A model generated the notes under the pieces. It saw only the letters and a program-made list of their open reading frames with translations, ran no database searches and was not told the DNA's origin. From contig CM037864.1 in the NCBI GenBank assembly GCA_021292105.1, positions 41,654,514-41,718,513 of the forward strand: a stretch of DNA of 64,000 nucleotides, read 5' to 3'. The DNA comes from Anadara kagoshimensis. Taxonomy: Eukaryota > Mollusca > Bivalvia > Arcoida > Arcidae. Below are positions 1 to 64,000 of the stretch, one piece after another (positions within the stretch are counted from its first letter, which is position 1; every line of letters starts with the position of its first letter). The position numbers were made by a program, and so were the translations under genes.

Positions 1-888
1 GTCTTATATGGACTTTAAATCCTTTGGAAAGAGTTTTGTTTCATGTGATACAGAGATTTATAATGGAGTGTATGATGATTCTTAATGCTGGTTATCTTTT
101 GAGAGAAAGAAAGCCTGTTTATTTAAGTTTTGATCTCAATTGGGTCTTTCTTATAAATGAGTCTCAGCCGGTACATATAAAAACTCTGAACTTATTAAAA
201 GTATGATCAAATTTCCATAAAGTAGTCTCTTAATATTAATGACTGGAACATACTTATAAGAAACTATAAAATATCATTCAAGGCTGAGAGACACGTGCAT
301 GGTATTTTGTAGACATGGCAATATCAATTTTTGTAATGGTGATAATAACAAACACCAGTATTACTTCTGTATGTCATCTGTCTCTCACACATAACACATA
401 CCGGTACTTGATACTGAGGAATAAAACCATGCTGGAATAAGAAAAAAATTCAGACTGTATTTGATATTTTCAAAAGTTATTCAGGGAATAAGTTGCAGTG
501 TTTAGAAGGAGGCATTTTTCAAAAACTTTCCTCTTTTCATTTGACAAAATAAAGAATCAGTGGCCAAGTGGATCTTTCTAAATTGGACACTAAAGTTGAA
601 GCTTAAATGATGAACAAATTTTTGTTACAAGTACAACATTGATGTTTGCTGGTACAAGAACAATTGTTAAAAATTAAAAATTTTGTCAAATGTTACAGAT
701 CAAATTACGAAACAAGTACTGGTATTTGTTACACTTACATTTGTTTATGAGTAACACAATCAAATTTTTATTTAAGGTCAGAGATTTCGGTCGACTGATT
801 TGTTTTATGGTGATCAAACACATCTGAGATGTTGGTATATATATATATATATATACAAAATGAATATAGATATAGTTGATGATTTTGT

Positions 889-1011
889 GAGTTTAACGTT
901 TACGTGTGGTCTGTCGGTCAGCGTGCAGACCATTATATATAGTATAGATGTGAGTTAAACGTTTACGTGTGGTCTGTCGGTCAGCGTGCAGACCATTATA
1001 TATAGTATAGA
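889..1011. repeat. Two-copy ~62-bp direct repeat
   Basis: A block reading GAGTTTAACGTTTACGTG, a GGTCTGTCGGTCAGCG core and a TATATATAGTATAGAT end occurs twice back to back with almost no changes. The near identity points to a recent duplication. Function unknown. Confidence 0.8.
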
Positions 1012-4000
1012 TAAGAACGGTATATAGATATGTTACGTCTGCTTAACTACAGGTATTGTAATACAGCAGAAAAAAATAATATAGAATTATGTATAAAAGA
1101 TAAAAGAATATATTTGTACATATGTAATTTATGTAAAAATTGTAAAATTTTGTTTTAATGAATGTTAGTTAGATCTTCTATCTTACCTAGATAAAAAATG
1201 TCACAAATTTAACTTAAAATGTAATATATAGAATATGTAGAAATGAACATAGTGTACAGAAATTAAATTAAATGGAATTATAATAATTTTTAATTACCCT
1301 GCTAAGCTAAGCCAAAATTAGTGCACTTTTGCATCTAGTTTTAAGATTGAGTGTTGGACCAGTTATTTTTTAAAAAGGATTTTTAATTTTGAAAGTTCTC
1401 ATATTTTAGTTGCATCAGTAAAGGGAGATAATTTGTGTTTCTCATTTTAGTTGCATAAAGGGAGATAATTTGTTTTTAATTAGAACAAATGGTTTGAATT
1501 ATTGTGACTTTATATTATAACAGAGAGGGTAAAAGTGCAGCAAGGATTACAAATGATTAAATGAATTAAAAGATTAAAAGAATGAATTAAAATTTTTATT
1601 TAAATTTTATCATTTAATGAACAAATATTTTTTGATAATTTATGGACACATGAATTCCAAGTTCACATGAAACGTGTTATTATTATTAATTGTGTGCTGC
1701 TGTACAAGGCGTTTATTAGTGGATATTTTATTTGACACCATATTTGAGATATGTTTGAGAAAAAAGTATAACTGTTTTAAGGGTTAAGTGTTTAATGTGT
1801 ATTCTGTATGTATTCAAGTAATATGTTATAATCCTGATTTTGATAATAATAATAATACATAATAAAAAAATAATAATAATCTTTCAAGTTATAATGGATA
1901 TGTTTTAAAATTTCATCACAGCATCATTTCATCATAGTGGAGACAAGACACTTGTTCAAAATATAAATCTTTGTCAAATTGATAAGAATTACCCGTAAAA
2001 GATGTTGAAAATTCACTAGTTAATGATCTAAGACTCTGTTACACATTTTAGTACTCTGTTACACATATTTGTACTGGTACAATGTTCCGTTGTTTTTGTA
2101 CAAAGATTAATACATGTAATACCCAATTATGTGTACCAAATAATTAAAGATAAAAAGCAATAGTAAATATTACATTTAAAACTTCAGTATACAAATACCT
2201 AGTGGAAAAGTAAGAGATTGGCAAAATTAAAAATCTTAGATTTTGAAAAATAAAAACAAATGTATTCTCTATCAGCACAGATAACAGAATGTTTCACTAT
2301 TTAGTTTCTAATCTTCCACTCCACACTTTACAAAAACATTTTGTACAGTAATTCATTACCGTTTGTCATCTGTTTGAACAATAAGCAAATAACAGCAGTA
2401 TGTGTTTATACTGGTGGAAGAATGCTGCATGATGCTGAAGTAATAAATAGTTAACTAAGTTTTTATCATGCTGACAAATGTATTACATGTATATATATTC
2501 TACCCCATAGATCATATATATATTACATTAACCATTTGCCTTGCCTCATTCTCATGATCAAATAGTCGCACCATCAATATAAATATCAATATTAAGCTGA
2601 AACTTTTCATTTTTCAAAGAAATTTTCATAAATTTTGAGTCCATTTCCATGAAAACATTATTTTGAAAGTCCAGAGGATCAATAAATACCATCATGCAAC
2701 ATTTTATACTGCCTTATTAAAATTGGGACTATTTTAGGCAGCCTTCTTAAAACTGGGACTATTTTAGACAGATTAGTTAATGGGATCATAACTTTTTGTT
2801 TTAACTTTTTTTCTGTTGATTATTTACCTGTTATATTCGTTTTCATGTTACCATGGTAAATGTTATACATTTAATAAAAAGTGGTTTTATCTGCATGTTA
2901 CAATTCAAACTGCTAGTTAATCACCCTTCATGATTTATACTGTTTAATTTCTTGAAAATTTTTGATCATTAAAATGGTTTTCAGAATTGTTCATTATACT
3001 ATAACATAGGAAATAATAAAATGGCACATTAACGTGTCGTAAAACAAGGTACTAAGTAAATGATTGGGCATTTCTAGGGCTAACTTAAAACTTGCACATA
3101 TACAGGGTTATAATGGGTTCGCTAGTGTACCACATCACATAATGTAATACCATGTAACATTTGTGCAAAACAATGGATGTAAAATGTGTATACCAGTATG
3201 TCATTATTTGTGCAGGAAAATGTTGAATTGCGATTCCATTTGATTCATCACTTATCTGCCGCTTCCACCTTGCATATTATGTGGTTCACTTACAAAAAGA
3301 GAAATTTCACTTGTTAATAAAATTCTATAATGAATAAAAATATTATATACAAATTTAATACTAAGAATGTTATGGGTTTAATATTGATATATAAGTGTGG
3401 TATGTGGAAAAACTATAATCAAGATTTCAAAAAATGGATTTTTAAAAACAATGTACCTTTTTCCATATAGAATATAGACTTTGTTTTGTCGAAACATTAA
3501 ATTGAAAAATATAAAGAATGTTTAAAGATTTGCAACATCCACATCTCTATGTATAATAATAAAAACTTTGAATTCCATTATTTACCATGTAGTGCTTTTA
3601 GAGTTATTCCCCTTGAATTCACTTTATTCTTACCGCAAGTTTGAACTAGGAACTTGGTTTTAAAGGGGGAGGGGGGAACAGAAATTTTTTGAAATTCCAT
3701 CTTTTGTTACAAAGTACAATTTATTGAAGTTGATTGATGCTTGTCACTTTAGTGACATTTAATGGTTTTATATCTTATCTTTAAATACATGCATATTCAA
3801 TGTAAATTTGAAAATTAAAGCACATTGTCACCCATTGATTCCGCATCATTTCCATTTTATCATGTTTTACAAAGTTAAAGAATAGTATGAATTTTGTCCT
3901 TGCAGAGCATGTTTTTGTGCAATATTTGAAATATTGAATACCAATATTTATTGAGAACAATTTTTCTTTTTTGAGAATTTGATTTTTTTAATTAGTTTGT

Positions 4001-4880
4001 CTGTTGTGTAAATTTAAAGCAATCTGCATTCTTCAGAAAATTTTGTTTGTTAATGATCTTTATTTTAAATAAAAAAACATCTTTTATTTTGTACTGACTG
4101 TGGTTTTTAAATTTTGTTAATCTCTCTTTTTCAAGAATTGTAAAATTGTTTTAAACTGGTGCTTAAATCAAGTGTTTAATTTTGTCTGTGTGTTCATCCA
4201 TTTTTGAAATTCAAATGTACAAATATTAAAAAAAAAATAATCATGTTATCCATTTCATTAATGTTTAACAAGAAGTAAAAACATGCAGATTTGAAATTGT
4301 CACATGCATCACAAATCCAAAAAAATTAAAAATTTTTGGCTATGGTATTAGGAACAATATTTTTTCTTAAGATTCTTATGATTTGATGTTAGCTTACCAG
4401 TACAGCAAAAACATGGAAATTCAAAAATTCACTTTTTTTTAAAAATTCTTTTTTTTTTTTTAAATTCCATTTATCACTATTTCCTTTGATAGAGAGTTAT
4501 GGTTCTTGACAAGGGAGATAATTGGAAGTTTAAAATGTATAGCCAGTTCTCGGTTATCTTGCTCCATACTGATTTACTTTTGTTTACAAGTGAGTTTCAT
4601 TACTTTAATATAATAAATAAAGACACAAAAATAATTTAACACATTATTATATTAGTGTATATACAATTATATATATATATATCCAGATTTTGCACCTGTA
4701 TATTTGAAATCCAGCCCCTATATTTAGTAATAAAAATGTATTATCCCCCTGTTATATAACGCAGCTTACCATACACATGTTATATATAATCACACGCTGA
4801 CATGCTAAAATGATGAATACTGCACACAAAAAAATAATTTTGACAAAGCCAGTCATTGCATACCTCTATGTTGTACAGTA

Positions 4881-4921
<41 letters not shown>

Positions 4922-5189
4922 GTTTTTGTTATTTATATAGTATTATACGTTCTGTTATGAGTGTAGCTGCCTATGTTTGTTGATATGTAAAAGTTGAAAC
5001 TTAAAAGTACACAGAATTTTATATGATACCTTCTTTATCTGCTTTAGTTTTAAATCTGAAGTGAATATATGAAAATGAGACAGATTGGTCTTAAAATTAA
5101 TGCCCTTTTGTATAAAAATAAAATTGGTTGCAATTTAAGAAAGCAACTTAATTTGATGTTGAGGGAAATCTATTAGGTCTAACAAAACA

Positions 5190-5313
5190 GAATGTTCAGT
5201 TTAAATATTAAAGTAGATCAAATTATGAGAGGTTTTTAACTTTGTCGTTTAGAATGTTCGGTTTAAATATAAAATTAGATCAAATTATGAGAGATTTTTA
5301 ACTTTGTAATTTA
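5190..5313. repeat. Two-copy 62-bp tandem duplication
   Basis: GAATGTTCAGTTTAAATATT followed by a GATCAAATTATGAGAG core is repeated with period 62 (starts 5190 and 5252). The copies differ at several bases. No coding content. Confidence 0.75.
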
Positions 5314-6053
5314 GCACACTATTATTACAAAGAAGAAAAGATACAAAATTTTAGATGTTTAAGTGATATTGCAAACTGTGAAATTTCAATGACATTCTCG
5401 TTTAAGTTTTATCATCAGAATTGATTTAGCACTTTTAGCAGTTGGTATCATAAAAATTATGTGTACTAACTATATTGCTGAACAAGTTTGACCTTGACAT
5501 TTGACCTCTAGTGTGAAGGGTTAAAAATTTTAGCTCTCTGTCAGGGGAAGAAATATTCGCTGTTTAATTGATGTTTCAAAAATATTTTTGTACAAAGTAA
5601 TTAAAAAGGCAATATTTCCTAAATTGACACAATGGTATATGGAATGGTTTAATTGAATGTTTTAATTACAGAGGTCAAAGTTCAAGGTCATATAGGTCAT
5701 GCTTTATAGAGAAATCTTAATAACTTTGTTAAGCTATCTAAAGGGTCAGCAACGGTAGACTGCAGTCAGATGTTTTATTCTAGTATACAGATTTGATGTA
5801 GATAATAACAGTGTATAGAAGAAAGATTGTCTTATAGCAAAGTAGTCTCATAGCAGCCGAGACAAAAGTTGTCTTAAAACAAGAGACAACTATAATGTAT
5901 TTTGTCTGTCTGTCTGTCAGTGTGTGTGTACACTTGTGTAAAGTTGTTTGTTATAAGTAAGCTGTCAGATCATGAATGATGCTCTATTTAATAAATTTGA
6001 AATATTCATATTGAAGCCTATGATATTAAAAATGAAGTAAAAATTAATAGCAT

Positions 6054-6092
<39 letters not shown>

Positions 6093-6101
6093 GGGGGGTT
6101 A

Positions 6102-6318
6102 TAGGCAAACAACATTGACATAACTGCTTGACCTGAGTACATTTATATATAGGAAACATAAGTTTTTATTTGTCTACATAATGGGGAAATACATGTAGTT
6201 CATTGTGTATGTGGTACCTGCGGATTCTACCACTACCCATGTATTCTGTGGACCATCATATACTGGTATGAATATTCCAATTGAAAGGTCTAGTAGACAG
6301 GTCAATATTGTTTGCCTA
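6102..6318. mobile_element. 217-bp MITE, copy 1
   Basis: The element starts TAGGCAAACAACATTGAC and ends GTCAATATTGTTTGCCTA. These are inverted termini of 18 bp with one mismatch, bounded by TA. A second copy with the same termini and a related interior lies at 18672-18896. Short length, terminal inverted repeats and no ORF fit a non-autonomous DNA transposon with TA target duplication (Tc1/mariner-like). The family assignment is inference. Confidence 0.7.
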
Positions 6319-6937
6319 AACCATTTGGAAGTGTTACAGGTACCATAGTTATTGTTTCAGACATGACGACTTGGTCGGATTCATTCAGTCTATACCTAAA
6401 CCCCTGGTCAAGAAGATTTTACTTATGAAAAGACTTCAAAATTCCTGCATTGTTACCATTGTCCTGCTTTGATTTACCTTAAACTCCTGGTCAAGACAAT
6501 TTCACTTATATGATGGCATCAACAATTCTGACTGTTACCATTGACTTACTTTCATGCCAAATACACGAATGGTACACTAATGTAATAAAATAAGTGGAAT
6601 GATAAGACCCTATAAAGATATACCTGAACCACACCACTGGATGTCATTTATGTTTTGGGTCTATCCAAAATCTGGGTATTGAAATCGATAGCCTTGGTAC
6701 AGTATGTCTGTCACATGTTTTGTATTATTATCTTAACGTGCATGTAGAATTTTATGTTATTCTTTGTAAATCCAGCTATTTCCAACTACTTTCCATTCTT
6801 CTTCATCTCTCCATATTTCCCTAAAATGTTCATATTCTGAATATACAAACTTTGGAAATGGAAAAGTTAAAGCCAGGTTAAGCTTAAAATCCATATAATA
6901 TCTCTACACCCACCACTTTGGTTTAAATACTAGTCTT

Positions 6938-7165
6938 AGTGTGAGAAACTGTGTCAGTTAGCTTACCAAAGTTGTTGCCTTTCTCTTGACACTCCCGTTT
7001 TCTCCACCATCCCAAAACACACTGCTTCTGTATGAGTGAAAGAATTTTGACAGTGCGAGAAACTGTCAGTTAGCTTACCAAAGTTGTTGGTTTTCTCTTG
7101 ACACTCCAGTTTTCTCTACCATCCCAAAACACACTGTCTCTGTATGAGTGAAAGAATTTTGACAG
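6938..7165. repeat. Two-copy 114-bp tandem duplication
   Basis: Two adjacent copies run from AGTGTGAGAAACTGTGTC and AGTGCGAGAAACTGTCAG through the shared end GTGAAAGAATTTTGACAG. They contain a CCATCCCAAAACACACTG segment that resembles pieces of the SINE tails found elsewhere in the window. Confidence 0.75.
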
Positions 7166-7729
7166 GAATATAACTCATTGCTTCACTGACCTTGCATGTC
7201 CAATTTGTTACACAAATTTTGAGGTCTTGTAAGAATGTCCACACATGTAAGAAGTACATGCACAGTGCAGACCTGTCGAAAGTTTAACAGTGAGCCAACG
7301 AAAAGAGTCAAAAGTTCGGCTGCCGAGATATGACAGAAAAGCTGCCAAGAGCTAGATTATACGGTCAAAAAGCTGTTGAAGATTGCTGACGATTAGCTGA
7401 GATGAGCTGGCTATTGGGCATTAATTAGTTGGCTTAGTGTTAAACTTTCGACGGGTCTGTACTGCATTTCAGTTTATGGCCAGACAGCCTTACATACAAG
7501 CATACTGTGATACCATGCCATACTAACAAGCTTCCAAGCCTTCAGGTGTTCGTGCTATTGTTACACTGTACATGGTTTTAAGGTCCTGGAAGAAGAATAA
7601 TATCCGTAATGTATAAGATTTGGTTATTAAGGAACCGCTGGCTAACACATATTCCAGCAACTATTGTTTCACTATACCTGGACTTAAACGTCTTTGTGTT
7701 CCGCCAATTAACTACGGCAAGGTTTTTGT

Positions 7730-8046
7730 AGTAGTAGTAGTAATGGTGTTTAACGTCCCAGTCAAGAATATTTCACTTATATCGAGACGTCGCCAGCTAA
7801 AGGCGAAAGTGCAGAAATTTTGCCTGTACGTTGCACTGATGGCATTATACAGCAGGGTTCTTTAGCGTGCCGAGCCCACCGTGACACGGGACCTCGTTTA
7901 TTTTAAGTTCCCATCCGAAAGAACCGTGACTTTCATTTCATAATGCCGAGTGCTTGGCGAAAGAACAGTCACTACCCACTTTCAAGTCTTGGGTCAGAGC
8001 CGGCCGGGGTTCGAACCCACGACATCCCACTTACGGAGCGAGCACT
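7730..8046 (-). mobile_element. tRNA-derived SINE (family A) with perfect target-site duplication
   Basis: On the minus strand the element begins with a tRNA-like head at 8046. The B-box-like GGGTTCGAACCC is clear and the A-box part is truncated. A body follows, then a simple (ACT)n tail at 7730. It is flanked by the 18-bp direct repeat CTACGGCAAGGTTTTTGT at 7712-7729 and 8047-8064, as expected of target-primed insertion. The target is itself part of a small tandem repeat of the same sequence. Further copies are at 14920-15274 and 27805-28147. Confidence 0.85.
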
Positions 8047-9559
8047 CTACGGCAAGGTTTTTGTGTTCCACCAATTAACTACGGCAAGGTTTTTGTGTTC
8101 CACCAACTGTTATATTCTTAAACATGTGGTTATTCACGGTATTTCGCAAACTAGGCCGTTTGTTAATTAATACATGGAATTTAAGGTCTTGGAATATAAA
8201 AGTTTTAAAATAAAATGTTTTTTTGTTCCTTTACACCAGTTTATTTTCAAAAAGTGTTCAGAAAAAAAACTTCGTCTGTATTTTATTGCTAGGAGACATT
8301 TTTGCATTCTATGGAATAAACTTCAGTTAGAAATTCCTAAGTGACTGATAAAATGAACACTTCCAATAAAACTGGAGATAATAAGGCTAAATGTATGATT
8401 TTGTTCATAGCATATCATAAAAACAATGACCCATCGTTACAAATAACAAGTTACACAGCATTGTGTATTGACTAAAACAGTTTGTGTGCCAATAGTGCAA
8501 TATATGAGAATATATCGTAACAAAGTACATTAAAAATGCCCTGTTAGCAATAACAATTTTGTTCGGCCTTACCGATGAATAAAATAGATATCCAGTGTAC
8601 TTTTTGGATAGTTTTTTTTCTTCTAACGAGCAAGTATCGTTTAAGCTCGTTTATACAACAAATAAGCAATAGTGTTTGAAAGCATTCAGATTTCGCTAAA
8701 TCCATACAAGTGAAATGAAATAATATGTGGTTGAATAAAAAAACCTTCAAAGTCTGGAATAGCCATTGCAAAAAGTAAATGAACGAAATAATAAACCATA
8801 TACACAATGTGTATTTTGAGTTTCCCTTGTATTGTCTCCTCCATAGTGCGTTTTAGTGTTGTTCTTATATGTGAAATGTTTGCGCTATAATGTTTGGATG
8901 TAATGAAAACATTTGTCTCAATAAGATCTGCTTAGAGTATTCTTGATTGATACACGATGTGTATTCAGACTGTTGAGGTTTGGTATCATCACTCATGACA
9001 ATAAATAAGTTTGTACAAAACGTGACTTCTTCAGTAATGGCTACATCATTCCTGTTCCTCTTGTTGATGACATGTTTAACCGTGTATTCTAGTGTTATCC
9101 TGATTGCATCTTGCCATGTGGTATACGTGAGTAAAACACTTAGCCAGTAAGGTAACATGTGTAAAAACGTTATTTATGGTAGCTGTTTCTTATATTCGCA
9201 ATAGCTATTTTGTATTTTCGAAATAGTATTTTCCAAATAACCACCTAACTATCACACTTGTCACTTTCCTTAAAAATTATACAGCGTATTCGGTATAATT
9301 ATTATAGAAAATACATTTTCTGAACCATATACGACACAGCGGTAATAAGCATTCGGGAAACTTGGGTTTACAAAGTAGATGAATTAGCCGAAAATAATCT
9401 GCACGGTGTGTAGACATACATATTTCAACAACAATTCAACTTGTGGATCCATTCGTGTTCAGTGGACGGGTTAAGAATAAGTATCAGCAAAATTGTATGC
9501 ACCATAATGCAAATGTTTCAATAAGTTGGCTAAAGCCAGCTAGCCTTATGACACAAGGA

Positions 9560-10300
9560 GTGTGTACCTAACTCTGAAATCGCTGGACCGATTCAAACCA
9601 AATTTATTGTGTACCTAAACTCTGAAATCGCTTGACCGATTCAAACCAAATTTAGTGTGTACCTAAACTCTGAAATCACTTGACCGATTCAAACCAAATT
9701 TAGTGTGTACCTAAACTCTGAAATCGCTTGACCGATTCAAACCAAATTTAGTGTGTACCTAAACTCTGAAATCGCTTGACCGATTCAAACCAAATTTATT
9801 GTGTACCTAAACTCTGAAATCGCTGGACCAATTCAAACCAAATTTATTGTGTACCTAAACTCTGAAATCACTGGACCGATTAAAACCAAATTTAGTGTGT
9901 ACCTAAACTCTGAAATCATTGGACCGATTCAAACCAAATTAAGTGTGTACCTAAACTCTGAAATCACTGGACCGATTCAAACCAAATTTAGTGTGTACCT
10001 AAACTCTGAAATCGCTTGACCGATTCAAACCAAATTTAGTGTGTACCTAAACTCTGAAATCGCTTGACCGATTCAAACCAAATTTATTGTGTACCTAAAC
10101 TCTGAAATCGCTTGACCGATTCAAACCAAATTTATTGTGTACCTAAACTCTGAAATCGCTGGACCAATTCAAACCAAATTTATTGTGTACCTAAACTCTG
10201 AAATCACTGGACCGATTAAAACCAAATTTAGTGTGTACCTAAACTCTGAAATCACTGGACCGATTCAAACCAAATTAAGTGTGTACCTAAACTCTGAATT
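9560..10300. repeat. 48-bp minisatellite (~15 copies) with higher-order structure
   Basis: The unit reads roughly TGTGTACCTAAACTCTGAAA plus TCGCTKGACCGATTCAAACC plus AAATTTA. The period is 48, so one frame stays open and reads a 16-residue repeat (YLNSEITGPIQTKF core). Variant units recur at 9801 and 10137, which is 336 bp or exactly seven units, so there is a higher-order repeat. There is no start context, splice context or homology to support coding. A TTTA array follows directly. Confidence 0.9.
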
Positions 10301-10399
10301 CAAACCATTTAGAGTTGAAGGTTCCTGGGTACAGTCAAGATTGTCAGTGAAATGTGACATCTTGTTATTCAATTTATGAGCATGCTATTCATCTGATTA

Positions 10400-10403
10400 A
10401 AAT

Positions 10404-10454
<51 letters not shown>

Positions 10455-10480
10455 TTATTTATTTATTTTTTTTCTATGAT
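10400..10480. repeat. (TTTA)n microsatellite
   Basis: A long uninterrupted TTTA run with one break near its right end. Confidence 0.95.
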
Positions 10481-11139
10481 GTTTCAATTCGACTTTAGTT
10501 AGTAAACCTGAACCAAGAGATTTTAAGTTTCTGGTTTTACAGGCGTTGGAATAAATTCGTGTTTGCAAAATGCATATATTTTAAATGTGTTAAATGTGTG
10601 CATTTGTGCATAGTATTCATTTAGTACCCTCTGGTAGTATACCCCAAATTTAACAGTAAACCTAACTATAATAAGTTACGCACTTGTCAGAAAATTAGAA
10701 ACGGCACATCAAAGACCCGGTATTAAACAAGAATAAATCAAACTGAAGGCGAACTCGGTCGGGATAAAACCTGCAGGGGAGTACACGGGGCAATAAAACT
10801 GTGTTGTATGGTCATGAGGTGTTTCTTAATGATGTTCTGAATTAATTACTTAGCAGCTAAACCACTACCCCTAAGACAGTAAGTCAATAAAAAATCGACG
10901 GGCACATGCATATATTATAAGTTGAGCTTCATTGCCACAAATAGGTAAATGCAGGTCATGTATGATTCAATAAGCTCTACTATAAATTCATTTACTTTTA
11001 TTCTTTTTTTTCGAATTTGGTGCAGTTGAACGTGAAAAGCAAAAGTCCATCAACTCAGTCTGAACTTAGATAAAAGGTCTTTGAATGTAACTGGTGACAT
11101 TAATTAAATGTTGATCAACTGATTGTTTTCTGAATATTT

Positions 11140-11250
11140 TATTTTGATTTTATTTTATTTTATTTTATTTTATTTTATTTTATTTTATTTTATTTTATTT
11201 TTATTTTATTTTATTTTATTTTATTTTATTTTATTTTATTTTATTTTATC
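11140..11250. repeat. (TTTTA)n microsatellite upstream of PHF13/23 exon 1
   Basis: About 21 TTTTA units with one interruption, ending about 130 bp before the first candidate start codon of the PHD-finger gene. It may lie in its promoter or in a 5' noncoding intron. Confidence 0.95.
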
Positions 11251-11376
11251 CAGTTATTAATTTAATTTTGCTAGATCTGGTTATTTGCAATTTGACAATA
11301 ATTTACTTTAATTAATTAATTTTATTGTTTTTAATTTTTGTGGACTTTTATAGCACAGCAAGTGCGAGGCTCTGTA

Positions 11377-11386
11377 ATGACGTCAT
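11377..11386. promoter_or_regulatory. Palindromic CRE/ATF site overlapping a candidate start codon
   Basis: ATGACGTCAT is a full TGACGTCA cAMP-response/ATF element inside the palindromic decamer, and its first three bases are the exon 1 ATG of the PHD-finger gene. The surrounding ~200 bp is richer in CpG than the flanks, as near a promoter. If this is promoter DNA, translation more likely begins at 11961. Confidence 0.4.
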
Positions 11387-14300
11387 TGATATGCAAAGTT
11401 AAAGGTCATGACCCCTGTGCAGACAAGTGGGACGAAAAGCGTTGTATCACATTTCTCGACGACGAGGTTCCGCTTGTGAGAAGGAGTTCGAAAACACTTG
11501 AATTTAATCGTGGATATTTTAATAATTTCTCGTTCGAATTTGGAAAGATTATGACAGAGGAAACATTTAAAGGTTTGTAATCATTGTGTGAAGTTTTCAT
11601 TGAGAAATATTCCGTACTTTTAGCGCGTGCAGTAGTTTTATGTGAGGGGGGTTGGTGTCATTTTCATATTTTGTATGGTGAAATGTCGGTTTTTGATGTC
11701 CAATTGTTTACTTTTTCGTGTAGTAATTGTTTTAAATTTGTGAAATCAAATAACTTTTATACTGTGTTAATTTATATTATATGTTTCTCGTTAAAATTAC
11801 CTTAAAATTAATGAAATCGTCAAAATAACGTATTTTTCTATCATCAGTTTGATGTGTTGTGTGGCGGTATGAACTTTTGGTGTTCATTCGCTTATTTGTC
11901 AAATATTTCATACAAATAACGACTTGAATTTTTGTTTTAGCACCCAGGAATCGAAGGCCGATGGATAGACACGAATATGAGGTAAGAAAGGAACACTTTT
12001 CTTTGTAATTTTGTTGGTTTTACGCCAGATAAAAATAATGACAATATGGCGGCGACCTATCGCCATTCAGTTATTCAAACACTCATTCAACTGCCGATTT
12101 ATCTGACGAAACATTACTCTGTCTGGGTATCTTGCTATCCGCGGTACTTTACATACAGTGTTGTTATTTGAATAAGTAAAATAAGGTTTGTGAGTAGCAT
12201 GGGATTTCATATTGCAATAAAACTAAATATGGTGGTTATTTTTCACCAACACGAACTATGCTGTCAGCAGTTTTAGTTGGAGGGGGGGGGGGGGGTGTTA
12301 CTGTTGGCACAATATGGCAAGACTGTTACTAAGTTGAATGACATGGAGGCATAGGATTTCCATTTTTGTATTCCTTGTTGTTCCTTATTTTGTGAAACTT
12401 AATTTGCTTGTAAGATATTCAACATAAGAATAATATGCCAATGTCTTTACATGATATGTGGTAGATGTCATAACATTGTTTCAATTTGAAGCAAGAAATT
12501 AAAGTAATTACATGAAATTACATGAAAATAGAAATTAGAATTACGATTGTAAAAGTCAATGTGTTCATGACAGCGATTTATAAAAATTTCCATAGAAAAT
12601 TCAAAATTCCTGTGTGCATTCTTGAATATCATAAAATATTTTGGTAGACAGAAAAGTATTGCCCATATGGGGCTTTACTTTTTGAAGAGGCATTGTAAAG
12701 ACTTCCATATGTACCCTCCTGCCACTAAAACCAACCCTCCTGCCACTAAAATGTTATTTTTGACTACAAATACCTTTTTAAAATTTTACATACAATATGG
12801 GGGGGGGGGTGTTACAAAAGTTGTGCATATATAAATTTATAAACTCAATCATAACCGATGTAGCCATCTAGAGACATGTTCAAAGATTATGCACACAATG
12901 GTTCACCAGAAACATTCAAACTTGCTTTAAAAATGTTGTTATATAAAAAATGACCAGTAATGTATAAAAGACAGAGGTACAACTTAGAATAATTTACTTT
13001 TGTACCATGTACCACAATGAAGCTATTGCACATGACTTGATAACTACATATCGGTTGTTTCATACCACACAGAACTTTTTTTTGCTAGTCTGTGGAAATA
13101 TATAGGAACATTTTATTTGATGGTAATTACTTATGTACATAGTGTGGTAAGAGTTCCTTTTGTAAACCCCCACCCACCAATTATATTCCATGTAAAATTT
13201 TTGAAAAATTATTTCTCACAGAAATGTTCAAAATGCCTTAAATCTGTTATTTTAAGACTTTTTTAGTTAAAATTTAATTTTTAGTGGAGGGTACAGATGT
13301 AACTCTGTCCGAAAATGATCCATAATTTACTGTCACTAATACAGCAAGCTAGACATTGAGCTGCTAAAGACTAAGGTTATCAAATACCCGACTAGGTGCT
13401 TGAAGCTAAGAAATAGGCAAAAAATAAATAAAATCTTTGCATGGTTTTTTAGAAGTTTTTACTTTTTACATAGTTCATATGACATTATTTGATTATTGCA
13501 CAATGTTACTGAGCCATAACATTGTATTGTAGAATATAGTTTGCCATCATGCCACACAGTAACCCCCAATGTTAGTTTCAGTTTAAAACAGTTCCATTGA
13601 ATATGTATGGAAACACATCAGTTAAAATTTTCCCTCACCTTACCTATTCCAGCAATAAACCTGTACTGATATACAGATACTGGTATAATTCCAATGCATG
13701 TAACAGTAAAATTTCTTTGAACTTCACTGTTAGAGTAAGCTATTTATAATATAAGGGTTAAGATCACATACAATGCTTACATGAAAATCAAGTTAAAGAC
13801 CATGTTAATTTTTGTCATGCTTGTATATGAAATTAATTGCCATTTTTCATCGAATACAGGTTAAAATCATCATACCAATGTGCTATATATCTTTTATGAC
13901 AATATTGCAGGGGTCATTGTTCTACCTTTTCATGTTCTTAACAGAATAATATCCATCAAAAATAATCAAGAGTCACAAGACTGGATATACAGGGTGTCCC
14001 AAAACATGTGTTACATTTTAAAACTGTTGTAAAATTTTGATACCTTAAGTTATATTTATGAAATTTACAAAATATAACAAAAAGGTTTTAATTTTTTTGT
14101 TTTGCATACATTTGTCACAGTTTTCTTATTAATCACCAAAAACTTATTTAGGAAAAAAATATGTCATTTTACAATATATATTTCCAAATTACATCCTTTT
14201 GCCTTCAACATTGTTTGAACACAATATCTAAAGTTTTTTTTTATCACAGCTTAACATGTATCAACAGAGATCAATCTAATTTCTTGTGTAATTGCTGTTT

Positions 14301-17300
14301 TTAAGTCCTCTGTTGTTTGTGGGGAAGGATAGTACACTTTGTCTTTCAGGTAGCTCCACAAAAAGAAATATGCTTTTCTTGAGCGACAAAGGTTCATTTT
14401 GTTACTCTTTCCCCTAACATACCAATTGGTTTTTATATGCCCACAGAATGTACTGTATCATGTTATGATGTTGTCCACCAGTCTGTCTGCAAGCATTTAG
14501 TTTGTGACCTTAACTACTCCTACACTGTATCTGTTATGACCTTAAGGCATGCTCATCATTAAATCTTGCCACTGCTTAAATATTTAATGGAGTTATCCTT
14601 CTTTACACTAAATTTTTATCACAAAATATGTGTGTGACCTTGACTTATACAAATATGAACAAAATTGAAAGAAAATTTGGTATATGTATTTGTTGTAAAT
14701 ATTGTAAACTCAATTAACATGACGCATACATATTATAAAATAGTGCCACTGCTTTAATATTTAATAGAGTTATCCCCCTTTACCCTGAGGTTTTTTGACA
14801 CAATATGAGAACCTTGTGACCTTAATTACTGGTAGTCCCATAATTTTGAATGGAATTTAAGGAAGTTTTGTATATTTGTTATGGCTTGATGGTAAATAGG
14901 CATATTATGTAAAACATGAGTTGAGTTGAGTTATGATGTTTAACGCCCAGTCAAGAATATTCACTCATATCGAGACACACTTGCTAAGTTGCTATAGGCG
15001 AAGGTGCAGAAATTTTGCCTGTGTGTTGCGCTGATGGCATTATACGGCAGGGGTCTTTATCGTGCCAAGCCCACTGTGACACATTACTTTGTTTATTTTA
15101 AGTTCCCATCCGAAAGTATTGTGACTTTCATTTTGTAATGCAGAGTGTTTGGCGAAAAAACATTCACTACCCACTTTCAAGTCTTGGGTCAAACCTGGTC
15201 GGGCGGGAACCCAGGACCTCCTCCTTACGGAGCGAGCACTCTACCAATTCAGGCAACTGAGCTATCACAGTGGCTTACAAAACATGAAGTTGCTAGAATA
15301 TTTAATGGAGTTATGCCGCTTTTCCACTGAGATTAATTTATTGTTATTAGTATAAAATATGGGACATTAAAGGCTTCTGACTTCAGATACTTTATCTGGT
15401 AAAACAAATTAGTTCTACAAGTACTTGTACCAGGCCCATGTATTTACAGAAGTTGAGATCACAGACTTAATGGTTTTAGAGTGAAGCAGGGCCCACACTG
15501 GCTCAAAATTTTTTGTAACAAATTTCAAACAAATTTTAAGTCTTCTAGGACATTTTTTCTATTTTAAGATAGATTTTTGTTGCAATTTATAAAAAGTGTC
15601 GCAAATTGCAACATTAATTTTGCGACTGACAGTTTGAGCCCTGCAGAGTTATTTTAAAAGACAAATTAAAACCACAGGTCCATTTTGCATTATTAGCTCA
15701 AACAGATGAGCATCAAAGGTCCGTGTATTATTAAAAACCAGTATGTCTGCTATTAGTTTAGCAAAATTCCCCATGAGAAGTTTTAAAGCTTGTGAATGGT
15801 TGCAATACATACTGGTATATAAATTTGTATGGTAAATAAAATACAAGCTGTTGATATTTGTGTCATAAATAAAAGCTCTTTTGATATTCAGTTAGCCTTC
15901 ATTTATTTCCAATATAACAGCCATATATACTGCTGTGATGATGTTATCATGACTAGGTAGCACATGTTTCTGCTCTGAAATACTTGTGTGCACTGTTGTA
16001 AAAGTTGGGTACACTCCCCTTTCTAATAAAAATATGCCATAATGAAGCATTCAGTTTCCTTTGAACATGAACTAGGTTCAGAAAAGTTTCTCCACAAACA
16101 TGGCCAAAAAAAAAACTACTATTGGTATATACTTTTCAATGAAGATCATGATATGTCTACTTTTCCTTGGAAATTGCATTTACTTATCCTGGGAATTAAC
16201 ATTTACTTTTCCTTGGAGATGTGGCCCAGTGGTTAAGACGGCAAATTTAGGATTTATTGCTCATGGTGTGTTTGAACAACTGTCTGTATAGGTCTGTTGA
16301 ACGGTTTATGTGTCTTTGAGCCAAATATTCAATTTAAAATTACTTTTGTCTGTGGGTACTGGCAGAAACATTGCAGTTAACTGATCACAAGTCATGCACT
16401 TTCAGTCATTTCATGCTTCTGACACTAAGTGTCCAGTTTGTCAACAGTTGGGTCTGTACTCGTCAAAAATCGTAAATATCCATATTTATGAAATCATTAC
16501 TATAATTGACATAATTGACCTGCTAGTTGTGTTTAAGTATTATATATTATTTCCATTATATGCATGATTTATTGCATAAAAACAGTATGCTCAAATTTTC
16601 TAATCAGTGTGAAAGTAAAAGTAAAACTGATTGTAGAAAACCTTCAATATTGTACTTCTTTTAACATTTTCATTTCTTATTTCAAGAAAATTTATAATTT
16701 TGTGTAAAAAATTCATATAAGAAGTTGTTACCTGCTGATAATGCATGTGCATTTATATAAATTTTCACAATGACAATGGCAGTAAATACAGTCACATGTT
16801 TTAGTGTGTAAACAAAACACTGACCTGAAAACTGATGACTCATTCACAGTTATGCTCGGCTGATTTCAGAGGGCTTCAAAAAACGGGAGTTGGAAACTGC
16901 ATGATTGGTTACTAAATTTATACTTCCTGTACTGACCCTGTTTATTTATGTGCAGTTACCTGAAAATTATTTGACCTCATATTTATGAAGAGATTTTGTA
17001 AATAATCTGAAGCACATATCCTGGATTAGAGATTTAAAGTTAAAGTCTCTCCCTAGCCTACATTATATATAGGGTCCTCAGGCTGGTGTTTATCCTGATT
17101 TCAGTGACACAAAGGGAATGAAAGGACGGGGAAAGATTGCTATTTGTCAGTCCTTTGCAAGGTTAACCCAAGCATATTTGCCAGTACCCATTCATTTGGC
17201 AACTGGATGGACTGTAGCAATGTGAAATTGCATTACTATTAAATGTCTCTATCAAGGACATACCACACAGCCTTGTTAGGGCTAGAACCCACAACCTTTC

Positions 17301-18459
17301 AATCATAAGTCCAATTGGCGACCCGTCATCACCTGATCAATATTTCCTAAACCAAACCATGTCAGTCTCTGGATGTGTAAAGCAACTCTAACCACCTTGA
17401 TCTGAATCCAAGCATGGTATTTTTGCCATTTTACTTGTCGAAGTTCAGTTTTTCATAACCATCATACATGTAGAAGTGTTCATTTTGAACCTTGAGTGGG
17501 TTGTAAAACACCATTAGTCTATTCCATTCTTCATTTTATTTGATGCTGCATTGACAATCAACATTTAAAGCAGCTTTAGTTAGATACAGGTATCATAATT
17601 AGCTTACATAGATATTCTTAACTTCTGAAATAGATTTGTGATGATTATATATGAGTGCTTGTCATTGATTTTCTGTACACGATTTTCTCAAATTTGTGCT
17701 ATTTATGTATTTATGGTGAAAAACTGTTGTCATGAAGTGCTATGATCAGGAAGAAAAAGCAACATAAAATGGGTGGATTCAGTACATATAGACAGTATTC
17801 ACTGTCACATTTTCAGTGTTTTCACACTTTGTGCATACATTTGGTGTAACAGAATTAGCATATTTTTTCTTCTTTTTTGTAGTATGCTGGTCATTCGCCA
17901 CCAAAGAGGAAAAAAACCAAAGAAGATTTTTTCACATTTTGTACAATGATTATGGAATATACACAGTATGAAAGATACAGACAAGAGGTAACCAGGCACA
18001 AACACACACACACACATATGCATACATATACACGATATTATACTGTGCATGTGTACATTTTGATAAGGTGAGACAGGAACCATGCGTGTGTAAAGTTGAG
18101 TGAGACCTTGTCAATCAGGTACATGTATACTGTATAGTGACATTGACAACATATTTATATTCATGTTGTGATTTCAATATAGCTTAAAAAGTTATTTTTA
18201 TAAACATATAAAAATCTATGTTTGTATATTATTGACAATGTGACTAGTACATCTAGTGGATTATAAGTGTATATTATATCCAGGAAGTTAAGGTTCAAAG
18301 GACATCAGTTTTTCATGTTTAATGTAACAGAATTATAATATTCACTTGAAGTGCCTGTTGATCTCTCTCTCTCTCTCTCTCTCTCTTGTTTCTTAAAAAT
18401 AATGAAAACTGTAAACAATTTTATTTGTCATTGACAGTGAGTCTGATAGAACACACACA

Positions 18460-18514
<55 letters not shown>

Positions 18515-21500
18515 TTGACAGAATTTCCCCATCCATGTTTTAAGTAACCCTGACTGATCAATAATTAATATACTTTAATACATTTCAATGATTAACAGTA
18601 TTGAGGAGAGAGAGAGTTTGGTCAGTAACAAGGAATGGTTGTTTATATATTTTTGTTTATCATAACTGGTATAGGCAAACAACATTGATCTGTCTGTTTG
18701 ACCTTTAATTTAAATATTTAATATAGGCCATTCTATTTATGTATAGGGAACACAGTTGTTCATATCTTCATCATGGGTAACATGAATTGCTTATTTGTTA
18801 ACTGAGTATCTTAACACTACCCATGAATTGGGTGGAACATTGTATATCAATATTTCTAATGAAAGGTCAAGCAGACAGGTCAATATTGTTTGCGTATACT
18901 GGTTTATTAATCCTGTAAATTGTAAGACTAGATATTAATAATAACATGCATGTATTTGCCCGTTGGCAGTTAAAAATGACAATCCTATTGTGACGGAATA
19001 CACATGTCATCAGATTAAACGCACTGTCACAACAATTAATGTTTTCTCTGAAAAAATTATATACAAGTAATTAACTAAGGTGTCTTTAGTATAACGATTG
19101 TCAATTAACTATCCAGGCTTTCCCTGCTATCTGTTACCCGTCTGTAGAATTTCTGAGGTATGGCGAGTCAGAATTTACGACAGAGTAGACTACACTCCTA
19201 GTTTTGTTATGGTACAATGCACTTGTATAAAAACAATTTTAAATGTGGTAAATTTAGGAAACGCAATTAAAATATATATGTGTTATTGAGGATTTGTTTA
19301 GTGTTTACAACAAGTTTATGAACCATGACTGGAAAATTTGTGTATCAGATGAAAAAGTTCATGCATCAGGAATCAGACATTGTATACACATACAGCCATT
19401 GAACTGACTTTAACCCCATCTGCCATATAACTTAATACCAAGTAATATATATCATTTATAGGTTATTTGCATTTTGTCAGGTAAACCTTAAATAATGTAG
19501 AAACTAAAAAATACAGTATGAAAATATATAACGGTACCATCCATCATTGAAGTCTGGTTATATCGACCAATAGGAACTCTCCATACATCATGTTAAGGCT
19601 ACACAGATGTTTATAAATTTTAATTGCTTCTGTTTATCTTTGGTCCTAATCTATATAACATGGCTGCTGATTGGCTGATAAGATATAAAACAATTTCCTA
19701 TTGATTTTAATCTAGGACATTTATAAATAGAATTTGTTTTCAGTCGTGCTGGATAATTTATCATAAATAAAGCAAATTTAAGATCTAATTGGACATTGTT
19801 CATAGCCAAGAGAAAAAAATAAGTTCATCATTTAGAACTGTTTTGTGTGTAAACATGATATTATAGTAGTAGTCTATATTGGAAGTATGTCAGTAGCAGA
19901 TTATGTACTTTAAATGTAAACATAAGTCTGTGTTTGGATAAGGAAATATTGACTGTATTTTGTAGTACTAATGATCAGATACTACTTACACAGTGTGCTG
20001 AAAATCTTCTATATTCTTGTTTACAACAGGGGTAAATATAATGGACTTACTCATGATGCATAACTAAAATCAATAAAGATCCTGTTTTAAACTGCATACG
20101 GTATATTTCAATTTTATATAAAGATAAAGAAAACATCCTAATAATTTGTGTAATAAACTACATATACAAACTACATGTATATGTATATACCGGTACATCA
20201 TCACTACATGCATATATAAAAACAAACCAGCCATTGTTTGTTTTTAGAGCTCATTAGAAGCCTTACGGTATATCACACCAAGGTGGAATTAACACCTGTT
20301 CCATTAACCAGGTAAAAAACCTGTTGTAGGGGAGGGAATTAAGATTTTGAACAGTATATTATAAAGTCCTGTCTTTTAGGTGAAACAGTAAAGTCATGTA
20401 AATACAGTCAATCCTGTTAAAACCAAAACCACGTATTCTGAAAATCTGTCTAAAAAGGACTGATGTATCAGGATATGTCTTTAACAATAAATTAACCTGT
20501 CCATACTGAATATCTCTCTAAACTAAACTAGTCTACATGTATGTAATAAGGATATGTCATTAATAGTTTTAAATGAACCTGTGTAAATTGCATACCTTTA
20601 AATTTGTAGAAACAAAACGTTGGTCCTGAATATGTTCAGTAAGGACAGTTTACACTGTATAAGTTTTTAGATTTTACTTTACCATGTATTATATTTTGTA
20701 TAACTTATATTGTAGGACATTAGAGCTCAAAACAATATCAGTCCATTAGACAGCAGTGGCAGTACAGCATCAGATACGACATTCTCTACATTATCTGCAA
20801 ATAGTCCTGATAGTGGTAACCTAAGTCATGCTGAAATAGTCGATTCTGGTTAGTATATATAAAATAATATTAGTATACATGTATTATAAATTTTACTATT
20901 TTATAACCAAGTGCATGATTATATCATCACATGTTAGCCAAGTTATTTTGGTTTAACTTAAATGACATATGATACTTTATTCATACTTTGATGGCTGGGT
21001 TGATCAAGCTTTTGTCTTGAAAGTTTGAAATTTTGTGCTTGGTCAGCTAATGAAATAAATGTAAAAAATTGAAAATACTCAGCATGATAAAACCTTAAAA
21101 TTTTGAAATTTTTGTGCTCATTCATGATCAAATAAGATATGGAAATTTCCATCATTAATGAATGAAAGTCAGAATTATTGGCAAGAACCTATGATTTAGT
21201 ATTTGGTCTGTTGACATGATATATGTAGTAATTGGTTGCTAGGTTATTACCACATTAAAAAAAATTGAATCGCTTACTAAATTAATTTCACTATAGTAAG
21301 AACCAAAATTTAAAATTTATTTGGTGCATTTAATGCACACATTGTAAACAAACATACGTCATGCACTTGGGTTACACATCATTTAAGAAGCACACATTGT
21401 ATTAAATTAATCTTATGCTATACACTTTGAATGAACATTGTCATTAGTGTCCAATGTTACATGTTTTTTCATGGATCAGATGTGGCAATAAGCTAAGCTG

Positions 21501-22145
21501 TTTCTGTAACAGCTATTGTTAAAGTATTCACTGGCATGCTATAATAATTTATGTTAGTGGAAGCGCGTGGCCTAGTGGTTAAGGCATTGGACTCGTGATT
21601 CGAAGGTTGTGGGTTCAATTCCTGGACCGGGCGATGTGTTGTGTCCTTGAGCAAGACACTTAATTTCACGTTGTTCTAGTTCACTCAGCTGAAAAATAAA
21701 TGAGTACCAGCAAAATGCTGGGGGTTAACCCTGCGATGAATCGGCGTCCCATTCAGGGGAGAGTCTTGTACTCTCAGTTGCTTAACGCCAACGAAACCGG
21801 GATAAGCTCCAGCCTGATGGGCCTAATGGCTCGGGACAGACTTTAAAACTTTAACTATAATAATACATGTAATAACAATTGTTAACTAATGTGTTTTTGT
21901 TGTCATCATTTTCAGAGGATGAATCGTGGGACTTAATCACTTGTTTCTGTTTAAAGCCTTATGCTGGACGACCAATGATAGAGTGTAATGAATGCAACAC
22001 ATGGATACATTTATCTTGTGCAAAAATCCGTAAAACAAATATCCCAGACATATATGTTTGTCAGGAATGTAAAGACTCGAAATACACAACCAGGAAATCC
22101 AATCGTATCCGAATAGACAATACTAAGTTTACTGATGAAGTATAG
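11377..22145 (+). CDS. PHF13: PHD finger protein of the PHF13/PHF23 family
   Basis: Five coding exons with GT-AG introns and matching phases: 11377-11572, 11941-11981, 17883-17987, 20716-20848, 21916-22145; predicted 234 aa. Exon 3 encodes [19 protein letters not shown], matching the basic KRRRTxEDFNKFC N-terminal motif of vertebrate PHF13/PHF23. Exon 4 is Ser/Asp-rich. Exon 5 encodes SWDLITCFC, then [21 protein letters not shown] and YVCQECK, a complete Cys4-His-Cys3 PHD finger. In this family the finger reads H3K4me3 and the protein acts in the nucleus on chromatin. The start is uncertain. ATG 11961 in exon 2 (MDRHEYE) aligns best with the vertebrate N terminus and gives 162 aa; exon 1 is open but matches nothing I know. 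The vertebrate C-terminal tail after the finger differs. PHF13 and PHF23 cannot be told apart here, so the symbol is a family label. It converges with AATF. Confidence 0.9.
13985..14395 (-). pseudogene. Decayed IS630/Tc1/mariner-type transposase fragment
   Basis: Read on the minus strand, about 14385-14160 encodes [17 protein letters not shown], then [12 protein letters not shown] and [14 protein letters not shown]. This is the conserved C-terminal end (FFLWGYLKxKVY...L...I...R...C....GxHLE) of a widespread transposase family. An in-frame TAA interrupts it after 'VDTC'. Further along comes CAGGGTGTCCCAAAACATG, which resembles the outer terminal repeat of such elements. The N-terminal and catalytic parts are missing, so it is a dead remnant in intron 2 of the PHD-finger gene. 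Confidence 0.6.
14555..15330. repeat. Dispersed ~200-bp repeat units interrupted by a SINE
   Basis: Three related segments (about 14565-14610, 14745-14790, 15285-15330) share GCCACTGCTTAAATATTTAA and GGAGTTATCC. Intervening sequence is similar between the first two. The family A SINE at 14920-15274 sits before the third unit, separating it from the others. Confidence 0.6.
14920..15274 (-). mobile_element. tRNA-derived SINE (family A)
   Basis: It matches the 7730-8046 element along its length: GTTTAACGCCCAGTCAAGAA at the left, GGCATTATACGGCAGGG inside, and an ACGGAGCGAGCACTCTACCA head at the right. The reverse complement of that head is a tRNA-like A-box region. It has diverged and the B box is partly lost. 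Confidence 0.8.
17040..17335 (-). mobile_element. tRNA-derived SINE (family D)
   Basis: The reverse complement of the right end gives a tRNA-like head with GGTTGTGGGTTCTAGCCC as B box. The body contains TTCATTTGGCAACTGGATGG, whose reverse complement recurs in a related copy at 56380-56590 in the opposite orientation. It lies in intron 2 of the PHD-finger gene. Confidence 0.6.
18362..18511. repeat. (CT)n and (CA)n microsatellites
   Basis: A CT run at about 18363-18386 and a long CA run at about 18453-18510, both in intron 3 of the PHD-finger gene. Confidence 0.95.
18672..18896. mobile_element. 225-bp MITE, copy 2
   Basis: It starts TAGGCAAACAACATTGAT and ends GTCAATATTGTTTGCGTA, the same termini as the 6102-6318 element. 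Shared interior words include CACTACCCATG and AATGAAAGGTC/CAATTGAAAGGTC. Two independent positions with the same ends define a mobile family. Confidence 0.7.
21555..21850 (+). mobile_element. tRNA-derived SINE (family C), near full length
   Basis: The head GTGGCCTAGTGGTTAAGGCA carries an A box, and GGTTGTGGGTTCAATTCC a B box. The body has ATGAATCGGCGTCCCATTCA and a conserved-looking tail AGCCTGATGGGCCTAATGGC. It sits about 65 bp before the last exon of the PHD-finger gene, close to that acceptor. The tail resembles shared SINE core domains, but I cannot assign the named superfamily from sequence alone. Confidence 0.8.
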
Positions 22146-25100
22146 CAATGATTGAAAATGCGGAAGGACCGCCAACTGTCTTTCTGGTAGTGAAAATGAG
22201 GCTGTATGTGTGCATGAATGTGTCTGTGTGTGATTGTGAGTGAATGACATATAAGTTTTATATCTAATGTTGTTCTTTTTTTAACTTGTTAAAATTTTAA
22301 TTAAAATGTTGTGTTAGAATTTATCAGGTTACAAAGTTGATGCATTTTTTAGTTACCGTATATAACATTCCATAATTCTATTTTATCAACATGTAAGGAG
22401 GTGGTGTGATAGGATGCTAGATTAATCCCTCAAATTTTTAAGAGAAAAATGAAAAATGAAACTGGTCAATTACTAGTATTAATATGAAAGTAGAATCAAA
22501 AGATTTTAACAGATTGATGACTTGGTTTAACTCTTTAAAGTAAATTATGATCTATTTAAGTCCTTAATGGTATTCAGGCAATGGCCAAAATAGAATATAT
22601 TTTGCCATTTGTTACAGATTTAAACTGTACTATGGAAGAATCTTGACTTTCAATAAGTCAATTCTTTACTGTTACAATTATCTTTTAATTTATCACCATA
22701 TACATTGTAAAATGCAAATGTGTATGTTTTGCAATAGTCAGAGTTTAGGTTTGGAAGTTACAAACCACTTGTGCCAGTAACTGATCTTGTTTTAGGGATC
22801 AGATTTCACAGGCAAACAAGAAATTTCTATTCAAATGATGGTCTGTGTTTGGATTTTATTGCAAGTTGGCCTTGCTTGCTGGCATTCAAAGTTTACTGGT
22901 CCTGAATTTGCAGGTTTTGGATCATAGGACCAGTGCAAGACTGGTATAAAATTTGAGGGTAAATTACGGTGACTTTCTATCATCATTACGATCCTTTACT
23001 TGTTGATAATTCAGAAGTTTTATTCATGTTTCATTGAGAATTATTTTGTCAGTTGATATTTTATATATATTTCTGATTATGCACATTTATAAGAAGCACA
23101 TTGATTTAATAATGTATGGATTATACATGGGTAATTGAATTGTGAAAAATTCAACTTAGGTTTTATTTCAAACAAAGATTTTTTTAAAAATTCTTATAGA
23201 AGAAACACTTCATTTAAGGCCATAAGAAACTAATTTCTAGATTTTCATCCAAAGTATTAGGAAAAATTTTGGCATGGGATAGATTTTATTATATATTCTG
23301 ACCAAGCAAATGTTATTTTTGATTTACCATAAAATAATAATTGGCTTCAATTTTCAAACCTAATCAAGTTCAAATATGGGATGGGTTAGGAAAAAGGTAT
23401 TGTTTGGGATGAAGATCTAGCAATAATAATTTATAGCCTGAAGGGACATGCTTGTTTTTGTGAATTTTACAAATTTTGGGTTAATTATCTACCTACCGAC
23501 CTATCCTCTTCGTCCCTGGTGGGACATAAGGCCACAACTTTGGGTTAAATATAGATAGAAAATATCACATCAGTATCCGTTCTCAAGGTGAATCAGTTTA
23601 CCTAATAAATCAATCAAACATTTCATCTCTACTCTCAATCAAAATTCAGATATTACTTATTTATTTAATTTATGCAGGTAAAAGTAACAAACAAATGTTG
23701 CATACTGGTTACATTGTTATCAAGGAAAAAATAAAGAAAATTACAAACCTATTCAAATTTCTGTTTCTATAGATACAGATGATCCATAAATCAATTACTT
23801 GTACTTTGCAGTGGAAAAAATTTCAGATTTTTTTCATTTGATTATTAAAAGTTTAAAATGCAACAACTGTTGATACACTTAAAATCTTGTTTGTGATTTT
23901 AATAACAATGGAGTTGCAGAATACATTATCATAATGCTTTCCTCAAAATTTAATTTGCAACAAGTTTTACCAAAATTTATGGCATAATCTTACTTAAAGA
24001 CTCTGGAAAATACAGTGATTTTAGCATTTATTTTGTTCTGAAAGAATGTATATACATTTTATAATTTTTTTCAGAATGTTTGTTGGTTTAACAAAAGATT
24101 ATATTGTATTGTTATAATTTTAGATTTTTCTTCTGTTGTTGTTACTCTTGTGTGATTTTGTTGATGCATGTTTAATTGTGCTAAAATTGCATGCAAATCA
24201 AATGTCCCATTACTTGTCTTGTCTACAGTCATAAAAAGCAAGAAACATTTCTCATATCCACAAACATGTGTCATAAATTAAACTTTTACTTTCATCTTGT
24301 GTATGTAATAGAATCAAAAACTTTTACTCTGTATTTATTTGGTAAAAATATTTTTGTACATGATAAATTATCACAAATTTGGCATGTCATGAATAGATTT
24401 GTAAACATTTGTTGATATGAAGGTCTGTTATTTCATACATATACAAGTTGATCCATTAAAAAATTGTGATAAAAATTATTAAGTCTATTTTCTTTTCTTT
24501 GGATATTGTATATATCCCCTGTTTCATTCATGTGGATTGAGAGACCACTGTCAAGCTAAAAAACATATTTTAGTGTTTTCATCTCAAGTTGCTAAGTATA
24601 AATTATTAGAAGTTTAAGTCTGGTTACCTAATTTATGATAAGTGATAAAATATTGTAGTTTGTCACAAAAAATTGATTGAGTTACCTCCCTTATATTTCA
24701 GTTGGCTGTTGTAATCCTTTTGTGGTCAGTTTGTAATTTAATGTACGTGATTATGATTTTATACAAAAGTATTAAACTTTTTAAGTTTTAAAATTTAAGA
24801 ATTTTAGTAGATTTATGAAAATAGAGTGATTATTGCAAACTTGTGCTGAGAATTGAAATTTTATTTTATTGAAAGAAATATATATATACATGTATATATG
24901 AGATGATGGTGCTTATGGATACACAAGGTATGAATGAAGAAAAAATGTATATAAGTATATGCATTAAGTTGATCATGATATAATGGCAGATACATGTATC
25001 TACACACAAGGATCAAGTCTAAAATATACCAGAAGTCATTAATAAATTCTGTGATCATTTTGACAAGAAATTGATCAGATTTGGAATTTATACATATGCT

Positions 25101-27800
25101 ATGTGATTCCTCCATGCATATGTGTTGAACTATTATCTCCTCTGAATCAAATTGCCTCTTGTTATCTACGTTGGAATTTCACTCAGAACTGATCCTAGTC
25201 ATAATGATCCAAATGTCATATTGATTTTTGTGAGCCCTTCACCATTCTAATACTGATGGCTCCAATATTAGCAAAATAATCTGGAGTTGAGGATAAATCA
25301 ACCATTCCACCTATCCAAAATGGTGATGCTATGGTTAAGGTTATTATCCAAGGATAAATCAACCATTCCACCTATCCAAAATGGTGATGTTAAGATTACC
25401 GTAAGGTTATTATCCAAGGATCACGCATAACTGAAACTTATCCAAATGGCAGCTTCTTACACATGATTACATGAATGTTATAACTGCCCAATTTATGAGA
25501 ATAGACTTTGACGTCAGATCTTGATCAAACTAGAAATGTTAATATACATACACAATTAAAAGTGTATATTAGTAAAGATTTTATATGAAATAATTGTGAT
25601 CAGAAAATGTGTGTGATATAAAACTAATGCGTTCTTTATCAAATTGTATGATTTTTAAAAAAAGAGAAGGAAAAAAATCAGATTCTAGTCATTTTGGGAG
25701 ATGAAACGAAAAAATGAGAAAAATGAATCCTTTTCTTTTTAAAAGAGATTCACTTCACTGAAATAAGATATTATTGGATGTCAGTTGTTGTAAGATTTTT
25801 TTTACCCTTAAATATGGAATCAATATTTTGCAGAGAAAATAATAAACAACAATGTATAGGATATATGTGATTTTGTGGCCTAAAATTGAAAAAATGTACT
25901 TTATGTTTACTTCTCATTAACTTTATCTACATGTTATGTTTATTAAAACCCTTGCAACTTACATTTTGATGTATATAGTGTGTATATCATATGTAAATAA
26001 GAACACAGATGTATAAAGTTCGTTATTTCTGTCTTTTTATGATTTGAAGATAAAAACTTTGTTCTAAAAGTCAAAAGCTTTTATAATTTCAGGGATATTT
26101 TAATAGAAATATTTAAACATTTCATTATTTAATTGTAGTTATTACAAACGAATGTATCTACCATAAATGGACATGGCTGATATGTTGTAAAATGAATATA
26201 ATTAAAACAAAAAGGATTGAATTTGCCTTTTGGGATTTACTGCAAATTTGGAAATTTTCACTTCATTTAAGTGACATTTATTTTATTGACATTCTGTTAT
26301 TTCACTGTACACATGTATATAGTGACATTGAATGTGTATGCAAGTAAAGTACTGGTTTATTTTTTGCAATATTTTCATTTCCACAACCTCTTCTACAAAC
26401 TTTTAAGTATGTTAAAATAAAACAAACATGGAACAGTTCCTAATTTACAGTACTTTAAGAATTTACAAGATTTTATTACCTTCATACAGAGGTCATGTCT
26501 TTTAGACATGTTTTATTGTCAAACCCACTGTGCAAGCTGTTGATTTTGGGGTTAGATTTAAAAGGGGCTGCCTTCTTGATAAGGTTTCTTACAACACTTT
26601 TTGTGTCTTTGAACAATCAGTTTAATCAAAGCAAAACACATTTCACAGTCCCATGTTTTATGTTTCTTACTTATTTTGTTGGCTAAATCAATATCCGTCC
26701 ATTTACTAACCGCTACAGAAACTTTGATGTAAATATAAATACTTAATATTCTAACACTGTATTTAAATGTAGTATTCACAATAGAGAATATTATGTGTGG
26801 TATAGTACAAGGATGGGTAAACCTTTACTACAGAACTGAAATTGAGGTCCTGATCCTGATTTTGTCTCAACTGATTCTCTACGCATTCTCTTTCTATCAA
26901 ATATTTTCTAAAATATCTAAAAGATTTTCTTCTGATATAATTCCTAATATATTAAAAAATAATTATTTTTAATTATTTTATGCAACATCCCCCCCCCTTC
27001 TCTCTCTCTCTCTCTGCATTGGAAAAAACAAAACTATAAAGCCTGATCAGATTTTAAGTAAATTCTCAACCATTTGCAATATATTTGATTCCTTCATAAT
27101 ATGCTCTTTTCCAAATGTTAAGCCTTCATATGCCAAAAGCATAATGAAACCCCTTATAAGGTATCCAAAGAGAATATTACTTTGAACTATAATGATAAAA
27201 ATAAGGCTGAAATACTAACTAGTCCAAATGTAAAATTTTCAGTGTTTTCTACGAAAACAAATAAGAATATTTACAAAATACATGTATTACAAGCCTGCCC
27301 TTTAAAGGTAATAGGTTTTGGACTTGTGAACTGGCCTAAATTTCTAAACTTGGATGTGTTTTACTTATCGTAAATAATTACATTTCTTTTCTTCTAAAAT
27401 TATAAACTTTGAAAAAAATTCCTGACATTGCAGTGACATGATTTTAAACCTACCAAATAAAATGCCCAAAATTTGTAAAGTAGTACATATGTATTTTAAT
27501 GAAAATTGTAAATTTTCTGTACATAAAATGTATAGTATTTCATGTAAAAATATGTATGGTAAATCATTGACAATTCATGCATAAATTACAAGCACCGTCA
27601 TTCATGTATCATAAATATGTTATGATATTGATATAAAATGAAAAATAAAATATCAAAAATCAAACTGAAGTCTTCATTATATTTAGTGTAGTAGTACTGA
27701 GCTAGTTGAGGTGACGTAGTGATGAATATAGAAGAGTGTTTGTTTGCCAGACTTTTCTGATCTAAATCTTTAGCCTTGTGTTTTCCATGACAGGAGTTTA
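22146..27800. other. 3' flank of the PHD-finger gene, no further gene seen
   Basis: AT-rich sequence with many AATAAA-like words, so the poly-A site of the PHD-finger gene cannot be fixed. It contains a 61-bp duplication at 25291-25412 (GGATAAATCAACCATTCCAC core). Open frames here are short and match nothing I recognise. Confidence 0.6.
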
Positions 27801-27804
27801 GAGT

Positions 27805-28147
27805 TGAATAATGGTGTTTAACATCCCAGGTGAAGAATATTTCACTTATATTGAGATGTCACCAGCTATAGGCAAAGGTGCAGAAATGTTGCCTGTGCGT
27901 TGGGCTGATGGCATTATACAGCAGGGTTCTTTAGCTTGCCAAGCCTATCGTGACATGGGACCTTACCGGTATTTATCTTAAGTTCCCATCCCAAAGAGCT
28001 GTGACTTTCATTTCATAATGCCAATTGCTTGGCAAAAGAACAGTCACTACCCACTTTCAAGTCTTAGGTCAGACCTGGTCAGGGTTCAAACCCACAACCT
28101 CCCACTTACGGAACGAGCACTCTACCAATTGAGCTACTACAGTTCCA
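27805..28147 (-). mobile_element. tRNA-derived SINE (family A), head intact
   Basis: The best tRNA-like head of the family. The reverse complement of the right end reads GTAGCTCAATTGGTAGAGTG (A box), then a B box region GTGGGTTTGAACCC. The body matches the copies at 7730 and 14920. Confidence 0.85.
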
Positions 28148-28751
28148 TAACAGGAAGTATCCACTATAATACCGATTTGAACTACTGGGTAATTGCATTT
28201 ACTGTAAACTTGTGTCTGCTATGCAGGGTGAGCTATCTATACTGGATATGTAAAGGTTGAGATAAGCTATATCCACAGGGTTTGAATAAGAAATTCTCTT
28301 TTATATTTTGATTGTAAATATTGCTAAATTTCTAGGTCCTCCACCATACTAAATTCACTAGCCTCTGCCACTTGTAAAGAACCTTGTTTTACTTTTAGAT
28401 TTTTAATGTCAACATCCATTGTCAATTGTTTTAATAGAATTGTCACTTTCAGAAAAAGTGATAGTCATTAAATTGGCTTAACTTTAATAGTCGCGATATT
28501 ATTTTGTATTGAAGGCTTTATACATGTATTGGCATGAATAAAATGTATAGTCACCAATATAGCCGAAAGACTGTAAATACAATATAAGACAACAATCAAC
28601 CAACTATGCAAGGAACTTCTGTGATTGAGGAGATGAATATTTCCATTAAAACTGGAGATTACTGGTAAACGTCTCTGAACTGAAATTTGTATGTATGGTT
28701 CTTGTCTATCAAACATTTTCCAAACATTATTTCAAAATTTACATTTTGAAT

Positions 28752-28974
28752 AATGGTGTTTTATGTCCCAGACAGTTTTTCATGTATATGTAGGCGGCCA
28801 GTTCTGTATTAGTATGGGAAACTGGAGTGCCAGAAGAAAACTACCATTCTTCAGCAAGTAAACCAACAAACTTTTCACATAAGGATCTGCTCAAGTGGAA
28901 TTCGAACCTAGGTGGTACAAAGTGATGTGATCCGTAAGTGTACTCTTTAGAGTACTCGGCTACCAAAGTCCCAA
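28752..28974 (-). mobile_element. tRNA-derived SINE (family B)
   Basis: The minus-strand head is GGGACTTTGGTAGCCGAGTA, then CCTAGGTTCGAATTCCAC. The tail at the left is GGTGTTTTATGTCCCAGAC. The same plan recurs at 37297, 39625, 44095 and 61672 (minus) and 55893 and 57780 (plus). It lies just beyond the AATF 3' end. Confidence 0.75.
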
Positions 28975-29427
28975 AATTTCCCCAAGTAATATGTACTTGA
29001 CAACAAAGAACATGCCAACACGAAATATAATGGAATATAAAACAAGATAAAACATAACCAGACCACTGATTACCAAAACCCAGCTTTGTAAAGACACTGG
29101 GCATAATGACAGAATGGTGTATTGTTGCTGTGGTTCAAGTACCTGCTGAATTTACAGGCGGTTCATTATTTTATTTCATGTCCCATAGTTCCATGTTCCT
29201 TTTATTTCCAATTTTGATTACACACCTGGCATGTGTTGCAAGCTAAATAGAAAGTGCTTACCCTTTCAGAGCACATGTTTAACCTAATTTGCCAGCTTCA
29301 AAGTTTTTACTTTGTTTGAGATTTTGGTATGGGAATGATTGGTATCCTTATTTTTGATAAATGTCCTTTATGGTTTACAAAAGATATACAAATAATGATA
29401 AAAGAAATTTCATGTTTATATACAGTT

Positions 29428-29433
29428 TTTATT
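29428..29433 (-). terminator. Candidate AATF polyadenylation signal
   Basis: AATAAA on the minus strand about 64 nt past the AATF stop codon, the nearest canonical hexamer. This would give a very short 3' UTR. No transcript evidence. Confidence 0.4.
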
Positions 29434-29496
29434 AGTAATGTATAAGCACCTATTGTAAATAACAAAGTACTGCAGACAATACATGTATATTTCCCC

Positions 29497-32400
29497 TTAT
29501 CTGTCTTCAGAAACTGTAAATCTTTTTCCAAACAAGGAACTATAGAGATCTGTCCTGAAATGCAGAAAAAAAAAAGTATTTTTTAGTTGCAAATAATAAT
29601 TTTGTGGTACTACCGTAACAAAGTCTTATAACATTTACTCATGGATTTAAATAAACTAATTACACTTTACTTGGCCACTTTAAATATAAACAAAATGATT
29701 TAAATTCACAATAAAAAGCTACAGTAGAAATTTTGTAACCCGAGTATAAATTTATCGATTAACATAGATAATTCAATCGATTAATATAGAGTAATCAAAG
29801 ACATAACCGTAATTGGTCAGGATTGGTTTTCCACCTTAGTAACACAATGTTCCATTTAGGCCATTTTCACAGGGTGTAGCTCAAGCCCTTTTATTCGAGC
29901 GCAAGCTGCCATGTTAAAAATAATCATGTCATCCTACTCTTTATCTGAACCACCCTACCCTTATTGTAATCAATGTAACACTGTAAAATGATCTGAAAAA
30001 TCTCAAAAGTCAAAATTAAAGCCTTACCTTGCATCATCTGTCCATGAACAATTATCTACTGGTGCCATAAAATTAACTAACTTAGAGTGAACATTGTACC
30101 TGAAAATAAGCAGTAAAACATACAGAAATGTCTACATATTGTCATTTGATTCTAAAATAGAGATTATACAAAAATCATCCCTTTATTGTAATCAGAGATA
30201 AATCACCTACTTATAACATCATAGAGTACTTGTGGTCTAACTCACACACTTACAAAACACAATAACCTGACACAAATCTCACTGGGGAGATCCTAATGTG
30301 GTGAGAAAGTATGTCAGTCCACATGCCAAAGGTTGGGGATTTTCTCCAGACACTCCAGTTTCCTCCACCATCCAAAACTGGCCATCTTGAGGTAAAGTGA
30401 AGAAATCTTTACATGGGCTCAAATCTAATCATGGACTTCTGACTTACATGTATAACATCTATTCACAAAAGATGTTCAAATTTTTCTATTTATTTACAAA
30501 TGGAGGTATATTTTCAAACAAAAATGTTTTGTCAGTTTTTTTTACCGCATCTACCTCCTGTCAAATTACTTGATAGGCAGACAGACAATGTCAAAAACAT
30601 TATTAACAATCACAAATCAAGAAACCAAATTGTGACTTGGATACAGAAAAGATGTTGCTGTTGGATAAGTCATACAATCTGAAAGTCTACCACCAGTATA
30701 ACAAGACAAGCTCTTGGGTGAAAAGGAAGAGAGGTCTTCCAAAAAGCACCTGGAGAAAGAAAAAGACAGAGAGAGAGATCACTTGCAACAAATGTGTTAA
30801 GTAAAACAATCTTAAATATCTTACCTTGTTTTTCTACCTTTACTTGCTCTTGTATCAACTTTCTTTTTTACTTTATTACGCATTTTCTGTATTTCTAGCC
30901 ATTGTCTTCAATAAAAAAAGAAAATAACAGTAAAGTAAATGATATGTTAACTAATAAATGGTATAAAAACTATGACTATACATGTGAACTGACTCACCTG
31001 AATCCAAAAAAAATTATTTTTTAACTTATCCATTTGTGTGTGTTACATAATTTGTTATCGTAAATTTTATCAAACACTTATTTTTTCCTAAAAACAATGT
31101 ATCAAAATAATTCACGTAATATCTATTAATTTTAAAATAATTCAATATGAAATTTTTCATTTTCTCTGTATTATCCAATCAGTTTAGATTTTTCCAGATT
31201 CTAATTAGATCTTGCATGCTACATGTAGAAATACTTTTGTTGATGAGTCACTTACCTGCTTAGAGCTATGGGATCATTTATGTCTGATGTTTTGCGTTCA
31301 ATTAATTCCCGTAACTGTTGATGGTAGAAATCACTATCATCAAATATTTCTGGATCATAATTATGATGTTTTTCATCAATCCCTGTACTCTCTTCAATCT
31401 GTTAAAGAATCACTCCTAATTAAATATTGATGCAAAGATCAATACACCTTTCATGTATCTCTACTAAACTCCCTCAATTCTATTTCCAAACCCCTTTCAA
31501 ATGTGGAGCTTCAGTGGTCAAGTGGACAGATCCTAATGTGAAAAGTTTGTCATTTTGCTTGACGAAGGTTGTTGATTTTCTCCATACACTCTCATTTCTT
31601 GCACCATCCAGGAACCAACATTTTCAATATATGGGGGGGGGGGGGGGGGGAGTAAAACACCATTACTTCTCTCCATTCTGTTCCTTTTAGTGCCAAAATC
31701 TGACTGAAAATGGTGGTTGGCATAAATCAATGTGTTATTGTACAAATATCATAAATTGCATAACATTGGCAGTAAATAAGCATTGAGGATTCTTAGTTTA
31801 TGGCCGTTACACAAAGACAGGGAGAGATTAAGTATTAAGATTCTTGAAGTGTTGAATTGGAGACATTAAAAAGGATAAATGGATTATGTACATGTATTAT
31901 GAATATGATTCTTAGTGTTAGATTGTTGAGGGGGGAGAGACAGATGAAGAACAATTATTCTTACTGTATCAGATGGCTGGCTATCACTTTTGTTATCTTC
32001 ATCATCTGTTTTACCCAGCACTTTATAGACTGACCGTTTCATCTGTGTTCTCTTAATAAGTCTATCTCTATCACTTAAAATCTGTAGGTAAAACATAATA
32101 TATAGAAGATAATTAAGAGTATTTATGTGATAGAACATTTAATAAATTCTCTATCATATTACAGAATGATACAATCAACCCCTGCTTTGTAATGAAGACA
32201 TAGAAATCTCAACCTAAAGGATGAGATTTTTTATTTTCCAGACCAAGGCTTGCTACAAAGCAGGGGTTTATTCTTTTTTCCATATTTAATTATTGTCTGC
32301 TTTTGTAAAGCTTTATTGTAAAAATTATGCTCAAACAATGCAATAAGAACATTGTTTGCATTGTGCAACCAATGACATCACAATATAAATTGTTGACATC

Positions 32401-35400
32401 ACAATCAAAATCATTGTGACATCATAGCGCATGTAGGTAAGACAGAAAAATATTAGGTTGCATCTGAATATATATAATAGATAAAAGGGCATGTTACCTG
32501 TTCAATTTGTTTCAGTGCAGACTGTTCAAAAGCACTAAATGATTTACTGTTAATTTTACCACCAGCCAATCTCGTCTTGTCATTCCACTTCTGTATGGTA
32601 ATATTTCTGTTAAACATCAAATTTGTAAAACCATTAAAACAACATCATTTTTGTTTTTATTTGATTTTTTCAAAGCTGAGAAAACGTGATATAGAAAGTG
32701 ATGGTTATATTATGAAAGATTTGATACATATTACTTCATGCAATTTCAACACATAATATAACTTTTATTTACCCATTTCTGTCCAAAATTTTAGAATTTT
32801 AGGATTATAGGTAAAACCTGTACTGGGATATAAAATCGCCATCCCCTAACTAAGTATTGACAAATTATTATTTTGTTACCTGAATGTCTGAAAATCTTTG
32901 TGTCGTTTTGCAAGGAATTCTGGGTAATCTGTGATTTTCTTTATTCTTTTCATCCCAGCTTTAAACTTGGGTTGACTGACGACCTCTTCCTGCGCCTCAT
33001 CTTCCGAACCGCTGGTAATTTCTTCATCATCATCATTGTCGGTACTTTTTGAAGTCTTAGATTTTCTACAAAAGTTTATTTATAACATGTAAGAACACAT
33101 CAAAACAAAACAAACAAAATGCAAAATACAATGTATAAATAAACATAGGTATTTATATTTTTTTCTGTAAACATATTATGTTAGCAATTTCCGCAATGAT
33201 ACAGTAGTACTAATTTAAACCCATCACCAAATTAAATACCATCGTACTACACAAGATGATCCATGATTTATTTAAGCTAATTCAAGTCCATGTGAATTTA
33301 CCCAAATTATAATTTGTTCTCAAATTTATATACAATGAAATTGGTACACACTTAAATAAATACATTTACAGTATTATCAACTGTCACAAACAAAGTACAA
33401 ACAACACAATGTACTTACGATGGTGTTTCTGATTTATCACCAGTAATGACATGTTCTGTCTCTTTATTCTGTAGCATCAGTAAAGTCTGTAACTGTATCA
33501 GTTTGTCTAATAAAGTCTTCAACATCTGCTGAGCTATAATATACAAAACAAACAAGTTTCAACAATGTATCAGTTTGTCTAACAAAGTCTTCAACATCTG
33601 CTGAGCTATAATATACAAAACAGACAAGTTTCAACAATGTATCAGTTTGTCTAACAAAGTCTTCAACATCTGCTGAGCTATAATATACAAAACAAACAAG
33701 TTTCAACGATGTATCAGTTTGTCTAATAAAGTCTTCAACATCTGCTGAGCTATAATATACAAAACAAACAAGTTTCAACAATGTATCAGTTTGTCTAACA
33801 AAGTCTTCAACATCTGCTGAGCTATAATATACAAAACAGACAAGTTTCAACAATGTATCAGTTTGTCTAACAAAGTCCTTCAACATCTGCTGAGCTATCA
33901 TATACAAAACAGACAAGTTTCAACAATGTATCAGTTTGTCTAACAAAGTCTTCAACATCTGCTGAGCTATAATATACAAAACAAACAAGTCTCAACAATA
34001 TAGTCTATAACTGTATCAATTTGTTTAACAAATTTTTTTTCTCAATGACTGCTGCCCGAAATACAGATAAATAATGTTACAAATTTGTAAAGCACTATAA
34101 ACTGGTATCTATTCATCTAAGTAATTGTAGGTCAAAGTTGCCAAGATAAAATTTTGGATAGCGATGAAACCATCTCAATGTTAAAAATACATACATGTGA
34201 CATGCCGATTGCCAAAGTGAAATCCCTCTATTAATTTTAATCTTACTTTGCTCAGTCTGCTTAAATTGCTTTTAAGTTGTAAGTGCCTCTGTAGCTGCCA
34301 CAGGTGGCCTACTCTTTTTAGAACTCCTGAGAGGTGTCTTTAGCATGCACTGAGACACTGAACATCAGTTTTAAGTCTCATCTCAAAGACTTAACTAGTA
34401 TTTAGCTTTTTACAGCTCTGGTATGGGCAGGAGATGAAAATCATCTCAGAAAATTTCCAAGTCTCGATGAGGTTCAAACCCACAACCCTTTACTTTGAAA
34501 GCCAGTAACAGTACCACTCGATCATGTCCACCCATTAATATTAGTTCAATAAGATTTTCTAGGATGTTGAGTTAAAATATGAAATGAGAAATTCCTATTA
34601 TAAGTTTAAAACTGGAGTCCTGGACTTGATAAACATTTTAACAAATAACCTTTTCACATACACCCTGCTTACCTGATGAAGCTTTCTCTTGAAACTTCTC
34701 TCCCCCTGATTCTTCAAATGTCTCCCAGGTGTCAGGCTGTGGGAGTTGATTGACAGCTGTTACTACCTTTTGTAGTTTTATTCTTCCTTCCAATAAACCA
34801 TCCCAAAGTTCTAAAATATAAAATAGATATATACATATATATTTAAAAATATGTGTATATGGTGTACTCTAAATGTTGAAGGGTAAAAATAAAACTACTT
34901 CAAAATTCTCAAGATTCTCTATTTCTCAAAATATAACAATTAAAAGTTATTTCTTAAGTTTTTGAAATGCAAAAATGTGTAAACTACATGTATTTTTCAA
35001 TAAACAAACTATAGGCTAGACCTTAGGAAATCCAAATATCCTATTTCAGTGTTTGTCTGTACTTCTAAAAGATTGTATAGCCACTTTCATCTACTTTTGG
35101 GATGCTTTGGCAACACTGCAAACAAATATGAATTGCAAAGGCCCATATATGACAAAAATAGCTGTTGTAATAATATTGATGCATGCACACACATACATAC
35201 TCTTTGCTATACCATAAACTCACATGATTCTTCACAGATAAACATAGATGACCAATCAGTCAATTATACTAGTACTGAGCCAAGCAGAAAAGGAAAATGT
35301 TGGGGTCAAACACACAGTGGTAAGACAATTTGGGTTTGAAGGCTAATGCCTGAACCACTCGGCCACCATAGTCCCATACTTGCCTATCTTTTCTTGAGAC

Positions 35401-38400
35401 TGGGAGCACGTTTGGGTAAATTTTGATCTTAAATTTTACAAAATCATTCCTAAGGTTTTCCAAGTTTGACTTGACAAAACATAGATAATGCTGTATAATA
35501 CTAAGGTTTGACTTTTTTACTCCATTGTTTCTTTCCTCATTTTACTGGCATTTGTAAAGTCTTAAAGTCCCCATTACAGTAGATAAAATACCCTCTATGT
35601 CCATACATACCCAACTGATATTTAGCTGCTTGACCTTTCTGAACTTCTTCATCAGCACTGGTTTTTGAAAAGCTTGATATTCCACCCTCTTCTGTAAATA
35701 AATGTTTATATAATATTACTAGATGTCAATTATCCTTGTACTTGTACCAATCAATCTGTCATTATTATTTAAGTCTTAAAGAAAAAATAAAGACATGGAG
35801 AGTAATTAAGAGTTTAACAATATATAACATTCTCATGCTCTTCTTGGCCTCATAATTGGAATGGAAACATAGATTACATAGAAATATGTCAATACTGTAC
35901 TTTGAAATGTAAATGAAACAGTAAGACACTAATATATTTCCAAAGGACTATATTACATAGATTCTTAAACATTCAGTGAGTTATGAAGCAAATCTTCTTG
36001 AAATTCCCAGAAACATGACTTTTTGTAGTAGGTGTTTTGCAAAAGTTTGGCTCTTTAAAATATCTAAAATATTGAATTACAGGATAAAGAACTTAGTGTC
36101 CTTATACAACCCTATTACATATACTGTATATTTTAACAAGTGGAAAGTTTTACGAAATCATATTGTTGGTATTTTGCTAAGGTTAAATTTTTGTAATTTT
36201 CTCACTCTTGAGGTACATATATATAAAACATGTCAATGTTATTTCAAGAAGAGAACTTTTGCATTTTTTTTCAATTCCACTATACAAAAAAATGTTTGCA
36301 ATATTTTCTTCAGTTATTAATACCTTCTCCAACAGCTTCTATTCCATCATCTTCATTGTCCATTTCCTCTTCCTCACTGTCCTCATCACCATCATCAACG
36401 TCACTACCGTCTTCATCGTCATCATCATCATCATCATCATCTTCATTCATATCCATATCATCATCAGCATATTTGCTGTAATCACCATCATCTACAAAAC
36501 TTTATAAACCTGCAGTTTTTAAGATTTCATAAATTATTTCTAATGTTTTGTACATGTATATTCCTCCTATCATCAAGAGCACTTCCGTGATACCATGGTG
36601 ATACTTTTAATCACTACAGTATTTGATAACATTTGATATTTCAAGTGGATACAGTTCACAAATAAAGTTATTGGGAGTCTGAACATTTAAATTAGGACTC
36701 GATTAAAGTTCTTAGAACTCTTGGACTTTGGAAACAAGGGTATGGTAATTCCTGTTTATTATTAACCAATGGTTTGGCAATTTTGCTGATGTGAAAAAAT
36801 TTGTTTGTGTTTCTAGTGGGAATGAAATGTTTTGTACATGTATACAGTGTTTATGAAGGGGGCACTTAGTCATTGACCTCTTACTTACTTTGCCAAATGA
36901 CCCCATTGTTAATGCCTTAGTCACATTTATCACATATTGCAAAATCTGTATATGAAAATGCCCCCGCCCTGGAAAAATCCTAGATTGAACACTCAATCAA
37001 TGTGTTACTGGTACCTGAAACTATTCTGTTCTCCTTTAGTAGCCAAATTTAGTTTGTTTTGAAAGCTCTCAATTTCTGCATCTTCTTCTGTTCCTTCTTC
37101 AGCATCACTATCAGATATAGTTTCATCAGCATCACCCGATTCCATACTCTCTGACAAGTCATCACTGTACTCATCTGATGACGCCTCAGATTCTTTACTG
37201 ATGTCATCATCTGTCATAACAGTAGATACAATTTGTAAGTAGGGATTTCCTTTGGAAACTCGGGGTCCAAACATTCTTACCAGGTCAATAGAGCAAAAGA
37301 GTGGGTTTTATGCCCCAGTCAAGATTCTTTCACTTATATCAAGACAATAAATTCATGGACGGTGGAGGAAACCAGAGTGCTTGGAGTATTAACCCACCTA
37401 AGGGAAGTGAACTGACAAACTCTTTTGATAAATTAAAAGCTATCCTGCGTGAGATTCAAACCTAGGGCTGAGAGGTGCTGTGATCCATAATCACTCGTTT
37501 TAGACCACTCAGCCACCAAAGTCCATCATAGAAGAACAGAGAACAAAAACATTTTGCAGTTGTCTCATTTACTGATTCGAAAATTGATAATGACCATAAT
37601 GGAAGAGGTTTTAAAAAATAACATGATCATCATGTACCACAATAGACTTAGCATAAAAAACCCTCATAAACTCACTACAATAAATTCCAGCAAAATCAGT
37701 TTAGCAAACACATTCTCAATAGAAATGAATAATGAATGGGATGCTGTTATACCTGCATAATCCAGTCAAGTATATCATACATCTCTAGAATTAAATTAAA
37801 ATCTGTAACATTCCGTTCAGAAATATTAGTTATTAGAATGCTGACATAACAATTATCAGTGAAATAATCAAAGGGCAATAACTCTACATAAAGGAGTGTG
37901 GATTAACAAAAACTTGAATGAGATATTTTTATGCTTGTATCATGTTTCTTCAAATTCAATGCAGAATTTCTTAATTATAATTTCTTTATAGACAGACTTA
38001 CCTGAAAATTCTCCACTGTCATCAAGTTTTTTTCTCGATGTTTTCTTTCCAGCATATTTTTTATCTATGTCACCTAAACTTACGACAGTTTTTTGTCGTA
38101 ATTTGCTTGGTTCTGAAGTGCTGACTGTATAATCATCATCATAGCCAGCATTTTTCTCAACTTTAGCAGAAGTATAAACTGAAAACAGAAATTCAAAAGG
38201 TTCTTAAAATGAATAAGTGAGGGAGTGAATTATTGGTTAAAGCCCATCAGCAATGAGAATTTATGAATTACAATGTAATGTTGAATAATTTTTTCACATC
38301 CAACTTAATGTTTTATAAAGGTTCAACAATAATAATACATTAGGAGACAAGCACTTCTGGGAAAATCGGTCACTTGGGTATTACATGTATGCCAAGGCAC

Positions 38401-39877
38401 AGCACATAAAGGTTTGTGGCCTTCAAGGCTTGGAATCACAACTGCAATACAGAGAAGCTGTATAAGCAGAGAAACAAAGAACGCAGTGGAAACCCATGGT
38501 GGCAGGTAGTAATTACAAATGTAGTATTGAACAATTAAAAAAAATTTCAGAATCGATCATATGACAAAAACTGATTGATCATTGAATTAGGGATGAAGAT
38601 AAGCTTGAACCCAGTAGTCATTGGCTACTTAAATCAGTCTGGGCCCCTTACTGTTTACATATTTTAGCTATGTATTACTATTAAAACTTTTTTTTTGAAG
38701 TGAGCTGGGCCCCTAACTCAAAATAGGTAAGCTTCATCCCTGTTGAATAATCAAAAGTCAAGATTTTAGCCTATTTTTCTTTAATCAGAGTATATAAACA
38801 TACACAGCCTTATATATGGGTTATAGTATGGCTAAATATATCAACTATTTTGAGTTTTGACGACACCTCATGGTTGGAAACCAGTACTGTCATTTTGTAA
38901 TATTGTTTTCAGTAGTTTTTTTTTTTTTTTGTGTTGATCTGTGTTTCCTTCTACAGCTGGAACACCTTTTTGGCAGCGCACATTCTTTGCCGATATTAAT
39001 TGGTCAAATTCAAAGCAATGATTGAAATTGTTATGCATTTAACGATGATTTTTTCTATTATCACTGATAATGCTTTCATCACTATTGGCAGGTGGCAGAG
39101 GGTTAACCTGGTATAAGATAAGGGTTTAACAAAGGCAGGACCAGTGAACCTAACACTTGATTACACAGCACACAGCAAGGTACATGTCAACATTGAAGAA
39201 AGTGCATAACAACATAAGACGCAGGACAAGGCAAAGTGGAACAGAGCACACAACAACGGTGGATGAAGTGCACAGCAAAGTGGGATGCACCACACAGTAA
39301 CATGGCATACAAGGCACAGCAATGGGGACGAAGTGCACAGCAATACAGAAATCAACCTGTGGCAGTAAAGGGTTAACAGCTCTGCAACTCAAGAAATGAG
39401 ACTTGAACTTGGCTAATTTATTCAAAGCTATGCCATTCGGCAGGTCTTGTTAACTGGCAATAAGTCAGGTGTTATCCATAAAATAATAATAAAGAAATAG
39501 CTTGAGGTTATGCTACATAATACACAAAGAATGGACTGGAGAGTAGTATTTCCAGAACTTTCATTCGATCTAGACTTTGCTACCAATTTTTTTAAAAAAA
39601 ACTGTATGTACAAGTTAAGAATATTTCATTTAAATTGACACAGTTCAGTTGTGGGATGGTGTAGGAAACCAGAGTGCCCAAAGAAAATTGTTGCCAAGTG
39701 AAATGACAAACTTTTTCACATAAATATTATTTAGGGTCAGCCCAAGTGAAATTCAAGCCTGTTATTGGAGTCACTTTGTTTGTGACAGTGAGTTATGTTC
39801 AATATTTATGGAAAATCCAATAAACTTATGAAGTTTGGTATTTTCACTTACTCTGTTACTAAAAATTGAGAGAGAGG

Positions 39878-39914
<37 letters not shown>

Positions 39915-40021
39915 AGAGTATGTGTGTGTGTTGATTACGTACAATCGTCACTGTCTTCTGGATCGTGAAATACAGGTGCTGGGTTTGTTAATTGTGCAAG
40001 TTCTTCTGCTAAAGTCCCCAT
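29497..40021 (-). CDS. AATF: AATF/Che-1 (Bfr2) ribosome-biogenesis and transcription factor, complete
   Basis: Fourteen coding exons, 5' to 3': 40021-39943, 38178-38002, 37210-37015, 36475-36324, 35691-35611, 34810-34673, 33533-33419, 33065-32880, 32606-32498, 32081-31965, 31398-31256, 30905-30825, 30099-30028, 29554-29497. They total 1704 nt, 567 aa, close to human AATF (560). Landmarks: an acidic N-terminal third with a nine-Asp run in exon 4; [12 protein letters not shown] (exon 6) and a leucine-rich stretch (exon 7) of the AATF-Che1 domain; [13 protein letters not shown] (exon 8); [14 protein letters not shown] (exon 10); [20 protein letters not shown] (exon 11), RASKGRK and NFMAPVD of the C-terminal TRAUB domain. 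Known family role: nucleolar small-subunit processome factor and RNA polymerase II-binding co-regulator. ATG 40021 gives the best N-terminal match; an in-frame ATG at 40111 with a possible 75-nt intron (40101-40027) is an alternative. It diverges from GNPTAB. Confidence 0.95.
32175..32275. repeat. Inverted repeat (MITE-like hairpin) in AATF intron 9
   Basis: AACCCCTGCTTTGTAA at the left pairs with CTACAAAGCAGGGGTT at the right. An inner AAATCTCAACCT/GATGAGATTTT arm also pairs. The inner word AAATCTCAACCT also occurs in the 55488-55673 hairpin, which suggests one related family. Confidence 0.65.
33464..34035 (-). repeat. 72-bp minisatellite built from the AATF exon 7 acceptor
   Basis: On the minus strand each unit is a T-rich tract, TATATTATAG, then CTCAGCAGATGTTGAAGAC and about 30 bp more of exon 7. 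Acceptor copies occur at 33534 (the true site), 33606, 33678, 33750, 33822, 33895 and 33967, a period of 72 with one 73. A further partial exon-like unit at about 34000-34035 keeps more of the exon (ACTGTATCA...), and looks like the oldest duplicate. In decoy units the exon frame reaches TGA after about 15 codons, unlike the true exon. Confidence 0.9.
34265..34540 (-). mobile_element. tRNA-derived SINE (family E)
   Basis: The reverse complement of the right end gives GGGTGGACATGATCGAGTGG, then AAGGGTTGTGGGTTTGAACC, a tRNA-like head with A and B boxes. The body differs from families A to D. It lies in AATF intron 6. Confidence 0.6.
35285..35385 (-). mobile_element. SINE head fragment (family B-like)
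   Basis: The reverse complement reads TGGGACTATGGTGGCCGAGT, then GGTTCAGGCATTAGCC and a Ser-tRNA-like segment. Only the head is clear. It lies in AATF intron 5. Confidence 0.5.
36414..36443 (-). repeat. Coding (GAT)n microsatellite: poly-aspartate in AATF exon 4
   Basis: On the minus strand a run of GAT/GAC codons encodes nine consecutive Asp inside the acidic region. It is likely length-variable; acidic tracts are typical of this protein family. Confidence 0.85.
37297..37527 (-). mobile_element. tRNA-derived SINE (family B)
   Basis: Left end TTTTATGCCCCAGTCAAGAT, interior GGTGGAGGAAACCAGAGTGC, right end ending CACTCAGCCACCAAAGTCC, whose reverse complement is the tRNA-like head. It lies in AATF intron 2, about 85 bp upstream of exon 3. 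Confidence 0.75.
39110..39380. repeat. Degenerate GCACAGCAA-type minisatellite
   Basis: Loosely repeated words (GTGCACAGCAA, GGCACAGCAA, GCACACAACAA) fill about 250 bp between two similar GGGTTAAC motifs (about 39100 and 39370). Periods are irregular. Two overlapping minus-strand open frames across it reflect the repeat, not a gene. It lies in AATF intron 1. Confidence 0.5.
39625..39795 (-). mobile_element. SINE (family B), degraded
   Basis: TAGGAAACCAGAGTGCCCAA, TTTTTCACATAAATATT and CAAGTGAAATTCAAGCCTG match the family B body, but the tRNA-like head is eroded. It lies in AATF intron 1, followed by a GA-rich microsatellite at about 39867-39918. Confidence 0.6.
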
Positions 40022-40314
40022 GCTTTCTGAAACAAACCGGAAATGTATTAACATAGCACTTCGCGACACAGTTTCGAATAAAAAATCCAAATATTTCTTA
40101 CTACGACCCATAATTTTATAAATAGTTAATTTTATAAATATTTCGAACTTTTTATATAATAATACCATTGGATGCTTTAATTCCGTTTATTTTCCTTGTA
40201 TATTCTTTTTGTAAACAAATGCACGTGGCTTCACGCCCACAATGCAACAGAAAAACATGGCAGCGCCCATGGAAAAAGTTGCATGAAGTTGTAAGCCCAT
40301 AAAATGCATTCAAC
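40022..40314. promoter_or_regulatory. Probable bidirectional promoter of AATF and GNPTAB
   Basis: Only 293 bp separate the divergent start codons. The interval contains a CACGTG E-box at 40222-40227 (GCACGTGGC context). This is the core of the CLEAR/TFE-family site common at lysosomal genes, but without the flanks of the full consensus. It also contains AAAACATGGCAGCGCC near 40251-40266, resembling a YY1 site. Three ATGs (40269, 40283, 40304) lie upstream and out of frame of the GNPTAB start, so some may fall in its 5' UTR. Confidence 0.65.
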
Positions 40315-42235
40315 ATGCAAGGGAGTTTGAAGAAAGTCGTCCAGAAACAAGCATACGACATTCTTTCTCATCGTTATGGAATACTTATTGTGTTAGCAGC
40401 TATTGTCATCATTACAGTATCTGCATTTCATTTTGGAGAGGTAGGTGGACCACCTTTTTCACCCCCCCCCCTTTACATGATGCACTAATGAATGTTCAGT
40501 AGGGAGTTACAACACTGCTGAGTTCAAATGATATTTAAAGCAGCAGTAATGTTTGCAAGATGAGTCATTGACTTGCCATCACTTAGCACTCATTAGTCTA
40601 GAAATCATTACTAGAATAGTTTTTCAGATGAGACTCAAAACCGAGGTCCTAGCTGTGACACATTGCACCCTAAAGACACCTCTGTAGAGCTCGAATAAGA
40701 GTAAGACATCTATGACCCCCAGATTTGTACAACTAAAACCGACCGAAACAGATTGCGCAAGATAAGATAAGTAATAACAACTGTACAGTGATATTCCCAT
40801 TTCTTTCAGGGGGACTATACACTTGTGGTGGGCTGGACTTGTCAGATGGCCAGGTCCTGGTTTTGCCACTGCATTTTTCCATATCCTGTAATACACTAAT
40901 AAATTAGAAATCTACATCTGTATCTGATCTAATGTAGAAACCACCATTGGTTGGTTTTAATGGTGGTGTCTGTGTAGGGAGTTTAAAACCTTTCAATGGT
41001 GTTTCCATGAAGTCTCTAACACTTGCAAAATATAGGTTGCTAAAACAAAATCCTCAAAATTAAGACTAACCAAATCAGTCAGAACCACAAGTCTAATTTA
41101 ACATAATTATATTGGTATAGGTGAATTTTTGTAATTATTTGTGTATTTATTTTCAAAACACTGTACCCTAAAAGTTACATATCAATATCTATATTAATAT
41201 ATATACGTATTTGCAAAACTGAATCTTCAAAGCAAGACTGGCTAAGTAAGATAAAGCACTTGTAACAAATATAAAAGTGAGGGGGATAAGCATTGCTTTA
41301 AGATAGCAATTTTATACTGTTTTCATACTATATAGTAGCTCATTGAATATTCTGGTGTATCTCATTATTTTGTATTTTAGCACTTGCCATAATTATGTCT
41401 ATTTGTTTATAAATTCAGATATTCATGTTTACATTTACTTATTATTTCAGGCAGTGTTGGAGTGGAGCCATGAGAAGTATGCTGTAGTGTTTAACTCTTA
41501 CAGTGATAACCTGGCTGGTCGTTCATTTAGAGAAAGGTATGTGGAAACTTCCAAAAAAGTTTGACCAAAAATGACTATAGAATTTTTCATAGAATTTGAG
41601 AAAAAAGACATTTAAAGGTCGCCGGTCACCAAAAACCGAATTTTTTTTTAGTACTATTTTCCGAAAGATTACATCATAAAAAGTCGATTTAGCCACAAAT
41701 AACATTTTTTAATCATTTCTGTCCTTTTTTACAGCGTAAATTAAAGTCCTAAAACTGTTAAAAATTGTGTTATCTCCCTTTGGTAGTAAAAGGGCACAAA
41801 ACCGGAAGTGACGCAGAAGGTGTTATCCCAGCTATTTAGTAAATGAAGCTTGTATAGTGAACTGTATTTATTACTCAGATTTATCGGAAATAACTTCTAG
41901 TGTTTTTATATATTTATTTATTTTTTTAGCATTGGGTATTTCAGTTTCCTTCAGCAGAAAAAAATAAATAATAAACATAATAATCAGAAACAAAAACAAA
42001 TAAAGAAAAAAAAACTATATTTGTGTTTGCTCTATGTATGATATACTATTTACTAATACTATTACAAAACATAATTTACATTATTTATTTATTTATTTAT
42101 TTATTATTTTTATCTATTTATCACACCGAATTAATAAAAAGAACACACATTTTTGTCTTTTATTTAAAATATTATTCATATTTATTTTCATTAATATTTA
42201 ATATCATTCTGATTATCCTTATATCTCTTTTAAAT

Positions 42236-42266
<31 letters not shown>

Positions 42267-42732
42267 TCACAACAAATAATAAAAGAACCCAAATTTCCGT
42301 TTTTTATTTAAAATATTGTTTTTTATTTTTATTAATATTTAAATCATTTTAATTATCTTTACATATCTCTGATTAATTAATTTATTAATTAAGTTATTTA
42401 TTTATTTATTTAATTGATTTTAATTCATATTTGATTAAGAAATTGTCCCATTTTTAATTCCTTTTTAGATTAAAATCAAAGATTTATTATTATTATTATT
42501 ATTATTATATTATTATTATTATTATTATTACCCATGTAATGAATAAAAAAAACACGTTTTCGGGTAGAATCTGGGTCCAAGACCTGTAGTTTTTGTACAA
42601 CGAAAATATCAAAATAAAGGTTTAAAAAATAATTTCTTATTGTCTCTCAAATAAAATATTTCACCCCAGTATTACTTAAATATGAAAACAATTTCAATTC
42701 AATAGCTTCCTATTCTTATTTGCAGTAAGTTT

Positions 42733-42773
<41 letters not shown>

Positions 42774-45700
42774 CCATCATCATCATTACTGTTTCCATGA
42801 TAAAATAAAAAAATAAATAATAATTTTCATTTAATTACTTAATTACGCTTAATTTTTATGGGATGAAAAGAACGTCATCAAAATGTCATACTAGTGGGAT
42901 TATGCTAGACTAACTAAGGACTCAAAACTCGAGTAAAACTTTCTTTCATTTATTCATAATAAATTAATAATGTTCAAAGTGTGATTTACACCTCCTCACA
43001 TACTAGTAATTAAGAGATTATCAATATGCTACATTGGAAAACATCCTGTTTAGAAGTAGACATTTACCACCTGTAATTAACAGAGTTTACTGTACAATAT
43101 GCAACATTAATTGGCACGTGCGTATATCTATATGATATACACGGTAAATGTTATTTGTCATTTTTGCTGGATTCTGAAATCGATAATAAATTAAAGTTAA
43201 TTAGATTAGTTAATTTGAACAAGACATACGTCTCTGTTTGAACGTGTGAATTGGTGAACTGATTGAATAACGGAATTAAATTAATTTTTGAAAATTAAAA
43301 TTGTTTAAAATGTATATATTTGACTGAATTCATTCATAATAATTTGAATTGTCTTCAAATATACAGCTCTTATTTCCCTGACTTATCTTGTAATGTTTAA
43401 TCTAAATACATTCAAAACAATTAAAAAGCTGCATGAAGGACTTGTGTAAATCTGACTTTAATTAGTTCTGAATTTTGTGGAAAAAACATGTTCATCGGTC
43501 ATTGTGATTTTATTATATCCAAACTTTACAAAAAATATCATTTTGACTTGATATCAAACTTTAAAACCCTTCAAAACACAACACAAACCCACATGTAATA
43601 TATGAATACATATATAGGTAATGTGTCTTTCCTCAGCAGCTTAACACCATGTTAGTCATCAATTAGGTCGCCGGAAAGTTACGAGCGGTGTCGGAAACTA
43701 CCGAGTATTAGCAGTTCGTTAAGGTAAGGTTTTAGTGTATTACAGGTAAATGTAAGGCGTGGGAAACCGTCAGACATATCAATATTGACTATTCTACCCA
43801 TAGGAATGCAAAATACAAAATTGATAAATTTGGTGACCGGTGACCTTTAAAGTTTTGCTCCAATTTGAACATATTTGAACATATTTGGTATGTGTTCTGA
43901 TTTCTGTATTTGGTTAACAATTTAATACTTAATTTAATTTGTTTAAAATTTATAATTTAATTTAGCTTCTTGTACATGTAAATTCAAAACAGCTATATCA
44001 TGCCAACATTGTAGTGTTATATTGGTACATGTTCAATTTAAAACGTTTTGGTTAAAATTGTTTAATAAATGAATGTAAAAATTTTTATTAGAGTGGAGTG
44101 GAGTAATTGAGTTTTTTGTTCCAGTCAAGAATCTTTTATTTATATCAAAGTGATCAGTTCAGTGATTGTGGGGAAAACCTGAGTGTTTGGAGAAAACTGC
44201 TATCCTTTAGCAAACGAACTGACAAAGTTTCTCACACTAGGACCTGCTCCCAGTGGGGTTAAGACATACATGTAGTCCATGAGAGGACCTGTGATCCATA
44301 AGCGTGCACTAAACACCACTAAGCCACCAAGCTTTTTGCTGACTATACACCAAAGGTGTGCTGTTTTTCTGACAACTCTTTATTGTATTATTTTTGTTGT
44401 TCTACAGATTATGTCTGCCAGTTCCTATAGACATTGTGTATACATGGGTCAATGGAACAGATCCATTGCTGCTCAATCAACTCAGACACTTCAAACACAG
44501 CATGGAATCAGAGCTAAATGTATCAAGGTATGACAGTGGTTTATTTCAATGTTAAATGGATGATATTTTATAATCATACAAAACATTTTTGAAATTGACT
44601 ATGTTTTATTTTGTGGAATTTGTGAAACAAACCATAGATAGCAATTTAAATTATATTTCAAATTTGATGTAGACCCATGGTTTACATTTTATTTTTTCAG
44701 TAGGACCTTTAGTTTTACATCTACAGCCTACACATACCAAACTACATTGCTTAAAATTAAATTGGGATAAAGTCAATTCTGTAGATATCCAAACCATACA
44801 CAAATGCTTTGAACCTTACACGGATGCATGGATCTCATGTCAGTATATTAAATTTTATGATGTAATTGATTCACTAAATATGTCATCAGTTCTCTATATA
44901 TACACAGTGCCAGACTAAATCTTGCACTTTTTTGTTCACTTTCAGTATAAATACTTCATTAAAAAATCTAAACTTCTTATACAGTAAAACCTTGATTTAT
45001 CGCCACCTTTTATGACAGAAAATTTTGGCATTATAAAGGTGATTGGGAATAATTCTAGGGAGGGTTTTGAGGGGAAACAAAATGCATTTTGGGAGAAGTA
45101 AGGTGTCCCAAGTTTGGGGTGGCCTGCATTTATGTACCCTGGCAGATTTCAGAACATAGTTCTATGTAACCCTTCAAGTAAACCGATCAGTATGTGAGAA
45201 ATTGCTTTGTAAGTTGACAAGTTTCAATATAACAGTGTTTTAGAATTAAAATAACCATGTACAGTTAAATCTTGATTCATCTCTAATATTTCTTCAGTCA
45301 AATTTGTCATTAGAAATTGATAAAATTGATAGAGGTTTATAAAGACAAACATAAAAGAAATAGATTTTAGGACTTCAACATAGTGTGGTGATAAGCTAGA
45401 TGGAAAAGTTTTCGAAGAGCAATATAACAAGAAATTTACTATATTGATATACATATACCTGGTATATAAATTGTTACCTCATGTAAATATCTCTCAAGAA
45501 GAGACATTTAAGCAGTTCATTCTACAAAGAACTCCCATTAGAAACTATGAGAATAGACACAGTAGCAACCCCCCCCCCCCTTTGCTATAGACCAACCTCT
45601 TGGACATGGGACCTTACATTGTAGATAACATCAGAAATGCACATGTTTTAAATTAAATTTGAAGTGGTCACTTTATAAAAATTGTTTCCTGTGGCAAATT

Positions 45701-46060
45701 TCTATTAAAATTGTCACTTATTTGGTGGTTGTCTCCCTTGGGCAAGGTTCCAGTCAAATGTTCACTTGCTGGATTGCCGTATCCTTTGTAAAGGATTTTA
45801 TTAAAGGTATACATCTGTAGTTAGAATTATAGTCATTTCGTACCATGACCATTTCGTACCATCCATTTCGTACCATATCAACTACCATTTCGTACCATGT
45901 CCATTTCGTACCATGACCATTTCGTACCATAATCTTTGACCATTTCGTACCATACACTCAAGCCATTTATCATTTATAAAAACTACATAACTACCATTTC
46001 GTACCATATAATAGTTAAGTGTTTCCAATTCCTACAATAAATTTCGTATCATATTGAAAG

Positions 46061-46091
<31 letters not shown>

Positions 46092-49000
46092 AACATAGTT
46101 CTTGCATTATACAGTAACGGTTCTTCAATGAAAACTCAATAAGACGAACATCTTCAAATGGAAAAAACACTTGGACTTTGAGAATCTATGTTAAAAACGA
46201 TGTTTTTTGCTGAACTATGGACATCAGATCAAAAATAAAGGCCGGGTCACAAAATTTACAAATGATAAAGTGGAGAATTTTATCAATGTTCTTTTTCTTC
46301 CTGTTATTCATATCAGGCTAATTAATACATGTATTAATAAGAAACACTTAAAAAAATCTTATCAATAAAGAACCTTTTTTTTTAAAATATAATCAACAAA
46401 TAATGTCATTATATTTTATAAATATGGTACGAAATGGTAGTATTTTCCGGCATGTGCAGATTTTGAATGCATTATTTTAATAAAATTTGCAAGTCATTTC
46501 GTACCATAGAAATGGAAAATTTGGGTACGAAATGGTCATGGTACGAAATGGTTATGGTACGAAATGATCATATGGCATGGTACGAAATGGACAGAGTTGG
46601 GTACGAAATGGTAAATTTGGGTACGAAATGGTCATGGTACGAAATGACTAGCTTCGTGTAGTTAAACTTAAGCATAAATTCATTAGATAATTATTCCTTT
46701 CAACTTAGATCAGTGACCAGGGATGAGAAAGGGTAAGTTTGTATCAGTAATGAATTTGCTTGGAACTTCAAACATTTTACAACTCTATAGAACAATGGTT
46801 ATTTGCTTATGTTTTAATCTTTCTTAGCTAGGAGATATTATTGATAGTTATGAGACAGTAACTCAGTTACCATAATTTAAAACTTTAATATTGTATATTT
46901 TCTGCATTCACATGGAATTTTTTTTATTTTTCCCAATTTTGTTCTATTAAAAGCATGGATTAATCTATGTTTAACAATTTTTTTTCAAGTCTCACTTTTA
47001 ACAAGTTTTCTTTTTTTCAAATCTCACTTTTAACAAGTTTTTTTTTTTCAAATCTCACTTTCAACAAGTTTTTTCAAAGTGAAAAAAGAAAAAAGTTTCA
47101 AGCAAACTCTGCTGGTTACAAGATGATTTAATTTTATCTATGTATACTGGTTATGGCATCCAGCTTATTTATCTCCATTTTAAATGGCTAGAATAAAATC
47201 TTGCACAGTAAATTACGTTGGTTACTATGGTAATATATATGTACATTGTATGTTTATAAAATAGCTTAGAATTGTATACAGTGTATGTCGAATGCTGAAA
47301 TGCTTAATGTTGAAATGAATCCGCATGAAAATCGAGCTTGATTATAATGGGATAAATGTGTAAATACTATGGAAACCAAATAAGATAAATAAGAAATCTG
47401 CAGATCACACGTCTCACTTGAAATGTGCTTCTTTAAGAAAACTTTAACAACATTTTTGTACATGATAATTCCTGACATAGTATGACGCATGAAAAAAATA
47501 CATTATTTCTATGACTTTAGTTTCAGGTGAGACAAAAACCAATGTGGTTATGGCTATTTGTTTTAGGTTGCATGCTGTTGTTGCAAGAATGTGATAATAC
47601 ATGTATATATTAGCTAGAAGTATATAATGTTCTATGTCAAAATAAATATCTATGCTGTTTGTTTTTTGGTATATTACTTTATATTGGTCAGGTTTGTGTC
47701 TTGCATTTCACCTAGAAGAAAACAACCTCCTTTGCATTAGTTTGTTAATTAAGTGTAATGTAACTGATTTATGGTACTCATTGCATGGCTATGGCAGTTC
47801 GTTATACATGTATTACATAGCAATCATAACTCACAAGAACCATAAGTTGATCCATATTTTCTCCCTTCTTTTCTGAGAGACTGGGCAAAAAACTACTTTT
47901 GGAACAACATTCTCTCCCTTTCTTCTTTTAGCCTTTCCCTACCTTCCCCCACTTTCCCCGCCTTCTATCATCCATCATTTCTCTTCTTCCTACTTTTCAC
48001 CTTTTCTTGCCTACCAATTTTTTGTCTCCATCCCTTATTCCTTCCAAATATCCCCTTCTACTCTCTTCGCTCTTTTCCTTTCCCTCCTTTCCCACTTCTA
48101 CTTTCCCTCCTTTCCAATCCCTTTTCATCCCTACCCACTTCCCCCTTCCACCTTTTCCACATTTCCATTTCCAATTCTTACTTTCCTTTCCTTCTTTCCC
48201 ACTTTTCCCTTCCTCTCTTCTCTCCCTCCCCTTCAAACTTTTCCCTTTGCTTGACTTTCTACTATTTCCTCTCCCTCTTTTCAGGTTTGATTCACATTCA
48301 GGATAAGACAGTCAGTTCATTTGCCAAAGGAAGGTGATTTTCTCTGGGTACTCTGCTTTCCTTCACTGTTCCAGAACTTGTATCTTGAATATAAGTGAAT
48401 TAATCTTGATGCCGACATAAAACATATGTCACCTACCACATCTTATCAGGTAGTCAGAATAATTCTGTCACATATGTCACAGAGTCACATAATTGAATTG
48501 GTACAAAAAGTTGCTGAGCTTTAAAGTTACCACCAACGACCTTTGGATTATCTCCCTTGTCTATGATTTACCAGACAGTGAGTTGATGAAGTTATAATTT
48601 TAATTTTTAATAAATTAACTGTTTATTATTTATTATTATTTATTTAGAGAAGAGAAGTGTGTATTCCCAAATTGCCTAACAACAAACATGGTCATCCTTG
48701 ACCCTTCTCTGCCTCCAGATATGACCTTGACCAAGCTGTCAGAGGAATACCCAGTGTTTACCAAAGCTACATCTATGAAAGAAGTCAGCTCTCATCTAGA
48801 CGATAAAATAAGATACACTGTAGTATACTTCTCCAGTGATGATGAAGGTATATATTTAATATTTAGTATTTTTTTAAAAAAATCTTTGCTCAAAAATCTA
48901 CTGTTTGTCAGTAAAAAGCATACCAAAACAAGTTATAACTGAAATGGGATGCAATTTCAAAAATGTCCCCAAACAAACTCCATCTTGGAAGTCTACATGT

Positions 49001-52000
49001 ATGTTTTCCAAACCATATGCATGATCATAGTACATGTAGCCAATGGCATATCTACTACACCCAAAAATTGATATTGTGAAGTTTCATAAAGATAATAAAA
49101 AAAAATGTTAAATAGATTTTGAGAAAAGCGACAGACTAAATGTTGTCAGAAAAATGGAGTAAAAACTGTAACACTCCCCACTTCAGTTGGGGGAAATAAT
49201 AATCAGTTCTTGGTTTCAAAACAATTTAGGTAGAATAAAATGTTATTGAATCATATTTTGGAAATCTTGAAGTAATTCTTGTTCATATCACACAAATAGG
49301 TACCAAATGTGACATATGTGATATATAAAGAGAATTTAAAGTCAACTATGGACTTTATAGATTAATGGTCATAACAGCAGGTTCTACAGTGCTTCATCTT
49401 AGAAAGAGGGGGTATTAAATTCAAGTTTTCATCTGTTCTTCTTTCTTTCCGTCTGTCCAAATTCTTGTCCGCAGGAATTCTCCAAAACTATGAAGCACTA
49501 TTTACTAAAACTAAGTGCAAAGTATCAACATAGATAGGAGATGTACATATCTTTAACCTGGGTTGGTTTGCTCATTTTCCACAGTGTTATAGGCCTTTGA
49601 ATGTTACATAAGTGCAAATCACAATGAAAGAACCTGCTGGCAGAGGATCCTAATTCACTGAATTTGCTTGTTTTATTTCAATTGATTTTAGTCAGTTGCA
49701 ATACTGTTTTATACTGTTGTGATTAAAATGATAAATTAAATGTTTTTGATTTTCAGTGAAAGAGTCCTTGTCAACACATCTGATGATTAACCAGTTAAAT
49801 ACAACAATAAAGAGAGGCTTCATTGTAAGTATGACATTTATATAATACTTTATCAAACACACCACTTATTTACAAAACAGAGATTAAACAGATTCAGCTT
49901 CATAAGTATTGTATAAGAAGAAACATTCACAATTCTATGAAATTTGTGAAAGCATAGTCCTGCTAAAATAGGTTACTTTTTGAAAGAATTTCTCAGGAAT
50001 AAGCAGCTAATGATGATTGTAGCTAACAGGAATGGAAACATAGCTTCTGATATAAGTTTATGAGATTGACACCTTCTTGACTTTTATCTATTACACATTT
50101 ACTTTCAGACAAGTGATTGGACAGTACACAACAGTATTCTGATGTCAGACATTATTATTTTGTGTTTATTTTCAGACAAGTGATTGGACAGTTCACAACA
50201 GTATTCTGATGTCAGACATTATTTTGTGTTTATTTTCAGACAAGTGATTGGACAATACACAACAGTATTCTGATGTCAGACATTATTATTTTATGTTTAT
50301 TTTCAGACAAGTGATTGGACAATACACAACAGTATTTTGATGTCAGACATTATTATTTTGTGTTTATTTTCAGACAAGTGATTGGACAATACACAACAGT
50401 ATTTTGATGTCAGACATTATTATTTTATATTTATTTTCAGACAAGTGATTGGACAATACACAACAGTATTTTGATGTCAGACATTATTATTTTATATTTA
50501 TTTTCAGACAAGTGATTGGACAATACACAACAGTATTTTGATGTCAGACATTATTATTTTGTGTTTATTTTCAGACAAGTGATTGGACAGTACACAACAG
50601 TATTCTGATGTCAGACATTATTATTTTATGTTTATTTTCAGACAAGTGATTGGACAATACACAACAGTATTCTGATGTCAGACATTATTATTTTGTGTTT
50701 ATTTTCAGACAAGTGATTGGACAATACACAACAGTATTCTGATGTCAGACATTATTATTTTGTGTTTATTTTCAGACAAGTGATTGGACAGTACACAACA
50801 GTATTCTGATGTCAGACATTATTATTTTGTGTTTATTTTCAGACAAGTGATTGGACAATACACAACAGTATTCTGATGTCAGACATTATTATTTTATATT
50901 TATTTTCAGACAAGTGATTGGACAATACACAACAGTATTTTGATGTCAGACATTATTATTTTATATTTATTTTCAGACAAGTGATTGGACAGTACACAAC
51001 AGTATTTTGATGTCAGACATTATTATTTTATATTTATTTTCAGACAAGTGATTGGACAATACACAACAGTATTCTGATGTCAGACATTATTATTTTGTGT
51101 TTATTTTCAGACAAGTGATTGGACAGTACACAACAGTATTCTGATGTCAGACATTATTATTTTATATTTATTTTCAGACAAGTGATTGGACAATACACAA
51201 CAGTATTCTGATGTCAGATATTATTATTTTGTGTTTATTTTCAGACAAGTGATTGGACAGTACACAACAGTATTGTGATGTCAGACATTATTATTTTATA
51301 TTTATTTTCAGACAAGTGATTGGACAATACACAACAGTATTCTGATGTCAGACATTATTATTTTATATTTATTTTCAGACAAGTGATCGGACAGTACACA
51401 ACAGTATTTTGATGTCAGACATTATTATTTTATGTTTATTTTCAGACAAGTGATTGGACAGTACACAACAGTATTCTGATGTCAGACATTATTATTTTGT
51501 GTTTATTTTCAGACAAGTGATTGGACAGTACACAACAGTATTTTGATGTCAGACATTATTATTTTATGTTTATTTTCAGACAAGTGATTGGACAGTACAC
51601 AACAGTATTTTGATGTCAGACATTATTATTTTGTGTTTATTTTCAGACAAGTGATCGGACAGTACACAACAGTATTTTGATGTCAGACATTATTATTTTA
51701 TGTTTATTTTCAGACAAGTGATTGGACAGTACACAACAGTATTCTGATGTCAGACATTATTATTTTGTGTTTATTTTCAGACAAGTGATTGGACAGTACA
51801 CAACAGTATTTTGATGTCAGACATTATTATTTTGTGTTTATTTTCAGACAAGTGATTGGACAATACACAACAGTATTCTGATGTCAGACATTATTATTTT
51901 ATGTTTATTTTCAGACAAGTGATTGGACAATACACAACAGTATTTTGATGTCAGACATTATTATTTTGTGTTTATTTTCAGACAAGTGATTGGACAATAC

Positions 52001-55000
52001 ACAACAGTATTTTGATGTCAGACATTATTATTTTATATTTATTTTCAGACAAGTGATTGGACAATACACAACAGTATTCTGATGTCAGACATTATTATTT
52101 ATATTTATTTTCAGACAAGTGATTGGACAATACACAACAGTATTTTGATGTCAGACATATTATTTTGTGTTTATTTTCAGACAAGTGATTGGACAATACA
52201 CAACAGTATTTTGATGTCAGACATTATTATTTTGTGTTTATTTTCAGACAAGTGATTGGACAATACACAACAGTATTTTGATGTCAGACATTATTATTTT
52301 GTGTTTATTTTCAGACAAGTGATTGGACAATACACAACAGTCATTATTATTTTATATTTATTTTCAGACAAGTGATTGGACAATACACAACAGTATTTTG
52401 ATGTCAGACATTATTATTTTGTGTTTATTTTCAGACAAGTGATTGGACAAAACACAACAGTATTCTGATGTCAGACATTATTATTTTGTGTTTTTTTCAG
52501 ACAAGTGATCGGACAGTACACAACAGTATTTTGATGTCAGACATTATTATTTTGTGTTTATTTTCAGACAAGTGATTGGACAATACACAACAGTATTCTG
52601 ATGTCAGACATTATTATTTTGTGTTTATTTTCAGACAAGTGATTGGACAATACACAACAGTATTTTGATGTCAGACATTATTATTTTATATTTATTTTCA
52701 GACAAGTGATTGGACAATACACAACAGTATTCTGATGTCAGACATTATTATTTTATATTTATTTTCAGACAAGTGATTGGACAATACACAACAGTATTCT
52801 GATGTCAGACATTATTATTTTGTGTTTATTTTCAGACAAGTGATTGGACAATACACAACAGTATTCTGATGTCAGATATTATTATTTTGTGTTTATTTTC
52901 AGACAAGTGATTGGACAGTACATAACAGTATTCTGATGTCAGACATTATTATTTTGTGTTTATTTTCAGACAAGTGATTGGACAGTACACAACAGTATTC
53001 TGATGTCAGACATTATTATTTTGTGTTTATTTTCAGACAAGTGATTGGACAGTACATAACAGTATTCTGATGTCAGACATTATTATTTTATATTTATTTT
53101 CAGACAAGTGATTGGACAGTACACAACAGTATACTGATGTCAGACATTATTATTTTATGTTTATTTTCAGACAAGTGATTGGACAATACACAACAGTATT
53201 TTGATGTCAGACATTATTATTTTATATTTATTTTCAGACAAGTGATTGGACAATACACAACAGTATTTTGATGTCAGACATTATTATTTTGTGTTTATTT
53301 TCAGACAAGTGATTGGACAATACACAACAGTATTCTGATGTCAGACATTATTATTTTATATTTATTTTCAGACAAGTGATTGGACAATACACAACAGTAT
53401 TTTGATGTCAGACATTATTATTTTGTGTTTATTTTCAGACAAGTGATTGGACAGTACACAACAGTATTCTGATGTCAGACATTATTATTTTGTGTTTATT
53501 TTCAGACAAGTGATTGAACAGTACACAACAGTATTCTGATGTCAGACATTATTATTTTGTGTTTATTTTCAGACAAGTGATTGGACAATACACAACAGTA
53601 TTCTGATGTCAGATATTATTATTTTGTGTTTATTTTCAGACAAGTGATTGGACAGTACATTACAGTATTCTGATGTCAGACATTATTATTTTGTGTTTAT
53701 TTTCAGACAAGTGATTGGACAGTACACAACAGTATTCTGATGTCAGACATTATTATTTTGTGTTTATTTTCAGACAAGTGATTGGACAGTACATAACAGT
53801 ATTCTGATGTCAGACATTATTATTTTATATTTATTTTCAGACAAGTGATTGGACAGTACACAACAGTATTCTGATGTCAGACATTATTATTTTATGTTTA
53901 TTTTCAGACAAGTGATTGGACAATACACAACAGTATTTTGATGTCAGACATTATTATTTTGTGTTTATTTTCAGACAAGTGATTGGACAGTACACAACAG
54001 TATTCTGATGTCAGACATTATTATTTTGTGTTTATTTTCAGACAAGTGATCGGACAGTACACAACAGTATTTTGATGTCAGACATTATTATTTTATATTT
54101 ATTTTCAGACAAGTGATTGGACAATACACAACAGTATTCTGATGTCAGACATTATTATTTTGTGTTTATTTTCAGACAAGTGATTGGACAATACACAACA
54201 GTATTCTGATGTCAGACATTATTATTTTATGTTTATTTTCAGACAAGTGATTGGACAATACACAACAGTATTTTGATGTCTGATATCATTATGATGTCTG
54301 GATTCCCATACAAATTAACTGAAGAAGATATAAAACAGAAACTACAGGAGAAGTACACCAGAGGAATAGACAAGGTGATGAGACATGGACCTACTTACAA
54401 AGTTTAGGGGGATATAAGAATTACCTGTTGGTCTGGCTGTCTGCCTCAATATCGGGTCTGCTATATATATAATCCATCTGTATAGATGAATTTTGATCAA
54501 ACTTGGCACAAATGTAACCCAACATGAGACCCTGTGTTGCATACTAAATTCAGGTGCATAGGTCAAGGGCACAAGGTCATTTGTTGGGAATAGGTGGTAT
54601 TTTTCTTCAAAGAGAATGCTCTGGTTTACATAAGTTAAATTTAAATAGTATTATAATGCATGTATAACAATAGTTGTGACTGATTTTATCATAGAAATGA
54701 ACATGCAAAGTTTGGACTGGTGGAACTGTCATTGGCTTTTGAAGTCAGTGGATCCAAACTTCACTACCAACTTGAAACATTCACCAACTGTCTATACAAT
54801 AGATTTTTCAGAGGATCTTTTAGTTGAGAGTAAAAACTAAGATCTGTTATACTCATATATAAATATATAAAGACAAGAGTTAAAAAAACTGTTGGCCCCT
54901 TTAGATGACTGTTAATAAGGCCAAAAATAATAAATTCTGTGTTTCTGATAAGTCAAAATGTGAAACAATTTACTTCTTCCAAAAAGCTTAACATCATGAT

Positions 55001-58000
55001 CTCTAATTCCTATTCACTGAGTCAGTGACTATAAAATCTTCAATGCATGATTGACCTTTCAACCCCAAACACAATCCCAACTTAGATAATAGAAACGCTT
55101 ATCAAATAAAGCTGTAAAATAATTCTGAAGTAGATTATTTCTTTTTTCTATGACCACCATGTCACACTCCCATTAATTACCTTTATGATTTATTTCCAGG
55201 TTGAACTGCACAGTGAAAAGGGTGTAGCTGTTTTACATATGTCTGACAAAGAAGTAATCAATCAAATTTTAACGGTAAAGAACATGTTTTGTCATAAATA
55301 CAATAACAATCTTTATTCTTGCACCCCAGATAGAAAAATCTATAAAAAGAGAGGTGCAAGATATCTCCATCTTGTACCCCCTGTGCAAGATAGCCTACAC
55401 GCTGTCTTTTCCCGCAAAATTTCATCAACAAAATCAGAGGTGTATCAAAGTTGAAATTGATCTTAAATTGAAAAATTGCATTTTCTGATGCAAGAAATAG
55501 AATCAATCACTACTTGTAGTGCTAGATAAGGAAATCTCAACCTGAGTTCTAATATATTTGGTCTAGAATGAGGGAAATCTCAACCCTCGTTCTAGACCAA
55601 ATATATTAGAACTCAGGTTGAGATTTCTCTATCTTGCACTACAAGTTGTGATAGATTCTATTATTCTTGCACCACTTTGAAATTTTTTTGTGTTGAATCA
55701 CCCAGCTTGTTTAAATTATCCCACAAACAAGGAATTAAAGATTGTATCACCTAAAAGTAATTTTGTATTTCTTTTTTAATACCGGAGTATATCATCTTGA
55801 AATAGACTTTGTCACAATTTTTTATTGTTTATGGGTAAAAGTTAAATAAATGTGTTATGAATTTTTAGGGACCTATCTTCTTTACTCCAGATACCTTAAT
55901 GGCCTAGTGGTCTAAAGCACAGGCTTGCAGATCACTGCATTCAACACCTAGGTTCAAATTTCACTCAGTCAAATCCTTGGTTAATGTTCACTTGACAAGG
56001 CTGGTAGTTTTTCTACAGATATTGTCCTCTATCATCCCAAAGCTGATTGCCATAATATTTGTGAAAAAAATTTAATATGGGATTAAACACCATCACTCAA
56101 TTCCACTCCAGTTTTTTCCCCTCTAGTTACAGTGGCCAGTTCAATATGTTCCTTGTCTTTTTATATTACATAATAACTGCCAATTAGGGACCTTGGAATC
56201 ATAACATTTATTTACTTTGTGTTTTAAACAAAGATTTGATATGTTTTAGGTTGGTAACATTACTATAGATGGCAAGGAGCCAACATTTAATGCAGCTAAC
56301 TTGGTTTGGGATCTTAGAGATGTAAGTCAAACATGTACAATGCATATACATGATTATATGCATATTTAATTCTTGACCCTGGTCTCAAGTGCCAGCCGCA
56401 CTGTGTGATATGTTTTTAAATAACCATTAAATTTCACATTGCTGGGGTCCATCCAGCTACCAAATGAATGCGTAATTGTACTTGGTTTTAAACTTTCTAT
56501 ATTCCGATGCCCAATCCAAGGGGGACTATTATACTCTTAGCCACTTAAGTCACTGACACCTGATATAGGCAGCGACCTGAGGAGCCTAAAAGTTGGGACA
56601 GACTTGAATTATTTTTCACTTTTTTGAGTCGTTAGTAAATTTTTAGATCATCGGAGTCAAAAGCTCAAAATCCTGTAAAGGGATTCCTATTAATTATTTA
56701 AAAATCATAACAAATACTTTCTGATTTGTGAAAAATAATTTAAATAGGTTGTTTAGGTGATCCATAAGGCCCATGGGCCTCTTGTTTATTTATCTCAGTG
56801 TTATATTGTTTTACATTATTTCATTATTATATTACAGTTCAGTAGAGATGATGATATATCGGCTAGTCGTTTTGAAGACAATGAAGAACTAAGATATTCT
56901 CTGAGGTCTGTGGAGAAATTTGCTCCCTGGGTTAGACACGTCTATATCATTACTAATGGTCAAATTCCTCATTGGTTGAATTTAGAAAGTCCCAGGGTTA
57001 CCGTAGTAACACATTCAGTAAGTATCGATACATGTATATGTGGTTCCAAAAAAGTATTTTATTTTTAAAGACGATAAGGATATGTTATATAATGTATAAT
57101 CTAAGTCAGTGATTTGAATAGCCAGTACTGGCACAAAGACATTGAAATTGTACTGGGTATTATAAACAAATATTTACAATCATACTAGACTCTCTTCAAT
57201 AAACCTTTTGAGAGAAACTAAGTCACTTTGGCTAGACATGTGTGACATTTAATCCATAAATAATTGTTTCTTTTGATTTTAAAAAATAGGCAGGGTATAC
57301 TGACAGGGTCATCATTGACAGTTCAGTGTTGAAATTCAAAGTTTATCAATATAATTCTTGACTCTCTCGCTTTTTCTTTTAAACATTTAAAAAATTGTAT
57401 GTATAAGGATTGAACTTGATTGTACTGAATTTATTTGGTGATAATTTTAGTTGGTTGCATGCAAATTGAGTAGATGGTTCCTTAAACAATATTTTGTTTA
57501 ACTATGTTATATATTGTTTTTGTATCTTTTTAGGATTTGTTTTTAAACAAATCACACCTGCCCACGTTCAGTTCTCCTGCTATAGAATCACACATACACC
57601 GGATACCAGGCTTGTCACAGAAGTTTATCTATATGAATGATGATGTGATGTTTGGTACAGAAGTTTGGCCTGATGACTTTTATTCTCACAGCACAGGACA
57701 GAAGGTAAGAAATAATTTGAAAAGGAATTTAAAATAATTTTAATGTTAAGTACATGTATGGTGAATTTGTTTTTACTGCATCAGTTGGTAGTGTCTTAAT
57801 GTTGGAAGTTTGGGTCCAAACCCTGGCCAGGTTTGACCATGACTTGAAAAAAGGTAGTGTTTTTTGCCAATCAATCTGCATTTACATATAGAAATTAAAG
57901 GAACAGGGTCATTTGGAAAAGACCTAAAACCTGATGCCTAATGTCATGGTAGGCTTGCCATTGCCCTGAGCACACTGCAAAGGTAAAAAAATTTGTGACA

Positions 58001-61000
58001 TTTCATGTATAGCTGTTGATGTGCAGATATAAGTGAAATATTCTTGACCAGGGCATAAAACCCAAACCCATCAATCCATTTTCTAGAGGCACTGTATCAT
58101 TTAAAAAATATCTTTATTTATAGATTATAGATTTTGGCAATGCGTTGAATTTATAAACATATTTTTTGTTAGTTATTATTTATTTCAACTCTTTCCACCA
58201 TTTTTAAACTGTTGCACAAATCAAGTGCATTGTCCTACTGTTTATTTTGTGTAAATATTTTCTTATCTGTCCACCAGGTTTATTTAACATGGCCTGTACC
58301 AAATTGTAATGAAGGTTGTCCATCATCATGGATTAAAGATGGTTACTGTGACAAAGCTTGCAATAATACAGAATGTGAATGGGATGGAGGGGATTGTTCA
58401 GGTAGGTTGTTACTAGTTACATGTTGTCATGGTTACTGTGACTGGTGACATGTTGTCATGGTTACTGTGACTGGTGACATGTTGTCATGGTTACTGTGAC
58501 TGGTTACATGTTATCATGGTTACTGTGACTGGTGACATGTTGTCATGGTTACTGTGACTGGTGACATGTTGTCATGGTTACTGTGACAAAGCTTGTAATA
58601 ATACAGAATGTGAATGGGATGGAGGGGATTGTTCAGGTAGGTTGTTACTGGTTACATGTTGTCATGGTTACTGTGACAAAGCTTGTAATACAGAATGTGA
58701 ATGGGATGGAGGGGATTGTTCATGTAGGTTGTTAGTGGTTACATGTTGTCATGGTTACTGTGACAAAGCTTGTAATAATACAGAATGTGAATGGGATGGA
58801 GGGGATTGTTCAGGTAGGTTGTTACTGGTTACATGTTGTCATGGTTACTGTGACAAAGCTTGTAATACAGAATGTGAATGGGATGGAGGGGATTATTCAT
58901 GTAGGTTGTTAGTGGTTACATGTTGTCATGGTTACTGTGGCAAAGCTTGTAATACAGAATGTGAATGGGATTGAGGGGTTTGTTCAGGTAGAGTGTTACT
59001 GTTTACATGTTCTCATGGTGAATGTTATGGGGAAGTTATTGCCATGGCAACAGTGGTAAATTGGCATGGTGAATGTGATATTGTTGTGAAAACAGTGGTG
59101 TTGCCAGTTAAAACTATTCAATCACTTACAAAGACAGTCAATGATTTTTTATACTTGCTCAATTTTTTTTGTTGAGTCAAAGGTTTTAAGCTTAAACAAT
59201 GCATTTGGTTTACTTTTAATAAAATTCATAGAAACTGTTTCATATTATTGATTAATTGATTAGTGTAGAGAAATAGATATATCTTATCCTGTTGAAAATG
59301 AGCTACATGCAGACTTACAGTTTTATTATATTTTTGTTACCAAGGTGACAACAGCAGACCTGGTGTTGGTAATTGGGGATCAGCTGGTTTATATGCCGTT
59401 TCTGAGCAACGTAAGTAAATAACTTCATTATGCATGTATGTATAGAAATGAACTTCATTGTGGAATTAAACATAGAGAAATAGTGTGTGATAAAGTAATT
59501 CAAGTAGAGTACAACATACCAATCAAGGTTAATTGACTTTGAGGTGTCACTAGACAAACTTAGGTGACAATTTCAGGTTTATATTTTTAGAAGTCTATCT
59601 GTCAAGAAAAAACCTACCAAAGTTACTGTTACCACATTGTTCATTCCTTTACTCACAAACCTGCTATATCATCCACTATCTAGTCTCACTTCCATAAAGA
59701 TTCTACTTACAAGATAGATCTCTTCTTTGTTTCATTTATTTCAACAAGATTCAATGCCTTTATTTAAAGACCAATGTTTTTGATAATGTCTACTACAGAT
59801 ATGGTTTCAGGGGTTGAAAATTCTTCAAGCCCGACGCCTGGGACTAAAAAATAGGTTAGCAGGACTTGGCAAAAATTTTACTGAAAAGCCCATCGGGCTT
59901 AAATTCTCAGTGGACTAATGAAATTAATTTTCGACTGTCTCCTTAAAAACGATCTGTAGTCACATTGCCCCTTTGTTGTTTTCATTCATTCTTGATCATT
60001 ACAGCACTTGTAGGAAATGCTAGTTGTTGTGTAGGCTGGTCAAGTGTTCTGTTGATAAAGAAAATCTAGATCGTGATTGCAATCGCTTGAAACAAGTTTG
60101 ACATGTCGCTGTTTAAGTTTAATTTCGCGTCAAATAAGCAGTCAGAGTCTGCATCCAGTGGGGAGAAAAGAAAATTTCAGGAGAATAAAGACGCAAAATA
60201 CGACAAAGAGAAGCGCGTCAGATTATTTCAGCAGTCGTGGGTGGACTAATTCCCATGGGTCGGTTACGATGAGGATAATGCAGAAATGTTTTGTAGATAT
60301 TGCCAAAAATATCCTCTGTCAGCCCATAAACATGATGCTCTTTATCGTGGTACCAAAAATTTGCGTATTGACCCAATGAAAATACATCATTCCAAACCAG
60401 AACACTGCGCCTACAAAACACTGGGTTCAGGACCTGAATGAACCAGCAAATACAGGCATATCAAATAAGTTTTCTGACACCCCGATATTGGTCAGTCATT
60501 ATTAAAACTAGACAATAAACAAAACAATTGGTTATCAAACACTGGACTTGATAAAAAAATGTGGGCTCTTGATTTTCTGTATCAAAAAGCCCTGGGCTTT
60601 GGTTAATCTGAAAAATTTTCAACCCCTGGGTTTGTATATGCATTTTTTCTTTCTTTACCAGAATATTGTAACAAAGGATGTGCTAATTCATGGTTGGCTG
60701 ATAGATACTGCGATACTGTAAGTATAAATTTTGTGTAAAAGTATGTCCCCCAAACGGAAGTGTTTACTCCTTTTATTCTGCAAACATTTTGTTCACCCTT
60801 TTTCTCATAAACTATTTACCAGATCTTTAGTAAACTTCACAGAAACAATTTTCCTTAAGTAGACGTGTCATTGGCTATTCATATTTTGAATGCACATGGT
60901 TGGGAAAAAATGATAGATATTCTTGAAATAAAGGAACTTATTTATTTTGGACCATCATAGCTCAAAGTAAGGGTCACTGATCCGATAAATAGGTTGACAG

Positions 61001-63678
61001 TTTTTCACACAATATCTTCAGTTTACTTTGATAATATACAAAATGTATAGGAGTGTGGTAGTATATGTATTACAAACATTGAATCTCACTAGGACAGAAA
61101 GGACAGAACCTAGCAGGGGAGATTTTCAATTAACTTACCACCGACCATTGATAGTTTTCTCCAGAAACTTTGACTTCCTTCACCCTTCTCTAACTTTCCA
61201 GAATTCAAATACAATTATGACAGAATCTTGGTTACAATGTATGCTGCAAGTATAAGTATTACTAGGATTTTAAAGGTGAACTGGGGGTGTTGGTTATGGT
61301 CCAGGGGGAGGGGTTTAGGTGAGAAAATATCATATGTAGGGAAAATGCCATAAAAAAATCTTTGTTTTACAAAGAATAAAGTTTTGATAAATAAAGCTAT
61401 TTGATAAACAGACTTAATACATCTTATTATGTGTACACTAATGTTCTACATGTTTTTGTATTATTTATTTTTCATATTTTAATTCTTCTTTTAGTCATGT
61501 AATGTTCCAGCCTGTGGATTTGATGTCGGAGACTGTGGAACTTCAAATTATAATAAACTTCATCAGTTAGATTTATTAAAGAATACCACTCATTACACAC
61601 TTCCTTCAGGTTAGTTCAATACTCTGTCACTAAAAAACAATAGATAATGAATTGAGGAGTAGTAGAGTAATGAAATTTTGTGCCTTTGTCAAGATTCTTT
61701 CACTTATGTTGAGGTGGTCAGTTCTGGCACTCTGGTTTCCCTGAGAAAACCATCAGGTTTTTGCAAATGAACTTGTTGCAAAACATAATATTGATAGCAG
61801 ATGTGGACAAACATTCTCACACTAGGATCTATTCTGATTAGGATTGAGTTTAGTTGAGAAACTTGTGACTTGTTAGAATTTAAACAGAATTTATAAAAAC
61901 AAATAAGTTACAATTCTTGTAAAAAAAATTAATACACAAGTTTTTGAAATGCAAAAATTAAAACATTATCCATTTTGTTAAGGTTATACATGTATATATT
62001 TATAATCAAAATTATTTTCTTTCAATAAAGTAAAGTTGATATACTCCATAGATTTATGAAGTAGGTAAGTAACTTTACATAAATCCATGACCTATTAGTA
62101 TATTAAAAAGGATGTAATTAGCCTTTGTCATTCATGCATTGCAATAGAAATTGTGTTATTTGTAAACAGAGTTTCTGGATGAGCTAAATATAATTTGGCT
62201 GTTCTAGATCTGTCTTTTGTGTAATCCAGACAAAAAGTGTGAAAACATTGTAGTTTAAAGATATCCATCTTTTGAATTTTATAAAATTCAAAATATGAAA
62301 GATTTTGAATATAAGGAATAAAATTATATTTATTGTTCTTCAGGCTGGTACTGTCTTTCAGGAATAACAAATTACATGCATAATTTGGTATTCCTGGCTG
62401 TTTTCATACAAGCCTGAAGAACAAAAAAAAAACATTATTTCATTCCTTCAATGAATATTTTGCCATATTAGGGATTTTAAAAATTTCATGTTTTGTCTTG
62501 ACATATTTCAGGTGAAATTATGGGATATTTCAATTTGTCATCTCTGTTAAGAGACAAGGGTTCAGTCAATTCTGCATCATACAGAAAGTCTGACGTCATC
62601 AGAGTAGCAACAGTGGCTCAGAAGTTCAAGGTCATGACCTTTATTTTATATCCAGGTCATAATGCAACAGTTTTGACCTTCCAGTTAAAATATCATCTCC
62701 AGAATGCATCAAATATGCTAACGGTAAGATTATCATCATATCATGTAGATTTCTTTTTCTGCAGAATACATGTACTTGTGCATTTTAGCTTTAGAAAAGG
62801 GAAATGACTGGACAATTCTATTCGCCAAAAAGATGAAGTATAATTTATTTTCACTACTGAACCAATTAAATTATTGCTTCTGGTCCAGTAGACCTGTAAT
62901 ACTCTTGTGTAAATTGTCAACACATTCAAATCGTGTGAAAAAAGGTGATTAACTTGTCTTGGCCTAATAATGTTAATGGTTACTGGTCGCAGGCTGGTAC
63001 TTAAACTGAAGCTCAAAAAGTTGAGTGTCTGAACTGAACTATTGTAATAGTACAGTAAATTAAAACGGAAAAACATATATATGAAGAAATATTTTTAGAA
63101 TGGTAGTTGATTGGTTTAGACTGCTTTCACTTAACATTAAGTTCAATAAATGAATGGTTTCAGCAGTACAAGGCATTATTTTTTACAAAAAAATTTGACT
63201 TCTTGAACTTTCTCAAGACAGATACTTATGATCCCCAAATGAAGTTGGGGTCATATAGTGTTAACTTCATTTCTTCTGCAAACACTTTTTCTGCCAATTC
63301 TCTCAAAAACTCCTGAACATATTTTTATGGAACTTATGGTATTTTGATCATGTACTTGGTTGAAAAACATGGATTTCTCAGAATTTTGGGGTTTGTTAAG
63401 CAGACAAATGAAATGACATCCCATTTCAGTTATAAATTGTTTTACTTTTTACATGTGTTAAGTGAAGAGGGGCTAAAGTGTAGGATTAAAATGAAATTTA
63501 TTTGATTCATTGATTCATTCCAGATAAACTTTACACTAAGTGTGGACACCAAACTTAAGAAATTAGAAAATACAACAGCAGATACTGTGGTGGTAGACAA
63601 GAAAAATAAGACAGTAATCAATGCCACACAAGATTTAGCAGAGACTTATGTTGTATATGATGTACCTGAAGATAAACA
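40315..63678 (+). CDS. GNPTAB: GNPTAB, GlcNAc-1-phosphotransferase alpha/beta precursor (partial, 3' end outside window)
   Basis: Sixteen exons, 652 codons so far: 40315-40440, 41451-41536, 44408-44527, 48648-48847, 49757-49824, 54243-54374, 55200-55274, 56250-56321, 56838-57017, 57534-57704, 58278-58401, 59345-59410, 60662-60717, 61495-61609, 62512-62723, 63524-63678. Human protein is 1256 aa, so roughly half is here and the alpha/beta cleavage region lies beyond. Features: LSHRYG plus an N-terminal membrane anchor (about 18-38); Stealth motif [14 protein letters not shown] (76-89); [20 protein letters not shown] (297-316) and [23 protein letters not shown]; two LNR (Notch-like) modules, the first at about 417-452 (GYCDKACNN...GGDCSG), the second at 474-507 (CNKGCANSW...GFDVGDCG). 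In the Golgi this enzyme transfers GlcNAc-phosphate to mannose of lysosomal hydrolases. All exon phases agree. Introns carry a 2.2-kb TTAA element, a TA-flanked foldback element, a hAT remnant and two exon-edge minisatellites. Confidence 0.95.
41616..43846. mobile_element. 2.23-kb non-autonomous DNA transposon with TTAA-bounded inverted ends
   Basis: The left end AGGTCGCCGGTCACCAAAA and right end (reverse complement AGGTCACCGGTCACCAAAT) form 19-bp inverted termini with two mismatches. Both are bounded by TTAA (41612-41615, 43847-43850). The interior is very AT-rich with ATTT, ATT and ATC microsatellites and no transposase-like frame. TTAA targeting recalls piggyBac, but the termini do not start CCC. 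Because TTTAAA is palindromic, a TA or TTTAAA duplication is equally possible. It fills most of GNPTAB intron 2. Confidence 0.75.
44095..44335 (-). mobile_element. tRNA-derived SINE (family B)
   Basis: Left end TTTTTTGTTCCAGTCAAGAA, interior ACCTGAGTGTTTGGAGAAAA, right end CACCACTAAGCCACCAAGC as reversed head. It ends about 70 bp before GNPTAB exon 3. Confidence 0.7.
45832..46648. mobile_element. ~820-bp foldback-type element with arrays of TACGAAATGG motifs
   Basis: It begins GTCATTTCGTACCATGACC and ends GGTCATGGTACGAAATGAC, a perfect inverted terminus of about 28 bp, bounded by TA on both sides. The left arm holds about nine TTTCGTACCAT motifs in one orientation. The right arm holds about eight ATGGTACGAAAT motifs in the other, plus one reversed. 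The middle is AT-rich with a CT run near 46062-46092. No transposase is visible. The structure fits a TA-targeting non-autonomous element with subterminal repeats. It lies in GNPTAB intron 3. Confidence 0.8.
46965..47075. repeat. ~33-bp tandem repeat (3 copies)
   Basis: TCTCACTTTTAACAAGTTTT with T-rich spacers repeats three times in GNPTAB intron 3. Confidence 0.75.
47909..48283. repeat. Long homopyrimidine tract
   Basis: About 375 bp composed almost only of C and T on the + strand with few purine interruptions, in GNPTAB intron 3 about 360 bp upstream of exon 4. The long open frames on both strands across it are composition artefacts. Confidence 0.85.
50109..54242 (+). repeat. 67-bp minisatellite (~62 copies) built from the GNPTAB exon 6 acceptor
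   Basis: Each unit is ACAAGTGATTGGACARTACA, CAACAGTATTYTGATGTCAG, ACATTATTATTTTRTRTTTA, TTTTCAG: that is, the first ~50 bp of exon 6 followed by its polypyrimidine tract and AG. The array occupies about 4.1 kb of the 4.4-kb intron 5 and ends exactly at the true acceptor (AG at 54241-54242). Units differ mostly at three or four recurring positions, and a few have small deletions (for example a 64-bp unit near 50176). Because 67 is not a multiple of 3, exon-frame reading from a decoy meets TGA in the next unit (GAC AAG TGA). Confidence 0.95.
55488..55673. repeat. Near-perfect ~90-bp inverted repeat (hairpin MITE) in GNPTAB intron 7
   Basis: The left arm contains AAATCTCAACCTGAGTTCTA and ATATATTTGGTCTAGAA. 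The right arm contains their reverse complements in order, with the centre near 55579. The outer ends GATGCAAGAA and TTCTTGCACC also pair. Transcribed in either direction it would fold into a long hairpin. Confidence 0.9.
55893..56100 (+). mobile_element. SINE (family B), plus orientation
   Basis: The head TGGCCTAGTGGTCTAAAGCA and CCTAGGTTCAAATTTCACTC is tRNA-like. The tail reads GGGATTAAACACCATCACTC. It lies in GNPTAB intron 7. Confidence 0.7.
56380..56590 (+). mobile_element. SINE (family D), plus orientation, partial
   Basis: CACATTGCTGGGGTCCATCC and CTACCAAATGAATG are the reverse complement of the body of the 17040-17335 element. The head is not clear. It lies in GNPTAB intron 8. Confidence 0.5.
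57780..58065 (+). mobile_element. SINE (family A/B-like), plus orientation
   Basis: A tRNA-like head CAGTTGGTAGTGTCTTAATG with TTTGGGTCCAAACCCTGG, and a tail AAGTGAAATATTCTTGACCA that is the reverse complement of the left ends of the minus-oriented copies. It lies in GNPTAB intron 10. Confidence 0.65.
58402..58990 (+). repeat. Minisatellite built from the 3' half and donor of the GNPTAB LNR1 exon
   Basis: After the true donor (58402), a short array of about 30-bp GGTTACTGTGACTGGTGACA units is followed by five copies of the exon's GYCDKACN(N)[11 protein letters not shown] segment plus donor-like sequence. Copies alternate between two types with periods 90 and 87, giving a 177-bp dimer; starts are 58581, 58671, 58758, 58848 and about 58935. 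Three copies keep CAGGTAG donors; two read CATGTAGG instead. The array frame stays open from 58561 to 58971. The copies lack the first half of an LNR and any obvious acceptor, so they look like intronic duplicates rather than added domains. Confidence 0.85.
59808..60628 (+). mobile_element. hAT-like element remnant carrying a zinc-finger fragment
   Basis: The ends CAGGGGTTGAAAATTCTTC and GAAAAATTTTCAACCCCTG are inverted repeats starting CAGGG, as in hAT transposons. No clean 8-bp target duplication is visible. Inside, 60103-60441 is one reading frame (112 codons) broken by a TAA at 60247-60249. It encodes [20 protein letters not shown] and [20 protein letters not shown], the zinc-finger type seen at the N terminus of hAT-derived proteins such as ZNF862/KIAA1586 relatives. 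The catalytic domain is absent. It lies in GNPTAB intron 12. Confidence 0.7.
60103..60441 (+). pseudogene. hAT-derived TTF/BED-like zinc-finger fragment, nonsense-broken
   Basis: The frame from ATG 60103 reads [12 protein letters not shown], then SSGEKRKF and LFQQSWVD. It stops at TAA (60247), where relatives usually have Glu before FPWV, then continues [10 protein letters not shown] to a TGA at 60439. The CRYC and H...H/C pairs of the finger remain. It is a remnant of transposon coding sequence, not part of GNPTAB. Confidence 0.65.
61672..61860 (-). mobile_element. SINE (family B), degraded
   Basis: TTTTGTGCCTTTGTCAAGATT at the left (shown here within the first 21 bp), GGTGGTCAGTTCTGGCAC and CACACTAGGATCTATTCTGA match the family B body; the head is lost. 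It lies in GNPTAB intron 14. Confidence 0.6.
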
Positions 63679-64000
63679 GTAAGTAGAGATTGTATAAAAT
63701 ACTACACACTGGTGGAAGTTCATATGGTTAACCTAATTTGTCAGTTTCAGAGGTTTTACTTTGCTTTGGGATTGTAATTTAGACATGGATGAGTATGTTT
63801 GTTTTTTATTTCAACAAATTTTGTTTGTTAATTGTTGAAAATTGAAAACTCCTAGAACACTCCAAGTCAAACTCCCATGTGTAATGCACCAGGAGTATGG
63901 GACTTCAAAGTCCCATGTACTTGAAATTATGGACTTTAGAGAACTGGTACTATGGATACTGACAATTACCTTAACTTTCTATTATTTAATTTGTTACTTG

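Follow-up and report, generated by a model that had tools for sequence, protein, structure and literature searches.

In this work, a 67-bp minisatellite was found in intron 5 of the GNPTAB gene of the bivalve Anadara kagoshimensis, and 62 copies of the exon 6 acceptor and exon start precede the real exon in this assembly. Judged from its sequence, the array belongs to the boundary repeats known from amphioxus as mirages, with an extreme copy number. We consider it probable that it is a neutral, growing minisatellite of this kind, and that splicing uses its last copy by exon definition.

The window, i.e., the whole stretch of 64,000 nucleotides that was analysed (contig C8:41654514-41718513), comes from an assembly of 1.115 Gb in 36 contigs. 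GNPTAB lies on its plus strand with the ATG at 40315 and is apparently intact. Its 16 exons in the window share a single stop-free frame, all 15 introns are bounded by GT...AG, and the Pfam domains of the product are Stealth, GlcNAc-1 regulatory and LNR (Notch). The closest protein among the matches listed is that of Tegillarca granosa (88% identity). Exons 1 and 2, located with the T. granosa protein P0001, lie at 40315 and ~41451, which agrees with the numbering of exon 6 in the initial annotation, and in a protein-level comparison the exon 5/6 junction is continuous with P0001, with no insertion. Most of the remainder of GNPTAB, including the C-terminal membrane segment, has tblastn matches in the next 11 kb, an exception being the stretch of residues 753-790 in P0002, the scallop protein, for which tblastn gave no match. 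The exons of the gene in the window measure 56-212 nt and the introns 516-4418 nt; short exons with long introns are a layout usually tied to exon definition. Intron 5 (49825-54242, 4418 nt) is the longest of the 15.

Some other features of the window were noted in passing. AATF (minus strand, first ATG taken as 40021) and GNPTAB appear to start head to head, ~0.3 kb apart, and perhaps have a promoter region in common. Clusters of a CATTTCGTACCAT-like motif in GNPTAB intron 3 (45834-46640) have their reverse complement ~600 bp further on and, by eye, resemble the inverted subterminal repeats of a small mobile element. An apparent broken transposase-like reading frame occupies 60100-60460 in a GNPTAB intron; by eye, it looks to be of the zinc-finger/hAT type. 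A PHD finger (PF00628, E 5.9e-08) is encoded by a plus-strand frame at 21876-22142, and a 48-bp x 15.4 array (TRF) at 9559-10298 is in part open in frame as 16-residue repeats.

Table 1. Coordinates of the boundary arrays in the window and of the exons and intron that they adjoin.
Feature	Position	Strand	Basis or remark
GNPTAB exon 5 (68 nt), upstream splice partner	49757..49824	+	donor ATT|GTAAGT; continuous frame from exon 4 to exon 6; P0001 match (tblastn)
Intron 5, unique 5' part (273 nt)	49825..50097	+	precedes first acceptor ACATTTACTTTCAG, which ends at 50108
67-bp minisatellite, 62 copies of acceptor and exon 6 start before the real exon, extending into the exon	50098..54292	+	TRF; copy listing
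GNPTAB exon 6 (132 nt), opened by copy 63	54243..54374	+	donor AAG|GTGATG; sole open-frame acceptor of 63; P0001 match
GNPTAB exon 11 (LNR domain)	58278..58401	+	real donor CAG|GTAGGT at 58402
Donor-side array, 5 further copies of exon 11 end and intron start	58402..59019	+	copies at 58576, 58666, 58753, 58843, 58930
72-bp array in AATF, acceptor and exon start	33419..33999 (TRF 33494-33999)	-	7 copies; real exon 33419-33533 opened by the last (33533)

TRF reports the exon 6 minisatellite (50098-54292) as a single array with a period of 67 and 62.9 copies. When the exon-start motif is taken as the cut point, 63 copies are obtained with starts from 50109 to 54243, the last of which opens exon 6. 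The 62 upstream copies are 67 bp (57 copies), 66 bp (three), 64 bp (one) and 53 bp (one) long, and CAG precedes every one of the 63. The portion within intron 5 (50098-54242) takes up ~94% of the intron length, and the flanking sequence is unique at both array ends. A DNA search matched at least 28 places; the 28 listed all lie within this array, and a single locus was found in the assembly. Such regularity is not due to chance. A branch-point-like [CT]TGATGTC occurs in 60 of the 62 units, its A lying 33 nt before the end of the 67-bp unit; the corresponding site of the functional acceptor would fall in the exon-derived part of the preceding unit. The initial annotation had described about 62 tandem copies of the acceptor and exon start, amplified upstream until they filled the intron, and both the number and the extent are confirmed here for this assembly.

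Among the 57 full-length upstream units, 10 of the 67 sites are variable, and 21 distinct sequences with a mean pairwise divergence of 3.6% occur. The variants are interspersed; at spacings of 1-49, identical consecutive units form runs of at most three, which lies within the shuffled range. The first copy is of a common internal type, and the last has 38 nt in common with the array: the first 38 nt of exon 6 are identical to array units, which places the coding exon in the variant pool of the array. Over these 38 nt there is one mismatch to the unit consensus, at a site that is also variable within the array. Exon and consensus differ, as far as codon 16, in codons 11, 13, 14 and 15, all synonymously, as expected if the exon remained under coding constraint, and the two sequences diverge from codon 17 on; the unit reads TCA GAC ATT where the exon has TCT GAT ATC. 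It follows that each unit combines the end of the acceptor with ~50 nt of exon, as had been proposed. At exon residue 6 (Ile/Val), the 57 full-length units divide into 31 with ATA and 26 with GTA; exon 6 itself carries ATA, and Val stands at this residue in the T. granosa protein. The array variants include those of the coding exon. The pattern of identity and synonymous differences fits an exon under coding constraint from which the array would have been seeded, with homogenisation presumably still reaching the first 38 nt. Selection preserving the CAGs was considered and set aside, since 10 variable sites among 67 could by chance miss all 11 nt of the acceptor end (~0.15 by a hand estimate).

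Boundary arrays occur at two further places in the window (Table 1). At exon 11, the repeated region including the exon end spans 58339-59019 and contains a nested 29-bp sub-array; CAG|GTAG is kept in three of the five further copies, and each of the five decoy donors brings in a stop at residue 466. In AATF (AATF-Che1 PF13339, E 5e-25), the seven copies come from a search requiring AG, and TRF gives 7.0; the other exon edges of this gene are approximate. Six of six decoys there reach a stop if begun in the frame of the exon. The AATF copy at 33894 carries a 1-base insertion and opens a 151-codon stop-to-stop frame through the rest of the array. Within GNPTAB, two of the three arrays with a period of at least 25 and at least three copies touch a splice boundary, against 4-11% expected per array. 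This is more than random placement would give and counts against a neutral origin, but these arrays are too few for the excess to be leaned on.

In addition to the window, 60 exon loci were sampled from the genome (the top 30 of 87 PF00063 matches and the top 30 of 95 PF00443 matches, each with 1500 bases added on either side), and TRF arrays with a period of at least 25, from about two copies upward and with a match of at least 75%, were collected. Paralogues or near-duplicates account for several of these loci, some UCH matches span introns, and the match edges stand in only approximately for exon edges. The arrays make up 4.0% of the 204 kb and lie within 25 bp of four of the 120 match edges (3.3%), compared with 4.5% of random points, so arrays were not seen to favour exon edges in these 60 loci. 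With no exon-edge excess in the sample, the formation of boundary arrays in this genome seems to run at approximately the background rate of minisatellites. The four edge arrays include an exon end present twice, each time with its GTAAGT donor, in a UCH-family locus (L047:2531-2709), and a UCH-family paralogue pair with three copies beside the exon end on the minus strand, GTAAGT being present in two of three (L056:1315-1476 and L058:1314-1478); the fourth adjoins an edge in L032. The largest copy number sampled was 29 (L041), in loci that are too short to hold a 4-kb array whole. Because arrays longer than 1500 bases are cut by the loci, the sample cannot gauge the rarity of a 4-kb array; the exon 6 array is the longest among those seen in the window and the sample. 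Two of the sampled myosin-head regions (L022-L025, G000:C1:42.8 Mb and 43.0 Mb) lie ~208 kb apart with identical or nearly identical scores, and represent a recent duplication or unmerged haplotypes.

The initial annotation had also stated that only the last copy joins to the full exon, that decoys run into TGA, and that the acceptors are nearly equivalent. When exon 5 is joined to the upstream copies, the first stop is a TGA in all 62 (for 56 of them, 24 codons after the junction), and only copy 63 is open. The last copy is the only productive one, and under hypothetical equal use of all acceptors ~1.6% of the transcripts (1/63) would be functional. A protein search with the product of decoy use returned four proteins (one from a tick, three unnamed), whose best alignments were 34-55% identical and covered part of the query. 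On splice tables built from the gene itself (14 acceptors, 16 donors), 62 of the 63 acceptors score 10.9-13.9; the lowest score belongs to the first copy, which is preceded by unique intron. Scored with the gene's other acceptors, the last one shares the best score with eight others of the 63, so acceptor strength does not mark out the last copy and was ruled out as its marker. Only the last three acceptors, i.e., two of the 62 decoys and the real one, lie less than 300 nt from the exon 6 donor. This donor scores 2.8, against at most 0.8 for GT sites in the array, on a standard vertebrate-type table built on generally known frequencies, and 5.1 against 4.0 on the full donor table of the gene. 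On the other hand, if the own-gene table is built without this donor, it scores -0.6 and is the weakest of 16, and array GT sites reach 2.5, so that exon definition is not clearly favoured by donor strength. Since the donor ranking changes with the table, exon definition is the best explanation at hand, not a demonstrated one. Recursive splicing through the array was rejected as well, as use of the GT 4 bases past each acceptor (CAA|GTGATT) would retain 4 nt too many, with a frameshift as the result.

Mirages of amphioxus are described as tandem repeats of intron-exon boundaries, which may include either side of the exon (PMC3087553). Many of their copies are reported to have AG/GT, and the authentic copy is part of the transcript (PMC3087553, PMC3902484). 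They are given for BflGb6, BflGb9 and Adh3 (PMC3087553), and a later paper treats Adh and troponin C again and adds PGBD5 (PMC3902484). The Adh3 data and globin RT-PCR, as presented there, suggest regular splicing at mirages (PMC3087553, PMC3902484). The GNPTAB arrays resemble them in that the unit spans the boundary (at exon 6 the acceptor end and ~50 nt of exon, in 62 extra copies), in that AG/GT signals are retained (CAG in 63/63 at exon 6, CAG|GTAG in 3/5 at exon 11), and in that the authentic exon stands at the array edge, the frame being kept by the last of the 63 only. BflGb6 is reported with 6 and 3 units of 150-160 bp in two haplotypes (PMC3087553); in contrast, the bivalve GNPTAB array has 67-bp units in 62 extra copies, and the first 38 nt of its exon are identical to units. 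Copy number and identity with coding sequence are what is distinctive in the GNPTAB array. For a mirage, concerted evolution is expected inside the cluster but not at its edges; in GNPTAB the 21 distinct units are mixed along the array, and the edges are not clearly set apart. The comparison with the GNPTAB array is structural, whereas in amphioxus splicing itself was examined experimentally.

We hypothesize that a 67-bp segment across the intron 5/exon 6 junction, consisting of the branch-point-like site, the U-rich tract, CAG and ~50 nt of exon, was tandemly duplicated, and that ordinary repeat turnover would then have expanded it to 62 extra copies. Splicing would pick the last copy and ignore the array because it alone is part of a complete exon, with the real donor 132 nt away. 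Occasional use of a decoy would give nonsense transcripts, which would be degraded, and the existence of the array would require no function. The anatomy given in the initial annotation holds, and the weight of its splicing interpretation is altered, since the kind is known from amphioxus and is not unique in this genome. It had been argued that the spliceosome must pick the last acceptor, or the gene must lose a large part of its mRNA to nonsense decay; the first branch has a precedent in amphioxus mirages.

The array could instead act as a poison-acceptor rheostat, in line with the suggestion of the initial annotation that its length tunes GNPTAB output: splicing to decoys would commit GNPTAB pre-mRNA to nonsense decay in a proportion that depends on array length, and the copy number would set the output of the phosphotransferase for lysosomal enzymes. 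We regard this as unlikely. CAG and the TGA outcome in 62/62 decoys, the branch-point-like motif in 60/62 units and the narrow range of 62/63 acceptor scores are consistent with it, and an intronic VNTR of human ABCA7 is described as correlated with exon skipping and reduced expression (PMC5954066). However, CAG intact throughout is what recent homogenisation would leave (10/67 sites variable), amphioxus boundary arrays are reported without an effect on splicing (PMC3087553, PMC3902484), and arrays had no exon-edge preference in the 60-locus sample. The ABCA7 VNTR resembles the GNPTAB array as an intronic tandem repeat, its length there correlating with splicing and expression; its unit is not described in that paper as a splice-site copy, and the outcome given is exon skipping, not decoy acceptors (PMC5954066). 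It is quite unlikely, in our estimate, that the array is both a heritable dial, each added acceptor diverting a little more pre-mRNA to nonsense, and a reservoir of variants that are passed by conversion to the exon 6 start.

That a real array was collapsed or expanded in length during assembly appears very unlikely, even though near-identical 67-bp units are difficult to count and a five-unit block at 52836 is repeated at 53573 with few changes; one amphioxus mirage is noted as aberrantly assembled in a supplement legend (PMC3087553). The contigs are long (1.115 Gb in 36; C8 58.8 Mb), the 21 distinct 67-mers are interspersed and are not copies of one unit, and both array flanks are unique. 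RNA pairing between units might also loop out the array and place the last acceptor next to exon 5. All ten array segments that were folded were more stable than the dinucleotide-shuffle mean (mean z -2.1, compared with -0.18 for ten control intron segments), and a separate 286-nt piece gave z -2.0. With a better control, in which one unit was shuffled and then repeated, z was -0.68 and -1.36, and 72 and 22 of 300 shuffles were as stable; looping was rejected on this control, under which the effect shrinks, and we hold it to be extremely improbable.

Repeated splice sites within a minisatellite are reportedly also found in the human interferon-induced 6-16 gene (G1P3/IFI6), where the sites are said to be multiple splice donors. 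The 6-16 gene would be like GNPTAB in that minisatellite copies provide the repeated splice sites, with donors there and acceptors here. In the Rogers model, as cited in PMC3087553, introns are gained via tandem duplication. GNPTAB is similar in that a segment was duplicated together with its splice signals, but there is no evident new intron, and an existing intron appears to have been lengthened. No report of a mollusc boundary array was found in the open-licence literature searched, and an abalone intron minisatellite is not described as a boundary copy in its paper. Boundary arrays, which were described from lancelets, are now seen in a bivalve. Here a coding exon has its first 38 nt matching the variant pool of a non-coding minisatellite, and the gene presents a natural experiment in acceptor choice, in which one donor faces 63 almost identical acceptors that are told apart by context only.
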